Shown: piece after piece, positions 1 through 64,000 of the stretch
Numbering within the stretch: the first letter of the stretch is position 1
How the letters are laid out: every line of letters starts with the position of its first letter
Source of the DNA: Gillisia sp.
GTDB lineage: Bacteria > Bacteroidota > Bacteroidia > Flavobacteriales > Flavobacteriaceae
DNA: 64,000 nt
NCBI GenBank assembly: GCA_024635655.1
Contig: JAGXIL010000039.1
Location: 86,849-150,848, forward strand
Direction of reading: 5' to 3'
The notes under the pieces: generated by a model
Database searches by the model: none
Seen by the model: only the letters and a program-made list of their open reading frames with translations
What the model was told of the DNA's origin: nothing
Translations under genes and position numbers: made by a program

Positions 1-110
1 AAGCCAATAATTCCGGAAACGGGGCGAACCACGAAAATAAATAATACCGCACATAACACCAGGGACCAGTTTCGAGGTTCAAAAAGTCAACTTGCAATGG
101 CAGCGCCAAA
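1..110 (-). pseudogene. possible degraded fragment of a cation:proton antiporter
   Basis: Reading the minus strand toward the window edge, one frame gives a hydrophobic stretch with the motif FVVRPVSGIIG, which resembles the RP-containing membrane helix of CPA-type cation:proton antiporters. The same frame has in-frame stops just upstream (a TGA before LFEPRNW and a TAG before FGAAIAS), and only about 30-35 codons fit before the neighbouring gene region. If real it is a truncated remnant, or the edge of a frameshifted gene continuing beyond the window. The call rests on one motif. Confidence 0.2.
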
Positions 111-217
111 CTAACCGGGATTGGGCAGGGGAAATTTATTATACTGGATTCTTCGGAAAGCTTTAACAACTGTACCCGCTTTAAATAACTATTTTTAAAA
201 AATTCTAAAAATTCTAT

Positions 218-1585
218 ATGTCAATTTTCGGAAAAGTAAAAAATACCATTAATCTGCTGAAGTCCGTCGATATGGACCAATTGGCAAAAATAAGTAAAAC
301 CATAGATCTTCCCGATGCCATGAATGCCTTGGGTTCACTGGATGAAAATCAGTTAAAAGGCCTTATGAAAATGCTGAAGACCAAACGCCGGAAAGGGCAA
401 CGCGATCTCCCTCCCATAGACGGAGACTTTTACAACCTCGATCTCAAACTCACTCCTGAACAACGAGACCTCCAGTTAAAAGTGCGAAATTTTATGGAAG
501 ATGAAGTGCGTCCCCTGGTGAATGATCACTGGAACCGCGCCAAATTTCCATTTGAGATCATTGAAAAATTTGCAAAACTGGGAATTACGGGAGTACCTTA
601 TGAAGGCTACGGCTGCCCGAATCTTTCTTTTTTAATGGAAGGAATTATTGCCCAGGAAATAGCCCGGGTTGATGTTTCCATTTCTACCTTTTTTGGAGTT
701 CACAGCGGCCTTGCAATGGGGTCAATTTACCTATGTGGAAGTGAAGCCCAAAAGCAGGAATGGCTTCCTCAAATGCAAAAGCTGGAAAAAATAGGTGCCT
801 TCGGCCTTACTGAACCCAATGTAGGTTCAGGAGTTGCAGGCGGAATGGAAACCACCTGCCGCTTTGACGGGGAGAACTGGGTACTTAACGGACAGAAGAA
901 ATGGATAGGAAATGCCACCTTTTCTGATGTCACTATTATTTGGGCCCGGGACGAAGAAACCAACCAGGTAAAAGGCTTTTTAGTTAGAGCTAAAGAGAAC
1001 CCGGGTTATAAAGCCGAAAAGATGGAGGATAAAATGGCGTTGCGAATTGTTCAGAACGCTATTGTGACCTTAACAGATTGTATAGTACCGGAAAGTGACC
1101 GCCTGAAACACGCTAATTCATTTGGAGACACCGCAAAGGTATTGCGAATGACCCGTGCAGGAGTTGCGTGGCAAGCCGTGGGATGCGCCAGGGGCGCCTA
1201 TGAAAGTGCATTGAAGTACACAAAGAAACGGGAACAGTTTGGAAGGCCAATTGCATCCTACCAGTTAATACAAAATCATCTTGTGGAAATGCTGTCAAAC
1301 CTTACCGCCATGCAAACCATGGTATTCAGGCTTTCTGAAATGCAGGACCAGGATATCCTTACAGATGAGCATGCATCCCTTGCCAAAGTGTATTGCAGTA
1401 TGCGAACCCGGGATGTGGTTGGCCGGGCAAGAGAAGTTATGGGTGGGAATGGGATTCTGCTGGAATATGATGTTGCCCGTTTTGTAGCCGATGCCGAAGC
1501 CATTTACAGTTATGAAGGAACCAAAGAAATAAATTCACTTATTGTAGGACGTGCCATTACAGGTTACAGCGCCTTTGTGAATTAA
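218..1585 (+). CDS. acyl-CoA dehydrogenase, glutaryl-CoA dehydrogenase-like
   Basis: FAD-dependent acyl-CoA dehydrogenase of 455 residues that would oxidise an acyl-CoA at the alpha-beta bond and pass electrons to ETF (etfBA lies at 43.5 kb). About 70 N-terminal residues form an extension, with a helical MDQLAKISK-type segment, before the usual N-terminal, middle and C-terminal domains. The FAD/substrate region GLTEPNVGSG is present. The catalytic base is the Glu in YSYEGTKE (about residue 433), followed by INSLIVGRAITG, the arrangement typical of glutaryl-CoA dehydrogenases. The substrate cannot be fixed from sequence. A hydroxyacid dehydrogenase gene follows 20 bp downstream on the same strand, so co-transcription is likely. 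Confidence 0.9.
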   Translation: MSIFGKVKNTINLLKSVDMDQLAKISKTIDLPDAMNALGSLDENQLKGLMKMLKTKRRKGQRDLPPIDGDFYNLDLKLTPEQRDLQLKVRNFMEDEVRPLVNDHWNRAKFPFEIIEKFAKLGITGVPYEGYGCPNLSFLMEGIIAQEIARVDVSISTFFGVHSGLAMGSIYLCGSEAQKQEWLPQMQKLEKIGAFGLTEPNVGSGVAGGMETTCRFDGENWVLNGQKKWIGNATFSDVTIIWARDEETNQVKGFLVRAKENPGYKAEKMEDKMALRIVQNAIVTLTDCIVPESDRLKHANSFGDTAKVLRMTRAGVAWQAVGCARGAYESALKYTKKREQFGRPIASYQLIQNHLVEMLSNLTAMQTMVFRLSEMQDQDILTDEHASLAKVYCSMRTRDVVGRAREVMGGNGILLEYDVARFVADAEAIYSYEGTKEINSLIVGRAITGYSAFVN

Positions 1586-1605
1586 ATAAATATAAAAAGT
1601 ATAGC

Positions 1606-2523
1606 ATGTCTGTTTTAGTTATAAGTCCGGGAAGAGATCCGGAAGCCTGGGTAAGAGAATTGAAAAATCAGCATCCCGGGATGGATGTTCATGTATATCC
1701 GGAAGATCACGATAAAGAGGAGGTGGAGTATGCCATAAGCTGGAAGCACCCCCGCGGAATCTTTAAAAATTATCCAAACCTCAAGGTTATCGCTTCCATG
1801 GGAGCCGGGGTAGATCACATAACCAGTGATCCTGAACTTCCCGAGCACGTAAAGATTACCAGGATAGTAGATGAGCAGCTCACCATTGATATGAGCGATT
1901 TTGTCCTTGCACTTATCATGGATCACCTCCGGAATATCTCATACCACTATTGCTCAAGTGAGTGGGAACCCAAAAAGTATATGAGAATTCAGGATACCCA
2001 TGTTGGGATCATGGGCTTAGGGACCCTGGGAAGCGGGGTCGCGGGAAAACTGGTGAAAAATGGCTTTAAAGTATCCGGATGGGCAAATTCTGCCAAGGAA
2101 CAGGAAGGAGTAACCACATATAGTGGCGGAGATCTGGATGATTTTTTAGAAGAGTTGGATATACTAATATGCCTTTTACCACTTACCGGGGAAACTGAAA
2201 ATATACTGAGCCGAAATCTTTTTGAAAAACTGCCTAAGGGAGCATATTTGATCAATGTTGCCAGGGGAGAGCATTTGGTAGAACAGGACCTGCTGGATTG
2301 TGTCAATACCGGCCAGCTTAGTGGTGCCGGCCTTGATGTATTCCGCAAAGAACCTCTGCCGGAGGAACATCCTTTTTGGTCAAACCCCAGGATCCACGTT
2401 ACTCCGCATATAGCCAGTGTAACAGATCCCAAACATGTTGTTCCGCAACTGGTTGAAAACTATGAAAGAATGACAGAGGGGGAAGAACTAAAAAATGTAG
2501 TGGCAAGGGAAAAAGGATATTAA
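1606..2523 (+). CDS. D-2-hydroxyacid dehydrogenase, glyoxylate/hydroxypyruvate reductase A-like
   Basis: NAD(P)-dependent reductase of the D-isomer 2-hydroxyacid family, 305 residues. The Rossmann motif GIMGLGTLGSGVAG starts near residue 133. The catalytic Arg is in INVARGEHL, the Glu in FRKEPLPEEHPFW, and the His in VTPHIAS near the C-terminus. The short catalytic N-domain and the HPFW motif fit GhrA-type glyoxylate/hydroxypyruvate reductases better than phosphoglycerate dehydrogenases. The gene sits between the acyl-CoA dehydrogenase and universal stress genes with gaps of about 20 bp, which suggests a three-gene transcript. The true substrate is not determined. Confidence 0.85.
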   Translation: MSVLVISPGRDPEAWVRELKNQHPGMDVHVYPEDHDKEEVEYAISWKHPRGIFKNYPNLKVIASMGAGVDHITSDPELPEHVKITRIVDEQLTIDMSDFVLALIMDHLRNISYHYCSSEWEPKKYMRIQDTHVGIMGLGTLGSGVAGKLVKNGFKVSGWANSAKEQEGVTTYSGGDLDDFLEELDILICLLPLTGETENILSRNLFEKLPKGAYLINVARGEHLVEQDLLDCVNTGQLSGAGLDVFRKEPLPEEHPFWSNPRIHVTPHIASVTDPKHVVPQLVENYERMTEGEELKNVVAREKGY

Positions 2524-2540
2524 GGTAAAAATGAAGAATT

Positions 2541-2990
2541 ATGAGGGAGATTAAAAATATATTGGTTGCCATTGACTTTAATGACACCGTAGGAGAATTG
2601 CTGAGTTATGCTGAAGGAATGGCTATGAAATTTGAGGCGAAATTATGGGTTTTGCACGTAGCTGCACCCAATCCTGATTTTGTAGGTTACGAACCCGGCC
2701 CGCAATATGTAAGAGATATAAAAGCGGAGGAGCTACGGGAAGAACACCGAAACCTTCAAAGTATCTGCGGGACTTTCCTGGATCCGGAACTGGAATGCGA
2801 AGCGCTTTTGATCCAGGGTTCCACGGTTGAAAGTGTAATAGAGGAAGCCAAGAAATTAAATAGTGATATGCTGATTGTAGGCACTCACAAGCACAGTTTT
2901 TTTCATGATCTGTTTTCTGAAAATGTTTCTATGGAGCTTCTGAAAAAAGCAGAAATTCCGCTGCTGGCCATTCCTATTGATGAAGATTAA
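2541..2990 (+). CDS. universal stress protein (UspA family)
   Basis: Cytosolic single-domain USP of 149 residues. The N-terminal strand NILVAIDFND carries the conserved Asp, and the C-terminal nucleotide-binding loop is MLIVGTHKHSFFHDLFSENVS, close to the G-x2-G-x9-G-S/T pattern but with His and Phe in place of the usual glycines, so ATP binding is uncertain. It starts 17 bp after the hydroxyacid dehydrogenase and is probably the last gene of that transcript. It meets the convergent DinB gene with a 1-bp gap and no visible terminator. Confidence 0.85.
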   Translation: MREIKNILVAIDFNDTVGELLSYAEGMAMKFEAKLWVLHVAAPNPDFVGYEPGPQYVRDIKAEELREEHRNLQSICGTFLDPELECEALLIQGSTVESVIEEAKKLNSDMLIVGTHKHSFFHDLFSENVSMELLKKAEIPLLAIPIDED

Positions 2991-2991
2991 G

Positions 2992-3522
2992 CTACTTTAA
3001 ACTTTCCCTTTCTTTTAGAATACTCACTGTGACCAGTAATTGGCCCACGTGTCTTTGCGCATGTTCGCCCGCATGAAAGAGCAATCCAATAACTGAAGAC
3101 GGGAGTTTTTTCCTGCCCACACTTCGAAGATCTGAAAGGGAGTCTACAGGAGTGTTTTTTAATATTTCAAATGCCTCATCTACTTTTCGATCAAAAGCCA
3201 AAACCAGCTTACCAACGCGCTCTCCTGTTCCTGAATCTCCTTCATTTTTTAAAGCTGAAAACTGGATATCAGAAAGTTCCTTTCCGGCGGCATAGGTTAG
3301 CATTCTGTCCACCACACCAGTGAGATGTTGCAAGTGAAATCCCACGGAAGCCCTTCCGGAAGGTTTCTCCCAAAGTAGATGCTCCGGAAAATTGTGCATA
3401 AAAAACTGCACATCCTCCCTCGCCTGCAGTAGGGCATGTGCCACAGGCTGAAGCAGATCCGAAATTTCCGGGACTTTTCCTCTAAGCCAGACTTCCGGCT
3501 GATTTAATTTTTCAGATTTCAT
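2992..3522 (-). CDS. DinB family protein (four-helix metal-binding fold)
   Basis: A 176-residue DinB/YfiT-like protein. The family puts three His at a metal site. Here they fit the first helix region (VGFHLQHLTGVVDRML) and the C-terminal HAGEHAQRHVGQLL. Members include bacillithiol/mycothiol-dependent transferases and proteins of unknown role, and nothing here selects among them. The start ATG at 3522 gives MKSEKLNQPEVW and no signal peptide, so the product is cytosolic. It is monocistronic and transcribed against the upstream stress operon. Confidence 0.75.
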   Translation of the reverse strand: MKSEKLNQPEVWLRGKVPEISDLLQPVAHALLQAREDVQFFMHNFPEHLLWEKPSGRASVGFHLQHLTGVVDRMLTYAAGKELSDIQFSALKNEGDSGTGERVGKLVLAFDRKVDEAFEILKNTPVDSLSDLRSVGRKKLPSSVIGLLFHAGEHAQRHVGQLLVTVSILKERESLK

Positions 3523-3696
3523 CCCTTATATATTACTAATCCAAAATGGAGTTGTGTGACAAAAATAGATCTATATTTTAGGATTATATCCTGTTTACAT
3601 TCCAAAATAAATTGGCAGATAAATTTATCATTTCAAAAGAAGGACACAGTTTTTGTTTTTATCTTGGCTCTTTCAATCATAAATTAGTTGCCGTAT

Positions 3697-4635
3697 ATGA
3701 TATCCAATATAGACCTACAGGAGGTACACGAACGAATATCTTCTTACATTCATCGTACCCCGATCATGACCTCTCAATATTTAAACGGAATTTCGGGAGC
3801 AGAGATCTATTTTAAATGTGAGAACTTTCAGCGAATGGGCGCTTTCAAAATGCGGGGAGCGGCTAATGCAGTCCTAAACCTTTCCGAAGAAAAACGTCAA
3901 AAAGGGGTAGTCACACATTCCTCCGGAAATTTTGCACAGGCACTTTCCCTGGCAGCAAAAAGTGCAGGAGTTCCTGCATATATTGTCATGCCTTCTTCTG
4001 CCCCCGAAGTCAAAAAAGAGGCCGTTAGAGGATATGGCGGAGAGGTAACTGAATGCCCGCCCACGCTTGAAGAAAGAGAAAAAGCGGCGCAAAAGATCAT
4101 TGATAAGACCGGCGCCACATTCATTCATCCTTCAAATGACCTGGATGTGATCTACGGGCAGGGAACAGCTGCATTGGAACTGATGCAGGACCAACCTGAA
4201 CTGGATTTTGTCATCACTCCTGTAGGAGGGGGCGGACTTATTGCCGGGACAGCGCTTGCGGTTCATCACGCATCAGAAAACTGTAAGACAATTGGGGCAG
4301 AACCCTTTGCCGTAGACGATGCTTACCGCTCTCTTCAAAGCGGAAAGATCGAAATGAATGAAACTGCCAACTCCGTTGCTGATGGGCTTAAAACTATGTT
4401 GGGAGACAAGAATTTTCCAATAATCCTGAAATATGTTTCCGAAATCATCCGGGTGAAAGAACCGGAGATCATTGCCGCTATGAAACTAATATGGGAACGG
4501 ATGAAAATTGTGGTGGAACCTTCAAGCGCCGTGGCACTGGCAGCAGTACTGAGGGAGAAAGAAAAATTTAAAGGAAAAAAATTAGGGATCATTATCTCCG
4601 GCGGGAATGTTGACCTTCAAAAATTACCCTTTTGA
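3697..4635 (+). CDS. serine/threonine dehydratase-like PLP enzyme (threonine ammonia-lyase or serine racemase type)
   Basis: Fold-type II PLP enzyme of about 312 residues. The Schiff-base Lys is in GAFKMRGA (Lys51 from this start), the substrate loop is SSGNFAQALS, the phosphate-binding glycine loop is PVGGGGLIAG, and the C-terminus reads IISGGNVD. There is no ACT regulatory domain, so this is the short catabolic or serine racemase-like form. The ORF track begins at a TTG at 3688, but the ATG at 3697 (MISNIDLQ) matches the usual family start. The frame of the ORF at 3612 is a shadow. Confidence 0.85.
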   Translation: MISNIDLQEVHERISSYIHRTPIMTSQYLNGISGAEIYFKCENFQRMGAFKMRGAANAVLNLSEEKRQKGVVTHSSGNFAQALSLAAKSAGVPAYIVMPSSAPEVKKEAVRGYGGEVTECPPTLEEREKAAQKIIDKTGATFIHPSNDLDVIYGQGTAALELMQDQPELDFVITPVGGGGLIAGTALAVHHASENCKTIGAEPFAVDDAYRSLQSGKIEMNETANSVADGLKTMLGDKNFPIILKYVSEIIRVKEPEIIAAMKLIWERMKIVVEPSSAVALAAVLREKEKFKGKKLGIIISGGNVDLQKLPF

Positions 4636-4656
4636 TAAACAAGTTTAACTTCAGGC

Positions 4657-5589
4657 TTACTCCCCTGTTAAACCTGAAGTCTTAGTAATGGCTGGTTGTG
4701 ATTGTTTAAATTCGCTTCTCAAGGCTTCCTCTATCCTGAAGGCATGACTGGAACCCATTACCACCATGACTTTCTTTCCCTTTTCAACCAGCTCCAGGAT
4801 AGCAGAACATTGGTGAAGATTCCTGATTTCATTAGAAAAAGAAGCCATTTCAGAAAGATAACCCTTTGGCCAGCCATACTGGTCACTGGATTCCCGCCAG
4901 TCTTTCTCAGCAGGAAAATCAGCTGCCCACATACTGTCTATTTGGGCGACAAATTTGATCTTTCCGCGGATACCATTTTCATCTGTACGGCTTTTGATAT
5001 AAGATTCCATGACTTCATCCGTGTTATCAGGCTTTCCAAACCTGAAATTGCTCAGGTAAGGTCTTAACGAATAAAATAAGGCAACTTTTTCCGGAGAAAA
5101 GTTTTTCAGCATAAGCTTTACCTCATCCTGCTTTTGCGGCTCCCAGGTATAGACTTCCACATCATCTTTTTTAGCAAGATAAACCGCTTTCCCACTCTCT
5201 CCATAGTTCTTTACCGGATCCTGTAACCAGCTGAAAAGAAATCCCAGCCTGCCCTCTACAAGGACCACGTCCGGTTGAAATTCATCCCATATGCGGCTGA
5301 TAGTGTCGATCTGAGGGTTGTTTGGATCTTTGGTATGATCTATACCCAATATATATACCTCGCCTTGTTCATTCTTTAAATAGTAATTATATGGCCTTTT
5401 ATGCCCGGCTGATTCCCGGTATTTTTCCATGCTCATTACAGGCTTTTCCAGTTCCTTAATTTCACCAACATGGTAGTATGCCGGAGATCTCCATATCACC
5501 CCGGTTCCCATTAAAACAAGGAAAGTGGCTATAAGGAGGAGTAGCACCATACCTGCAATTTTTGCAATCCTAAAGAATTTCAGTTTCAT
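4657..5589 (-). CDS. TraB/GumN (TIKI-like) family membrane-anchored protein
   Basis: Protein of about 310 residues with one N-terminal membrane anchor (IAGMVLLLLIATFLVLMG) and a soluble domain, probably periplasmic. Motifs fit the TraB/GumN/TIKI fold: a GxDH-type motif (YILGIDHTKD), a following acidic LVEGR motif, and a C-terminal MVVMGSSHAFR. Related proteins are metalloproteases or of unknown activity, so no reaction is assigned. The start is set at the ATG for MKLKFF (5589) instead of the TTG used by the ORF track six bases upstream. The last codons overlap an inverted repeat. Confidence 0.6.
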   Translation of the reverse strand: MKLKFFRIAKIAGMVLLLLIATFLVLMGTGVIWRSPAYYHVGEIKELEKPVMSMEKYRESAGHKRPYNYYLKNEQGEVYILGIDHTKDPNNPQIDTISRIWDEFQPDVVLVEGRLGFLFSWLQDPVKNYGESGKAVYLAKKDDVEVYTWEPQKQDEVKLMLKNFSPEKVALFYSLRPYLSNFRFGKPDNTDEVMESYIKSRTDENGIRGKIKFVAQIDSMWAADFPAEKDWRESSDQYGWPKGYLSEMASFSNEIRNLHQCSAILELVEKGKKVMVVMGSSHAFRIEEALRSEFKQSQPAITKTSGLTGE

Positions 5590-5680
5590 GATCAAAAGGA
5601 ATTAAAATTTTATATAAGACCAAATGAAAATTAAAATGTTACCACTTCGAAGGACAAATATTTAAAGCTTGCAAAATTTT

Positions 5681-5821
5681 TTACTTTTTGAATTGTTGAT
5701 CGGAAAGTACTTCCAGATGTTTTGTATTTGCTTCTACATCAGCATCGGTGAACCAGGCATCACGAAGTTGCTTTTTGGAGAATAATTCCAGCTGATCTCC
5801 ATTATTCATTACCAGAAACAT
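5681..5821 (-). CDS. small hypothetical protein, 46 aa (not in ORF track)
   Basis: An ATG-initiated 46-codon frame reading MFLVMNNGDQLELFSKKQ and ending DQQFKK-stop. It is hydrophilic with balanced charge and no signal peptide, as expected for a small folded cytosolic protein. It fills the gap between the TraB-like gene and the FMN reductase gene on the same strand, 25 bp after the reductase stop, so it may be co-transcribed. I do not recognise a family. Confidence 0.45.
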   Translation of the reverse strand: MFLVMNNGDQLELFSKKQLRDAWFTDADVEANTKHLEVLSDQQFKK

Positions 5822-5846
5822 AGTCTCAAAATTTTACACCTATGCT

Positions 5847-6359
5847 TTATTCTGCTTTTTGCTTTTTCAAGCTTTCTGCAAAGCCGGAAAGGGAATTCAA
5901 AACTTCTATTTCAGGCTCCCCAACTAACCAGGTATGCAGGCTTCCCAAATAATCCATACCCAGATAGGCTGCACTTAATTTAAAAGGCTCAAAGAATCCG
6001 GGGGTTTGATTATTATCTGAGCCGCATGCGATCACAGCCAATGCTTTTCCCCTTAATTTCCTACCCGTTTCCTTCTCTATTTTTAAGCAATCGGTAAGCC
6101 GGTCAAGAAAATTTTTCATAAGCCCGCTCATACTATACCAGTATACCGGTGTCACAAGAATAATAAGATCATAGGTAACAATATTACGCATGGCAGGTAA
6201 AAAGTCATCACCCCTGTTTGCATTTTCATAATCATAGGGTGATATATTTATTGTCCTTAGATCCAGAAGATCAGCTTGTAAATGGGTTCTAAGTGCGCTG
6301 ATAATAACAGAAGTATTTCCTGTGCTGCGTGAACTTCCCTGAATAATAATTATCTTCAT
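5847..6359 (-). CDS. NADPH-dependent FMN reductase / flavodoxin-like NAD(P)H oxidoreductase
   Basis: A 170-residue flavodoxin-fold protein. The FMN phosphate loop is GSSRSTGNTS right after the first strand (MKIIIIQ). The isoalloxazine region is LVTPVYWYSMSGLMKNFLDR, a close match to the P-x-Y-x5-S/P-x2-L-K-x-F/W-x-D-R pattern of the NADPH-dependent FMN reductase and iron-sulfur flavoprotein group. It would reduce flavin or quinone-like acceptors in the cytosol. It is followed by the 46-aa ORF on the same strand. The start ATG at 6359 is directly before the fold. Confidence 0.8.
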   Translation of the reverse strand: MKIIIIQGSSRSTGNTSVIISALRTHLQADLLDLRTINISPYDYENANRGDDFLPAMRNIVTYDLIILVTPVYWYSMSGLMKNFLDRLTDCLKIEKETGRKLRGKALAVIACGSDNNQTPGFFEPFKLSAAYLGMDYLGSLHTWLVGEPEIEVLNSLSGFAESLKKQKAE

Positions 6360-6514
6360 AAGATATTGTGAATTTCGTACCTGAATGACAGGACGGAAAT
6401 TAATTTATGTTTTTGTAAAAATATAATTCCTGAATTAATTTTATCAGCAAATAATGATATGGATCCAAATTTGCTTTAGTATTATCGAACAAATATTTAT
6501 TTAAAACCAACAAA

Positions 6515-6931
6515 ATGATTAAAGCATATTTTACCGGATTCCTTTTCCTTATGGGAACTCTCTTCTTGATTGCACAAAACACTATAGATGTAGAGATCAA
6601 TAATTTTGATTCTAATAAAGGTGTAGCCTTCATAGGTCTCTATAATTCGGAATCTTCTTTTTTAGTAGAAGAATACCAGGGACTGGAAGCGGAGGTAAGG
6701 GATAAAAAAGTAACCTTGAGCTTTACTGACATCCCAGATGGTACTTATGCCATTTCTGTATTTCATGATGAAGATGAGAACGGGGAACTTACTACTAATT
6801 TTATCGGAATTCCCAAAGAAGCCTATGGCTCCTCCAACAATGCCCCTTCCAATTTTGGACCACCAAAATGGAAAGATGCTAAATTTGAAGTAAGAAACGG
6901 GCAAACGGTGAAGCAAAAAATAACCTTATAG
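6515..6931 (+). CDS. DUF2141 family exported protein
   Basis: A 138-residue protein with a Sec signal peptide (MIKAYFTGFLFLMGTLFLIAQ) and one DUF2141 domain, recognised from VAFIGLYNSESSFL, the IPDGTYAISVFHDEDENGEL segment and the late YGSSNNAPSNFGPPKWKDA. DUF2141 proteins are predicted beta-sandwich periplasmic or surface proteins without a known reaction. The D-E-N-G turn could bind Ca2+, which is inference. It is a single gene with a strong terminator 55 bp downstream. Confidence 0.85.
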   Translation: MIKAYFTGFLFLMGTLFLIAQNTIDVEINNFDSNKGVAFIGLYNSESSFLVEEYQGLEAEVRDKKVTLSFTDIPDGTYAISVFHDEDENGELTTNFIGIPKEAYGSSNNAPSNFGPPKWKDAKFEVRNGQTVKQKITL

Positions 6932-6983
6932 ATCACTACTTATTCGATTTTTCATCTAAACGAATATTTTGGTCTAGATAAAA

Positions 6984-7011
6984 AAAAGCTTCCCTGAGGA
7001 AGCTTTTTTAG
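6984..7011 (+). terminator. rho-independent terminator after DUF2141 gene
   Basis: The arms AAAAAGCTTCC and GGAAGCTTTTT are separated by CTGA and followed by a T run. The hairpin is symmetric enough to work in both directions, so it may also serve the convergent S41 protease gene ending at 7044. Confidence 0.8.
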
Positions 7012-7043
7012 TATAAGATCATTATTAATTTTCTTCAGCAAAG

Positions 7044-10000
7044 TCAATTTCCTTTAGCAGGTGTTGGATACGGCGGCACCTTTATCTCCTTCGGTTCATC
7101 CTCCAATTGTTTAAGCAATTCCTCTACAGCTCTTTCCAGTTGCGGGTCCCTACCGTTTGAAAGAGATAACGCATCCTGTCTCACTTCAATATCAGGAGCT
7201 ATACCTACATTTTCTGCGATCCATTCTTGTTTTTCAGGGTCAAAAATGGCATTATCTGGTGCGGTAAGTGCTCCCCCGTCAATAAGAGGATAATGTACGC
7301 TTGATTTTACTAGGCCACCCCAGGTAGTGGTCCCAATGAGCAAGCCTGCATTTTGCTGGCGAAATACCCACGGGAAATAATCTCCCCCGGAGCCTGCCAT
7401 TTCATTGATGAGCAAAACTTTTGGCCCCAGGATCCCTGCCGGCATTACTCTGGCTTTTGAATTAGGCACTTCATTTGTATATGCCGCACGCGGGCTGCGG
7501 GTCATGAGATCAACCATGTAATCGTCCAGTAATCCGCCACCGTTGAACCGTTCATCTATCACGGCACCCCTTTTGTCCTGCTGGGCAAAAAAGTACCTGT
7601 TAAAGGAAACAAGGCCCTGGCCAGAGGTGTTCGGCACCCAAACATAGGCCAGCTGCCCGTTGGACAGGCTGTCAACATACCTCCTGTTATCTTCTACCCA
7701 TGCTCTTTGTCTTAAAGAAACTTCACTGCCCACAGGCTTCACAACTTCCTTCCATGCTCCCTCAAATTTTGGGCTGCTGTTTATGTGCAGCGTAGTTTGT
7801 TTATCAAGAGTTCCATTCAGCAGTTCATAAGGATTATCATCATCTTTTAATTCTTTGCCGTTCAAACCAACCAGGTAATGCCCTTCTTTAATATTAAGGC
7901 CGGGCTGGTCTAACGGACTCGTAAGTTCAGGATTCCAGTTCTCTGTTGTATAAATGCGTTGAATCTTCCAGCGCCCGTTATCCTGTACCAGGTCAGCACC
8001 CAACAGGCCGGTCTTAGATTTATCAACCTCGGGATAATCTCCTCCAAAGACAAAACTGTGCCCAACGGAAAGTTCCCCGTTAATTTGATCCAGCAAATAG
8101 GTGAGATCTGCTCTGTGTTTAACAAAAGGCAATAAAGGGGCATATCGTTCATAAACGTCATCCCAATCACGACCGTGCAAAGATGGGTCGTAAAAGAAAT
8201 CCTTTTCATATCGCCAGGCCTCGTGAAACATCTGGCTCCACTCAGCCTTACGGTCAAGATTCATTTGTAGGTCTATGTTAACATTCTTTCCGGCATCTGC
8301 CGGTTTTTCTGTCTCCAGCACCTGCCATGATCCATTTAATTTAGCCAGCATTTTCTTCCCGTCTGAAGAAACCGCCATATTAGAAGCACCCCCTGTATAT
8401 TCAGTTAGTTTTCTTTCAGAAAGTTTAAATTGCTGCAATGTAAGCCCATTAGAATTTGCAATTCTTTCAGCAATAAATATATGACCGGGGATGCCGGCAT
8501 GAATCTCCTGATAGTTCCTCACGGGGATAGGCAGGGGAATGATCCTTCGGTCCAAATTTTCAAGATCTATTTTCACCACAGGACTGTCATTTTTCTCATC
8601 GGCTTTTTTGTCTTTGCCGTTCATATTCTTCTCAGTTTCGTCTGCGGTAGCATCCTCAACCCCGTTTTCTTCATCACTTCTCAATACAAATGGAGAAGGA
8701 TCAGTATTGTCAAGATTGATCACATAGGCAGCATATTCCGGGGTATTGGACATAGAACTGGTATTGGTCCAGCCCGATTTAAGTGCAAGGTCTGTGCTGG
8801 CTAAAAAATATAAGTGTTTGCCACTGCGGTCCCAGGCAGGTGAAAAAGCATCGGCAAACACATTGGTTGCCGGATCTACATTGTCATTTTCCAAAGACCA
8901 GAGCATGATCCTGCGAAAATTATTTTCGCCGGTTTTGGAATAGGCGAGCCATTTAGAATCAGGCGACCAGGAAAGGCCCATACTCCCACGCTCTATATTT
9001 AATCCGCCGGTATCTATCGTTTTAATGGTTTCTGTTTTCAGGTCGAGAATCCTGACTCTAAGTTTGTTATCTACAAAGGCAATGTTTGAGGCATCAGGTG
9101 ACCAAACGGGTTCCCAGGCCATCTTTGATTCCCCTATACTTATGTCTTCTGCACTGCTTAATCCATCTGGAGAAGTGATCTTTATTACATACTCCCCATG
9201 GGTATCGTCTGAGAACCATGCCACCTTATCCCCTTTTGGGCTCCACAAGGGCCGGCGATCTGCAGTGCCGCTGCTTTGGGTTAAGTTCCTCGCCGATCCA
9301 TATTCCACAGGCACCGTAAAGATCTCCCCGCGGGCTTCCATCAGGATCCTTTTTCCAGTAGGGGAAAGTGAGGCAAAAGCAATATTCTCAGTCACATCTT
9401 CCCAACCTGTTTCTGCCCAGGGAAAGTCTCCTGAAAGTTCGATTTCCAGCCTCGTCTCTTTTTTTGTGGAAGGATCCAGCAGGTATAAATAACCATCCCT
9501 TTCAAAAGTAAGTTGGTCTTTTCCTGACAGCCACTTTATGGAAGATCCGGTATGATCTGTTATTTGCTCCAATGCTCCTCCATTAGGATCATAAGACCAG
9601 ATGTTGGTTACCCCTCCCCGATCTGAAAGAAAATAGATCATATCCCCTGACCATACGGGGTGAATATCTGTAGAACGTTCATTTGGGATAAGGACCTCTT
9701 CAAGATTTTCCAGGTCCAACACGATTAACGGGGTATTTTGACCCCCACGGTAGCCTTTCCATTCTACATCCCACCGGTCCATTGGGTCTATTACGATTTT
9801 AGAGGCATCGGGTGAAAAAGAGCCGCTGTGGCCTTTTTGTTTGGTAAGGATCTCCGGGTTTCCTCCGTCTGCAGGAATGGTCCACAGCCGGTTTTCAGGT
9901 TTTGGGGCCACCTCCCGGGAAGTAGCGTACAGTATTCTGTTGCCATCGGGCGTCCATCCCCTAACAAGTGCCGGCGATGGGTGCCAGGTGAGGCGTTTTG

Positions 10001-10331
10001 GTGTTCCCCCGGTTACAGGCACCACATAAACAGCGTGGTTTCCGGAGCGGTTTGATGTAAAGGCGATCTGCCCGCCGTCTGGCGAGAGCACAGGATTGCT
10101 TTCTTCAGCCGGGGTACTTGTGATCCTGAGCGCATTTGAGCCGTCAAGCTGGGAAATCCACACGTCTCCCCCATACGTGAATGTAATATGGTTATCACTT
10201 ACAGAAGGTTGCCGGAGTAGCCGGGTCTCCTGCCCGTGTATTGGAATTTGAAGCAGAACACTGAAAAAAATTAAAATTCCTGATCTTGCAGCATCAGAGA
10301 TCTTTGCCGGTAGAAAATTAATAGGATGCAT
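7044..10331 (-). CDS. tricorn-like S41 family peptidase with N-terminal beta-propellers
   Basis: Large exported protease of about 1,095 residues. After a signal peptide (start ATG at 10331, MHPINFLPAK, cleavage near IHGQ) come two stretches of PD40/TolB-type propeller blades (for example PVLSPDGGQIAFTSNRSG), an acidic linker rich in Asp, Glu and Lys, a helical core domain, a PDZ-like domain, and the S41 catalytic domain. The nucleophile Ser is in MAGSGGDYFPWVFR, as in Thermoplasma tricorn, with GTTTWGGLV after it. Tricorn degrades oligopeptides, and the exported bacterial relatives probably do so in the periplasm. The ORF-track start 45 bp upstream would put residues before the signal peptide, so I prefer the inner ATG. 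Confidence 0.9.
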   Translation of the reverse strand: MHPINFLPAKISDAARSGILIFFSVLLQIPIHGQETRLLRQPSVSDNHITFTYGGDVWISQLDGSNALRITSTPAEESNPVLSPDGGQIAFTSNRSGNHAVYVVPVTGGTPKRLTWHPSPALVRGWTPDGNRILYATSREVAPKPENRLWTIPADGGNPEILTKQKGHSGSFSPDASKIVIDPMDRWDVEWKGYRGGQNTPLIVLDLENLEEVLIPNERSTDIHPVWSGDMIYFLSDRGGVTNIWSYDPNGGALEQITDHTGSSIKWLSGKDQLTFERDGYLYLLDPSTKKETRLEIELSGDFPWAETGWEDVTENIAFASLSPTGKRILMEARGEIFTVPVEYGSARNLTQSSGTADRRPLWSPKGDKVAWFSDDTHGEYVIKITSPDGLSSAEDISIGESKMAWEPVWSPDASNIAFVDNKLRVRILDLKTETIKTIDTGGLNIERGSMGLSWSPDSKWLAYSKTGENNFRRIMLWSLENDNVDPATNVFADAFSPAWDRSGKHLYFLASTDLALKSGWTNTSSMSNTPEYAAYVINLDNTDPSPFVLRSDEENGVEDATADETEKNMNGKDKKADEKNDSPVVKIDLENLDRRIIPLPIPVRNYQEIHAGIPGHIFIAERIANSNGLTLQQFKLSERKLTEYTGGASNMAVSSDGKKMLAKLNGSWQVLETEKPADAGKNVNIDLQMNLDRKAEWSQMFHEAWRYEKDFFYDPSLHGRDWDDVYERYAPLLPFVKHRADLTYLLDQINGELSVGHSFVFGGDYPEVDKSKTGLLGADLVQDNGRWKIQRIYTTENWNPELTSPLDQPGLNIKEGHYLVGLNGKELKDDDNPYELLNGTLDKQTTLHINSSPKFEGAWKEVVKPVGSEVSLRQRAWVEDNRRYVDSLSNGQLAYVWVPNTSGQGLVSFNRYFFAQQDKRGAVIDERFNGGGLLDDYMVDLMTRSPRAAYTNEVPNSKARVMPAGILGPKVLLINEMAGSGGDYFPWVFRQQNAGLLIGTTTWGGLVKSSVHYPLIDGGALTAPDNAIFDPEKQEWIAENVGIAPDIEVRQDALSLSNGRDPQLERAVEELLKQLEDEPKEIKVPPYPTPAKGN

Positions 10332-10497
10332 AATAAAAATATTAGTTTGATGATTGATTTTAGCTAAAATAGGCAAAAACCTGTTTCAGCAAATATAATT
10401 CAGGTCTTACTACAGCATCGTCGGAACAGATTAAAATTTTTTTGACCTGCCTTTAAGGGTAAAGTAGCAGGAAAAATTAGAAAGGTTTCATGTATGG

Positions 10498-10962
10498 TCA
10501 CTCCTGCTCATTTTTTATCACCGTGGAATGCAGCAGTTGCAATTTCCATCCATCTGCAGAACGAATTGCCGAAGCGCTCTCCAGCCAATTTATCTCTCCC
10601 ACCACCTTGTCGCCCATTTTAAAAACAGCTTTATTGTGGTAGGCAGTCCAGGCCATATCTCCGGAAATTTTAATTTCAATATATTTAAAAGAATTTATCC
10701 TTTGCGGCATCGGGTCCATTTCTGCAGCTTTATCCATGTATCCTTTTATGATGTCAAGGTCCCACACCTCCCCGTCTTCCAGGAGTAAAAAATCATTAGT
10801 ATAATACTGGTAAAGTTTTTCTTTTTTATTTTCTGAAAGGATCTCCTGAAAAGAATCCTCAATAAGGTTCATGATCAATTGCTTATCAGCTTCTTCAGAA
10901 GATTGGCAGAAAGCTGAAGCAGTTATTAAGAATAGTGCCAGAAATTTTATTGTTGTTTTCAT
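10498..10962 (-). CDS. exported SnoaL/DUF4440-like (NTF2 fold) protein
   Basis: A 154-residue protein with a Sec signal peptide (MKTTIKFLALFLITASAFCQ) and one NTF2-like domain: an N-terminal helix with DKQLIMNLIEDSF, a YYTNDFLLLEDGEVWDLD strand pair, and the C-terminal motif SADGWKLQLLHSTV typical of DUF4440. The family binds small molecules or has lost activity, so no substrate is proposed. It lies 166 bp upstream of the protease gene on the same strand but with its own leader. Confidence 0.75.
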   Translation of the reverse strand: MKTTIKFLALFLITASAFCQSSEEADKQLIMNLIEDSFQEILSENKKEKLYQYYTNDFLLLEDGEVWDLDIIKGYMDKAAEMDPMPQRINSFKYIEIKISGDMAWTAYHNKAVFKMGDKVVGEINWLESASAIRSADGWKLQLLHSTVIKNEQE

Positions 10963-11142
10963 GATCAGGTGTATTGTTGCACTGTAAATATAGTAAAAAC
11001 ACGTTTCTAACTCCTTTTGGTATTTGTAATTAACTGGTCCACAGGATAAAAGTTAGTGTGCCCTGATATTTTTTTTAGAATTATAAACGAGGAATTATAA
11101 TCAATGGCATTCCCCTTATTAAATTTCTACTACCGATTTTTT

Positions 11143-11829
11143 TCAGTCGTTGGTGTTCCTGCTGAGCATGGGTATGAAATCGAAATACACCCTGAATCCC
11201 AGTCCCAAACCTTCAGTGCTTCCTCCTGTAGAACGAAGTGAGCTATCCTGAAAACTGATCTCCCGGAGGATATCTTTGGAATTTAAAAAATTGTATTTAA
11301 GGTATAACCCAAAATGCAGCACATCTGAATCAAAGAACTGACCCTCTACCCCTGCAGCGAAACTCCAGAAGGAAAAGGATTGAGAATATTGTTGCCGGTC
11401 GTCCAGCACATATTGCCTTCCGGTATCTTTTAGGAGATCTCCACGCGAAGAGATCTTTCCGAAATTGTATTGCGGAATCAAGACCAGGGAAGCTTCACGG
11501 TTGCCAAAGATAAGTTTTGGTGCCAGAGAAAAGGTATTGGTAGAGAATCGAGTATTCAATTTTTCAGGGGGCCGGGCATTGGGATCTGCGGGGTTTAGCA
11601 GCTCTTTTTCTGCCGCGACCCCAAAATAATGTTCATAACCCACTTCCGGCGCTATGAATCTCCATTTGAACAACTGAGATCCCATGCTAAAACTTATATA
11701 AGACTGGTTTTCAAAACCCGTATCTCTGAAGTAATCAAATCCGCCGTATAGAACAGGTCTCACCTGGCTAAAACCGGCTGAACTAAGAAGCATAAAAATT
11801 GTAATAACCAATAGCCTTTTAAAGTTCAT
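11143..11829 (-). CDS. predicted outer-membrane beta-barrel protein
   Basis: A protein of about 228 residues beginning MNFKRLLVITIFMLLSSAGFSQ, a clear signal peptide. The mature part alternates polar and aromatic residues in strand-like segments (SYISFSMGSQLFKWRFI, VGYEHYFGV, GLGFRVYFDF), as in outer-membrane barrels. The frame stays open 48 codons upstream to 11973 (beginning MRLKGFFEAG), but that stretch would sit before the signal peptide, so I place the start at 11829. No specific family recognised and no operon partner. Confidence 0.6.
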   Translation of the reverse strand: MNFKRLLVITIFMLLSSAGFSQVRPVLYGGFDYFRDTGFENQSYISFSMGSQLFKWRFIAPEVGYEHYFGVAAEKELLNPADPNARPPEKLNTRFSTNTFSLAPKLIFGNREASLVLIPQYNFGKISSRGDLLKDTGRQYVLDDRQQYSQSFSFWSFAAGVEGQFFDSDVLHFGLYLKYNFLNSKDILREISFQDSSLRSTGGSTEGLGLGFRVYFDFIPMLSRNTND

Positions 11830-12126
11830 CCTAAATATTAATTGTTCAACAGCTTTTAGATCCAGCTTGTTAAGCTGCTCTACCCAGTTGCTTTGGTTTG
11901 CCGGGATATCGCTGGTTTTAATGAGATACCTTCTGGTTGGAAAGCCTGCTTCGAAAAAACCCTTGAGCCTCATGTTTTGTACATCCTTGATATCCCCCAG
12001 AAGTTTAGTTTCAACTCACCTTTTCGCTTGCTTCTTATCTTATATCCAAATGGCTCCCGGTATGCTTATTTGTAATTAAACATTGCTAAGGCTTCAAAAT
12101 AAGGAAATTTGCAAACAGGTTTTTAA

Positions 12127-12855
12127 TTATGATTGTTTCAATATTAATTCAGCAGCTTCTGTATGCCCTTTTTCTTTAGCCAAATCATAAGCAGTTTTAT
12201 TTTCTTCATTTTTCAAAGAAAGGTCTGCACCATTTTCTATTAATAATTGCAAAATATTAATATGACCACCTTTAGCAGCTTCTCCTATTGGAAAATCACC
12301 TTCTATATCTATATTATTAATATCAGCACCCTCTTCGATAAAAAATTTCACTACTTCATAGTGGCCCATAGATGCTGCATGTTCTAAAGGTGTAGCTCCG
12401 TCCCTTGCTTTTGCATCAATTTCTGCACCTTTGCCGGCTAAATATTTTATTACATTTAAATTTCCATTTCTCGCTGCTATTCTTATTGGTGTAAAACTCA
12501 GATATCCCATATCATTCACATCTGCGCCATTCTCTACCAACAACTGAACTATTTGGAAATATCCTTCCTGACACGGAAGAACTAAAGGTGTAGAATTTCC
12601 GGGAGGAACCTTGTTTTCCTGATTTACATTAGCTCCATTTTTTATAAGTAGTTCTGAAATTTCATAATTATTGTCAGCCGTTGCTCTCCATAAAGGAAAT
12701 AGCCCATTCTTATAATATTCGTTGGGATCTTCACCTCTTTCCAATAATTTTTTTACTTTTTCAACATTCCCCTTTTCTACCGCCTTATAAAGTTTTTGGG
12801 AAAAGCCATTCAGAGTGAAAATTAAGAAAACAACTAAAAGTATTTTGTGTCTCAT
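12127..12855 (-). CDS. exported ankyrin-repeat protein
   Basis: A 242-residue protein with a signal peptide (MRHKILLVVFLIFTLNGFSQ) followed by about seven ankyrin repeats running to the C-terminus. The repeats are recognisable from TPLEHAASMGHYEVVKFFIEEGADI-like units and from the spacing of GAD/GAN turns. Ankyrin repeats mediate protein binding; periplasmic bacterial examples include catalase-associated AnkB-type proteins. katG is 2.3 kb away on the other strand, so a link is only speculation. It is monocistronic and followed by about 150 bp without a gene. Confidence 0.85.
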   Translation of the reverse strand: MRHKILLVVFLIFTLNGFSQKLYKAVEKGNVEKVKKLLERGEDPNEYYKNGLFPLWRATADNNYEISELLIKNGANVNQENKVPPGNSTPLVLPCQEGYFQIVQLLVENGADVNDMGYLSFTPIRIAARNGNLNVIKYLAGKGAEIDAKARDGATPLEHAASMGHYEVVKFFIEEGADINNIDIEGDFPIGEAAKGGHINILQLLIENGADLSLKNEENKTAYDLAKEKGHTEAAELILKQS

Positions 12856-12894
12856 TTTTATTAGGTTTTTATTTTATTGATACGAGTTAAATGA

Positions 12895-13100
12895 AGTACA
12901 TGCGACATTGCTATTTTTGAAACGTCAACGGACTGGAATTGAATAAGTGTAGGGAATTGTTAAAATTAAAAGAATTTATTACTTCAGAAAGGTTTAGGAG
13001 GAAAAATTTTAAATAGGTAATTTGTCGCAGACGGTGGCTTGTCCTTCTTTGGCAACTATTAGGAACATTAGCTGTAACTTTTTTCTTATTATTTATAATA
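12895..13100. other. gene-free stretch with repeat-like sequence
   Basis: About 300 bp between the ankyrin and DUF2243 genes has no coding potential that I can support. It contains AACGTCAACGGACTGG near one side and GGCAACTATTAGG followed by TTAGCTGTAAC near the other. The composition is less AT-rich than a normal leader. It may be a dispersed non-genic element; I see no insertion-sequence ends or transposase remnant. Confidence 0.3.
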
Positions 13101-13161
13101 GAATGAGTTGGAGATTTTCGGGATTCAGGCTTATGGCTAAAACTGAAATCGCTGTGATCAA

Positions 13162-13842
13162 TTATTTTTCCAGTCGGTTGGGGTAATGTTCGCGGTTAAA
13201 AATTATTGAAAAACCAATTATTATAAATATTATTCCACTGGCCAGAAATCCATAATTCCAGAGATCAGGGTTTTGAGAAAATTCTTTAACGTTGTGAAAT
13301 TTGAGAAGGTGGTGGTGAATTGTTCCTTCCACCAAATTAAATAAACCCCAACCTGCCAAAAATCCACCCCAAACCAGCTTTGGGGAAGGATTAAAATTTT
13401 TCTTTTTCAGCAGACGGGTTAGTGAAATTACCCCAATAATTACTGCAGTAAGGGTAAGGGAGTGAAAAATGCCGTCCCAAAACATATTCACAGATTTATT
13501 CACCACCGTGTCTGCAGGCAATATATTAGTAAACATTCCGTGCCATTGTAAGATCTGGTGGAACAGGATCCCATCTACAAACCCTCCCAATCCAATTCCC
13601 AATATGACTGATGTTATGGATAGAGGAACGGGATTAAGCAAATCATTTTCGGGAAATAATAAGGAGTGCTTTGTGTATTTTTTAAAAGAGAAATATGCCA
13701 GAACCAGAACTATAATGGTAAGAATAATAAAACCGGAAACCATTGTCAATAAGTTGGGCAAAAAATCGGTATTGTAAAGGGCTTCCTGAATTTCCCTGTT
13801 ACAGGTTATGCAGGCAGGTTTCACAGGTGTAATTGTTTCCAT
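13162..13842 (-). CDS. DUF2243 family integral membrane protein with N-terminal CxxC extension
   Basis: A 226-residue protein with about five membrane helices. The DUF2243 core is recognised from GIGLGGFVDGILFHQILQWHGM and the later WGGFLAGWGLFNLVEGTIHHHLLKFH, with the paired His-rich helices that define the family (function unknown; conserved His could bind metal). Before this core there is an extra segment with CITCNREIQ and one helix (LLTMVSGFIILTIIVLVLAYF). The CxxC could bind metal or be a redox pair. It stands alone. Confidence 0.8.
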   Translation of the reverse strand: METITPVKPACITCNREIQEALYNTDFLPNLLTMVSGFIILTIIVLVLAYFSFKKYTKHSLLFPENDLLNPVPLSITSVILGIGLGGFVDGILFHQILQWHGMFTNILPADTVVNKSVNMFWDGIFHSLTLTAVIIGVISLTRLLKKKNFNPSPKLVWGGFLAGWGLFNLVEGTIHHHLLKFHNVKEFSQNPDLWNYGFLASGIIFIIIGFSIIFNREHYPNRLEK

Positions 13843-14052
13843 TAAAACGATCTTTAGTAATTCCTTTCTCCTTTAATTCCCTTGCTGATATTTTTTTTAT
13901 TTTAAATCACGCATCACATATTTATAAAAGCCTCATGCCGCCAGGGAAGCAATTAAAATTTAGTTTTTAAATATATAGGAGATTTATAAAGTTAACTAAT
14001 TTCCTATCATAGAACATTTTTTGGTAGAAGAACACAGGAGGTAAAAAAACTT

Positions 14053-14859
14053 CTATTCATACTTAGCTAAAACTTCCCCAATTTCTCTCCTGTACTTTTC
14101 ACTGGTCAAAAAATTATTATGCCCGTATCCTTGAAGGGTAATGAGGGTATCTTTGGGTTTAAATTCTTGTTGTAGTTTTACTGAAGATCCATAGTAGATC
14201 ACCTCATCTTCATCCCCGTGGATCACTACCACAGGAACCTTTGTTTGCTGAAGGTATTTAAAGGTCTCCAGCCTGTACTTGAAGAGAATTTTCGGAAAAA
14301 TATTGAGCGGCGGAGTGTTCTCGGCAAGATCGGGAAGGGAGTAGTAAGGGGCCTGCAGGATCAATAGTTTAGGATCATTTTCAGCCGCCAGTTTCGCGGC
14401 CATTCCCGAGCCAATAGAATGGCCAAGGATGATGATCCGGTTTTCAGGATATGCCTCTTTTAAATGATCGTAGAGCGTTTGGATATCCCGGTGAAGCTGG
14501 GCTTCACTGCTTATGGTTCCTTCGCTTTTTCCATAACCCCTGTAATCGGGAATAAATATTTCGTAATTAAGATCAGTAAATGTATCGGCAACACTACCCC
14601 AGCCTTCCAGGGAACCGGCATTCCCGTGTAAGTAAAAAATAACCCCCTGGGCATCTTCGGCTTTAAATAACAGGGCATGCAAGATTTTACCGTCGGTCAT
14701 GCTAATATTCCGCTCTTCAAAATTTTCATATTGAAAAGTGTAATCTTCTGAAAGGGTTGTTGGCAGGAATATCATTTTTTCCTGAAAAAAGTATACCAGG
14801 GCCATCAGCAAAAGGTAGATCCCCAGGATCACCGTGATTAAAATGAGTAGTGTCTTCAT
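14053..14859 (-). CDS. membrane-anchored alpha/beta hydrolase (BEM46/ABHD13-like)
   Basis: A 268-residue hydrolase with an N-terminal hydrophobic anchor (LLILITVILGIYLLLMALVYFF). The oxyanion-hole motif is FYLHGNAGSLEGW, the nucleophile elbow GHSIGSG, the acid Asp is in VIHGDEDEVIYY, and the base His in GYGHNNF. All triad residues are present, so it is predicted active on an ester, thioester or lipid at the membrane surface. The architecture matches the BEM46/ABHD13 group. It is a single gene, divergent from katG. Confidence 0.85.
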   Translation of the reverse strand: MKTLLILITVILGIYLLLMALVYFFQEKMIFLPTTLSEDYTFQYENFEERNISMTDGKILHALLFKAEDAQGVIFYLHGNAGSLEGWGSVADTFTDLNYEIFIPDYRGYGKSEGTISSEAQLHRDIQTLYDHLKEAYPENRIIILGHSIGSGMAAKLAAENDPKLLILQAPYYSLPDLAENTPPLNIFPKILFKYRLETFKYLQQTKVPVVVIHGDEDEVIYYGSSVKLQQEFKPKDTLITLQGYGHNNFLTSEKYRREIGEVLAKYE

Positions 14860-17432
<2,573 letters not shown>

Positions 17433-17456
17433 ATTTTTTCAGGCTTATATTTGTAT

Positions 17457-17488
17457 AAAAGGTGGTCCCGGTGGGGCCACTTTTTTTT
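17457..17488 (+). terminator. rho-independent terminator of katG
   Basis: GTGGTCC and GGGCCAC arms around a short loop, preceded by A residues and followed by eight T, about 30 bp after the katG stop. Confidence 0.85.
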
Positions 17489-17668
17489 ATACTAATCTAA
17501 AAATACAGGATCCTGACACGATGATAATAGAAATAAACAAGTAACGATAGTAATCAGATTTATCATTTGTTTGAATTTGTAGTTGCAAACTACTTCTTCA
17601 GCAGTTCTTCAAATCTATTAAAATTTTGTTAAAGGGTCGTGAGAAAATTTATTACCTTATCAAATCCC

Positions 17669-18269
17669 CTACCTATAAAGCTCATTCAAATAATTCCTGT
17701 CACCATCAACCCTCTGGTAAATGATCTCAAAATTAACCTCTTCATCCGTCGAGCCGGTTATTGAATTTTCATCTAAAGTTCCTTTGGCTAATTTAATTCC
17801 GCCGATTACCGAGTCTCTAAATCCAATTCTAAGACTGTCTTTGGCGGTATAATAAGATCCAAAATACAGGGAATCGTTTATGGATAAAACCGCCTGGTTA
17901 TTATACTCCAGGAACATCATGGGATGGTTGCCCAGAGTTCCTCTGGAAATCTCTATTGCTTCATTATTGACAAGTATACTTTTGATCTCATAAGTGCCCA
18001 CCACCTCATCATTGACAGTAGACCTAAGCGAATAAGCAAAGATGGAATAGGAAACAGATAACACCAGAACGAAAAGGAAAGGCAAATACACCTTGTAGCT
18101 CCTGAGTTTTTCAATGGGTGCAGCGCGGTTAAACTTCCCTCCCATTTTAATAAAAAACCTGTAAAGATCTTTATGATAACCGGAAAGCAGAACCAGCGTT
18201 ATGGCGAAATCTATCAGTACGTGATCCAGCGCAAAGTTATACCGTTCAAAAGCAAGGATTATTTGTTCT
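17669..18269 (-). pseudogene. 3' part of a DoxX-like membrane protein gene, separated by IS110 insertion
   Basis: The ORF track shows a 158-aa protein starting at 18145, but the same frame is open upstream for 41 more codons (reading FERYNFALDHVLIDF and LVLLSGYHKDLYRFF) up to the edge of the IS110 element. It has membrane helices (YLPFLFVLVLSVSYSIFAY) and a C-terminal soluble domain of about 110 residues ending NYLNELYR. With the 5' fragment at 19871-20228 it makes one 319-codon gene. The internal ATG at 18145 might still allow a truncated product. Confidence 0.75.
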
Positions 18270-18278
18270 ATTTTTTAT
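18270..18278. repeat. right-end inverted repeat of the IS110 element
   Basis: ATTTTTTAT on the plus strand, a perfect inverted match to 19863-19871. It is AT-only and short, so chance is possible, but it coincides exactly with the boundary inferred from the host reading frame. Confidence 0.45.
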
Positions 18279-18285
18279 ATTTGTT

Positions 18286-19689
18286 TTAGGCAGGAGGTAA
18301 GCCCGTATTTTCTTTAATTAATAAAGATTGGGACGCTTCCTGTTTTTTTCTTTTTTGAGCTGCTATACGAGATATTGGTGCCTCGGTACCACCTTCACTA
18401 TATCTTTCTGCTCTTCGTTTTTTGGTCAGCTTTAGTTCCTGGATTTTTGCCTCGGTTTCTTCTCTTTTCTGGTTAGCAGTCTCTATGTTTTGAATGTCAA
18501 TTCTGGGATCATAGGTGGTTTGATTTTTTAGAACTCCGTAGATAATTCTTAGCCTTTTATGCATTACGACTCCCATGGCTTGATAATGATTCATTCCTTT
18601 AGCTCTAAACCTGACATATAGCTGTTTTGTATTCTCATCAGATCGTATGGCTGATAGGCAGGACATATAAAGTGCAGCCCTGATGTCCGGTCGTCCTTTT
18701 TTACTCATTCTGCTCCCCCAGGTACCGTCTCCGCTTTGTTTAAATGTAGGGTGCACACCGAAGAAAGAACATAGCTGTTTGGCTGAGTCGAACCTGTTAA
18801 TATCCTCTATTTCCAAAAGTATCCTAATAGCCGTACTGGGACCTATTCCTTTGACCGTACAGAGTAATTTCACTTGATCATGATGCTCGTATCGCTTGAT
18901 AAGAATACTGTCCTCCTTTTCGATCAGTTTCTTTTTGTGAATTATCTCTCTTGCGGTTTCACTGATGAGATGTTTTATTTGCTCACTAACAGCTTGATTG
19001 TTGTGCTGGACTTTTCTTAAGATTGCCTGTGCTTTATTCGAACCTATGCCCTGGATACGAACCAGCATTTTTTCTGATGCCCTGCTAACTTGCTTTGCAC
19101 TGGGATATTTCACAAGCATCTCCAAAAGCCAATTAGGCATTCCATTTCTACAATAGACTAAAGTTTCACTAAAATACTGATAGAGTAATTTCTCCAGCTG
19201 ATTATTAAGTTGTACTCTCTGCTTGGTGAGCATACGCTTAAAAGTAAGGGTCTGTCTGGCTTCTTTAAAGGTATTGTCTAGTTTAACTGATTTGTCTTTG
19301 TAAATTATTTTTTCAGGAAAGGCAATTAAATAAACTGCTATGTTTTCGGCGCTTACAGCATCAGTAATGGTTCTTTTTAGAGCCGCTTCACTTACAGATT
19401 TAACACCTTTGGGGTTTAACCTGGCAATCTTTATATTTTGTTCTACTGCCAAATCCTGGAGGTGACCAAACCAGTTGTTTTCATAACCTCCCGTACTTTC
19501 CACACCGCAGAACAACTCATTTAATCCTAAAGAGAACCAGTGGTCGATAATCTGTGAAAGTTTTAATCTTCCTGCTTTGTTATCGTTTAATTGAAAAGGA
19601 TCCTCAAGAACCTGTTTGTCCTGATCCAGTAAAAGAAAATCTGCATATCCTTTACTTACGTCAATACCTAAAAAAGCTTTGTTTTTCAT
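18286..19689 (-). CDS. IS110-family transposase (RuvC-like DEDD plus Tnp20 domain)
   Basis: A 467-residue recombinase. The N-terminal RuvC-like DEDD domain has D10 in LGIDVSK, E64 in CGVESTGGY and D110 in RTITDAVSA. The position expected to hold the last Asp (three residues on) is Ser113. A coiled-coil middle follows, then the C-terminal Tnp20 domain with VKGIGPSTAIRILLEI and the catalytic Ser region GTWGSRMSKKGRPDIRAALY. About 80 basic residues extend the C-terminus beyond usual family length. These enzymes cut and rejoin DNA guided by the bridge RNA. The start ATG at 19689 gives the conserved N-terminus. It appears intact. Confidence 0.93.
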   Translation of the reverse strand: MKNKAFLGIDVSKGYADFLLLDQDKQVLEDPFQLNDNKAGRLKLSQIIDHWFSLGLNELFCGVESTGGYENNWFGHLQDLAVEQNIKIARLNPKGVKSVSEAALKRTITDAVSAENIAVYLIAFPEKIIYKDKSVKLDNTFKEARQTLTFKRMLTKQRVQLNNQLEKLLYQYFSETLVYCRNGMPNWLLEMLVKYPSAKQVSRASEKMLVRIQGIGSNKAQAILRKVQHNNQAVSEQIKHLISETAREIIHKKKLIEKEDSILIKRYEHHDQVKLLCTVKGIGPSTAIRILLEIEDINRFDSAKQLCSFFGVHPTFKQSGDGTWGSRMSKKGRPDIRAALYMSCLSAIRSDENTKQLYVRFRAKGMNHYQAMGVVMHKRLRIIYGVLKNQTTYDPRIDIQNIETANQKREETEAKIQELKLTKKRRAERYSEGGTEAPISRIAAQKRKKQEASQSLLIKENTGLPPA

Positions 19690-19858
19690 TGATCATTTAA
19701 AATTAATATTAATCAAGCCCCGTTCATGCTTATGGTAAAATACGTTATCGTGTAACAAGTTATACCTCGAACTCTACTTGATGGTGAGGTGACTTTGCGG
19801 CAGTATCCTGTACTATGCAAGATCAAACCCTCTTACCACCAAATTGAGCAATTTTTTG
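19690..19858 (-). ncRNA. candidate IS110 bridge RNA in the left end
   Basis: Minus-strand sequence between the element end and the transposase start. By eye it forms a 5' stem-loop (AAATT/AATTT, 19841-19854), hairpin A (19786-19832: GAGG/CCTC and TGATCTTGC/GCAAAGTCA with a mismatch, an 18-nt loop holding an AGTA/TACT inner stem), and hairpin B (19734-19766: GGTA/TACC, a symmetric 6+6 internal loop, then GTTA/TAAC). A 5' stem-loop plus two looped hairpins matches the published IS621 bridge RNA plan. I could not establish guide pairing to target or donor. Confidence 0.6.
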
Positions 19859-19862
19859 ATTA

Positions 19863-19871
19863 ATAAAAAAT
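19863..19871. repeat. left-end inverted repeat of the IS110 element
   Basis: ATAAAAAAT on the plus strand, the mirror of 18270-18278. It marks the inferred junction with the DoxX-like gene. Confidence 0.45.
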
Positions 19872-20228
19872 AGAAAAACAAACATATAAGAAGATATCAA
19901 ACTCTATGTTCAGGATAATGAGGTTTGCACAAACTCCCAGGGAGATCAGTAGGGCGATGAGCCGGGTTCGTTTGAAAACAACAATTGCCCCTATAAGAAA
20001 TTCGGCTAAACTTATGAAAATATTATAGTTGTAGGACCTTCCGAAAAAAGACCACATGTGCTGGTATTTTGAGATCTCTGCCAAAGGAAGATAGGATTCA
20101 TAATGCATCACCCTGAACTGCATATGGAGCAGCTTTGGTATGGCAAAGCATATCATCTTTGCAGACAAATAGTAGATCAGTAAATATTTGAAAACAACAA
20201 GAATGTTCTTAAGAGTGATATTTTTCAA
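19871..20228 (-). pseudogene. 5' part of a DoxX-like membrane protein gene, interrupted by IS110
   Basis: The N-terminal 119-120 codons of a membrane protein with four hydrophobic segments, in the DoxX/MauE-like style (LLIYYLSAKMICFAIPKLLHMQF, then SLAEFLIGAIVVF, then LIALLISLGVCANLII). The apparent stop at 19860 lies inside the IS element: the last residues FSIFY run into its terminal repeat. Joined to the 3' part it gives FLYVCFSIEQIILAFERY in frame. It starts 14 bp after the 54-aa membrane peptide gene, so the three genes from 21049 downward form one operon. Confidence 0.75.
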
Positions 20229-20242
20229 TTCTCTACTAGCTC

Positions 20243-20407
20243 TTATTTATTTCCCATCTTATTTATTGCTTCCCGAAGTAAGTCATTTTGCTCCTGTCTC
20301 AAAGAGATAAATTTATTTACCCATTTGTTGATGAGGTAAAGGATTGCAATGAATACTGCAAAATAAACGAGAATGACTAAAATCGGTACTATCGCAAAAA
20401 AATCCAT
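20243..20407 (-). CDS. small single-pass membrane protein, 54 aa (not in ORF track)
   Basis: A frame of 54 codons starting MDFFAIVPILVILVYFAVF and ending AINKMGNK-stop. One membrane helix (about residues 5-25) is followed by a charged amphipathic tail (NKWVNKFISLRQEQNDLLREA), likely cytoplasmic. It is placed between an outer-membrane barrel gene and the interrupted DoxX-like gene, with 14 bp to the latter, so co-expression is likely. No named family; the form is like small membrane proteins that accompany larger partners. Confidence 0.65.
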   Translation of the reverse strand: MDFFAIVPILVILVYFAVFIAILYLINKWVNKFISLRQEQNDLLREAINKMGNK

Positions 20408-20485
20408 AAGGTTGGTTTAAAGTTAATGTATCTCCCAAATCTATTAAAATTATGTTAAGAATAGGCACGGGAAACCATATATGAA

Positions 20486-21049
20486 TTAATTGGTACTCAG
20501 AGGAAACGACAATCCCACCGCAGCTGCCCCGGCGAATTGCTCCAGGCTGGGGTGAAAATAATAGGTAAACTCGAGGTTGACGTTATGCTTTGGTCCCAGT
20601 TCCAATCCCAGGGAGAAGGGTATATGGAAGAAAAATCCGCTCTTGTCTATGTTCGAATAGTAGGTTATGGTTTCAAAAGATCCTATGGAGCCTCCGATCC
20701 CAATTTCCACATAAGGCGCAACCCATGGAATGGGTGCGGTAATTCTGGTTTTTCCGCCTAAAATAAATGCGTTTGCCGTAGAGCTGGAGCCCGCCTCAAC
20801 CATTGGAGTTTCATCTTGATTCATCCTTGTGAAAATCAACCCCGCATAAGGTCTGATATCGATCCAGTTTGCAGGGCTCAGCACATATTCCCCCTGAGCG
20901 TAAAATCCCGTCCCGTAAAGATCTGTTTCCTGATAAGGGGCACTAACGCCCAGACCTATGGAAACATCAATTGATCTCTCCTTAACAAACTGGGCCTGAA
21001 CCAGGGTTGACATCAGGATGATCACCATAAATACGAGTTTCTTTTTCAT
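20486..21049 (-). CDS. predicted outer-membrane beta-barrel protein (OmpW/porin-like fold)
   Basis: About 187 residues from MKKKLVFMVIILMSTLVQAQ (signal peptide). The mature protein has about eight amphipathic strands, for example SIDVSIGLGVSAPY, GFYAQGEYVL, WVAPYVEIGIGG and VNLEFTYYFHPSLEQ, and ends in strand LSFPLSTN. It is a small eight-strand barrel by appearance, with no specific ligand. The ORF-track start at 21088 adds 13 residues before the signal peptide, so the ATG at 21049 is preferred. First gene of the operon broken by the IS element. Confidence 0.65.
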   Translation of the reverse strand: MKKKLVFMVIILMSTLVQAQFVKERSIDVSIGLGVSAPYQETDLYGTGFYAQGEYVLSPANWIDIRPYAGLIFTRMNQDETPMVEAGSSSTANAFILGGKTRITAPIPWVAPYVEIGIGGSIGSFETITYYSNIDKSGFFFHIPFSLGLELGPKHNVNLEFTYYFHPSLEQFAGAAAVGLSFPLSTN

Positions 21050-21100
21050 TTTGACTTTGATGTATTTATTTCCGGGAGTTATGGTCAATAGCTTTTTTGG

Positions 21101-22528
21101 TTAAAAAAGAATTCTTTCGAATACAATTGTATCATCATTTTTTTGAGATCTGGAAACTATTATTCCGTCTTTGATGTAACTGCTTTTTATGGCAGTCTTC
21201 CCTTCACTATTAATTTCCTTCAAATAATTCATAATTTCAGGATAGTACAAAGCAGCATAAACCATTTTACTGTCTAAGATGAGGTTTTGTAAACCCTTAT
21301 CTTTTAAATTGTAGGGTGAATAAATGTTATTATACCTTTTTCCGTTTTTTTCAATATCATATTTCCTAAATTGATGACTGTTCTTTAATGCTCCGGTTAC
21401 CTTATCCACGGCATAGAAATCACAATAATTTGTGCCTTTTGTAGAATAAATATTAAACCCTATAAAATCATCTGAAACATCAAATGTAATATGTCTGTTA
21501 TAGCTATTTAGGTACTTCAAATTAGTATTCGGAAGGGTGTAATACTGTTTCCATTTTAAATTACCGGAATCATCATATTTGTAGACAAGCATACCTGAGT
21601 CCCCTTTTTTTGGCTTTACGGCTGCAAATAAATAGTAGCTGTTATCAAATGGGTCGTATTCCAGATATCCTTTGGCCAGGGATGTGGCAAATTGATAATT
21701 CACTATGTTCTTTTGAGTGACACTTCCATATTTCCCGGATGGCGTAGACATAAAGGCTCCAGCAGAATAATTTACTATAGCAAATTCATCATCCGGTTCC
21801 AAAACTTCTATTTTATTCTTATGAGTTGATAAAATTTTTCCGCTATAATCATATTTAGTATTTATATAAGTTCTCTCGGAATCACCTGTAGACTCTATAG
21901 CAGTTAAAATAAAATAAGAATTTGTGTGATATAATAATTTTGGCCATCGGGAATTGAAGTTTGCATTCTCAGGAATTTCCAGGGGGAAATACTCAGATTC
22001 TTCAGTTTTAAGATTTTTCCTGAAAAGGAAAATTTTAATCTTACTGTAATCACCATCCTCAAAATTCTCTTTCCCCTCCTTCCGGCTAATTGAAATAAAA
22101 TATTGATCTGTTAAAAATTCCCGGAGTACAACATCCACAAGAACGTCTGATCTATAATAAAACAGGTCGCTTATTTCTCCGTTTAAATTTTCATCACTTA
22201 GAAAAGATCGTTCCTTATTTATTAAATAATGATCTTTCTTCCTGGTTTTTTCAATAATATTTTTTCCGGTATGAGAAAGAAAATAAAGGTCCTCATAATC
22301 CAGTTTTTCGGAAATTTCCAATTGTTGATCCGGTTCTAAATTTTCATTGAACCAGGTAAATTTGTTTCCGTTTCTGGTTTTTTCCTGCACCAGAAAATTG
22401 CCATCAATAAAGGAAAGAACATTTTCAACTTTAGAAGTTACTTCATAAACATTTTGATCTACAGTTATTTGAGCAATAGCTGCAAATGGAATTAAAAATA
22501 AAATTACTGATTGCAAATAATTTTTCAT
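21101..22528 (-). CDS. hypothetical exported protein, 475 aa
   Basis: It begins with a signal peptide (MKNYLQSVILFLIPFAAIAQ). The mature protein is rich in strand-like segments with repeated Tyr, Asp and Lys (KYDDSGNLKWKQYYTLPN, FDPFDNSYYLFAAV-like pieces), which suggests a beta-propeller or another repeat of about 45-60 residues, but I cannot define the blades. No catalytic motif or named family was recognised. It is divergent from the propeller-amidohydrolase gene and ends 52 bp before the barrel operon on the same strand. Confidence 0.65.
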   Translation of the reverse strand: MKNYLQSVILFLIPFAAIAQITVDQNVYEVTSKVENVLSFIDGNFLVQEKTRNGNKFTWFNENLEPDQQLEISEKLDYEDLYFLSHTGKNIIEKTRKKDHYLINKERSFLSDENLNGEISDLFYYRSDVLVDVVLREFLTDQYFISISRKEGKENFEDGDYSKIKIFLFRKNLKTEESEYFPLEIPENANFNSRWPKLLYHTNSYFILTAIESTGDSERTYINTKYDYSGKILSTHKNKIEVLEPDDEFAIVNYSAGAFMSTPSGKYGSVTQKNIVNYQFATSLAKGYLEYDPFDNSYYLFAAVKPKKGDSGMLVYKYDDSGNLKWKQYYTLPNTNLKYLNSYNRHITFDVSDDFIGFNIYSTKGTNYCDFYAVDKVTGALKNSHQFRKYDIEKNGKRYNNIYSPYNLKDKGLQNLILDSKMVYAALYYPEIMNYLKEINSEGKTAIKSSYIKDGIIVSRSQKNDDTIVFERILF

Positions 22529-22903
22529 TGGATTGTGGGTTAGGTTGTTTTAAAAATTATTCAATACAAAATAAAATTTCATAAAAAGAAAAGATGTACT
22601 ATTTCAACGGTAAAGCACCATAATCCATAAATCTTTTACTAGTATGTTTTCTATAAATATATTCTATCCAGGGGATGGAGAGATCTAAGTCTCTCATACA
22701 AAAATAGCCATCCTGTTTGTAGGGAAGAAAATCAGCAGGCGAAGCCAAAGTAATAAATTTTCTTAAAGTTTTGACAAATCCTTTTAAAAATTACGTTTTA
22801 GCAGAAAAATCCTTAGCTGAACCACCCTTTGCTCTTAAATAAAAACCAAATAAAAACATCAAAACATTCCCTATATTTAGCCCACTTAAAAAATCCTTAC
22901 ACT
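22529..22903. promoter_or_regulatory. divergent intergenic region
   Basis: A 375-bp spacer between two divergently transcribed exported-protein genes, AT-rich with no coding frame. It contains the small inverted repeat GAGAGA/TCTCTC with a 6-bp spacer (22678-22695), which could be an operator or be chance. TATATTTAG about 30 bp before the plus-strand ATG resembles the Bacteroidota -7 box TAnnTTTG with the last base different. Confidence 0.3.
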
Positions 22904-25900
22904 ATGTTTCAACGAAGTTTGCTGGCATTACTGGTGGTAATGTCCTCCTCTGCCCTATTTGCACAGGAAAATGATATTATGCAAAAAGACGAAAAAGATA
23001 AAAAATGGGATATCAATGATCCCTATACAGATGACTGGAACATCAAAGAAGTTACGCTGGATACTGATGAAGGTACCTGGATGAACCTGGATGTGAGCCC
23101 TGATGGGTCACAGATCGTTTTTGACCTTTTAGGCGATATTTACATTATGCCCATCTCGGGCGGGAATGCCACGGCACTTACCGGCGGGATGGCTTATGAT
23201 GTGCAGCCAAGATTTAGCCCCGATGGGCGCAGGATCTCCTTTACCAGCGATGCGGGTGGAGGCGATAACATCTGGATCATGGACGCCAACGGAGAAAACG
23301 CAAAGCAACTTTCAAAAGAGAATTTCAGGCTGCTGAACAATGCAGTTTGGATGCCGGATGGAAATGCGCTGGTGGCACGGAAACATTTTACCTCCGGGCG
23401 CTCTTTGGGTGCCGGGGAAATGTGGATGTACCATCTGGGCGCGGGAGATACTGGAATTCAGCTCACCGAGCGCAGAAATGACCAGCAGGAAGTGAACGAA
23501 CCCAGCATTTCTCCCGATGGAAAATATCTTTACTATAGCGAAGATATGTATCCCGGCGGCGCCTTTCAATACAATAAAGATCCAAATAAACAGATCTACG
23601 TGATCAAACGTTATAGTTTTGAAGACGGGAAAATCGAGACCGTTACCGGCGGACCCGGTGGGGCTGCAAGGCCTCAGGTATCTCCCGATGGCACCAAAAT
23701 GGCTTTTGTAAAAAGGATCCGTACAAAATCTGTTCTTTTCATCCACGACCTGGAAACGGGCGAGGAATGGCCGGTGCACGACGAGCTGAGCAAAGACCAA
23801 CAGGAGGCCTGGGCGATCTTTGGTGTATATCCCGGTTTCAGCTGGATGCCAAACAATGAAGAACTGGTGTTCTGGGCAGAAGGTAAGATCAGAAAAGTGA
23901 ACATTGAAAGCACGGAAGCTTCAGAAATACCTTTTCAGGTAAGTACAACGATCCAGATCGCGGAATCCCATCATGTGGACCACCCGGTTTTTTCCGAAGA
24001 ATTTAATCCGAAGGTGATCCGCCATGCGATCACTTCTCCCGATGGAAAAATGCTGGTTTTCAATGCGGTGGGTCACCTGTGGAAAAAAGACCTACCGAAT
24101 GGAACCCCGGAACGCATAACCAATGCCGAAACCTTTGAATTTGAACCTTCCTTTTCTCCTGACGGTAAAAGCATTGTCTATGTCACCTGGAGTGATGACG
24201 AAATGGGCGCCGTAAGAACGGTAAGCCTTAACGGAAGAAATGGCAAAAAACTGACTTCAGAAAAAGGGATCTTCAGAAATCCTGCTTTTTCCGGAGACGG
24301 AAGTAAGATCGTTTTTAACAAGGAAGGTGGAAATTCCGATCTTGGCCGCACTTTCAGCAAAAATTCCGGGATCTACCTAATGGATGCTTCCGGAGAAAAT
24401 ATGAAAAGGATCCTCGATGAAGGGGAATTTGCGATGTTCAACACCAACAGCGACCGAATCCTTTATCAAACGGGAGGTTACCTTATGGGCAACCTTACCA
24501 AAGCGCTAAAAAGCGTTGACCTGAATGGAAAAGATGTACGTACGCACATAGAATCAAAATACGGGGGGCGCCTGGTGCCAAGCCCCGACAATAAATGGGT
24601 GGCCTTCAGCAACCTTCACAAAGCCTACGTAGCGCCGCTGGTAATGACCGGAAAGCCTGTGGACCTTGGCCCAAACAGCAAAACTGTTCCTGTAAGCCAG
24701 CTGGCTAAAGATGCCGGGATCAACCTTCACTGGAGCAACAACAGCCAAAACGTGCATTGGACGCTGGGGGATGAATATTTTACAAACAAGATCTCCGAGA
24801 GGTTTACCTTTTTGGAAAATTCTGTAGATTCCATACCCCCTGTTACCGAGACCGGAACCAAAATAGGGCTGCAGGTGAAAACGGATGTTCCCGCCGGTCA
24901 AATCGCTTTTACCAACGCACGCATCATCACGATGAACGGCGAGGAGGTGATCGAGAACGGAAGTATTATTGTGGAAAACAACAGGATAATTGAGATAGGA
25001 AATGCTTCGGAAGTAAACATACCCGGCAACGCGAAGGTGTATGATGTTTCCGGAAAAACGATCATGCCCGGGATGATAGATGCACACGCGCATATTGGTG
25101 CATTCCGTTACGGCCTTACCCCGCAGAAACACTGGCCGCTTTATGCCAACCTGGCTTTTGGGGTGACCACGGCCCACGATCCTTCCGCTTTAAGCGAGTC
25201 GGTCTTCGGAATGGCAGAACTTATCAAAAGTGGGGAAATGGTTGGGCCGCGTCTCTACTCTACCGGGATTATTCTTTACGGTGCCGAAGGGGATTTCAAA
25301 GCCGAGATCAACAGCCTGGAAGATGCGCGATCTGCATTGAGACGCACCAAAGCTTTCGGGGCGACTTCAGTTAAAAGTTACAATCAGCCACGCCGCGAGC
25401 AGCGCCAGCAGGTGATGCAAGCCGCAAAAGAGCTGGGCATGAACGTGGTGCCGGAAGGAGGAAGTACCTTCTTCCATAATATGAACATGATCGTGGACGG
25501 GCACACCGGGATAGAGCACAACATTCCCGTGGCACCTGTCTACAAAGATATTTTCACGCTGTGGGGCAATAGCAATACGGGCTACACCCCTACCCTTATC
25601 GTGAATTACGGCGGGATCAACGGGGAATATTATTTCTATGACAAGACCAACGTGTGGGAGAACGAAAAACTGCTGAATTTCACTCCGCGCCACATCATCG
25701 ATTCCCGTTCCAGGCACCGTACCAAACTTCCGGAGGAAGAATATAAACACGGACCCATCCTGGTTTCAGAGACCGCTAAAGAACTCGCCGATGTAGGCGT
25801 AAAAGTAAATATGGGTGCCCACGGACAATTACAGGGACTTGGCGCACATTGGGAACTTTGGCTGCTGCAAATGGGTGGCCTGAGCAATATGGAGGCCTTA

Positions 25901-26197
25901 AAAACCGCCACCGTCAATCCTGCAGAATACATAGGAATGGACAGCGAGATAGGTTCCCTGGAAGTAGGTAAATTAGCCGATCTTCTGGTTTTGGACAAAA
26001 ATCCGTTGGACGATATCCAAAACACCAATACGATCATCTACACTATGGTAAACGGAAGGCTTTATGATGCCGAAACCATGAACGAAATAGGAAACGAACC
26101 TAAGGAAAGAGGAGATTTCTACTGGGAGAACAACAGGTATAATCCCGGATTTGACTGGCACGAGGAGAGCGTGGGGCATGGATGTATGGCGCATTAA
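22904..26197 (+). CDS. exported TolB-like propeller fused to amidohydrolase
   Basis: Protein of about 1,097 residues: signal peptide (MFQRSLLALLVVMSSSALFAQ), PD40/WD40-like propeller blades over roughly residues 60-650 (SPDGRRISFTSDAGG, SPDGKSIVYVTWSDD), and a C-terminal amidohydrolase domain. The metal motif HAH is in MPGMIDAHAHIG; further ligand-like His are in GHTGIEHNI and MGAHGQLQG, and the domain closes with GKLADLLVLDKNPLDDI. It is probably a periplasmic hydrolase of cyclic amide or peptide bonds. The ORF-track start at 22829 is upstream of the signal; the ATG at 22904 is preferred. Confidence 0.88.
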   Translation: MFQRSLLALLVVMSSSALFAQENDIMQKDEKDKKWDINDPYTDDWNIKEVTLDTDEGTWMNLDVSPDGSQIVFDLLGDIYIMPISGGNATALTGGMAYDVQPRFSPDGRRISFTSDAGGGDNIWIMDANGENAKQLSKENFRLLNNAVWMPDGNALVARKHFTSGRSLGAGEMWMYHLGAGDTGIQLTERRNDQQEVNEPSISPDGKYLYYSEDMYPGGAFQYNKDPNKQIYVIKRYSFEDGKIETVTGGPGGAARPQVSPDGTKMAFVKRIRTKSVLFIHDLETGEEWPVHDELSKDQQEAWAIFGVYPGFSWMPNNEELVFWAEGKIRKVNIESTEASEIPFQVSTTIQIAESHHVDHPVFSEEFNPKVIRHAITSPDGKMLVFNAVGHLWKKDLPNGTPERITNAETFEFEPSFSPDGKSIVYVTWSDDEMGAVRTVSLNGRNGKKLTSEKGIFRNPAFSGDGSKIVFNKEGGNSDLGRTFSKNSGIYLMDASGENMKRILDEGEFAMFNTNSDRILYQTGGYLMGNLTKALKSVDLNGKDVRTHIESKYGGRLVPSPDNKWVAFSNLHKAYVAPLVMTGKPVDLGPNSKTVPVSQLAKDAGINLHWSNNSQNVHWTLGDEYFTNKISERFTFLENSVDSIPPVTETGTKIGLQVKTDVPAGQIAFTNARIITMNGEEVIENGSIIVENNRIIEIGNASEVNIPGNAKVYDVSGKTIMPGMIDAHAHIGAFRYGLTPQKHWPLYANLAFGVTTAHDPSALSESVFGMAELIKSGEMVGPRLYSTGIILYGAEGDFKAEINSLEDARSALRRTKAFGATSVKSYNQPRREQRQQVMQAAKELGMNVVPEGGSTFFHNMNMIVDGHTGIEHNIPVAPVYKDIFTLWGNSNTGYTPTLIVNYGGINGEYYFYDKTNVWENEKLLNFTPRHIIDSRSRHRTKLPEEEYKHGPILVSETAKELADVGVKVNMGAHGQLQGLGAHWELWLLQMGGLSNMEALKTATVNPAEYIGMDSEIGSLEVGKLADLLVLDKNPLDDIQNTNTIIYTMVNGRLYDAETMNEIGNEPKERGDFYWENNRYNPGFDWHEESVGHGCMAH

Positions 26198-26491
26198 GGT
26201 TAATCTTTAGTCTTTAGATTAGTGGAAAGTGGAGAGTGGAGAGTGGATAGTCTTAACGTGTTAAAAATTCTGCTGTAATCTGCGGTTTTAAAATCTGCGG
26301 GAACTGCGGGAACTTTAGGAGTGGAGAGAGGATAGGATGGACGTGTAAAGAATGCGTGGGCGCATTTTCAAAAAATCAGTGTAATCCGAATTAATCCGTG
26401 TAATCTTTTATGAATTTAGAGTGGTTGAAGGTTTTACTTCAGCCACTCCTTTTTTATTGATACCTTTATGCAACTGAAAAAAATGGTGTAA
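26198..26491. repeat. intergenic cluster of short repeats
   Basis: A 294-bp spacer without a gene. It holds a heptamer tandem run (GGAGAGT-type units at about 26222-26250), repeated CTGCGG and GGGAACT words (about 26279-26315), and repeated GTAATC words (about 26385-26410). Similar words occur at 36.2 kb and other heptamers at 63.77 kb. Confidence 0.6.
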
Positions 26492-26833
26492 ATGAGAAGA
26501 GTAAAATTTGGAACCTTGTTCACCTCGAGGACCATAGATGAAAAATTAATCAGGGAACATCTTGCATTGGAACGCACAAAACTCGCCAATGAACGCACCC
26601 TTCTATCCTATACACAAGCCGCCCTTTATTTTCTTTTAGGTGGTTTGGCCCTGGTCCAGTTAAAGGAATACGAGGAATTGATTTACATAGGATACCTTGC
26701 TTTAATTTTTTCAGTTTTATTTGTTACCGTTGGTATATGGAGATTTTTTGTACTTAGAAAAAAAATGAAAAAATTGCTTCGGGGAAATATAGAATCTTCA
26801 AAAGAGCAGGAGTCTTCCGGCGACGAAAAATAA
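26492..26833 (+). CDS. DUF202 (YidH-like) membrane protein
   Basis: A 113-residue inner-membrane protein. The DUF202 signature is clear: LALERTKLANERTLLSYTQAALYFLLGG, followed by two more hydrophobic segments (LIYIGYLALIFSVLFVTVGIW), and a charged cytoplasmic tail rich in Lys, Glu and Ser. No function is known for the family. It starts 9 bp before the DUF6122 gene, so the two are probably translated from one transcript. Confidence 0.88.
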   Translation: MRRVKFGTLFTSRTIDEKLIREHLALERTKLANERTLLSYTQAALYFLLGGLALVQLKEYEELIYIGYLALIFSVLFVTVGIWRFFVLRKKMKKLLRGNIESSKEQESSGDEK

Positions 26834-26842
26834 GCCTCAAAA

Positions 26843-27214
26843 ATGCTGCAGACGATTACCCATTACTTTCTCCACTTCATTGCCATTGGAGCCATTGCTT
26901 ATTGGTATGATCCCAAAACCTGGAAACGTAACTGGTTGATCTTACTGGCTACGATGCTGGTTGATCTGGATCACATTTTTGCAGATCCTGTTTTTGATCC
27001 GGAACGATGCGGAATTTTTTATCATCTGCTACATTCAGAATACGCCATTGGGATCTACCTCCTTGGAGCTTTATTTATAAAACACCCTATCCTGAAACTT
27101 ATATTTATAGGTCTTCTCTTTCACATGCTAACAGATTTTATAGACTGCCTCTGGATGTTTTCTAAATGTGAAGATTGTTACAGAAACTCAGAAATATACA
27201 GGCTTATATATTAG
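26843..27214 (+). CDS. DUF6122 family membrane protein
   Basis: A 123-residue protein with three to four membrane helices. The motif MLVDLDHIFADPVFDPERCGIFYH with HSEYAIG, and the later LLFHMLTDFIDCLW, define DUF6122. The conserved Asp and His are reminiscent of membrane-bound metal-dependent hydrolases (YdjM-like), which suggests a metal site; that is inference. Ends with a Cys-rich SKCEDCYRNSE tail. Confidence 0.85.
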   Translation: MLQTITHYFLHFIAIGAIAYWYDPKTWKRNWLILLATMLVDLDHIFADPVFDPERCGIFYHLLHSEYAIGIYLLGALFIKHPILKLIFIGLLFHMLTDFIDCLWMFSKCEDCYRNSEIYRLIY

Positions 27215-27392
27215 GGCGGCAAAAATTTAAAAAAAATGTCCATTGTACAACGTACGGCAAAGAAAACATTGTAAAGCCAATTTCAACATGGGGGAAAGAA
27301 TGGAATAAAAGGTAATCCGGGATCTTTAATACCGGTTATCCAAAAGCTTATTTCCCGGAAGAAGGAATAAAGCATATTTCTCCTTTCCGATT

Positions 27393-28346
27393 TTAGTTAT
27401 CGTCAAATTCCATCTCTGTATTTTCAGGAGCATCATAATCCATCTGGGTAGCGGCATAATCAACTATAGCCTTAAAAGCGGTAGAGGTTTCGGCCAGCTC
27501 AATACTGGTTCCGATCATTTGGTGACGGTCCTGCAAATAATTAGGATCATTATAAGAGATCCTTACTGCCCCTTCAGTATCTTCCCATATCAGGATTTTA
27601 TTGGGGTAATCAAGTGCTGCGGTAGGATTGTCTTTAAGCATAGCAGATTCAAGATATGGATTGGAGATCATAAATAGCCGGATAGGCCTTAGCTGAATTC
27701 CGGCTCCGGCCGCATTTTGCGCATGATCAATTTCTGAGGTGATCCTCCAACTTTCATTTTGGTTCAAGGCTCTTCTCAGATTCATATAAGTTTGTTCAAA
27801 GTCCCTTTCACTGGCCACTGTTACAATACCTTCATTTTGTGCTACCCCCTGCTCCCCTGCTTCCTGTAAAGGGGATTCCGTAGCGGTTCCCACCAGGTTC
27901 TCCAAAGCTACAGATATTTCATTGAGACCCGGAGCTCCCTGCAACCGGTATCGTGATTGCAGATAATTAACAGAATTATACATAACATATACCTTGTCCC
28001 TGTGCTCAAACAAAACCAAATGTTGCGGAAGGTCCAGGGCAACTAAAGGATTTTGCTGAATTAAAGGCGTTCCCATTTTCGGGTTTCCGAAGAAGATTGT
28101 TCTCACCCTATCTATTTCTATATCCACCTCTTCATTTTCGGAAATTTTCTGGAAATTAACGTCGTTCATCAACTTCATGCCCTCATTTTCTTTAAGGAAC
28201 TGCATCAGCGCCTGGTGGACTTCTTCCATGTTTTTATCACTCACGGAATAAATAGTCCCTGCCGGCTCCACGACAGTCTCTTCTCTATCGCTTTCGCATC
28301 CAATTGCTATCAGTACCAGGATCAGAAAGTAATTATAGATTTTCAT
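27393..28346 (-). CDS. lipoprotein with two tandem DUF302 domains
   Basis: A 317-residue lipoprotein: signal peptide MKIYNYFLILVLIAIGC with the lipobox Cys at residue 17. Two DUF302 domains follow, one with FFGNPKMGTPLIQQNP and LFEHRDKVYVMYNSVNYL, and the second with MISNPYLESAMLKDNP and IWEDTEGAVRISYNDPNYL. The domains are separated by an acidic Gln/Glu-rich linker. DUF302 proteins have a compact alpha/beta fold of unknown function. It is alone and divergent from the deoxynucleoside kinase gene. Confidence 0.85.
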   Translation of the reverse strand: MKIYNYFLILVLIAIGCESDREETVVEPAGTIYSVSDKNMEEVHQALMQFLKENEGMKLMNDVNFQKISENEEVDIEIDRVRTIFFGNPKMGTPLIQQNPLVALDLPQHLVLFEHRDKVYVMYNSVNYLQSRYRLQGAPGLNEISVALENLVGTATESPLQEAGEQGVAQNEGIVTVASERDFEQTYMNLRRALNQNESWRITSEIDHAQNAAGAGIQLRPIRLFMISNPYLESAMLKDNPTAALDYPNKILIWEDTEGAVRISYNDPNYLQDRHQMIGTSIELAETSTAFKAIVDYAATQMDYDAPENTEMEFDDN

Positions 28347-28905
28347 AACTATGGCTTTTATGGCTTTCTTTAAAATAATAGTTTAATGAATAAAAGATTT
28401 AGGGTTTAGTACTCTTTAACTAAAGACGTTAAGGATTGTGAAAGTTGTCTATGTTACGTGTTATTGATATTTAAGTAAACCTTCCCGAACCGAAAAAATC
28501 GGGTGCCTCATCAGGAAAATGGCAGAAGGGAATACTGCTCACAATATGACATTCCGGATAAAAATAAATCAAATTTACCTAATGTAAAAGGCTTCTGCAC
28601 CCTTGAGCATCCTCCCCGCTAATTCATCCGGCTTCAATTTTCAGGAAAAAAACACCCAAAAAGCTCCGGTAAGGTAAAGGCGAATGATTGTGAAGGTTCT
28701 GAAAAATAATGCTTGAGGTTCATAGGGAAGTCACAAAGACATCTTATTCTCTCCTGTCTGGTTTTAATTATTTTATTTCTTTTGCTCCCCTCCTGATCCT
28801 GAGCTAAAGAGAGAATAGGAAAAATTAAATTGAAAACTTGTATCTTTATAGCCATTCACTTAATTTCATCGGCTTCAAAACTAACCTCCGGAAAACGATC
28901 AACAA
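28347..28905. other. 559-bp gene-free divergent spacer
   Basis: The region between the DUF302 lipoprotein and deoxynucleoside kinase genes shows no convincing coding frame. The 73-aa ORF at 28634-28855 has no family features and weak composition. A short inverted repeat CCCGA/TCGGG lies at about 28485-28505. Both flanking genes must have their promoters here, but I cannot point to a clean -7/-33 pair. Confidence 0.4.
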
Positions 28906-29520
28906 ATGCACGTAGCTATTGCAGGAAATATTGGTGCGGGTAAAACCACACTAACAAAATTATTGGCCAAACATTACAAATGGGAACCCCAATATGAAGA
29001 TGTACTTGAAAACCCCTATCTCGAAGATTTTTACAATAAAATGGAACGCTGGTCCTTCAACCTTCAAATTTATTTTTTAAACAACCGTTTTCGCCAGATA
29101 TTAGCTATTCGGGAGAGCGGAAAGAAGATCATCCAGGACCGTACCATCTATGAAGACGCCCATATTTTTGCACCCAACCTGCATTCCATGGGATTAATGG
29201 CCAACCGGGATTTTGAAAATTACCGCTCTTTGTTTGATCTTATGGAAAGTGTAGTACAGGGTCCGGACCTTCTTATCTACCTTCGCAGCAGCATTCCCAA
29301 TCTTGTTAAACAAATCCATAAACGCGGCCGGGAGTATGAAAATTCAATTTCTATTGATTATCTTAGTAGACTAAATGAACGTTACGAAGCTTGGGTTCAT
29401 GGGTACGACAAGGGAAATTTACTTGTCGTTGATGTAGATGATTTAAATTTTGTAGATAACCCGGAAGATTTAGGAAGTATAATCACTAAAATAGACGCTG
29501 AATTGCACGGGTTGTTTTAA
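28906..29520 (+). CDS. deoxynucleoside kinase (deoxyadenosine/deoxyguanosine kinase type)
   Basis: A 204-residue nucleoside salvage kinase that phosphorylates deoxynucleosides with ATP in the cytosol. The P-loop GNIGAGKTTL begins at residue 7. The catalytic Glu/Arg region is QDRTIYEDAHIF (the DRS-like motif as DRT), and the lid Arg-rich segment is IHKRGREYENSISIDYL. Length fits dNK-type enzymes. The fatty acid hydroxylase gene follows within 12-60 bp. Confidence 0.92.
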   Translation: MHVAIAGNIGAGKTTLTKLLAKHYKWEPQYEDVLENPYLEDFYNKMERWSFNLQIYFLNNRFRQILAIRESGKKIIQDRTIYEDAHIFAPNLHSMGLMANRDFENYRSLFDLMESVVQGPDLLIYLRSSIPNLVKQIHKRGREYENSISIDYLSRLNERYEAWVHGYDKGNLLVVDVDDLNFVDNPEDLGSIITKIDAELHGLF

Positions 29521-29577
29521 AACTTTTGCGGTATGGAAGGTTTAGGAAGGCCAAAACACAAGGGCTCGGCAACCCTT

Positions 29578-30165
29578 ATGAAGAACCCCTTTTTAGAAAG
29601 ATTAACCAGAACACACATTTCCCTCCCTCTGATCATATTCACTGTAATCTCTGCAGTTCTCCTGTATTACGGAATTGTGGAGAAAGGATTTGAGGTGCCT
29701 GTAATGATCCTGCTGTTCTTCGGTGGATTCTTCTTTTTCACCTTCATTGAATATCTAATGCACCGATATTTATACCACCTGCCAACTACCAGCCCTAAGC
29801 GGGAAAAATTTGTATATACCGTTCACGGGGTGCATCACGATTATCCCAAAGACAAATCCCGCCTGGCCATGCCGCCGGTGGTAAGCCTTATTCTGGCGAC
29901 CATTTTTTTCATAATCTACCGTAGCCTTATGGGTGATTATGCCTTCGGATTTTTAGCCGGATTCCTCATGGGCTACACGGTTTACCTGGGAGTACATTAT
30001 TCGGTTCATGCTTTTAAGGTGCCAAATAACAAGTTGAAAGTTTTATGGCATCATCACAGCATTCATCACTACCGCGAACCGGATAGGGCCTTTGGAGTTT
30101 CTTCTCCTTTTTGGGATATTGTTTTCGGGACTATGCCCAGGAAAGATTTTAAGGTTAGGAAGTAG
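29578..30165 (+). CDS. fatty acid hydroxylase superfamily membrane enzyme
   Basis: A 195-residue di-iron membrane oxygenase with four hydrophobic segments. The histidine clusters are EYLMHRYLYH, HGVHHDYPKDKSRLAMPP, a His in YSVHAF, and LWHHHSIHHY with FGVSSPFWDIVFGT, which match the fatty acid 2-hydroxylase / sterol desaturase superfamily. The likely product is a hydroxylated lipid, for example of sphingolipids or ornithine lipids; the substrate is inferred. The ORF track starts at 29533; I prefer MKNPFLERL at 29578 because the first 15 residues are not hydrophobic and look non-conserved, but the upstream ATG is possible. Confidence 0.85.
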   Translation: MKNPFLERLTRTHISLPLIIFTVISAVLLYYGIVEKGFEVPVMILLFFGGFFFFTFIEYLMHRYLYHLPTTSPKREKFVYTVHGVHHDYPKDKSRLAMPPVVSLILATIFFIIYRSLMGDYAFGFLAGFLMGYTVYLGVHYSVHAFKVPNNKLKVLWHHHSIHHYREPDRAFGVSSPFWDIVFGTMPRKDFKVRK

Positions 30166-30179
30166 ATTAAATCAGAAAA

Positions 30180-30398
30180 TAAATAGCCACGAATCCGCCT
30201 CCCGGCAAGGCAGGTGCACGAATGTTTTTTTGGTTTTCATTTTTCTGTTTTCGGTTATTTTTTTGTGGATCTTAGAGTCTTTCTGCCTTAGTGGCCCTTT
30301 TCTCTTTGCGAGATTATTTTCAAATTCTTTACTTTGCGTGAAACCAACTCTGGGGTAAACTAACCCCGAAAGACTCCCCCTTTGGGGGTTAGGGGGCT
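30180..30398. repeat. convergent intergenic region with dispersed hairpin repeats
   Basis: Between two convergent genes. It contains a direct repeat of CACGAAT around a GCCT/AGGC mini-hairpin (30186-30220), a CTTTGCG...CTTTGCGTGAAA block (30304-30343) that recurs at 36670-36711, and two adjacent hairpins, GGGGT/ACCCC and CCCCC/GGGGG (about 30351-30397), which may act as a terminator for either gene. Confidence 0.6.
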
Positions 30399-31433
30399 TT
30401 ACATAATAAATCCGTTTTCCCGCGCATGATCTTCAGCTTCAGAAGCCGAATCAACCATAAGTACAGGGATGGTTTCAAAATTATCTACAATACTTTGGAT
30501 TCGCCTCATCTGCCTTTTGTGGTTCACACTTAATAGGTAGATCGTTTTAATTCTGTCAGGATATTGTACCGCAATATCTGTATAGATGCTGGCATCGTGC
30601 TCCCCACTGTCCCCGATCAAAATAAATTTGAGGTCGGGGTAGGTTTTGAGGATGTTGATGATCTCTTTTTGTTTGTGCGGCTTTTCGGGTTTCAGGGTTC
30701 GGTCAAAAGGCCCGCGAAAATTCCGAAGCAAAATTGGTCCCTTCGGAAATTTGTTGAAATCCAGGAAAAGTTTCAGGTATTGATATAAATTCCAGGGACT
30801 GTTGCTGAGATAAAAAATAGGATTTTTGTTCTCTCCGTATTTCCCCAAATGTAGTTTCTGATAAAATTCCGGAGCACCTTTAAGAGGAATTCGACTATAG
30901 GCATTGGTTAGCAAGGAATTTTTCAGCAATCTTAATTTGAGGAAAGAAGTGACATCGGTATGCAGGATGGTATCGTCAATATCGCTTATTACCCCATATT
31001 CCGCTTCTTTTTCCGGAATTAAAAGCTCTCCCTGGAAATGTTTATCCTCAACGGTGATTCCCGGCCCCAGCTCCTCTTTAAAATAAATATGCACTTTCAC
31101 CCAACCTTCTTCATCGGCTTCCTTAGACAGATCTTCAGATACGGTCTCATCAAACAGAAAAAAACCTTCCCCGCCGGTTTTTGTACTAAGCCGGATCATA
31201 TCCGGAATATGAAGCTCGATTTCGGCATTCCTTATTTCAAAGCTATCGAACTGTTTGTATGTATTTTTGATAGTATGGAAAAGCGACTGATCTTCAACGA
31301 TCTTCAGCGGAATATCATCCAGTGCCCTTCCCAAAACATATAAATGAGATGCGGTCCCGTAACTTCGATAAGGTGTGATAAGGATATTGTCTATTGAATA
31401 TTTTCCAAAGATCTTCTTTATACGTTTGAGCAT
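30399..31433 (-). CDS. DUF2183 / App1-like phosphatidate phosphatase family protein
   Basis: A 344-residue protein. The C-terminal half is the DUF2183 domain with the HAD-like motif ISDIDDTILHTDVTS (DxDxT), LSNSPWNLYQYL, and a late GDSGEHDASIY that holds the conserved acidic pair. The N-terminal half has strand-rich IELHIPDM and VHIYFKEEL segments. Yeast App1 converts phosphatidate to diacylglycerol, so a lipid phosphatase role is plausible but unproven. There is no signal peptide. Single gene. Confidence 0.85.
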   Translation of the reverse strand: MLKRIKKIFGKYSIDNILITPYRSYGTASHLYVLGRALDDIPLKIVEDQSLFHTIKNTYKQFDSFEIRNAEIELHIPDMIRLSTKTGGEGFFLFDETVSEDLSKEADEEGWVKVHIYFKEELGPGITVEDKHFQGELLIPEKEAEYGVISDIDDTILHTDVTSFLKLRLLKNSLLTNAYSRIPLKGAPEFYQKLHLGKYGENKNPIFYLSNSPWNLYQYLKLFLDFNKFPKGPILLRNFRGPFDRTLKPEKPHKQKEIINILKTYPDLKFILIGDSGEHDASIYTDIAVQYPDRIKTIYLLSVNHKRQMRRIQSIVDNFETIPVLMVDSASEAEDHARENGFIM

Positions 31434-31547
31434 TTTAGGACGGGAATTTTATTTCACCACGTAAGGTCTGAAATTACAGCAGAAACAACCGATTAGATAT
31501 AAAAGTTTAAGAATTTTTTAAGAAGAGGAAAATTAAAAAGTAAGCCT

Positions 31548-34019
31548 TTATTCATTCAAGTTAATTAATGCAGCCTCCATATCCAGCCCCTCTCCCAAAA
31601 CACCTTTAAAGATGTCATTCATAGTTTCAATTCGCCCGGGCATGGTCTTGATCGTAAACTCCTTAAAATCTAATCCGCTCTTCACCTCCTTCCAGAGCAG
31701 GGGTGTAGAAACCGTGGCTCCCGGTTTTGGCCGGGCACAATAAGGAGCCGCCAGGGTTTGGCCTCTTCGGTTCTGAAGAAAATCTAGGTAGATCTTATCT
31801 TTCCTTTTTCTCACATTTCGTTCCATGCTCGTGGTTTCGGGAACCAGTTCGTGAATGAAATAACACAGCAGTTTTGTAAAATCCCTGGCTTCATCATAAG
31901 AATATTTTGCACCCAAAGGAAGATAAATGTGCATTCCGCTGGAACCGGAAGTTTTGCAATAGCCCGTTACATTTGCTTTGTCCAGCACCTCTTTTGCCGC
32001 AAGCGCCACCTCGATCACTTCCTCAAAAGTGTTTTTATCTGTAGGATCTATATCAATGACCGTAAAATCGGGATTTTCTAAATTCTGGATCCGGGAGCTC
32101 CAGGGATTGATCTCAATACAACCCAGGTTGGCCATATAAAGCAGCGTGGCCTCTTTTTGACACAGCATATACTCTATCTCTTTTTCTGAAGATTTTGAAT
32201 GAATCCTGGTGGTCTCGATCCAGTCGGGCAGGATACCCTCATTGTCTTTCTGATAAAATCCGGGTTTATCAATTCCATTGGGATGCCGGTGCAGATTCTG
32301 CGGACGATCAATAAGGTAAGGCAGAATTATTTCGGAAACATTTAAATAATAGTCGATCAGATCGTATTTCCGCAATCCTGATTCCGGCCAGTAGATCTTT
32401 TCCAGGTTGGTGAAGGGAACTTCAATTCCCCCTATCTGAAGGTGCCCTGCTTTTGAAGAACCGGAACCTGAAGCTGATGATCCGGATGAATCTGTTGTTG
32501 AATTTGCAGGTGCATTTTCAATTACTTTTTCGCCGGTAATTTCGGGCACCGCCTTGTCATTTCTAAGGCCTTTAAAAACAGGGTGCCGCAAGCTGCCGCT
32601 CTTGGTCATTTCTGTATAATGAACTTCACAAATAAGTTCAGGCCGCAACCAGGTAGGTTTCCTGCCTTTCAGGTTTGGCTTTTTAACAAAAGGGCATCCT
32701 TTTGTTTCCAGGCTAGAGAATTTTGCCAGCAACTCCTTTTGTTTTGCTGATGAAAAACCCGACCCGCAGTTACCAATATAGGTGAGTTTATCGTCCTTAA
32801 AATGACCCAGAATTAGGGATCCGAAAAGAGAGCCTCCGGTCTTAGAATCGGTATAGCCACAAATAATGGCCTCTGTACTTTGAACGGCTTTTATTTTTAG
32901 CCATTTGTCACTTCGGTTCCCGGGAGAGTATTTTGAATCGGGTTTTTTCGCTATTACCCCTTCCATGCCCGCATCAATGGCACGTTTAAAAAAAGTACTT
33001 CCCATGCCCTCTATGTGCTCACAATAATAAGTGTGATAGGTGCCTTCAATGACTTCTTCTATTAAGGATTTGCGCTGCAACAGCGGCAGATCGAGCATAC
33101 TCAGGTCGTTCAGGTACAACATATCAAATACGTAAAAGCGCAATTCTCCAAGGGTATTTTCATCGTAATTCTGCAGTTTCTGAAAATCGGGAACTCCTTT
33201 TTTATCTACAATGACCACTTCCCCGTCCAGGATCACATTATGGGAAATTTGTTCCAGATCCCGCACCAGGCGGGCAAATTTGGAATTAAAGGAAATGCCG
33301 TTACGGGAATACAATTCTACCTCCCCATCTTTAATGTTGGCAATCATTCGGTAGCCATCCCATTTATATTCATAGATCCAGTTGGGGTCGTTAAAGATCT
33401 CTTTGGTGGCCGTTGCCAGCATGGGTTGAATGGCATCTGTAGGCTGAAGGCTCTTCACCTTGGGTTCAGGCTTTTTCTTTTCGGAAGCTGAAGGGGCAAA
33501 ATTCTCCGCGTCGTAATCCAGATCTGTAGAAAAATCATCGGTTTTTTTAATCAGCAACCACTGATTTCCCTTTTCTCCCCTACCGGTTTTGACCAGGGCA
33601 AATGTGCCTTTGATCCTTTTTCCGAAAAATTCCAGTTTAAGGTCTCCTTTGACCAACTGGTCCAGCATTTCTTTTTTGCTTATTCCTCCTGTGCCCCTGT
33701 AGATGCCTTCATCCCAGATCTCCATGACCCCCGCGCCATAATTCCCTTTGGGAATAGTGCCCTGAAAGGTCAAATACTGAAGCGGATGATCCTCGGTTTG
33801 AATAGCAAGCCTTTTATCTTTAGGGTTCATAGAAGGACCCTTTGGCACTGCCCAGCTCTTAAGGGTTCCCTGCATCTCCAACCGCAGATCGTAATGCAAT
33901 CTTGTGGCCTGGTGACGCTGAATGACGAATCTAAGTTCCCCGTCCTTACTCGCAATAGTCCCCTTTGGCTCCGGGGTAGTGTCAAAATCCCTTTTTTTAA
34001 AATATTCCTCTAAGCTCAT
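31548..34019 (-). CDS. ligD: ATP-dependent DNA ligase D (LigD)
   Basis: An 823-residue multi-domain NHEJ enzyme with the order phosphoesterase, ligase, polymerase. The 3'-phosphoesterase domain (residues 20-180) has VIQRHQATRLHYDLRLE. The ligase domain (about 200-510) has the adenylated Lys in YEYKWDGYRM, with GEVVI and the KIKA motif later. The primase-like polymerase domain (about 530-823) has LHRHPNGIDKPGFYQKD and the catalytic Asp pair in VIDIDPTD. A Ser/Gly-rich linker separates the last two. With Ku it repairs double-strand breaks. The start codon directly abuts the Ku stop codon, indicating translational coupling. Confidence 0.95.
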   Translation of the reverse strand: MSLEEYFKKRDFDTTPEPKGTIASKDGELRFVIQRHQATRLHYDLRLEMQGTLKSWAVPKGPSMNPKDKRLAIQTEDHPLQYLTFQGTIPKGNYGAGVMEIWDEGIYRGTGGISKKEMLDQLVKGDLKLEFFGKRIKGTFALVKTGRGEKGNQWLLIKKTDDFSTDLDYDAENFAPSASEKKKPEPKVKSLQPTDAIQPMLATATKEIFNDPNWIYEYKWDGYRMIANIKDGEVELYSRNGISFNSKFARLVRDLEQISHNVILDGEVVIVDKKGVPDFQKLQNYDENTLGELRFYVFDMLYLNDLSMLDLPLLQRKSLIEEVIEGTYHTYYCEHIEGMGSTFFKRAIDAGMEGVIAKKPDSKYSPGNRSDKWLKIKAVQSTEAIICGYTDSKTGGSLFGSLILGHFKDDKLTYIGNCGSGFSSAKQKELLAKFSSLETKGCPFVKKPNLKGRKPTWLRPELICEVHYTEMTKSGSLRHPVFKGLRNDKAVPEITGEKVIENAPANSTTDSSGSSASGSGSSKAGHLQIGGIEVPFTNLEKIYWPESGLRKYDLIDYYLNVSEIILPYLIDRPQNLHRHPNGIDKPGFYQKDNEGILPDWIETTRIHSKSSEKEIEYMLCQKEATLLYMANLGCIEINPWSSRIQNLENPDFTVIDIDPTDKNTFEEVIEVALAAKEVLDKANVTGYCKTSGSSGMHIYLPLGAKYSYDEARDFTKLLCYFIHELVPETTSMERNVRKRKDKIYLDFLQNRRGQTLAAPYCARPKPGATVSTPLLWKEVKSGLDFKEFTIKTMPGRIETMNDIFKGVLGEGLDMEAALINLNE

Positions 34020-34793
34020 TTAGGAAGCTTTTCCTTTCTTTTTCTCTAAACTGGCTTTTAATTGCGCCATAAGATCACTGGCCGGCGTAGGTTTACTCTC
34101 AAATTTTTCTGCCAGGGATTTTTTCCCTTTGGCTTTGGATTTAATGATCTTCATTAACTGATCATTATACACATCCTTAAATTTATCAAAGCTAAAATCT
34201 GTAGTATATTGTTCGATAAGGGAAATGGCCATATCCACCTCTTTCTTGGTCACCTTTGCCTCCGGAAGCTTAAGATCTGAAGGATCGCGGATCTCATCGG
34301 CAAACCTTATGACGTGTAAAACCAACGCATCTTTGTAAATGCCCACCAGGCTTAAATGTTCCTTTTGTCGCATAACAAAAGTAGCCACTCCCAGTTTTTT
34401 AGTCTTTTTCAGAGCATCCCTTAGAAGATTATAAGATTTCCCTCCTTCTTTTTGAGGCTCAAGAAAATAGGGTTTTTTAAACAGCACATCGGCAACTTCA
34501 GATTCTTTGATAAATTCTTCAATATCTATAGTCTTGCTTTTCTTCATATTGGCATTCTCAAAATCTTCTTTTTCGAGCACAATGTATTTATCATCCTGCT
34601 TAAAGCCTTTGACAATATCTTTCCATTCCACCTCTTCCCCGGTAACTTCATTTACACGCTTATATCGTATTCGGGCATTATCGTGCTTATCGAGCATATC
34701 AAGTTCCAGTTTCCGGTCTTCAGAACCTGAATACATTTTAATAGGTATAGACACTAAACCAAATTGAATTGAACCGTTCCAGATTGATCGCAT
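34020..34793 (-). CDS. ku: Ku homolog (non-homologous end joining)
   Basis: Bacterial Ku of 257 residues from the ATG at 34793, giving the canonical N-terminus MRSIWNGSIQFGLVSIPIKMY. The ORF-track start 66 bp upstream adds a basic stretch (FGFEERTITKKNK) absent in the family. The Ku core beta-barrel region follows (VNEVTGEEVEWKDIVKG, YIVLEKEDFE), with the C-terminal basic tail LKASLEKKKGKAS. It forms a ring dimer on broken ends and recruits LigD, whose gene follows with zero spacing. Confidence 0.95.
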   Translation of the reverse strand: MRSIWNGSIQFGLVSIPIKMYSGSEDRKLELDMLDKHDNARIRYKRVNEVTGEEVEWKDIVKGFKQDDKYIVLEKEDFENANMKKSKTIDIEEFIKESEVADVLFKKPYFLEPQKEGGKSYNLLRDALKKTKKLGVATFVMRQKEHLSLVGIYKDALVLHVIRFADEIRDPSDLKLPEAKVTKKEVDMAISLIEQYTTDFSFDKFKDVYNDQLMKIIKSKAKGKKSLAEKFESKPTPASDLMAQLKASLEKKKGKAS

Positions 34794-34941
34794 TACTTTG
34801 TTTTTTTTAGTTATTGTTCTCTCTTCAAAACCGAAAGCCCGGGACAGTAGCCCAACCATATATAAAGCTTCAAAAAGAAAGGGGAATTAAATTAGTAAAT
34901 TTAACTCCCCTCAAGGTGGATTTATTAAAACTTTAGCTTTA

Positions 34942-35190
34942 TCAGGAGTTTCGAAGCGCTTTAATGAGTTCATCTTTGCTCATTTTGCTTCTGCCTTCAA
35001 TGCCTACCTGCTTTGCTTTATCGTATATTTCCTGTTTACTTCGTTCTTCATATTTATCTGCTTTTCCGCCTTTTTTGCCGGAATTGGGAGTGTTGGCAAT
35101 CCGGGCGGCCTTGGTTTTGCTCACGCCCTTTTCCCGAAGCTTTTCGTATTGTTCATCGTTCTTTACCTGTGGTCCGGGATCTTTTGCCAT
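34942..35190 (-). CDS. small basic protein with Rho_N/SAP-like domain (DUF7218-like)
   Basis: An 82-residue basic protein. The N-terminal half (DPGPQVKNDEQYEKLREKG, SKTKAARIANTPNSG) matches small Bacteroidota/Proteobacteria proteins of the DUF7218 type, and the C-terminal half (EIYDKAKQVGIEGRSKMSKDELIKAL) is a Rho_N/SAP-like helix-extended-loop-helix that binds nucleic acid. It lies upstream of ku-ligD on the same strand, so a role near DNA or RNA ends is plausible. Similar proteins often accompany Ku genes, which is a recollection I cannot verify here. Confidence 0.75.
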   Translation of the reverse strand: MAKDPGPQVKNDEQYEKLREKGVSKTKAARIANTPNSGKKGGKADKYEERSKQEIYDKAKQVGIEGRSKMSKDELIKALRNS

Positions 35191-35224
35191 ATCTGTTGAA
35201 TTTTAATTATAGGATAATTTACTG

Positions 35225-36079
35225 TTATTTGATTTCTGTAGAGCCGTCCCGCTCATGTTTTAGGTTCATATTTGTTTCCGGCTCCAGGATCCCTTCTTCC
35301 ACTTTTTTACCTATTGGCCCCTTGGCTATAGTTATGCCCCCGTCTACCTGGTATACGGACCCCGTCAGGTATGAAGCTTCATCTGATGCCAGAAAGAGAT
35401 AAACATTTGCTACTTCCTCAGTCTTACCCCTTCTGCCCATTAGCGTGGCGTTGACCATAGTTTTTTCCATTTCCTTGTCCATTCCACTGGTTTCTTTATG
35501 TGTCCAGGAAGTATCAATGGGACCGGGAGCTACTACATTTACCCTTATTCCGTTTTGGGCCTGCTCTGCTGCAACCCCTTTCATGAAAGCGTGCACGAAA
35601 CCTTTGGTGCCTCCGTATGCTGCCACCTGCGGAATTCCAAGAATAGCAGATTCAGATCCCGCGGAAACTATACAGCCTTTGGTCTTTTTCATTTCCGGGA
35701 TCGCCAGTTTGGTCATCAGGAACGTGGTTTGAACATTGTTTTTAAGCAAATTCACAAATGCTTCGCTTGAGAATTGTTCCAGGGTATTTACTTCCGGAAA
35801 TACGCCGGCGTTGTTGATGAGGATATCCAGTTTACCCCATTTATCAGTAGCGGTTTTTATTGCCTGTTGTGCATTTTCCTCACTTGAGATATCTCCTTTG
35901 AAGGCAAGGGCCTGTCCGTTGTTTTTCTCTATTTCCCTTACCACATCCTCCACGGGATCTTCAGGCATTCCCACAACCAAGACCTGTGCGCCTTCCATGG
36001 CAAATTTTAAGCAAATTGCCTCCCCAATTCCTGTTCCTCCTCCTGTTACAATCGCGGTCTTTCCTTGCAGTCTTTTCAT
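35225..36079 (-). CDS. SDR family oxidoreductase
   Basis: A 284-residue classical short-chain dehydrogenase. The cofactor motif is TGGGTGIGEA (TGxxxGxG), with NNAGVF, the catalytic Ser in CIVSAGSES, and YGGTK as YxxxK, followed by VNVVAPGPIDT and the C-terminal SYLTGSVYQVDGG. A 30-residue polar tail after GGITIAKG is an extension. It is probably NAD(P)-dependent with unknown substrate. It heads a same-strand group with the Rho_N-like protein, ku and ligD, separated by 34-150 bp. Confidence 0.88.
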   Translation of the reverse strand: MKRLQGKTAIVTGGGTGIGEAICLKFAMEGAQVLVVGMPEDPVEDVVREIEKNNGQALAFKGDISSEENAQQAIKTATDKWGKLDILINNAGVFPEVNTLEQFSSEAFVNLLKNNVQTTFLMTKLAIPEMKKTKGCIVSAGSESAILGIPQVAAYGGTKGFVHAFMKGVAAEQAQNGIRVNVVAPGPIDTSWTHKETSGMDKEMEKTMVNATLMGRRGKTEEVANVYLFLASDEASYLTGSVYQVDGGITIAKGPIGKKVEEGILEPETNMNLKHERDGSTEIK

Positions 36080-36787
36080 ATTTTTTATTTTTAGCAGCTT
36101 TAAATTAAGGATTCTGCTTCTCAGTACCTCATTTCAAAAGTCTGATTATAACAAGTTTAATATTATTTAAGCCTATGTTAACGTAGTGGGGATTGGAGAG
36201 TGGAGAGTGGAGATTGGAGAGCGGATTCAAAATTTAATTTCTATGAGCTCTCTGCGGGTAAATTTTCACCGCAAAGTCGCAAAGATTTACGCAAAGTGCG
36301 CAGAGGTTTCTTTGAGTCCTCTTCGGATTTTACCTTTGTGTATTCTATGACTTAACCAAATTATTTTTTCATGTAATTTTAATTAAATCATGCTGCGTAT
36401 TTCTAAATTAACATAGGATGAATCCCTGTTTACCACGGCAATCTGCGGGAGAAAAGTCCCACCCCGCCCTGCGGGCACCCCTCCCTGGAGAGGATGGTTG
36501 AAATTAAAAATTTGGAGTATAAAGGTGGGGGCCCAAGGTTTCCCGCAGAATGCGCAGAATTGCGCAGAATGAGGACGGGAAAAGGCCCACTCCGCCCTGC
36601 GGGCACCTCTGCCCGGAGGGGATTGGTTTAAATAAATTTGTTGGTAAAATTGGAATTCCAGGACATTTTCTTTGCGATCTTATTTTTTTTCCTTTTTTGC
36701 TTTGCGTGAAATTTTCCTTCCTGTTTATAACCACAAAGACTCTAAGGCTCGAGGAAATCATTTTCCCCAAATTTCATTGTAAAAACA
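36080..36787. repeat. 700-bp gene-free region rich in repeats
   Basis: No coding frame is credible here. It carries a heptamer run (GGAGAGT-type, about 36190-36225), GCAAAG words (36272-36310), two imperfect copies of a 49-bp unit containing CCGCCCTGCGGGCACC (36451-36499 and 36580-36628), and a CTTTGCG...CTTTGCGTGAAA block (36670-36711) like the one at 30304. The two small ORFs on the track lie within these repeats. Confidence 0.65.
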
Positions 36788-36827
36788 AAAAACCTGAAAA
36801 AGAAGTAAACTTCAATTTCAGGTTTTG
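36788..36827 (-). terminator. terminator of the membrane pyrophosphatase gene
   Basis: A long nearly perfect hairpin: AAACCTGAAA and TTTCAGGTTT outside, GAAGT and ACTTC inside with a two-base loop. On the minus strand it is followed by a T-rich tract. It lies about 20 bp past the hppA-type stop. Confidence 0.85.
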
Positions 36828-36847
36828 AGATTGTAAAGAATGATAAT

Positions 36848-39169
36848 TTATTCCTGTTCGGTTTCTTTATATATAGCGGTATTACTTGCAGATACTACTT
36901 CTGCTGCTTTTGTGTCTTCCATGATCACAGAAGTTGGCACCCTTTCTTCTTCAGGAAGATTGGGAATGTCTTCAACTGTATGTTCCCCCAAGATTGGAGC
37001 AAGTACCAATCCGATAAGGCAGGTAAGTTTTATGAGGATGTTCATGGATGGCCCTGAAGTATCTTTAAAAGGATCTCCCACAGTATCACCGGTTACGGCA
37101 GCTTTGTGAGCTTCAGAACCTTTATAGGTCATTTCTCCGTTGATCAATACTCCTGCCTCAAAAGATTTTTTGGCGTTGTCCCATGCCCCACCGGCATTGT
37201 TCTGGAAAATTGCCCAAAGCACACCACTTACGGTAACTCCGGCCATATAACCTCCCAGCATTTCAGCAATGATCAAATTATCTACTCCAAAGATCATAGG
37301 AATTAATGCTATGGCAATTGGAAAACCAATGGTAAGTGCTCCCGGAAGCATCATTTCTTTTAATGCAGCTTCTGTTGATATAGCCACACATTTATCGTAT
37401 TCGGGTTTTCCGGTCCCTTCCATGATCCCGGGAATTTCCCTGAACTGACGTCTTACTTCTTCCACCATTTTCATCGCCGCTTTCCCTACAGAATTCATCG
37501 CAAGGGCAGAAAATACTACCGGAACCATTCCTCCTATAAAAAGCATTGCAAGTACAGGGGCTTTAAAAATATTGATCCCGTCAATTCCTGTAAAAGTTAC
37601 ATAGGCCGCAAAAAGGGCAAGAGAAGTTAAAGCCGCTGAGGCGATGGCAAATCCTTTTCCGGTTGCTGCCGTAGTGTTACCAACAGAATCCAAAATATCC
37701 GTACGCTCCCTTACTTCTGCCGGAAGCTCGCTCATTTCAGCAATCCCCCCTGCATTATCTGAAATTGGCCCAAAGGCATCAATTGCCAGCTGCATTGCAG
37801 TTGTAGCCATCATGGCCGAAGCTGCAAGGGCAACTCCGTAAAATCCTGCCAGGGCATAAGAAGCCCAAATCGCTGCTGCAAATAAAAGTATAGATCCAAA
37901 TGTGGAGATCATTCCTGTTGCAAGGCCGGCGATAATATTTGTCCCTGCCCCTGTGCTTGATTTTTGTACGATAGAAAGGACAGGCTTTTTACCCACTCCT
38001 GTATAATATTCGGTTACTGCAGAGATCAATCCACCTACCGCAAGACCTACTAATGTGGCATAAAAAACCCGCATGGAAGAGATCACCTTATATTCAAAAC
38101 CTTCAGCTCCACCAATAAAGAAGCCCATAGTCATGGTCTGCTCTGGTAACATCCATTTTACAAGAAAGAAACAGGAAACAGCAACCAATCCAATAGAAAG
38201 CCAGTTTCCGTAGTTTAAAGCGCTTTGAACCTCATCTTCTTTAGCATCGTTATTTTTAATACTTACTACTAATGTTCCAATAATTGAGATAATAATACCT
38301 ACTCCGGCAATAGACATTGGCAGTAAAATTGGGCCAATCCCGCCAAATCCTTCATTGATAATATTTCCGCCCATGTCCTGGATCACGTAATTACCAAGTA
38401 CCATGGCAGCCAGGACGGTAGCAACATAACTGCCAAACAGGTCGGCACCCATTCCGGCGACATCCCCCACGTTATCCCCTACGTTGTCTGCAATAGTTGC
38501 AGGATTTCGCGGATCATCTTCAGGAATTCCGGCTTCTACTTTTCCTACCAGGTCGGCGCCAACATCGGCAGCTTTTGTATAGATCCCTCCACCCACACGG
38601 GCAAAAAGGGCTATGGATTCTGCCCCTAACGAAAATCCGGCAAGTGTTTCCAGAACTATAGTCATTTGATTAGTATCTGTCCAGATACCTCCCATAAAAT
38701 AATGGAAGAACAGGATAAAGAATCCGGTAAGGCCAAGCACTGCCAATCCGGCAACCCCCAGCCCCATCACGGTCCCTCCTGTAAATGACACTTTTAAGGC
38801 ATGCGGAAGACTGGTACGGGCAGCCTGGGTAGTACGTACGTTAGTCTTGGTTGCGATCTTCATTCCCATATTTCCGGCAAGCGCAGAAAATATTGCTCCA
38901 AAGATAAATGCAACTACAATTAACCAATGGGTAGTAGGAACTACTACAGAAACAGCTGCCAGGGCAAGACTGGCAATAACAACGAATATGGTAAGCAATT
39001 TATATTCCGCACTAAGGAAAGCAAGTGCACCTTCATAAATATGAGAGGCTATTTCTTTCATTTTTCCGTCTCCGTCATCTTGTTTCAAGACCCATGATCT
39101 CTTAAAGTACATGTAGATCAGGCCAATAACGGCCAGGACTAGAGGTGCATAAATTATCATTGATTCCAT
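36848..39169 (-). CDS. hppA: membrane-bound (ion-pumping) pyrophosphatase
   Basis: A 773-residue M-PPase with about 16 helices that couples PPi hydrolysis to H+ and/or Na+ export. Mg-PPi binding motifs are [18 protein letters not shown] and [16 protein letters not shown]. At the K+ selectivity site the sequence is [13 protein letters not shown]: Ala where K+-independent enzymes have Lys, so it is predicted K+-dependent. Whether Na+, H+ or both are pumped is not decided by what I can read. A soluble pyrophosphatase gene lies directly upstream on the same strand, split by a terminator. Confidence 0.95.
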
Positions 39170-39223
39170 AGTAGCTTGTTAAGGTTTAGTTAATGGTCGC
39201 TAATGTAGTAAATCAATGATAAT

Positions 39224-39260
39224 TAAAAAAGCAATAACTTTTTAAGGTTATTGCTTTTTA
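39224..39260 (-). terminator. terminator between ppa and the membrane pyrophosphatase gene
   Basis: Arms AAAAAGCAATAAC and GTTATTGCTTTTT around a TTTTTAAG loop, with T runs on both strands. It lies downstream of ppa, so hppA must have its own promoter in the short gap 39170-39223. Confidence 0.85.
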
Positions 39261-39288
39261 TTATGTTCAGGCAAAGGAGAATTTCTTG

Positions 39289-39801
39289 TTATATTCCGAA
39301 TCTTCCTTTATCTCCTTCGTAGTTTTCGTATCTTTTAATGCACTGCTGGATGATCTCTTTAGCTTCTTTAGCATCCCCAAATCCACCTACATCAACTTTT
39401 TTCTTCTCAAGGTCTTTATACACTTTAAAGAAGTGTTCTATTTCCTTCAGCAAATGCCCGTTAAGCTCATCAAGGTCATTAATTCTATTCCAGATAGGAT
39501 CTGAAACAGGAACACAAATAATTTTTTCATCAGGCCCCTTTTCATCGGCCATATGAAATACCCCTATAGGTTTTACTTCCATTACTATTCCCGGAAAGGT
39601 AGGCTCTGCCACCAATACCAACACATCCAGCGGATCGCTATCCAATGCCAGGGTGTTTGGAATAAAGCCATAATCGGCAGGATACATCATCGAAGAAAAG
39701 ATCATCCGGTCATACCGAACCTTCTTCAATTCAAAATCATACTCATATTTGTTTCTACTTCCCTTTGGGATCTCTATTAATACATCAAAAGTTTCAGACA
39801 T
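39289..39801 (-). CDS. ppa: inorganic pyrophosphatase (family I)
   Basis: A 170-residue soluble cytosolic pyrophosphatase. The signature DSDPLDVLVL (D-x-D-P-x-D) carries the metal-binding Asp residues, with EIPKGSRNKYEYD at the N-terminus, YPADYGFIP, and a C-terminal LKEIEHFFKVYKDLEKK segment. It hydrolyses PPi to drive biosynthesis, alongside the ion-pumping enzyme encoded next. Length and motifs are normal. Confidence 0.96.
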   Translation of the reverse strand: MSETFDVLIEIPKGSRNKYEYDFELKKVRYDRMIFSSMMYPADYGFIPNTLALDSDPLDVLVLVAEPTFPGIVMEVKPIGVFHMADEKGPDEKIICVPVSDPIWNRINDLDELNGHLLKEIEHFFKVYKDLEKKKVDVGGFGDAKEAKEIIQQCIKRYENYEGDKGRFGI

Positions 39802-39867
39802 TTTCTTACCGTTTTGTTCAATTTTTCACGGCCGCAAATATAGGTAATTCAACCTTTTTATCCTTAT

Positions 39868-42348
39868 TTAAAAGTGAAATCCCATAGTTGCGGTAATACC
39901 AAATTTTCGGGCATCGGGATTATCAAAATAATTCCCTCGAAAATGCGCCTCTACCCTTAAAAATTTGAACATATTTCCTACACCGGCACTGTATTCCCAG
40001 TATGGCTCTGAAGAAGGCGCTATGAGCGGGAATCCTGAAGCATCCAATTGCCGGTTCTCTTCGGAAATTTCTCCCCAGGCCCCTTTTATTCCTACAATTT
40101 CTCTCAAATTAAGATTTCGAAGGCCGGGGATATAAGAAAATAATTTACCGTTGAAATTGTGCTCAAAATGTGCTGAAATATATGTGTCTGTAACAAATTC
40201 ATAGAAATTGAGCAGCGGAAAAGTATTGTATTGGGCAAAATAAGTCTGGTTTCCCGGAATAACGCTTAGCAATCCCAGGGGAACCGCTCCAAAGGTTTTC
40301 CCCGCTTCTAGGCTTGCATTTGCCAAGCCAATACCTCCAATCCACATGGGTTGATCGTAGAATACCTGGAGTTTTGTATAATTGAAATCGCTGTTGAGAA
40401 TGTCTTTTACACCTACAGTATAATTTAGGAAGAAGGTGGGAAAATTTTCTGCGTTTACTATAATTCGCTCCACCCCAAATCCGGATATTTTCCTGCCGGG
40501 GTAAAAACTAAAGATGGTAGAAATTTCGGTTTGGTCTATATTGGCAGCAATTTGAGTCCGTTCTTCATTTTTATACCAGGAGAGGCTAAAGGCAGGAGAT
40601 GCCGGTTCTAACCTGATATGGGAGGCACTAAGGCGAACAGAAAAATTTTTCAGCGGTTCCACTTCCAGAGCTACCGTGCTAAGGCTTATAGAACTCAATT
40701 TATCATTATCACCTACATTAAGTAGAGAGGAAGAGGCAAGGCTCCTTCCCAAGACATCGGTAGTATTGGTAAGACCGGCACCCAGTTGTTCAATATCTTT
40801 GCGGTGGCCCGCTGAGGCTATTAACCTTGATCTTTGGTCCAGCATGATCTTTCCAAGGATCCCATACTTTATTTTTTGATCCCGGAATCCGTATGCCGTA
40901 TAACCTTCGATCCTCCAGGGATCATTTTGTCCAAAATAGGTACGCGCGTTTAACCGTACACGCCATCCCTCTATTTCATTGAATCCTACCATAGGACCTA
41001 CATCATAACCATTAAATTCAATATATCCTGTGGCAAAGAAACCGGCAAGTGTAGATATTCTATTAAATGCCTTTAAAGTTTGCAAGGTATCGATCATCTT
41101 ATACACCCCCGATTCACTGCTGCTTAAAGGTTCCAGCCTGTTTTGCGACCAGAAGTCCTCTTTTTGGTCATAAACCTTTTCATCATACTCCAGAACTCTT
41201 TGATCATAGAATTTTTTATTTTGCTTTTTGTCAAATACATAATGATCATATAAAACTGTCTTTTTTCCGTAGATCCCTCTTGCACTTTCCTTTCTGTGAA
41301 AAGAAAAATCGGCCATTAGGAAATCCCGGGTGAGTAAAAAGACTGAATCGTTCAGCACTTCGTATTCCTGCTCCAAATAAACTCCGTTGATCCAGTTTAG
41401 GTTGGCGTTCTTTGCCATTTCCATATTTATTTCCCTTATCGCCCAGGTGGTATCATTGACCCAAAAATCTCCTTTAAAAGTGAGTTCATTCTCCCTTCTG
41501 GGATAATAAGCAATATTGTAATAATGTTTATTGGCTATGTAAGCACTATCTGCAAGTACATAATTATAAGTGTCAATTCCTGTGGTGGAAAGCGGACTAA
41601 TAAAGTTCTTATCAAATATCCTAAGGTAATTATCGTAAATATCAATTTCAAAGTACAGATCTTTAAGACTGGCGATAAGGATCTGGTTTTCATTAAAACC
41701 TGAGTTTTTATTTCCCAGAAGATCCTCCCGTTTCTTACCCCTGAGATTATCGCCGTAGACCTTGTTGACAGATTCATTTAAAAAAACAGGCAGGTAAGTT
41801 GTACCAGTAAGGGAATTGGTATCCAGGTTGTCAAATATAAATTCAAATCCTTTGAAGGCTCTGCTGTTTATTACTGAACTGTCAATTGTATTGAGGGAAA
41901 ATTCAAGTTTCTCATATTTCCGGAATTCGTACTGATCAAATTTTTTGATTCCGTTCTCCCGGCGGTTTTCCCATATCTTCCTCAAAATATCAATGGCCGG
42001 ATTATTCTTTTTAGAAGTTTTTCCACGGAAAAGGTAGATTTCTGCAAGGCCTTCCGTTTCCTCATTTAAAAAGATCTCAAGGTTTAAGTTATTTCCTTTT
42101 TTCAGCTGAAGAATTACAGGCTGATAGCCCACATAGGAAATTTCCAGGGCAGGGTGATCATTATCAGAAACAAGGTAAAATTTCCCTTCCGCAGTAGTTG
42201 TTGTGCCTTCTGAAGATTGCAGGAAGATCACATTGGCAAAGGGAACAGGTTTCCCGCTTTCATTCTTCACTATCCCGCTCACTCGTGTTTGCGAAAAGGC
42301 ATTAAAAGAGCAAATTATTAAAAAACACAGGGGGAGGAAGTTCTTCAT
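39868..42348 (-). CDS. DUF5686 outer-membrane protein with carboxypeptidase-regulatory N-domain
   Basis: An 826-residue exported protein: signal peptide (MKNFLPLCFLIICSFNAFSQ), CarboxypepD_reg-like domain (residues 22-110: VSGIVKNESGKPVPFANVIF, SYVGYQP), then the DUF5686 region with a helical entry (NPAIDILRKIWENRREN) and a long series of beta-strands ending RKFGITATMGFHF. The final aromatic-ended strand indicates an outer-membrane barrel. Families like this occur across Bacteroidota; some resemble TonB-dependent proteins without a plug. Function unknown. It precedes ppa, 66 bp away on the same strand. Confidence 0.88.
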   Translation of the reverse strand: MKNFLPLCFLIICSFNAFSQTRVSGIVKNESGKPVPFANVIFLQSSEGTTTTAEGKFYLVSDNDHPALEISYVGYQPVILQLKKGNNLNLEIFLNEETEGLAEIYLFRGKTSKKNNPAIDILRKIWENRRENGIKKFDQYEFRKYEKLEFSLNTIDSSVINSRAFKGFEFIFDNLDTNSLTGTTYLPVFLNESVNKVYGDNLRGKKREDLLGNKNSGFNENQILIASLKDLYFEIDIYDNYLRIFDKNFISPLSTTGIDTYNYVLADSAYIANKHYYNIAYYPRRENELTFKGDFWVNDTTWAIREINMEMAKNANLNWINGVYLEQEYEVLNDSVFLLTRDFLMADFSFHRKESARGIYGKKTVLYDHYVFDKKQNKKFYDQRVLEYDEKVYDQKEDFWSQNRLEPLSSSESGVYKMIDTLQTLKAFNRISTLAGFFATGYIEFNGYDVGPMVGFNEIEGWRVRLNARTYFGQNDPWRIEGYTAYGFRDQKIKYGILGKIMLDQRSRLIASAGHRKDIEQLGAGLTNTTDVLGRSLASSSLLNVGDNDKLSSISLSTVALEVEPLKNFSVRLSASHIRLEPASPAFSLSWYKNEERTQIAANIDQTEISTIFSFYPGRKISGFGVERIIVNAENFPTFFLNYTVGVKDILNSDFNYTKLQVFYDQPMWIGGIGLANASLEAGKTFGAVPLGLLSVIPGNQTYFAQYNTFPLLNFYEFVTDTYISAHFEHNFNGKLFSYIPGLRNLNLREIVGIKGAWGEISEENRQLDASGFPLIAPSSEPYWEYSAGVGNMFKFLRVEAHFRGNYFDNPDARKFGITATMGFHF

Positions 42349-42362
42349 ATGGGGGCAAAAAA

Positions 42363-42390
42363 AAACTTCATCTAATTAAGATGAAGTTTC
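42363..42390 (-). terminator. terminator after pyruvate dehydrogenase E1 beta gene
   Basis: AACTTCATCT and AGATGAAGTT arms around AATTA, followed on the minus strand by a run of eight T. It is 20 bp past the E1 beta stop and upstream of the DUF5686 gene. Confidence 0.85.
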
Positions 42391-42410
42391 AAAGATAAGC
42401 GGTTTTCTGC

Positions 42411-43388
42411 TTACTTGTATAATACCTTTTTCACAGCCTTGATAACATCTTCACTATTAGGCAACCATTCCTTAAATAGTTCAGGAGAATATGGTGCCGG
42501 AGCATCTGCGGTGTTGATCCTCGCGATTGGCGCATCCAGGTAATCAAAAGCTTTTTCCTGTACCTGGTAAGATATCTCTGTTGAAATATTTCCAAACGGC
42601 CAGGATTCCTCAAGGATCACCAGTCGATTAGTCTTTTTCACAGATTTTATTATAGTGTCTATATCTAATGGACGGATAGTTCTAAGGTCAATGATCTCAC
42701 AGGAGATATCTTCTTTTTCCAGTTCTTCGGCAGCTTTATAAGCTTCTTTGATGATCTTTCCAAAGGAAACAATAGTAACGCTGGTTCCTTCACGCTTAAT
42801 ATCTGCAACTCCTATAGGAATAACATACTCTTCTTCAGGCACCTCGCCTTTGTCCCCGTACATTTGCTCACTTTCCATAAAAATCACGGGATCATCATCC
42901 CGAATTGCCGATTTCAGAAGTCCTTTTGCATCATAAGGATTTGAAGGAACTATAACTTTTAACCCGGGACAATTGGCATACCAGCTTTCAAAAGCCTGGG
43001 AATGTGTAGCCGCAAGTTGTCCTGCCGATGCCGTTGGCCCTCTGAAAACAATGGGTATATTGAATTGCCCACCGCTCATATGACGCATTTTGGCAGCATT
43101 ATTTATGATCTGGTCGATTCCCACCAAAGAGAAATTAAAGGTCATGAACTCAATAATAGGCCGGTTGCCGTTCATTGCACTTCCAATTCCAATTCCGGAA
43201 AAACCAAGTTCAGATATGGGGGTGTCTATTACTCTGTCTGGTCCAAATTCATCCAGCATTCCTTTTGAAGCTTTGTAGGCTCCATTGTATTCGGCAACCT
43301 CTTCTCCCATTAAATAAATGCTTTCATCTTTTCGCATTTCTTCGCTCATGGCCTGCTGAATAGCTTCTCTAAATTGGATTGTACTCAT
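42411..43388 (-). CDS. pdhB: pyruvate dehydrogenase E1 component, beta subunit
   Basis: A 325-residue thiamine-diphosphate enzyme subunit that, with an alpha subunit coded elsewhere, decarboxylates pyruvate for acetyl-CoA formation. Features: N-terminal FREAIQQAMSEEMRKDESIYLMGEEV with the ThDP-activating Glu, GFSGIGIGSAMNG, GPTASAGQLAATHSQAFESWY, and a C-terminal transketolase domain with RLVILEESWPFG. No E1 alpha or E2 gene lies alongside, so this gene is detached from a classical pdh operon. A branched-chain E1 beta is less likely. Confidence 0.92.
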   Translation of the reverse strand: MSTIQFREAIQQAMSEEMRKDESIYLMGEEVAEYNGAYKASKGMLDEFGPDRVIDTPISELGFSGIGIGSAMNGNRPIIEFMTFNFSLVGIDQIINNAAKMRHMSGGQFNIPIVFRGPTASAGQLAATHSQAFESWYANCPGLKVIVPSNPYDAKGLLKSAIRDDDPVIFMESEQMYGDKGEVPEEEYVIPIGVADIKREGTSVTIVSFGKIIKEAYKAAEELEKEDISCEIIDLRTIRPLDIDTIIKSVKKTNRLVILEESWPFGNISTEISYQVQEKAFDYLDAPIARINTADAPAPYSPELFKEWLPNSEDVIKAVKKVLYK

Positions 43389-43470
43389 TCTTTATATTAT
43401 CTGTTAAGTCAAAAATAAAAAACAAAAATAGTAATTAAGGAAAGTTTAAACTACTACTTCCCAATAAAAT

Positions 43471-43494
43471 ATTTACTATGCGCGCATAGTAAAT
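43471..43494. promoter_or_regulatory. perfect 24-bp palindrome upstream of etfB
   Basis: The half-site ATTTACTATGCG is followed by its exact reverse complement, 24 bp in all, in the gap between the divergent pdhB and etfB genes and about 60 bp before the etfB ATG. A perfect symmetric site of this kind is what a dimeric MarR- or TetR-type regulator binds. No regulator gene lies in the window. I infer control of etfBA by fatty-acyl-CoA status. Confidence 0.6.
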
Positions 43495-43554
43495 TTCCAT
43501 ATAATTTCCTTATCTTCGTCTTTGAGAATATAAACCTATTTAAAGATTACATAG

Positions 43555-44301
43555 ATGAAGATATTAGTATGTATTAGCCATGTGCCCGATACTACCTCAA
43601 AGATCAATTTCACCAATGATAATACTCAATTTGATTCCAACGGGGTCCAGTTTGTCATTAATCCAAATGACGAATTTGGACTTACCCGGGCTATGTGGTT
43701 CAAGGAGAAGCAAGGTGCAAGTGTAGATGTAATAAACGTTGGTGGGCCCGAGACAGAACCCACCTTACGTAAAGCTCTTGCTATTGGTGCCGATTCTGCC
43801 ATTCGAGTCAATACCGCTGCTAAAGACGGATTTCAGGTTGCCAAACAACTTGCCAAAGTAGCAGGTGACGGGGGTTATGACCTTATTATAGCCGGAAGGG
43901 AATCGATTGACTATAACGGGGGAATGGTTCCGGGAATGCTTGCCGCATTGCTGGGTGCTAATTTTGTAAATACCTGTATAAGTCTTGAAGTTGAAGGTAA
44001 TGATGTTAAAGCCATTCGGGAGATCGATGGGGGTAAAGAAAGCGTTACCACTTCCCTGCCGCTTGTTATTGGAGCTCAAAAAGGGCTGGTAGAAGAGAGC
44101 GACCTGAAGATCCCAAATATGAGGGGAATTATGCAGGCCAGATCCAAACCTTTAAACGTGGTGGAGCCCGATGATGTTGAAGTGCGAACCGAAGCCCAAA
44201 AATTTGAAAAACCTGCTCCAAAAGGCGCGGTTAAACTCATAGATCCTGATAATCTGGACGAGTTGGTGAATTTACTTCACAATGAGGCGAAAGTGATTTA
44301 A
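43555..44301 (+). CDS. etfB: electron transfer flavoprotein, beta subunit
   Basis: A 248-residue ETF beta. The N-terminus MKILVCISHVPDTTSKI and the AMP-binding DLIIAGRESIDYNGGMVPGMLAALLG region are typical. With EtfA it carries electrons from acyl-CoA dehydrogenases (such as the one at 218-1585) to the ETF:quinone oxidoreductase or respiratory chain. It is followed after 68 bp by etfA, so etfBA is an operon. The 24-bp palindrome is about 60 bp upstream. Confidence 0.96.
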   Translation: MKILVCISHVPDTTSKINFTNDNTQFDSNGVQFVINPNDEFGLTRAMWFKEKQGASVDVINVGGPETEPTLRKALAIGADSAIRVNTAAKDGFQVAKQLAKVAGDGGYDLIIAGRESIDYNGGMVPGMLAALLGANFVNTCISLEVEGNDVKAIREIDGGKESVTTSLPLVIGAQKGLVEESDLKIPNMRGIMQARSKPLNVVEPDDVEVRTEAQKFEKPAPKGAVKLIDPDNLDELVNLLHNEAKVI

Positions 44302-44369
44302 TAAAGAGTTTAAATATATAACAGGACTTAGGCTTATTCTGAAAGTCCGGAAATAAAAAAAATAGAAAT

Positions 44370-45338
44370 ATGTCAGTTTTAGTATATCCAGAATCCGAAG
44401 ACGGGAATTTCAAGACAGTATCTTTCGAAGTTGCCTCTTATGCAAGGGAAATAGCCCAGAATATGCAAACCACAGTTACCGCTGTTACTTTTAATAATTC
44501 AGAGGCTTCCGAACTTGGCAATTATGGAGTAGATAAGGTCCTTAATGTAAAAAACGATAAATTAAAGAATTTTAATGCTGAAGCTTATGCCGATGTTATA
44601 AAGCAAGCTGCAGAAAAAGAAGGCGCAAAAGTGGTTGTTATAAGCCAAAGCGCAAACAGCAAATATCTTGCACCGCTTTTGGCAGTGCATCTTAACGCAG
44701 GTTATGCATCTAATGTCGTTGCACTTCCTGAAAGTACTGAACCTTTTACTGTTAAGAGAACTGCATTTACCAACAAAGCCTTTAATTTCACCAGTATGAC
44801 TACTGATGTAAAGATCATAGGAATTTCTAAAAATGCTTTTGGGCTGAAGGAAAACCCCGCAGATGCTGTAGTTGAAGAATTTTCGCCAACTTTGACGGGA
44901 GAAGATTTCACCGTGGAGGTCACTAATGTAGATAAGGCCAGAGATAAAGTTACTATTGCCGATGCAGAAATTGTAGTTTCCGGAGGCCGGGGGCTTAAAG
45001 GCCCTGAAAATTGGGGAATTTTAGAAGATCTTGCCGATACTTTGGGAGCCGCAACTGCCTGTTCCAAACCTGTAAGCGATATGGGATGGCGGCCTCACCA
45101 TGAGCACGTAGGACAAACCGGAAAACCGGTAGCCTCCAACCTGTACATCGCTATTGGAATTTCAGGAGCCATTCAACATTTAGCAGGAATAAATGCTTCA
45201 AAAGTAAAAGTTGTAATCAATAATGATCCTGAAGCCCCATTTTTTAAGGCTGCAGACTACGGTGTGGTTGGAGATGCCTTTGAAATAGTACCTAAACTAA
45301 ATGAAAAACTAAAAGAATTTAAAGCTAAAAACGCATAA
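44370..45338 (+). CDS. etfA: electron transfer flavoprotein, alpha subunit
   Basis: A 322-residue ETF alpha. The C-terminal FAD domain reads IVVSGGRGLKGPENWGILEDLADTLGAA, then GWRPHHEHVGQTGKPV and LYIAIGISGAIQHLAGI, with the adenine-binding region near INNDPEAPFF. The N-domain begins MSVLVYPESEDGNF. It pairs with EtfB upstream. A strong terminator follows about 20 bp after the stop. Confidence 0.96.
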   Translation: MSVLVYPESEDGNFKTVSFEVASYAREIAQNMQTTVTAVTFNNSEASELGNYGVDKVLNVKNDKLKNFNAEAYADVIKQAAEKEGAKVVVISQSANSKYLAPLLAVHLNAGYASNVVALPESTEPFTVKRTAFTNKAFNFTSMTTDVKIIGISKNAFGLKENPADAVVEEFSPTLTGEDFTVEVTNVDKARDKVTIADAEIVVSGGRGLKGPENWGILEDLADTLGAATACSKPVSDMGWRPHHEHVGQTGKPVASNLYIAIGISGAIQHLAGINASKVKVVINNDPEAPFFKAADYGVVGDAFEIVPKLNEKLKEFKAKNA

Positions 45339-45360
45339 TTTTTTTAACTTGCGTGCTTTA

Positions 45361-45411
45361 AAAGGGCGGTCTAAATTTGGTAAAAGGTCCTTATTTAGAC
45401 GCCCTTTTTTA
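45361..45411 (+). terminator. rho-independent terminator of etfBA
   Basis: Arms AAAGGGCGGTCTAAAT and ATTTAGACGCCCTTT with a ~17-base loop and six T at the end. It separates etfA from the bifunctional nuclease gene, which begins only about 12 bp later. Confidence 0.85.
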
Positions 45412-45422
45412 ATTTATAATAT

Positions 45423-46049
45423 ATGAGCTTAGTGCGCCTTAATATTAAAGGAATTTCTTATAGTCAAACCCAAAATGGTGCGTATGCCCTCATTTTAAGT
45501 GAGGTGGATGGAGACAGAAAACTGCCAATAGTAATAGGAGCTTTTGAAGCGCAGTCTATTGCCATTGCACTTGAAAAAGAGATTAAACCCCCCAGACCTT
45601 TAACACACGATCTGTTCAAAAATTTTAGTGACCGCTTCGAGATCGTTGTAAAACAGGTGATCATTCACAAGCTGGTGGATGGGGTTTTTTACTCCAGCCT
45701 GATATGCGAACGCGATAAGATCGAAGAGATCATTGATGCTCGCACCAGTGATGCCATAGCATTAGCCCTTAGGTTCAATGCACCTATTTTTACTTATAAG
45801 AATATATTGGATAAAGCCGGAATCTACCTCAAAGGAGAGACTGGTTCAATGACATCTTCCACTCCTACCCCGCCCGGGGAAGAGATGAATGTGGATGATA
45901 TAGTTGCAGAAAAGTTAGAAACCACCGGTACCAATTACAAAAAAATGTCTTTGGACGAACTTGAAACTTTACTCTCTCAAGCTGTAAAAAATGAGGATTA
46001 CGAGAAAGCAGCAAGAATAAGAGATGAAATTTCAAAACGCAACAAGTAA
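45423..46049 (+). CDS. bifunctional nuclease family protein (DUF151) with UVR domain
   Basis: A 208-residue protein. The N-terminal domain (SLVRLNIKGISYSQTQNGAYALIL, LPIVIGAFEAQSIAIALE, TSDAIALALRFNAPIF) is the bifunctional nuclease fold, and the C-terminal UVR helix hairpin is MSLDELETLLSQAVKNEDYEKAARIRDEI. Plant relatives act as RNase/DNase, but bacterial function is not settled. The nucleoside transporter gene begins 8 bp after the stop, so the two form an operon, fitting nucleic-acid breakdown followed by nucleoside uptake (inference). Confidence 0.9.
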   Translation: MSLVRLNIKGISYSQTQNGAYALILSEVDGDRKLPIVIGAFEAQSIAIALEKEIKPPRPLTHDLFKNFSDRFEIVVKQVIIHKLVDGVFYSSLICERDKIEEIIDARTSDAIALALRFNAPIFTYKNILDKAGIYLKGETGSMTSSTPTPPGEEMNVDDIVAEKLETTGTNYKKMSLDELETLLSQAVKNEDYEKAARIRDEISKRNK

Positions 46050-46057
46050 TTGGATAT

Positions 46058-47761
46058 ATGAATAAAGTCTGGGTAACCCTGATCTTTTTTTTATTCGGAA
46101 TTCTTAGTTTACAGGCCCAAAGCATCACCAAAGAGTGGAGCTTTGATTCTGCCGAAGACACCAGCACACTACAAAACGAATTTTCTTCACAATATCTTCT
46201 TATCGATGAAGATGGCAGGTTCAAAATGACATCTGAAGAGGAAGAAACTATTTCAGAAGGAGATTACCTATATCAAAATAATCTGTTGATCTTCTTTTTT
46301 GATACCACCCGCGACTCCATCAGGAGGTTTAGGGTACAGGAATTAACTGACGACGCCCTTATTCTATCAGACCCAAATAACACCTATACCTTTACCGAAG
46401 CACCTCAGCCATTAGAAGAAGTTATCCCTGTAGAGGCTGCAAAAGAGATCATTCCCAGCCAGGGAATGTCCTTCACCAGTGTCTGGCGGGGTGTACTGGG
46501 AATGATTTCCCTTCTGCTGCTGGCGATATTTTTCAGCAGCAAAAGAAGCGCCATTAACTGGAAGACAGTCTCTGTAGGCCTGGCTGCACAATTGTTGCTG
46601 GCCCTGGGAGTATTAAAAGTTACATTTATAAAGAATATTTTTGAATTTGTAGGTAAGATCTTTGTTCTCATCCTGGATTTTACACGGGCGGGCAGTGAGT
46701 TCTTACTGGGAGGATTAATGGAAGTTGACAGCTTTGGGTTCATCTTTCTTTTCCAGGTGTTACCTACTATTATATTCTTTTCGGCATTGACCTCGGTACT
46801 TTTTTATTTAGGAGTTGTACAGATCATTGTTAAAGGGATGGCATGGGTCCTTACAAAGCTAATGGGGATTTCCGGCGCAGAAAGCCTAAGCGTAGCGGGG
46901 AATATTTTTCTTGGACAAACAGAGGCTCCTCTCCTGATCAAGGCATACCTGGAAAGAATGACCCGCTCTGAGATCCTGCTGGTCATGATTGGTGGGATGG
47001 CCACCGTGGCAGGAGGAGTATTGGCAGCTTATATTGGATTTCTTGGAGGAGACGACCCTGAATTACGCCTGCAATTTGCGAAGCACCTTTTAGCAGCTTC
47101 TGTTATGGCAGCCCCGGGGGCAATTGTGATCTCCAAGATCTTATACCCTCAACAGGAACCTGTAAATAACAATGTAGAAATTTCTTCTGAAAAAATAGGT
47201 TCTAATTTCCTGGATGCCATTGCCAATGGAACTACAGAAGGATTAAAACTGGCTGCAAACGTGGCGGCAATGCTTTTGGTCTTTATCGCCTTTATTGCAA
47301 TGATCAATTACATCCTGGGATCAATAGGAGGGTACACCAATTTAAACGCTTTAATGGCAGAATACACTCCCTACTCCAAATTCTCGCTGGAAGCAATCCT
47401 GGGAACCATCTTCTCCCCTCTTATGTGGCTTATGGGAGTTGCAAAAGAAGATATGATGTTGATGGGCCAGCTGCTGGGAATAAAGCTTGTTGCCAGTGAA
47501 TTTGTAGGCTACATTCAGCTGGCAGATCTAAAAAATCCGGCTAATTTCTTAAGCCTCAACTATGAAAAATCCATTATTATGGCGACTTATATGCTTTGCG
47601 GATTTGCAAATTTTGCATCTATAGGAATACAAATTGGCGGGATAGGGTCCCTTGCCCCGGGTAAAAGAAAAATGCTATCAGAATTTGGGATGAAAGCCTT
47701 AATTGGTGGAACTCTTGCTTCTTTGCTTTCTGCTACTATTGCAGGAATGATCATTGGGTAA
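46058..47761 (+). CDS. NupC-type concentrative nucleoside transporter with periplasmic N-terminal extension
   Basis: A 567-residue inner-membrane nucleoside symporter. The transporter core (about residues 145-567) has the CNT motifs GISGAESLSVAGNIFLGQTEAPLLI and the gate region GFANFASIGIQIGGIGSLAP. It is preceded by a signal peptide (ending SLQAQ) and about 115 residues of a small strand-rich domain (EDGRFKMTSEEEET, ENNLLIFFFD) on the periplasmic side. Standard NupC proteins are about 400 residues and lack it. The gene follows the bifunctional nuclease gene closely. Which nucleosides are transported is not known. Confidence 0.9.
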   Translation: MNKVWVTLIFFLFGILSLQAQSITKEWSFDSAEDTSTLQNEFSSQYLLIDEDGRFKMTSEEEETISEGDYLYQNNLLIFFFDTTRDSIRRFRVQELTDDALILSDPNNTYTFTEAPQPLEEVIPVEAAKEIIPSQGMSFTSVWRGVLGMISLLLLAIFFSSKRSAINWKTVSVGLAAQLLLALGVLKVTFIKNIFEFVGKIFVLILDFTRAGSEFLLGGLMEVDSFGFIFLFQVLPTIIFFSALTSVLFYLGVVQIIVKGMAWVLTKLMGISGAESLSVAGNIFLGQTEAPLLIKAYLERMTRSEILLVMIGGMATVAGGVLAAYIGFLGGDDPELRLQFAKHLLAASVMAAPGAIVISKILYPQQEPVNNNVEISSEKIGSNFLDAIANGTTEGLKLAANVAAMLLVFIAFIAMINYILGSIGGYTNLNALMAEYTPYSKFSLEAILGTIFSPLMWLMGVAKEDMMLMGQLLGIKLVASEFVGYIQLADLKNPANFLSLNYEKSIIMATYMLCGFANFASIGIQIGGIGSLAPGKRKMLSEFGMKALIGGTLASLLSATIAGMIIG

Positions 47762-47840
47762 ATGTATAAATTCCGGAATTTCTGAAAGAAACTTTAAATA
47801 CTACTTCTAAAGATTTCTTCAATTTCAATTACCATAAATA

Positions 47841-47875
47841 AAAAACCCTTCTGAGCCATCAGAAGGGTTTTTTTA
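47841..47875. terminator. bidirectional terminator
   Basis: AAAAACCCTTCTGA and TCAGAAGGGTTTTT arms around GCCA with T runs on both strands. It serves the nucleoside transporter gene on one side and the convergent coiled-coil protein gene (ending 47895) on the other. Confidence 0.9.
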
Positions 47876-47894
47876 TTTTAATTTCATTATTGGT

Positions 47895-49685
47895 TTAACC
47901 AAGTGCAACCATACTACCACCAATGGCGGCACCTGCAGAAATTAATGCGCTTATCACCAGCCACCAAGCTGCTGCGGCTGCGTTTTTTCTGGTATTCTCA
48001 GCCTGAATAACAGCTTTTCGTTTAAGATTCTCCAGCCTGCGGTTTGCTTCATCTTCAATCTTTTGGATCCTGTCCAGCACATTGTTTTTCGCATCTTCAT
48101 AAGATTGCACCACTTTGTCTATATCCTTTTCATCAATTTTGGTGTTTGAGGTAACAACAGACACCAGAGAGTCCCGGTCCATATTCTGAAGTTTTCTTTT
48201 TACTGAAGACAGCTTATCACCTTGATCGTCCATTTTTCCCTGGAAATAACTGGTAAGCATGGCAAAATTAATATCAGGTTTTCCGGTATTATTTACCATT
48301 TTAGAAAGTTCTTTTTCCAGTTTCATCTTCATGTCTGAATGATCATCTTTATGCTGTACCCTAAGGGCGGAAGCATCAGTTATTTTACTTCCGTGATCTC
48401 TTCCATCTCCTGAACCTCCAATTTGCTGCTTTATCTTTTGGATGAGATCTTCAGCCTTATCGGCATATTTTTCAACCTGCTTTTTATCGAGAGCAGTGTT
48501 TGCAGTCAATACTTCTACAATGGTGTCCCTGTCAATATCCCCTAATTTAGATGCCAGTTTAGGTCCTTCCACAGTTGGATTTTTCACCACCTCCATAATC
48601 TTGTTCTGTAAATTGGAACCCTGATCCATATCTTTAGGAGAAGCCTTAGAGAGGATTCCTTTGATCTTTTCTATATAACCATGTACCTGCTCCTCTTCAG
48701 CAGGGGTGAATTTTGCTACAACTTTCTCCAGCTTCTCCTCTCCGTTATCACCTTCACCATAGGCTTCCTTTAATTCCCGCTGAAGTTGTTTCAGTTTCTC
48801 CATTTTTCCCTGGTTGTCAGAACCATCTCCGTCTGATGCCTGGGAAATGGCCTTGTCCATCACCTGTTGAATGGCCATCCATTTCTGGCCTCCACCACCT
48901 TGTTTTTTGCTCGTCTCTTTCTGGACTTGTTCATTCCTTTTATCAGACTCCTCAACGATTTCTTTGATATCTTTTTTTACCTGCTCATAATCGGGAACCG
49001 ATTTATCGACCCGGGTAAAAAATTCGTCAACAGATTCATTGATCACCTTGGGATCAAATGTTGAACTAAAGTCCTTTCTGATCTTATCTACAGTATCTTC
49101 AGCAACATTTTTCATCTGGGATTCCTTAGAGGTAGAAAACACTCCTTTTACTGCTTCTCCGGAGGCTCTTAACCCTGCGGTTGCTGTATTTATTAATCCG
49201 CCGACCAGGGAATTCACCACTTTACTTTCCAGATAGAACATCAGAATAAAAAATGTGGCCCAAATTACCAGCCCCAGAGTAATAGCAATAACTGTATTAG
49301 CTATAAGGCTTAGGTTTATAGCAAGAGCGGTTGCGCCAAATAAAGACAAACCTACCGTAATCGCACTCCAGAGTCCAAAGCCGGTAGTGATCATAGTTCC
49401 GGTATCCATACCATCATCATCGTCATCATCGTCGTTGTCTTTTACTTTATATTTGTTCTCCACATAACTCTCCTTGATATCCCCAATTGCCGTTATTCCC
49501 AAAGCTACTGAAAGGGCCGTAAGTATAAATTGAAAACCCATTGCCAACAAGACTCCGGCTATGATCGCGATTAGAAAGTTGGGTGTAATAACAGAATTGG
49601 TAAATGTATCCACTTCTGCCTCCTGCGCCATTAAAACCATAGGACTCAAAAATAAACTCATAATTAGTAAGACATGCTTTTTCAT
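47895..49685 (-). CDS. unrecognised membrane protein with coiled coils and two internal repeats, 596 aa
   Basis: A Sec signal (MKKHVLLIMSLFLSPMVLMAQ), two or three membrane segments (about residues 36-62, 105-130, 132-152), an acidic run of eight Asp between the first two, a Lys/Glu-rich helical region of about 400 residues, and a C-terminal hydrophobic segment (WWLVISALISAGAAIGG). Two ~43-residue copies of one motif are seen (IDRDTIVEVLTANTALDKKQVEK and MDRDSLVSVVTSNTKIDEKDIDK). Gly/Gln/Lys-rich linkers separate helices. No family is recognised. Likely an envelope-spanning or inner-membrane structural protein. Confidence 0.65.
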   Translation of the reverse strand: MKKHVLLIMSLFLSPMVLMAQEAEVDTFTNSVITPNFLIAIIAGVLLAMGFQFILTALSVALGITAIGDIKESYVENKYKVKDNDDDDDDDGMDTGTMITTGFGLWSAITVGLSLFGATALAINLSLIANTVIAITLGLVIWATFFILMFYLESKVVNSLVGGLINTATAGLRASGEAVKGVFSTSKESQMKNVAEDTVDKIRKDFSSTFDPKVINESVDEFFTRVDKSVPDYEQVKKDIKEIVEESDKRNEQVQKETSKKQGGGGQKWMAIQQVMDKAISQASDGDGSDNQGKMEKLKQLQRELKEAYGEGDNGEEKLEKVVAKFTPAEEEQVHGYIEKIKGILSKASPKDMDQGSNLQNKIMEVVKNPTVEGPKLASKLGDIDRDTIVEVLTANTALDKKQVEKYADKAEDLIQKIKQQIGGSGDGRDHGSKITDASALRVQHKDDHSDMKMKLEKELSKMVNNTGKPDINFAMLTSYFQGKMDDQGDKLSSVKRKLQNMDRDSLVSVVTSNTKIDEKDIDKVVQSYEDAKNNVLDRIQKIEDEANRRLENLKRKAVIQAENTRKNAAAAAWWLVISALISAGAAIGGSMVALG

Positions 49686-49915
49686 TTTCGTTTTTGATTT
49701 AGTTAGAATTCGTTTTAGCTATTTTACATTTAAATTAATGAGACTATTCTTAATTAAAGTTAATTAACACCATTTTATTTTTATCATACTGCTGATCTTA
49801 AGCGTTTTAACAAGTTAATAACATTTGATAAATCTATAATTCGCAGGCAGTTTGGAACTTTATATTTCCTTAATTTTAGAGCTGGAAATCCTAGAGACAA
49901 GAGATAAGAATTAAA

Positions 49916-50764
49916 ATGAAGCAATACCACGATTTATTACGTCACGTGATGGAGCACGGAAATGAAAAGGGAGATCGCACAGGCACCGGGACCAAAAGCG
50001 TATTTGGATACCAAATGAGATTTGACCTTAGCAAAGGTTTTCCTATGGTAACCACCAAAAAACTCCATTTAAAATCTATTGTTTATGAACTTCTATGGTT
50101 TCTGAATGGGGATACCAATATCAAATATCTTCAAGAACATGGGGTGAAAATTTGGAATGAGTGGGCTGATGAGAACGGTGACCTGGGTCCGGTTTACGGC
50201 CATCAATGGCGCAACTGGAACAGCGAAGATATAGACCAGATAAAAGAGATAATCAAAACCTTAAAGAGCAATCCCAACAGCCGGAGAATGCTTGTATCGG
50301 CCTGGAACCCTTCCGTGCTTCCGGACACTTCGAAATCATTTTCAGAAAATGTGGCAAATGGTAAGGCGGCATTGCCTCCCTGTCACGCATTTTTCCAGTT
50401 CTACGTTACCCAGCCCGCAGCAGGTTCTAATGAGAAGCCCAAACTTTCCCTTCAGCTTTATCAACGCAGTGCCGATATTTTTCTTGGGGTGCCTTTCAAT
50501 ATAGCCTCCTACGCCTTATTTACTATGATGATGGCACAGGTATGTGATTATGATGCAGGAGATTTTATCCACACCTTCGGCGATGCCCATATATATTCTA
50601 ATCATTATGAACAGGTGGAGCTTCAGCTATCGCGCCAGCCTAAAAATTTGCCAACCATGAAGCTAAATCCTGAAGTTAAGGATATCTTTGGCTTCAAATT
50701 TGAAGACTTCAGCCTGGAGAATTATGATCCGCACCCCCATATCAAGGGTAAAGTTGCCATATAA
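49916..50764 (+). CDS. thyA: thymidylate synthase
   Basis: A 282-residue ThyA that converts dUMP to dTMP with methylene-tetrahydrofolate. Catalytic Cys is in [13 protein letters not shown], the dUMP phosphate Arg are in GDRTGTGT and [12 protein letters not shown], and the C-terminal [21 protein letters not shown] is fully conserved. A polar insert of about 15 residues ([15 protein letters not shown]) lies before the catalytic Cys. folA is 5 kb downstream on the same strand, completing the folate cycle. A small TonB-C protein gene follows after 13 bp. Confidence 0.97.
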
Positions 50765-50777
50765 GAAACACCTGCTT

Positions 50778-51194
50778 ATGAAAAAATGCCTTATAATATT
50801 TACATTAGCCCTCTTCACCAGCTTCAGCTACGCACAGGAGGGAGTCCGGGTTCAGAAGAATTCTGTTAGTACTAAAGAGATCGCACCGGTATGGCCGGGA
50901 TGTGAAACCAGCAAAGAAACTTCAAAAGACTGTTTTAATACCCAGTTGAACAGCCTCTTAAAGAAAAATTTCAAGTATCCAAAAGATGCTAATGGAAATA
51001 TTGTAAGAGGCAGAACCGTTCTTTCCTTTACTGTTGATGAAAAAGGAAAGGTTAAGGATGTTAAAGCAACAGGAGATCATAAGGCATTGAACGAGGAGGC
51101 CATGAGGATCGTGAGCCTTTTTCCGATAATGAAGCCCGGAATACGAGGAGGTAAAGCTATTCCTGTTTTCTACAAAATGCCCTTCAATTTATAG
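50778..51194 (+). CDS. exported protein with TonB C-terminal-like domain
   Basis: About 138 residues with a signal peptide (MKKCLIIFTLALFTSFSYAQ) and a TonB C-terminal domain: RGRTVLSFTVDEKGKVKDVKATGDH, ALNEEAMRIVSLFPIMKPG. The domain normally binds TonB-box peptides of outer-membrane transporters, but without an N-terminal anchor it would be a free periplasmic protein. The ORF-track start at 50688 overlaps thyA in another frame and would hide the signal peptide, so the ATG at 50778 is chosen. Probably co-transcribed with thyA. Confidence 0.8.
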   Translation: MKKCLIIFTLALFTSFSYAQEGVRVQKNSVSTKEIAPVWPGCETSKETSKDCFNTQLNSLLKKNFKYPKDANGNIVRGRTVLSFTVDEKGKVKDVKATGDHKALNEEAMRIVSLFPIMKPGIRGGKAIPVFYKMPFNL

Positions 51195-51403
51195 ATCTGC
51201 CTTTGTTTTTCCTGATTTTTTCTACTTTAGAAAAAACACTCATGGCTGTCATAACCATTTGCTATTTACAATTGATCTTTCATAATTTCATGCCTGAACA
51301 AACCAAAGTGGTAGTACTTTTAACTTGTGCTTAACTCTCGTTAAATTCTGGCAATCATAAAAAAAGTGTAACTTTGATATCGTTCAAATTACGCCACTTT
51401 TTT

Positions 51404-52570
51404 ATGATTGCTCAGAAAGACCTATTCTCTCTTTTTATAGAAACCCGTGCCAAAACAGAATCTATTTGCTCCTTCCTGGAGATCGAGGATTATGTGGTGC
51501 AGCCGGTTGTTGACGTCTCTCCACCCAAATGGCATTTAGGACATACCACCTGGTTTTTTGAAGAATTTGTTCTAAAAAAATACGATCAGGGCTATAAACT
51601 TTTTGATGAAAATTCCGCTTATGTTTTCAACAGCTACTATGAAAGTGTAGGCGAAAAAGTAGTGCGGACAGATCGCGGAAATCTTTCGCGCCCCACAGTT
51701 TCCTGGGTGTACGAGTACAGGGAATATGTTACAACAGCATTAAAAGATCTTTTTGACGCCTCTCCAAATCTTCCTCCTGAAGTCCTTGAGGTTATAGAAA
51801 TTGGCTGTCACCACGAAAAACAGCACCAGGAACTACTCATAACAGACATCAAATATATCTTAGGCAATAACCCTTTGATGCCCGTTTATAATAATGAATT
51901 TGAAGAAAATAAGATTCAGGAGGGCGGGCAAAAATGGATAAAGATAGCCGAGGGAGTTTATGAAATTGGGCATCAAGAATTCAATTTTTCCTATGATAAT
52001 GAGCTGGGGGCACATAAAACTTATTTACGCGAGTTTGAAATATCAAACAAACTTGTCACCAATAAAGAATATACAGAATTCATAGATGCAGGCGGATACA
52101 AAGACGTGCTGCTTTGGCATGCCGAGGCCTGGGACTGGATCAACACCAATGGGATCAATGCGCCTTTTTACTGGCACGAGATTGACGGAAAATGGCATCA
52201 ATATACTTTACAGGGACTAAAAGAACTTTCTTTGGATGCCCCGTTATCCCATATTTCATACTATGAGGCATTTGCCTATGCTCAATGGAAAAAATTAAGG
52301 CTTCCTACAGAATTTGAATGGGAGATCGCCCAGGATCAATTTGATTGGGGAACCCGTTGGGAATGGACTGAAAGTGCCTATTCCCCTTATCCCGGATTTA
52401 AAACTGCTGAAGGTGCCCTGGGAGAGTACAACGGAAAATTCATGGTTAACCAAAAAGTCCTGAGAGGAGCATCTGTTGCAACATCAAATAACCATACCCG
52501 ACACACCTACCGAAATTTTTTCCATCCTCACCTTCGCTGGCAATTTACTGGTGTAAGACTGGCACGCTAA
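51404..52570 (+). CDS. egtB: EgtB-like ergothioneine/ovothiol-type sulfoxide synthase (non-haem iron)
   Basis: A 388-residue enzyme with a DinB_2-like N-domain and a FGE-sulfatase C-domain. Iron ligands fit HLGHTTWFFEEF near the start and HHEKQHQELL (His-x3-His-x-Glu) at about residue 150. The C-domain has LRLPTEFEWEIAQDQFDWG, WTESAYSPYPG and NFFHPHLRWQFTGVRLAR. It joins hercynine with Cys or gamma-glutamyl-Cys. At this length it is the short form common outside Actinobacteria. The histidine methyltransferase gene follows 16 bp later. Start ATG at 51404 is preferred over an upstream non-ATG start. Confidence 0.88.
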   Translation: MIAQKDLFSLFIETRAKTESICSFLEIEDYVVQPVVDVSPPKWHLGHTTWFFEEFVLKKYDQGYKLFDENSAYVFNSYYESVGEKVVRTDRGNLSRPTVSWVYEYREYVTTALKDLFDASPNLPPEVLEVIEIGCHHEKQHQELLITDIKYILGNNPLMPVYNNEFEENKIQEGGQKWIKIAEGVYEIGHQEFNFSYDNELGAHKTYLREFEISNKLVTNKEYTEFIDAGGYKDVLLWHAEAWDWINTNGINAPFYWHEIDGKWHQYTLQGLKELSLDAPLSHISYYEAFAYAQWKKLRLPTEFEWEIAQDQFDWGTRWEWTESAYSPYPGFKTAEGALGEYNGKFMVNQKVLRGASVATSNNHTRHTYRNFFHPHLRWQFTGVRLAR

Positions 52571-52586
52571 TACCGACTTTTAAAAT

Positions 52587-53555
52587 ATGAAGAACTCAGT
52601 TAAAACCACTTTCGCCTCTGCTTTTGAGGAAGATGTTTCCAAGGGATTGACCACCTTTCCAAAATATCTTTATTCGAAATATATTTACGATAAGAAAGGA
52701 GATAAGTTATTCCAGGACATTATGGCCCTGCCTGAATACTACCTCACCAACTGTGAATATAATATTCTCGAAAAACACACTGCAGAGATTGCCGATGCAT
52801 TTCTTGGCCCGGACGGTTTTGATCTTATTGAACTGGGTGCAGGAGACGGAAAAAAAACCAAGGTTCTACTGAGGCATCTGGTGGCACAAAATACAAACTT
52901 CAGTTATTTACCGGTTGACATCAGCTTAAATGTACTCGAGGAACTGAACGCTTCTTTAAAAGAGGAACTGCCCGAATTACAGATAAAAATTCAGCAGGGA
53001 ACCTATTTAAAAACCCTTGAGAACCTTTCAAATTATGGCTTCAGGAAAAAAGTGATCATGATGCTGGGCTCAAATATTGGGAACCTGCTTCATAAGGATG
53101 CCATTATATTCCTCAAAAATATCGCCGGTGCAATGAATGCTGAGGATATGTTGTTCATGGGCTTTGATCAGAAAAAGAATCCGCAAACGATTTTGGATGC
53201 GTATAATGATCCTACCGGGGTTACAGAAGCTTTTAATAAAAACCTGCTCGTAAGGATCAATACCGAATTAAACGGTAATTTTGATATCGATAACTTTCTT
53301 CACTGGGAAACCTATGATCCCGAGACCGGAACAGCCAGAAGTTTTCTTGTGAGTAAGATTGACCAGAAGGTGATTATTGAAAACCTAAACCTGGAGGTGC
53401 ATTTTGAAGCCTGGGAAACCATCCATACAGAAATTTCTCAAAAATATGATGATTCTGTGGTTAACTGGCTTGCACAGGAAGCAGGTTTAAAAGTTGTCCG
53501 TACCTTTACTGATAGTAAAAAATACTATAAAAACTATATTTTTAAAGTACTGTAA
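52587..53555 (+). CDS. egtD: L-histidine N-alpha-methyltransferase EgtD
   Basis: A 322-residue SAM-dependent enzyme that trimethylates histidine to hercynine. N-terminal FPKYLYSKYIYDKKGDKLFQDIMALPEYYLT and the SAM motif LIELGAGDGKKTKVLL are typical, followed by LMLGSNIGNL, and the C-terminal EISQKYDDSVVNWLAQEAGLKVV. It is 16 bp downstream of egtB, so one operon makes the ergothioneine core. No EgtA or EgtC gene is nearby. Confidence 0.92.
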   Translation: MKNSVKTTFASAFEEDVSKGLTTFPKYLYSKYIYDKKGDKLFQDIMALPEYYLTNCEYNILEKHTAEIADAFLGPDGFDLIELGAGDGKKTKVLLRHLVAQNTNFSYLPVDISLNVLEELNASLKEELPELQIKIQQGTYLKTLENLSNYGFRKKVIMMLGSNIGNLLHKDAIIFLKNIAGAMNAEDMLFMGFDQKKNPQTILDAYNDPTGVTEAFNKNLLVRINTELNGNFDIDNFLHWETYDPETGTARSFLVSKIDQKVIIENLNLEVHFEAWETIHTEISQKYDDSVVNWLAQEAGLKVVRTFTDSKKYYKNYIFKVL

Positions 53556-53601
53556 AATCAGGTGCTTTGAAATAAAAAAGAGACCTAGTAGGAGATAAAG
53601 T

Positions 53602-53883
53602 ATGAAAGCGATTTGGAATGACAAAGTAGTAGCAGAAAGCGAGGAGACCAAAGTGGTAGAAAACAATCATTACTTTCCTAAAGGATCTATTAAAGATCAA
53701 TATTTTAAACCCAGTGACCACAGTACCCGGTGCCCCTGGAAAGGCCTTGCTTCCTATTTCACTCTTGAAGTAGACAGCAAAGAGAATAAAAATGCAGCCT
53801 GGTACTATCCTGAAACCAGTCATGCCGCAAAACCAATTGAAGACTATGTGGCTTTTTGGAAAGGTGTTCAGGTAACCGAATGA
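53602..53883 (+). CDS. DUF427 family small protein
   Basis: A 93-residue protein with the DUF427 signature: N-terminal KAIWNDKVVAES, YFPKGSIKDQYFKPSDHSTRCPWKGLASYF, and the C-terminal YYPETSHAAKPIEDYVAFWKGVQV. It is a soluble beta-rich fold with unknown function. It follows egtD by about 46 bp on the same strand and may share the transcript. A PLP enzyme gene converges from the right with only 3 bp between stops. Confidence 0.9.
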   Translation: MKAIWNDKVVAESEETKVVENNHYFPKGSIKDQYFKPSDHSTRCPWKGLASYFTLEVDSKENKNAAWYYPETSHAAKPIEDYVAFWKGVQVTE

Positions 53884-53886
53884 ATT

Positions 53887-54972
53887 TTACCCCTTATATG
53901 CTTTGAGTGTCTTAAACAAGAAATCCAGTTCCTCTTCAGTATTGAAATAGTGAAAACTAATCCTGATCCCTTGCCCCCGCTGAGAGCACAAAATATCCTT
54001 GCTTCTAAGGTGCTGAAATAATTTATCATCTCCTCGAATATTAAAAATAGGGGAATGTCCTGGTCTTTTTTCAACTAATTCCTCAAGTAAACTCAGCGCA
54101 GACAATTCCCGTTTCGCGATCCCGGTTAATTTTGCTACTCGTTCTTCGACTAACTCCATGCCCACATCTTCCAAAAATTCAAGGGCTATTTTTAAACTCC
54201 CAAAATTGAGGGTATCCTGATGGCCCGGCTCAAATTTTCCGATGAAATTTCCTTCATGGGCTTTGTACTTTCCCTGCAGGGAATTGAATCCGCTGCTTTT
54301 GGGAGCGACCTTTTCCGCCGCTTTTTCATGGAACAGCATAAAGGCATTTCCGTAACCTGCATTCAGCCACTTGTAACAACTGGTAATGACCACATCTATT
54401 CCGGAATCATCAAAATCAAATCGCTCAGTACCACAATATTGAGTACCATCTGCCACAAAGAGGGTTTCCGGGTACCTGGCCTTTAAATTCTTCAAAAAAT
54501 CTATACTCAATTGAACTCCATTGATATATTGTACGATACTAAAAGCAAAAAGACCCGGGGGTTCCTTTTGAAAAGCTTCCTCAATATTTCTTTCCAGGTT
54601 TTCATCAATAACAGCATATGAAACAGGAAAATCTCTTGAAGAGACTGCCCAATTAATAGAAGGATAATCGCTTTCCAGAAGAAGTGCCCTTTTTGATTTT
54701 TCTATTCCTTCCAGAAGCGTATTAAATCCATAAGAGAAATTGGGGACCAGTGCCACCCGGTTGGGAGCACATTTAAAAAAGGCACCCACAGCCTCCCTCA
54801 CCGCTGTTAACATCTCTCCCTGTTTCTCTTTTAGTAAACTTCCCGAAATAAGGAAATCCAGATCGTGTTCCTGCCTGAATTCAAAGACTTTTTCAGGTAA
54901 AAGTCCTGAGGCGGCAGTATTGAAATATTTATATTGTTGCAGGATAGGGAAAGGTTTTCTTAAATTCTTCAT
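53887..54972 (-). CDS. class V aminotransferase-fold PLP enzyme, EgtE candidate
   Basis: A 361-residue fold-type I PLP enzyme related to cysteine desulfurases and kynureninase-like lyases. The Schiff-base Lys is in VITSCYKWLNAGYGNAFM, the Asp pairing with the pyridine N is in FVADGTQYCG, and the N-terminal YKYFNTAASGLLPEKV is typical. The final beta-lyase step of ergothioneine synthesis uses such an enzyme (EgtE in mycobacteria), and this gene is convergent with egtB-egtD. That assignment is inference; a desulfurase or another transaminase-like role is equally possible. Confidence 0.75.
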   Translation of the reverse strand: MKNLRKPFPILQQYKYFNTAASGLLPEKVFEFRQEHDLDFLISGSLLKEKQGEMLTAVREAVGAFFKCAPNRVALVPNFSYGFNTLLEGIEKSKRALLLESDYPSINWAVSSRDFPVSYAVIDENLERNIEEAFQKEPPGLFAFSIVQYINGVQLSIDFLKNLKARYPETLFVADGTQYCGTERFDFDDSGIDVVITSCYKWLNAGYGNAFMLFHEKAAEKVAPKSSGFNSLQGKYKAHEGNFIGKFEPGHQDTLNFGSLKIALEFLEDVGMELVEERVAKLTGIAKRELSALSLLEELVEKRPGHSPIFNIRGDDKLFQHLRSKDILCSQRGQGIRISFHYFNTEEELDFLFKTLKAYKG

Positions 54973-55035
54973 AAGCGTTTAACAATGGTATAAAAAATCT
55001 TTAAATTTGAATTCAGATTAAAAGTACTTCATATT

Positions 55036-55488
55036 ATGTTTTCTAAAAAGAAAAACACTTCCAAACTAGATGCAGATCAACGGGAACTTTATGAAAATGC
55101 AAGGCGAAGGACACTTCAGAAGAAGAGGTTATTTCTACATTTTGTCATTTTTCTCGTAGGAGCGGTACTTCTTATCATCTTAAACGTAGTTATAGGTTTT
55201 CGCGAAGAATTTATGCCCCTGGGCTACAATTGGTTCGTCTGGGCAATACTCCTCTGGACTTTTTTCTTCCTGATCCATGCAGTGAATGTGTTTATAACCA
55301 GCAGTTTTATGGGAAAAGAATGGGAGCAACGGCAAATGGAGAAACTTGTTAGAAAACAGAAAGAAAGGATCGCAGAGCTTGAAAAGAAAGCAGAACGGGA
55401 ATACCCCATCCCTCAGGAAAGACGTACAGACAGGAAGGACCCCGGAACCCCGCCAATAAATAATCCTAATAAACCCCTAAATCACTAG
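55036..55488 (+). CDS. 2TM domain membrane protein
   Basis: A 150-residue protein with a 2TM domain: ENARRRTLQKKRLFLHFVIFLVGAVLL, then WFVWAILLWTFFFLIHAVNVFI and GKEWEQRQMEKLV. The two helices are followed by a charged, Arg/Lys/Glu-rich coiled tail and a polar end. Such domains in Bacteroidota often sit beside histidine kinase or LytTR genes; here none is nearby. folA begins 3 bp after the stop, indicating a shared transcript. Confidence 0.85.
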   Translation: MFSKKKNTSKLDADQRELYENARRRTLQKKRLFLHFVIFLVGAVLLIILNVVIGFREEFMPLGYNWFVWAILLWTFFFLIHAVNVFITSSFMGKEWEQRQMEKLVRKQKERIAELEKKAEREYPIPQERRTDRKDPGTPPINNPNKPLNH

Positions 55489-55491
55489 ATC

Positions 55492-55974
55492 ATGCTCACA
55501 TTAATAGCTGCTGCCGGAGAAAATAATGAGCTTGGAAAAGACAATGATCTCGTATGGCATCTGCCTGATGATTTTAAACGTTTTAAAAAACTTACCACCG
55601 GCCACTATATTATCATGGGCCGTAAAACTTTTGAATCTTTCCAGGAACCATTACCTAACCGAACTCACGTGGTAATTACCCGAAGAGAAAATTATAAAAA
55701 GGAAGGATTGGTCATAGTTCATTCCCTGGAAAGGGCAATTGAACTCACAGAGGATGATCCTCAACCCTTTGTAATTGGGGGAGGTGAAATTTATGATCAG
55801 GCAATTGATATTGCCGATAAGATTGAACTTACGCGCGTTCATGCTACCTTTGATGCAGATACTTTCTTTCCTGAAATTGATGAAAACCAATGGAAACTGG
55901 TTGCCGAGGAATTCCATGAAAAAGATGAAAGACATAACTTTGCATTTACCTATTTAACTTATGAACGCAGATAA
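55492..55974 (+). CDS. folA: dihydrofolate reductase
   Basis: A 160-residue DHFR that regenerates tetrahydrofolate for ThyA. The catalytic Asp is in VWHLPDDFKRFK, the NADPH loops are GRKTFESF and VVITRRENY, and FVIGGGEIYDQAI is conserved. The C-terminal end FAFTYLTYERR matches the family. The downstream fructosamine kinase gene starts inside its last codons (14-bp overlap in another frame), so the two are translationally linked. Confidence 0.95.
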   Translation: MLTLIAAAGENNELGKDNDLVWHLPDDFKRFKKLTTGHYIIMGRKTFESFQEPLPNRTHVVITRRENYKKEGLVIVHSLERAIELTEDDPQPFVIGGGEIYDQAIDIADKIELTRVHATFDADTFFPEIDENQWKLVAEEFHEKDERHNFAFTYLTYERR

Positions 55975-56827
55975 AGATCCCGGAGAGGATTTTAAATTTA
56001 TAGCCGAAACAAATGCTATTGAAATAACAGATGTAAAGGAACTTGGAGGAGGAGACATTAACGAGGTTTTTTTGATCACGACCTCTGCCGGACAGGAACT
56101 GGTGGTTAAATTAAATGACTCTAAAAAATATCCGAATATGTACCGGGCAGAAAAGAATGGTTTGGAAACCCTTGCCGGCACCAATACCATCCAGATCCCC
56201 AAGGTCATAAATTATGGAGAGACCGGAGATCAATCCTATATCTTAATGGAATATATAGCCACAGGAAAACCTGGAGGTGATTTTTGGGAAACCTTTGCTA
56301 CACAACTTGCAGATCTTCACAGGAACACCTCCGCTCAATTCGGCTTTTCAGAAGATAATTATATCGGAAGCCTTCCACAGCAAAACAACCCAATTACTGA
56401 TGCTGCTGAATTTTACGTCACCCAACGACTGGAACCTCAGTTGGAGCTTGCAAAGAAACAGGATTTTGATCTGGGAATCAGCAAATATTTTCTTCGGAAT
56501 ATTTCTGAGAACATACCTGATGAGCCGCCGGCCCTGATCCATGGTGACCTTTGGAACGGAAACCTTTTGATTACTGCGGAAGGTTCTGCATGTTTAATTG
56601 ACCCTGCGGTAGCTTATGCACCCCGGGAGATGGATCTGGCGATGATGAAACTTTTTGGAGGTTTTGATCCCAGGTTATTCAGGACCTATGCTGAAGAATT
56701 TCCATTAGAAAGAGGCTTTGAGGAAAGGCTTCCACTCTGGCAATTGTACTACCTGCTTGTTCATCTCAATATTTTTGGAAAAGGATATTTAAATCAGGTA
56801 AACAACATCATTAAAAAGTACAACTAA
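55961..56827 (+). CDS. fructosamine kinase family protein
   Basis: A 288-residue kinase of the fructosamine-3-kinase fold: KELGGGDINEVFLITT and VVKLNDSKKYPNMYRAE near the N-terminus, YILMEYIATGKPG hinge, the catalytic motif LIHGDLWNGNLL, and the metal Asp in ACLIDPAVAYAPREMDLA. It would phosphorylate ketoamines (fructosamine, ribulosamine) and so help deglycate proteins. The gene overlaps folA by 14 bp. The substrate is not shown. Confidence 0.9.
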   Translation: MNADKDPGEDFKFIAETNAIEITDVKELGGGDINEVFLITTSAGQELVVKLNDSKKYPNMYRAEKNGLETLAGTNTIQIPKVINYGETGDQSYILMEYIATGKPGGDFWETFATQLADLHRNTSAQFGFSEDNYIGSLPQQNNPITDAAEFYVTQRLEPQLELAKKQDFDLGISKYFLRNISENIPDEPPALIHGDLWNGNLLITAEGSACLIDPAVAYAPREMDLAMMKLFGGFDPRLFRTYAEEFPLERGFEERLPLWQLYYLLVHLNIFGKGYLNQVNNIIKKYN

Positions 56828-56923
56828 CTTCACAAAGCATTAACAAAACCAATCCGATTTTTAGGAATTTATTAGGTCAAATCTGTTCTGATGCTTGGTA
56901 TCTTGTAGCTAAAAATAAACGCT

Positions 56924-57424
56924 ATGAGTATTGAAAATTTGACAAGTAAAGAGGCACTGGAAAAAATGACCAATTTGGTAAATGACATTAAATTTGCCAT
57001 GCTTCTTTCTGATCTAAAATCCCAACCTATTAGCGCTGTACCCATGACTACTAAAAAAGTTGATGAACGCGGAGACATCTGGTTCCTTAGCGGGCTAAAC
57101 AGCGATCACAATGCTAACATACTTAAAAGCCCCGAAGTGCAGTTGCTTTACAGTGATCCTTCAGATATGGAATTTATCAGCATCTATGGAAGAGCTACTG
57201 TGGTCACAGAAAAGAATATTCTTGAAGATCTATATGACAAAAAGGATGACGCCTGGTTCACAGGAAGTGATGACCCAAATTTAACGGCCATTAAAATTGT
57301 TCCTGAAGAAGCCTACTACTGGGATACCAAGGACAGTAAATATATAAGTTTGTTTAAAATGGGAATAGCCGCAGTAACCGGAGATAAACAAGATACTTCC
57401 GAAAAAGGAAGACTCGATTTGTAA
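56924..57424 (+). CDS. pyridoxamine 5'-phosphate oxidase-like (general stress protein 26 type) protein
   Basis: A 166-residue split-barrel flavin-binding protein. FAMLLSDLKSQPISAVPMTTKKVDERGDIWFLSG, NANILKSPEVQLLYSDP and FISIYGRATVV are the features of the general stress protein 26 group. It probably binds FMN or a related cofactor, with uncertain redox activity. TATCTTG about 25 bp upstream of the ATG resembles a Bacteroidota promoter -7 box. Confidence 0.85.
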   Translation: MSIENLTSKEALEKMTNLVNDIKFAMLLSDLKSQPISAVPMTTKKVDERGDIWFLSGLNSDHNANILKSPEVQLLYSDPSDMEFISIYGRATVVTEKNILEDLYDKKDDAWFTGSDDPNLTAIKIVPEEAYYWDTKDSKYISLFKMGIAAVTGDKQDTSEKGRLDL

Positions 57425-57442
57425 AATATATTGTTTAGTGAG

Positions 57443-57483
57443 TAGGCCTTATAACAAGCAATTGTTATGAGGTCTTTTTTTTA
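57443..57483 (+). terminator. terminator after the general stress protein gene
   Basis: Imperfect arms AGGCCTTATAACA and TGTTATGAGGTCT around a short AGCAAT loop, followed by a run of eight T, just before fabD. Confidence 0.8.
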
Positions 57484-57512
57484 TTTCTAATTTAGCAGAA
57501 ACAACCAATACT

Positions 57513-58394
57513 ATGAAGGCTTATATTTTTCCCGGACAGGGAGCACAGTTTGCAGGAATGGGTAAGGATCTCTACGATAATTATCCTGAAGCCCGCAAAC
57601 TTTTCGAAAATGCCAATGAAATCCTGAATTTTGAGATCACAAGAACCATGTTTGAAGGCACAGCTGAAGACCTGAAACAAACAAAGATTACTCAGCCGGC
57701 GGTTTTTCTGCATTCGGTCATATTAAGTAAAGTCATGGGGTCATCTTTTAAACCCGATATGGTTGCAGGCCATTCCCTGGGAGAGATCTCTGCTTTAGTG
57801 GCAAACAAAACTTTAGAATTTGAACCTGCCTTAAAACTTGTATATAAAAGAGCACTTGCAATGCAACATGCTTGTGAAATCCAGCCTTCTACGATGGCCG
57901 CCGTATTGGGACTGGAAGATGAAATGGTAGAATCAGTTTGTGCCGCTGTTGATGGAATTGTAGTTGCAGCAAATTATAATTGTCCCGGCCAGCTGGTCAT
58001 TTCAGGCAGCATTGATGCGGTTGAGAAAGCCTGTGAAATGATGAAGGAAAAAGGAGCAAAACGAGCCATGGTCTTACCTGTAGGAGGCGCTTTTCACTCC
58101 CCTCTCATGGAGCCTGCAAGAAAAGAACTTGCTGAAGCCATTGAAGCCACCACCTTCAATACTCCCATTTGCCCGATATATCAAAATGTTACCACCTTTG
58201 CAGTTACAAATCCTCAGGAAATTCAACAGAACCTGGTATTTCAGTTAACCGCTCCGGTAAAATGGACGCAGTCTGTTCAGAAAATGATCGAAGGTGGAGC
58301 CAGCCATTTCATTGAAGTTGGCCCCGGTAAAGTACTACAGGGGCTGGTAAAAAAAATAGACAGGAATGCAGAGGTGTCTTCTGCTGAAATTTAA
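57513..58394 (+). CDS. fabD: malonyl-CoA:ACP transacylase
   Basis: A 293-residue FabD that loads malonyl groups onto ACP for fatty acid synthesis. N-terminal IFPGQGAQFAGMGKDLYD, the nucleophile Ser in VAGHSLGEISAL, the catalytic His in GGAFHSPLMEPAR, and the C-terminal FIEVGPGKVLQGLVKKI are all present. It is separated from the preceding gene by a terminator and followed by another, so it is monocistronic here. Confidence 0.96.
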   Translation: MKAYIFPGQGAQFAGMGKDLYDNYPEARKLFENANEILNFEITRTMFEGTAEDLKQTKITQPAVFLHSVILSKVMGSSFKPDMVAGHSLGEISALVANKTLEFEPALKLVYKRALAMQHACEIQPSTMAAVLGLEDEMVESVCAAVDGIVVAANYNCPGQLVISGSIDAVEKACEMMKEKGAKRAMVLPVGGAFHSPLMEPARKELAEAIEATTFNTPICPIYQNVTTFAVTNPQEIQQNLVFQLTAPVKWTQSVQKMIEGGASHFIEVGPGKVLQGLVKKIDRNAEVSSAEI

Positions 58395-58415
58395 TTCCCT
58401 GTTCCTTATAATAAT

Positions 58416-58447
58416 AAAATCCTGATCATATTGATCAGGATTTTTTA
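58416..58447. terminator. bidirectional terminator after fabD
   Basis: AAAATCCTGATCA and TGATCAGGATTTT arms around TAT, with A and T runs at either side. It lies between fabD and the convergent amidohydrolase gene. Confidence 0.9.
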
Positions 58448-58467
58448 TTTAGTCCTTTGCCGAATTC

Positions 58468-59754
58468 TTACAATGCTTCTTTAAAAATTTTCCCGTCCTT
58501 CATCACAAATATTACCTCTTCCAGGGTTTTAATGTTTTGAGTAGGATCCTCTTTTACGGCAATAATATCTGCAAAAAATCCTTCCGCGATTTGCCCTGTT
58601 TCATTTTCTGTATTTAAGATTTTCGCAGGGGTTATTGTAGCGCTCTGGATAGCCTCCATTGCAGGCATTCCCGCTTCTACCATATATCCAAATTCCTTTG
58701 CATTTTTTCCGTGTTCAAAAACCCCTGCATCTGTTCCAAAGGCGATCATTACTCCACGCTTGTATGCTTTTTCAAAAGTATTTTGAATTTTTGGACCAAT
58801 TTCAATAGCCTTGGGAACCACAAGGTCAGGATAGTAGCCTTCGATCTCGGCTTTTTCACTCACCTCTTTACCCGCAGTAATTGTAGGCACCAGGTAAGCA
58901 CCGTATTCTTTCATAAGGTCCATCGTTTCCTCACTCATCAAGGTTCCATGTTCAATGGTGGTAACACCACCTCTAACCGCGCGTTGCATTCCCTCATCCC
59001 CGTGAGCATGAGCGGCAACGTGAAAACCATAATCTTTTGCAGTATTGGTAATAGCTCTTATCTCTTCTTCAGTAAACTGCGGATTTGAACTGCTCTTTGC
59101 CACACTTAATACACCTCCTGTAGCGGTGATCTTTATTAGGTCACTTCCGTTCTTATAGTTTTGTCGTACCGCTTTCGCCGCATCATCAACACTATTTACC
59201 ACCCCGTCTTTTGGCCCGGGGTCTCCTACAAGGTTCCTGTTAAAGCTGTTGGTAGGATCGGCATGCCCGCCGGTAGTTGCAAGGGATTTTCCTGCAGTAT
59301 AAATCCGTGGGCCCTCAATATTTCCGGAATTGATGGCGTTGCGAAGTGCAATATTGACACCACTACCCCCAAGTTCCCGCACTGTAGTAAATCCGGCTAA
59401 TAAGGTGGTCTTGGCAAATCCTACTGAGTTGAAAGCAAAATCGGCTTCATTAAAAGTAAAGGATTCCAGGTATTTCTGCGGATTTGTTTCGCTTTCCAGG
59501 TGCACGTGCATATCTGTTAAGCCAGGAAGCACAGTCATAGTTTTAAGATCAATAATATCTTCATCAGGATTTTCAGGCTGAACATAGCCATTTTCAACAC
59601 GCTTAATTTTATTGTCTGAAACTACAATAGTCCTTTCGATGAGGACTTTTCCGTTTTTGGTATCAACCAATTTTCCTGCATGGATATAAGTATCCTGTGC
59701 AGAAGCTGCAGAAGCAAATAAAATTCCGCAGAAAATAAATAATAATTTTTTCAT
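58468..59754 (-). CDS. exported amidohydrolase (imidazolonepropionase-like / Xaa-Pro dipeptidase-type)
   Basis: A 428-residue enzyme with a signal peptide (MKKLLFIFCGILFASAASAQ). The amidohydrolase metal motif is LPGLTDMHVHLE, with the carboxylated-Lys-type region LIKITATGG, His in VAAHAHGDEGM and IEHGTLM, and Asp in IAFGTDAGVFEHG, so all metal ligands are present. The C-terminal segment TENETGQIAEGFFADIIAV is typical. It is a periplasmic hydrolase. The ORF-track start 30 bp upstream precedes the signal peptide. It is 10 bp downstream of the DegT aminotransferase gene. Confidence 0.88.
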   Translation of the reverse strand: MKKLLFIFCGILFASAASAQDTYIHAGKLVDTKNGKVLIERTIVVSDNKIKRVENGYVQPENPDEDIIDLKTMTVLPGLTDMHVHLESETNPQKYLESFTFNEADFAFNSVGFAKTTLLAGFTTVRELGGSGVNIALRNAINSGNIEGPRIYTAGKSLATTGGHADPTNSFNRNLVGDPGPKDGVVNSVDDAAKAVRQNYKNGSDLIKITATGGVLSVAKSSSNPQFTEEEIRAITNTAKDYGFHVAAHAHGDEGMQRAVRGGVTTIEHGTLMSEETMDLMKEYGAYLVPTITAGKEVSEKAEIEGYYPDLVVPKAIEIGPKIQNTFEKAYKRGVMIAFGTDAGVFEHGKNAKEFGYMVEAGMPAMEAIQSATITPAKILNTENETGQIAEGFFADIIAVKEDPTQNIKTLEEVIFVMKDGKIFKEAL

Positions 59755-59764
59755 TGTATAGGGT

Positions 59765-60898
59765 TTAGTTATTGACAAATTCAATTACCGTACTGGTAAT
59801 TAAATCTATTTGGTCATCGGTAAGTTCGGTATGCATAGGAAGGGAAATTACTTCTTTTACCAGCTGGTTGGTCACCGGGAAATCTGATTCGACATAGCGT
59901 TCATCCTGATAGGCTTTTTGTTTGTGTAGCGGAATTGGATAGTAAACTCCGCAGGGAATACCTTTTTCGCCCAGATGCTTTACAAGGGCATCCCTTTTTC
60001 CGTTGGTGATCTTCAGGGTGTACTGGTGATATACATGAGTATCGCATTTGCCTTCCCGATAAGGGATCTCTATATGTTCCTGACCTGCAAAAGCCTGATC
60101 ATATTTTTTAGCCGAAGCTTTTCGGGATTCATTATACATATCAAGATTGGGAAGTTTTGCCCTTAAGACTGCGGCCTGAAAACTATCCAGCCTCGAATTC
60201 ACCCCCACCACGTCGTGGTGATAACGCTCGTACATTCCGTGGTTGACAATGCCACGAAGCACGTGTGCCAGTTCATCATCATTGGTAAAGATAGCGCCAC
60301 CATCTCCAAAGCATCCTAAATTTTTAGAAGGGAAAAATGAGGTAGAGGCTACATGGCCTATAGTTCCGGTTTTATATGTTTTTGCTTCCCTGGAGTGGAA
60401 ATTTGCACCAATGGCCTGGGCATTATCTTCAATGACATAAAGATCGTGCTTTCGGGCTATCTCCATGATCGCATCCATGTTTGCGGTTTGACCAAACAGG
60501 TGCACCGGTACAATTGCTTTGGTTTTGGAGGTAATGACTTTTTCTATAGCTTTGGGATCAATATTAAAAGTGTTAGCTTCAACATCAACCAATACAGGAG
60601 TAAGCTGTAAAAGCGCTATTACCTCAACCGTAGCGGCAAAAGTGAAATCGGCAGTAATGATTTCATCCCCAGGCTTGAGGCCCAATCCCATCATTGCGAT
60701 TTGCAGCGCATCTGTACCATTGGCACAGGGAATTACGTGTTTTACATTTAAATATTCTTCCAGTTCTTTTTGAAAATGCTGTACTTCAGGCCCGTTGATG
60801 AAGGCAGAAGTTTCCATTATTTCCTGTAATGAGTGATTAATTTTATGCTTTATGAATTCATATTGGCCCTGCAGATCGACCATTTGTATCTTTTTCAT
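59765..60898 (-). CDS. DegT/DnrJ/EryC1/StrS family aminotransferase (nucleotide-sugar type)
   Basis: A 377-residue PLP enzyme that makes amino sugars. N-terminal MVDLQGQYEFIKHKINHSL, DALQIAMMGLGLKPGDEIIT, and the Schiff-base Lys in TSFFPSKNLGCFGDGGAIF are present, as are VNHGMYERYHHDVVGVNSRLDSFQAA and the C-terminal ISLPMHTELTDDQID. It acts on an NDP-keto sugar for surface polysaccharide. The waaA gene is divergent from it about 100 bp away, which fits an envelope sugar context. Confidence 0.93.
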   Translation of the reverse strand: MKKIQMVDLQGQYEFIKHKINHSLQEIMETSAFINGPEVQHFQKELEEYLNVKHVIPCANGTDALQIAMMGLGLKPGDEIITADFTFAATVEVIALLQLTPVLVDVEANTFNIDPKAIEKVITSKTKAIVPVHLFGQTANMDAIMEIARKHDLYVIEDNAQAIGANFHSREAKTYKTGTIGHVASTSFFPSKNLGCFGDGGAIFTNDDELAHVLRGIVNHGMYERYHHDVVGVNSRLDSFQAAVLRAKLPNLDMYNESRKASAKKYDQAFAGQEHIEIPYREGKCDTHVYHQYTLKITNGKRDALVKHLGEKGIPCGVYYPIPLHKQKAYQDERYVESDFPVTNQLVKEVISLPMHTELTDDQIDLITSTVIEFVNN

Positions 60899-60995
60899 GT
60901 AGTTTTTATTGTATTACAACGAAAATACAAAATATAGCCCCTATCCCCAATGCTATTTTTAGGAAAGAGCTATTTTAGCAAAATAAAAATATAGC

Positions 60996-62243
60996 TTGCA
61001 CGCATTATACAACATAACTGTCTCTCTTACCAAAGCCGTACTTCCAATTACCGGCGCTTTTAGCCCAAAAATGAAACTTTTTGTAGAAGGAAGGAAGGAA
61101 ACTTTTCCCATTTTACACCAAAAATTAAACAAAACCGACAAAGTGATTTGGTTTCACATGGCTTCCCTGGGAGAATTTGAGCAGGGACTTCCTATTATTG
61201 AAACTGTAAAAACCCTTTTTCCGGAACACAGGATCGTGGTAAGCTTTTTTTCCCCTTCAGGATATGAAAACAAAAAAGACACTCCCGTTGCCGATGCGGT
61301 AGTTTATCTTCCCCTGGACACCCCGAAGAATTCTAAGCGGTTTATAGATGTCATGAAGCCGGAAATAGTTTTCTTTATCAAGTACGAATTCTGGCCCAAT
61401 TATCTCAGGGAATTAAAGAACAGAAATATACCTACTCTTCTAATATCGGGAGGTTTTCGAAAAGATCAGCTGTTCTTTAGATCCTATGGGGGCTGGATGA
61501 GAAGATCTCTGGAAACCTTTGAGCATTTTTTTGTGCAGAATCCCGAATCTGCGGAATTGCTGCAATCTATTGGTTTTAAAAATGTAACGGTAAATGGTGA
61601 TACAAGATTTGACCGGGTTTCCCGGCAACTGGAACAGGATAACAAACTGGAATATATTGAGAAATTCAAAAAAGAACAATTGTGTATAGTAGCAGGCAGT
61701 ACCTGGCCCGAGGATGAAGCTCTTCTTGAAGATCACATAAATTCGGCACCCGAAGAAATCAAATTTATTGTGGCCCCGCACCAGATACATGAAGAGAAAA
61801 TTGAAAATTTCAGAAGAAGACTAAATAAAACATCAGTACTTTATTCTGAGAAAGAAAGTAAAGACCTGGCAGATTTTCAAATTCTTGTCATTGACAATAT
61901 TGGTCTTCTTGGGCGTATCTACAGCTATGCCGATATCGCGTATGTTGGTGGTGCTGCGGGAAAGACCGGGCTTCATAATATTCTGGAACCTGCAACCTTT
62001 GGGGTGCCTATAGTAATAGGAAAGAATTTCGAACATTTTCCCGAAGCTAAGAAACTTCAAAACCTGGCAGGTTTGTATTCAGTAGCCACCAAAGAAGAAC
62101 TTTCGGAAATTCTTACCCGACTTACTGAAGATGAAAAATTCAGAAAAAGAATAGGTATGATTGCGGGACACTTTATAAACAGCAACACAGGTGCCACTAA
62201 TTCAGTCAACGATTATTTGCTAGGAAATCACAAAATTTCTTAA
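60996..62243 (+). CDS. waaA: 3-deoxy-D-manno-octulosonic acid (Kdo) transferase
   Basis: A 415-residue glycosyltransferase that adds Kdo to lipid A. The start is TTG: no in-frame ATG lies between the upstream TAA (60984) and TTG (60996), and the residues HALYNITVSL match the conserved N-terminal membrane segment, so a later ATG would remove it. Domain features: FHMASLGEFEQGLPII, FIKYEFWPNYLREL, and the second half with VAGSTWPEDEALL, YVGGAAGKTGLHNILEPATFGVPIVIG. A DegT-type aminotransferase gene is divergent. Confidence 0.93.
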   Translation: MHALYNITVSLTKAVLPITGAFSPKMKLFVEGRKETFPILHQKLNKTDKVIWFHMASLGEFEQGLPIIETVKTLFPEHRIVVSFFSPSGYENKKDTPVADAVVYLPLDTPKNSKRFIDVMKPEIVFFIKYEFWPNYLRELKNRNIPTLLISGGFRKDQLFFRSYGGWMRRSLETFEHFFVQNPESAELLQSIGFKNVTVNGDTRFDRVSRQLEQDNKLEYIEKFKKEQLCIVAGSTWPEDEALLEDHINSAPEEIKFIVAPHQIHEEKIENFRRRLNKTSVLYSEKESKDLADFQILVIDNIGLLGRIYSYADIAYVGGAAGKTGLHNILEPATFGVPIVIGKNFEHFPEAKKLQNLAGLYSVATKEELSEILTRLTEDEKFRKRIGMIAGHFINSNTGATNSVNDYLLGNHKIS

Positions 62244-62360
62244 ATTTAACCTTGAAAATTAAGTTTTAACTCAATTTTTATTAAAAAAATCAAAAAAATC
62301 TGCTCCTCAATTTTTTAAAATGGTAATTTCGACCCATAGAAATCAAATAATCTATTAATT

Positions 62361-62588
62361 ATGAAAAGAGTTATTTTAATAACTGCATTGTTATTAGCTT
62401 CGGCAACTACTTTTATTTCCTGTAGAGATACTGAAAAAGAAACTACGGTTATAAGAGAGGTAGAAGTTGAAAGAACAACCCCTGTTGAGAAGAGAGAGGG
62501 TATTCTTGAACGAAGTGCCAAAAAAGTGGATGAAAAGGTGAATAAGGAAATAGATGAGGAGATAGACCGTATAGGTGATGATAACTAG
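62361..62588 (+). CDS. small lipoprotein, 75 aa
   Basis: Signal peptide MKRVILITALLLASATTFIS with the lipobox Cys at residue 21, then CRDTEKE and a charged helical body rich in Glu, Lys and Arg (VEKREGILERSAKKVDEKV) ending in the acidic IDEEIDRIGDDN. A second mini-lipoprotein of the same design follows about 100 bp downstream, so they look like paralogues. Function is unknown. Confidence 0.75.
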   Translation: MKRVILITALLLASATTFISCRDTEKETTVIREVEVERTTPVEKREGILERSAKKVDEKVNKEIDEEIDRIGDDN

Positions 62589-62689
62589 ATAAACTTTCTC
62601 ATTAGTAAGATTTTGTTATATTTATAATAGAATTTAAATGAGAGTTTAAATTCAATATCGAAAATTAAATAACCACTAAAACTAAAATT

Positions 62690-62833
62690 ATGAAAAAAGT
62701 AATGTTAATTCTGGCACTAACTTTTGCAACGAGCGTTGTTTTCACCTCTTGCAGAGATGACAGATCTGGTGTTGAACGCGCTGCAGATGATGTAGAAGAT
62801 GCAGTTGATGATATAGGTGACGAAATAGATTAG
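62690..62833 (+). CDS. small lipoprotein, 47 aa (not in ORF track)
   Basis: Signal peptide MKKVMLILALTFATSVVFTS, lipobox Cys at residue 21 (SCRDD), and a 26-residue mature acidic tail (AADDVEDAVDDIGDEID). The layout SC-RD and the acidic ending repeat those of the 75-aa lipoprotein upstream, so the two genes are related. A terminator follows. Function is unknown. Confidence 0.7.
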   Translation: MKKVMLILALTFATSVVFTSCRDDRSGVERAADDVEDAVDDIGDEID

Positions 62834-62856
62834 TCACCACTGACCAACTAAATGCT

Positions 62857-62888
62857 AAAGTCCATTCCTCACCGGAATGGACTTTTTT
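62857..62888. terminator. bidirectional terminator
   Basis: AAAGTCCATTCC and GGAATGGACTTT arms around TCACC, followed by a T run. It sits between the mini-lipoprotein gene and the convergent S24 repressor gene and overlaps the end of the latter by two bases. Confidence 0.88.
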
Positions 62889-63654
62889 ATTGTTTTAAAG
62901 TTTTGAATTCGCTTTTTAATTCTTCCATAGATTGCTGAAGCTGCCTTAGTAAACCACTTTCTGAAGTGGCATCGACACTAAAAGTAAGCTTGCTGTTCAC
63001 CTGCCATAATTCCTGGATCTCGCTTACCAGCACCTGTACCGGTGCATATTCTTCGTTTATAGAAACCAGCAGGATCTTATAGGGGTCTTCCATTTTTTGG
63101 ATCCTTTTCACCAGGACCGAATCATAAAGAACAACCACATAGATCTTACTGTAACTCACTTCTTTGATACTGGGTACGGCCTTTCCAAGCACCCACTCCC
63201 CCGGCATTAAGTTGGGCATCATACTGTCCCCTTCTACCTGGAATCCTCTGTAGGTAGCATTCCTGTACTCAGGCAGGGGAATATCAAAAGCCGGCAATTG
63301 CTGGTACCACTCCACATCCTGGACGTTATGAGGATATCCCGCAGCCGCTTTTTGATTTACAAGGACGATGTTCTCTTCTTCCCCGCTATTTACGGTCACC
63401 ACTTTGGGGCTCACATCGCCTTTGTTTACCGGAAGGTATTTCTGACTGCTGTCGCCAAACAGCCACAAGGGATTCACCCCAAACTGCCTTAGCAGTTCTG
63501 CCACGATCTTACCTGATAGTTTAGTACGGCCACGTTCAATATCGGCTGTAGAATTTTTGATCCCCAATACTTCTGCAAATTCAGATTGGGTGAAGTTATG
63601 GTCGTCACGAATTTCCTTAAATCGCTTGACCTCAATAGTTACGTCTGTTCCCAT
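62887..63654 (-). CDS. XRE-type HTH, S24/LexA-like transcriptional repressor
   Basis: A 255-residue regulator. N-terminal HTH (FKEIRDDHNFTQSEFAEVLGIKNSTADIERG) binds DNA. The C-terminal S24 peptidase-like domain has the Ser in VEGDSMMPNLMPGEWV and the Lys in YDSVLVKRIQK, the Ser-Lys dyad of LexA/CI repressors. The hinge contains AAAGYP, where self-cleavage of an Ala-Gly type bond could happen. A C-terminal coiled tail follows. The ATG at 63654 (MGTDVTIEV) is preferred over the TTG at 63660. It probably controls itself through the three palindromes upstream. Confidence 0.88.
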   Translation of the reverse strand: MGTDVTIEVKRFKEIRDDHNFTQSEFAEVLGIKNSTADIERGRTKLSGKIVAELLRQFGVNPLWLFGDSSQKYLPVNKGDVSPKVVTVNSGEEENIVLVNQKAAAGYPHNVQDVEWYQQLPAFDIPLPEYRNATYRGFQVEGDSMMPNLMPGEWVLGKAVPSIKEVSYSKIYVVVLYDSVLVKRIQKMEDPYKILLVSINEEYAPVQVLVSEIQELWQVNSKLTFSVDATSESGLLRQLQQSMEELKSEFKTLKQ

Positions 63655-63657
63655 ACA

Positions 63658-63665
63658 CAAATATA
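63658..63665 (-). promoter_or_regulatory. candidate -7 box for the S24 repressor
   Basis: TATATTTG on the minus strand is an exact TAnnTTTG match. A TTGG about 18 bp further upstream falls in operator 1 and could be the -33 element. The box is only 3 bp from the ATG, so the transcript would have almost no leader, which makes this tentative. Confidence 0.35.
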
Positions 63666-63672
63666 AATTATT

Positions 63673-63687
63673 TTGGAATTAATCCAA
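63673..63687. promoter_or_regulatory. operator-like palindrome 1
   Basis: TTGGAATTAATCCAA, a near-perfect 15-bp inverted repeat (TTGGA/TCCAA arms) directly upstream of the S24 repressor gene. Confidence 0.55.
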
Positions 63688-63695
63688 CTTTAACA

Positions 63696-63710
63696 TTGGA
63701 TTATTTCCTA
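63696..63710. promoter_or_regulatory. operator-like palindrome 2 (degenerate)
   Basis: TTGGATTATTTCCTA matches the same consensus with differences in the right arm. Centre 23 bp from site 1. Confidence 0.4.
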
Positions 63711-63714
63711 CTTC

Positions 63715-63729
63715 TTGGAATAATTCCAT
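63715..63729. promoter_or_regulatory. operator-like palindrome 3
   Basis: TTGGAATAATTCCAT with a perfect 13-bp core TGGAATAATTCCA. Centre 19 bp from site 2. The three sites share the consensus TTGGAATNATTCCAA. Confidence 0.55.
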
Positions 63730-63739
63730 AATTTTGTAA

Positions 63740-64000
63740 AGTTTCCAAGTTCCTTCAGTTGTCGGTTCTCGGTTCTCGGTTGTCAGTTGAGGGCTCAATA
63801 CGACGTCACACTGAACCTGCCTTTCCGGCAGACAGGTTTATTTCAGGGTCTAGCGTAGTTTGAGGGGGGACTGGCGAAAATGGTAGTACTGACCCAGAAG
63901 GTTAATGCTGAAACAAGCCTGTCCTGAGCTTGTCGAAGGGTTCAGCATGACGTGATGAGGATGAATTAGTTTCCAATAGCCTCCTCGCCCACGTCACCCT
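63740..64000. repeat. repeat-rich end of window
   Basis: Gene-free. It contains a heptamer run (GGTTCTC GGTTCTC GGTTGTC, about 63765-63787), an imperfect hairpin with CTGAACCTGCC and GGCAGACAGG (63811-63845), and a second nested hairpin with ATGCTGAA/TTCAGCAT and ACAAG/CTTGT arms (63905-63948). Confidence 0.6.

Follow-up and report, generated by a model that had tools for sequence, protein, structure and literature searches.

Beta-oxidation is repressed by FadR, a GntR-type protein, in E. coli, and by the TetR-type FadR, PsrA and FadP. In the corresponding regulons, a single sensor of the acyl-CoA type governs the genes of uptake, activation and beta-oxidation and those of ETF type. The same regulon logic would apply to the locus described here, found in a 64-kb stretch of Gillisia sp. 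DNA (the window, meaning the whole stretch that was analysed). The components are different: the proposed regulator is a MarR protein, its operator has the core TATGCNNGCATA, and neither the protein families nor the operators are related to those of FadR, PsrA and FadP.

Within the MarR family, FabT of Streptococcus and Enterococcus also controls fatty-acid metabolism and its gene is likewise the first of the operon under control (PMC13046290). FabT represses synthesis genes, with acyl-ACP as co-repressor (PMC5487221). Here, in contrast, the operon is degradative (marR-fadB-fadA), and marR is not the first gene of a fab synthesis operon. Another likeness is with CouR, FerC and HcaR, the MarR proteins of hydroxycinnamate catabolism, since a MarR repressor of catabolic genes is proposed here as well. 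CouR and FerC are released by hydroxycinnamoyl-CoA esters, i.e. by CoA thioesters (PMC5487221), and CouR is among the structural matches of the model predicted for the present regulator, P0001. The substrates of these three proteins are aromatic, unlike here, and P0001 is ~20% identical to them, no closer than to MexR, SarZ or MarR. A search of mostly open-access literature returned no published description of this regulon and no regulator assigned to fatty-acid breakdown in Bacteroidota. Each component (MarR regulator, palindromic operator, fad regulon) belongs to a known kind, and the distribution is wide.

The palindrome between pdhB and etfB

The relevant features of the window are the following.

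43471..43494, no strand: operator candidate, a 24-bp perfect palindrome, recognised from the sequence and kept upstream of etfB in 30/30 loci
43555..44301, + strand: etfB, electron transfer flavoprotein beta subunit, probable target (PF01012, E 2e-31)
44370..45338, + strand: etfA, electron transfer flavoprotein alpha subunit (PF01012 and PF00766)
42411..43388, - strand: pdhB, pyruvate dehydrogenase E1 beta, divergent neighbour (PRK09212, above cut-off)
43511..43518, + strand: putative -7 box of the etfB promoter, TATCTTCG, a variant of TAnnTTTG, 16 nt after the palindrome

The palindrome, ATTTACTATGCGCGCATAGTAAAT, consists of two perfectly complementary 12-nt arms without spacer (ATTTACTATGCG and CGCATAGTAAAT). 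It is located 60 bp from the ATG of etfB (43555) and 82 bp from that of pdhB (43388); etfA, on the same strand as etfB and separated from it by 68 bp, is probably co-transcribed with it. The original prediction had been of a perfect 24-bp palindrome, free of terminator features and at about these distances from the two genes, and all of this proved correct. It had also considered a chance occurrence very unlikely, and rightly so: no other perfect palindrome of at least 16 bp exists in the window, and 100 shuffles of the window that preserved dinucleotides gave none of at least 24 bp (the mean was 0.1 at 20 bp or more).

A single strand of the palindrome can fold (-8.5 kcal/mol, z -3.7 versus shuffles), as would be needed for an RNA hairpin or a terminator; it does so better than the shuffles, like any palindrome of this kind. 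An intrinsic terminator, i.e. a GC-rich stem followed by a T run, was looked for at this place and no terminator-like site was found; moreover, the palindrome lies upstream of the predicted start site of etfB. The lack of a terminator-like element and of a T run ruled out the terminator or hairpin reading, and the shuffles, together with conservation of the site upstream of unrelated genes, ruled out chance: the probability left to either is practically nil.

Copies of the site and the linked MarR gene

Pattern searches of the assembly (3.46 Mb, 82% complete) gave six exact copies of the core, against one for a reversed-pattern control. Three are intergenic: the window site, a copy at C85:211343 that begins 38 bp ahead of the start codon (ATG) of a MarR-family gene, and a copy at C91:35407 that sits between a 4HBT thioesterase gene and an alpha/beta hydrolase gene. 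The other three are in coding sequence (one at a contig edge), in genes without common theme. A one-mismatch copy, TATGTATGCATA, was found ~100 bp before the gene for an outer membrane porin of the FadL type (PF03349, E 1e-57). The three exact copies in intergenic DNA and this one-mismatch copy all precede fatty-acid genes, namely etfB, marR-fadB-fadA, the thioesterase/hydrolase pair and fadL. A loose 20-base pattern with three mismatches was too noisy to be of use (116 matches versus 76 for the control).

The MarR-family gene (G000:C85:211381-211869, outside the window) codes for P0001. It is followed by the gene of an 801-aa 3-hydroxyacyl-CoA dehydrogenase/enoyl-CoA hydratase and then by a thiolase gene, hence the order marR-fadB-fadA; an acyl-CoA ligase gene is present ~4 kb upstream on the same strand. 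In Aquimarina, fadD is directly upstream of marR and fadE comes after fadA, and most of these loci have a further site near the fadD promoter position. In a profile search P0001 matched PF01047 with 42.6 bits (curated cut-off 24.6); its best score against the named MarR equivalogs of NCBIfam was 41 bits for a cut-off of 200, which assigns it to none of them. The structure model (pLDDT 79) has the MarR fold (Foldseek probability 1.00) and resembles MexR, SarZ, MarR, PcaV and CouR about equally, so that the structure search gave a fold without singling out a functional class.

The palindrome looks like the DNA site of a MarR-type regulator encoded elsewhere. Of the two types initially put forward for a dimeric regulator, MarR is retained, given the PF01047 match of the linked gene, and TetR is not: P0001 matches MarR/winged-helix families only, and no TetR DNA-binding domain was found in it. 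That the regulator gene lies outside the window is true for MarR, since none of the nine PF01047 matches of the genome is on the window's contig (C74). The two-fold symmetry of the site is consistent with binding by a homodimer. As is characteristic of the MarR family, a palindromic operator is present in the regulator's own promoter (30/30 and 79/80 loci, see below), and marR would be autoregulated; none of the other MarR-like genes of this genome has a copy upstream.

Conservation of the site and its spacing to promoters

The exact core was found upstream of etfB, and upstream of the marR orthologue, in 30/30 loci compared for each. The comparison was extended to 80 named genomes (Gillisia, Salegentibacter, Zunongwangia, Mesonia, Aquimarina, Kordia, Aequorivita, Flavobacterium, Winogradskyella, Psychroflexus and others): marR is preceded by the exact core in 79 of them and by a one-mismatch form in the remaining one. 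More distant families of the same class were represented by 20 loci, in which the site upstream of marR was exact in 14, had one mismatch in 4 and was not found in 2; in most of them, fadB-type genes come after marR. The site is kept across dozens of genera. The thioesterase promoter has the exact core in 16 of 17 matches, and each of the 15 genomes from the genus has TATGTAYGCATA in its fadL promoter. One half-site of the fadL operator (L256-L270) is TATGT in all 15 and always the half away from the gene; this conserved asymmetry may set a weaker response. The expectations that the site would be conserved before etfB in related genomes, and that a genome scan would reveal clustering near beta-oxidation genes and a MarR or TetR gene, were both confirmed, because the copies gather at the regulator's beta-oxidation operon and at other fatty-acid genes and because the site is kept at etfB.

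Of 297 genomes sampled from across the phylum, 55 contained the regulator, and these 55 belong to the same class. When both the regulator and an etfB gene are there, the site precedes etfB in 39 of 46 genomes, versus 0 of 7 in genomes without regulator (p 2e-5); inclusion of one fragmented, 80%-complete assembly of the same genus, with the site and without detected regulator, changes the latter figure to 1 of 8 (p 1e-4), and these p values are indicative only because the genomes are related. The seven genomes that have the regulator and lack the site before etfB were counted against the explanation preferred below.

The operator also varies with the recognition helix of the regulator. In lineages where the helix reads TSLSR or TSLTR, the base at position -6.5 of the operator is C or T: in the named genomes, this applies to the left side of all 82 sites and to the right side with one exception. 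In families with the RSLTR helix, a G is found at -6.5 in at least one half-site, giving GTATGC. This correlation supports direct recognition by this MarR; it may correspond to a single evolutionary event.

One oddity was revealed by the 99%-complete genome G046, which has three well-formed sites (L116, L117 and L118) and no recognisable orthologue of the MarR regulator. A substitute MarR was sought there, and the only strong one is unrelated and without site; either the regulator was lost or another protein reads the same site. It could be taken to mean that a different regulator binds the site generally and that the linked marR gene is just one target. However, the site and the MarR gene go together across families, they co-occur at etfB, the change of recognition helix tracks the operator base, and the other MarR-like genes of this genome lack an upstream copy: we regard a different regulator as improbable.

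The position of the site relative to promoters was informative as to its target. In flavobacteria, the -7 box of sigma-A promoters is TAnnTTTG and occupies -12 to -5 (PMC9723704). At marR, 60 of 79 named genomes have this box starting 5 or 6 nt past the palindrome, and in many of the others a TAnnTTTA variant occupies the same position. The putative box at etfB is TAnnTTCG and starts 15-17 nt past the palindrome in 30/30 loci, despite a palindrome-to-ATG distance ranging from 49 to 128 nt. This box (43511-43518 in the window) deviates from the sigma-A consensus in a conserved manner, with TAnnTTCG instead of TAnnTTTG in all 30 loci.

The spacing between palindrome and pdhB is, in contrast, loose: from 69 to 1249 bp in the 30 loci, and from 66 to 1249 bp with more distant loci added. 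From the fixed spacing to the etfB box and this loose distance, we concluded that etfB is probably the target of the site and that pdhB probably is not. The joint control of the two genes put forward in the original prediction, coupling pyruvate oxidation with fatty-acid electron flow, agrees with the location of the site between divergent genes, here and in many relatives. It did not withstand the comparison of spacings, and the site stays at etfB even where over 700 bp separate it from pdhB or where pdhB is not a neighbour; such a coupling is thus very improbable.

By the same reckoning, the palindrome spans ~-41 to -18 at marR (centre near -29.5) and ~-52 to -29 at etfB (centre near -40.5). 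Both placements cover the -33 region, which favours repression, and they are offset by about one helical turn. The centre near -40.5 is also compatible with activation, since activators can sit there: the same MarR on the same operator could activate etfB, or have a dual role, repressing marR-fadBA, where the site is closer to the -7 box, and activating etfB from ~-40. The shift of about one turn upstream at etfB and the rigid spacing in both promoters would fit with that, and MarR activators exist (PMC5487221). Most characterised MarR proteins are repressors, however (PMC5487221), there is still overlap with the expected -33 region at etfB, and ETF and beta-oxidation are needed together, all of which makes activation unlikely.

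Proposed mode of regulation and further sites

We are fairly confident that the palindrome is the operator of an autoregulated MarR repressor, P0001, which controls beta-oxidation and would be released by a fatty acyl-CoA. What is read directly from sequence is the site and its conservation, which genes it accompanies, its association with the regulator across genomes and its overlap with promoters; the binding by P0001, the sign (repression rather than activation) and the ligand are what we infer from them and from known MarR proteins. In this scheme, a P0001 homodimer would bind both TATGC half-sites and, by covering the -33 region, deny sigma-A RNA polymerase access to the etfB promoter. 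It would bind like sites before marR-fadB-fadA, before fadL, whose product is a fatty-acid uptake porin, and between the thioesterase and hydrolase genes. Upon uptake and activation of fatty acids, a fatty acyl-CoA, or else the free fatty acid, would enter the MarR pocket, by analogy with CouR and FerC; ligand-bound P0001 would let go, and ETF would be made together with the beta-oxidation enzymes. ETF is the electron acceptor of acyl-CoA dehydrogenase, and etfBA should therefore rise with beta-oxidation. The link first suspected between a dimeric MarR-type regulator, etfB and beta-oxidation is upheld by the copies, their conservation and the marR-fadB-fadA linkage.

For flavobacteria, this provides a regulator gene, a precise operator and a testable list of targets, as well as a motif ready for the annotation of many genomes. 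Fish mucus and plasma cause a strong induction of beta-oxidation genes in Flavobacterium psychrophilum (PMC9723704); the regulator is a candidate explanation for this induction, the site having been seen in other Flavobacterium species.

More tentatively, one MarR could be the FadR counterpart of much of the class Bacteroidia, governing uptake, beta-oxidation and ETF, in some genera also genes of the synthesis type (fabH, a second KAS III gene, a FabK-like reductase), and perhaps acting as activator at some targets and as repressor at others, depending on operator phase. Copies of the core were seen near further genes in relatives. In four other genera (L091, L097, L100 and L106), one is located just past the stop codon of rpmF; a conserved terminator follows it directly, and the copy lies ~165 bp before fabH. 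The fabH gene of these loci has a TAATTTGC box which resembles the TAnnTTGY (SM5) promoter type. In four genomes (L094, L099, L102 and L118), a copy precedes the gene of a FabK-like/nitronate-monooxygenase-type flavoprotein and overlaps the -7 region in three of them. A copy is also found before a TonB-dependent-receptor-like gene in three genera (L090, L095 and L107), and between a second KAS III gene and the gene of a large secreted protein in two (L101 and L111).
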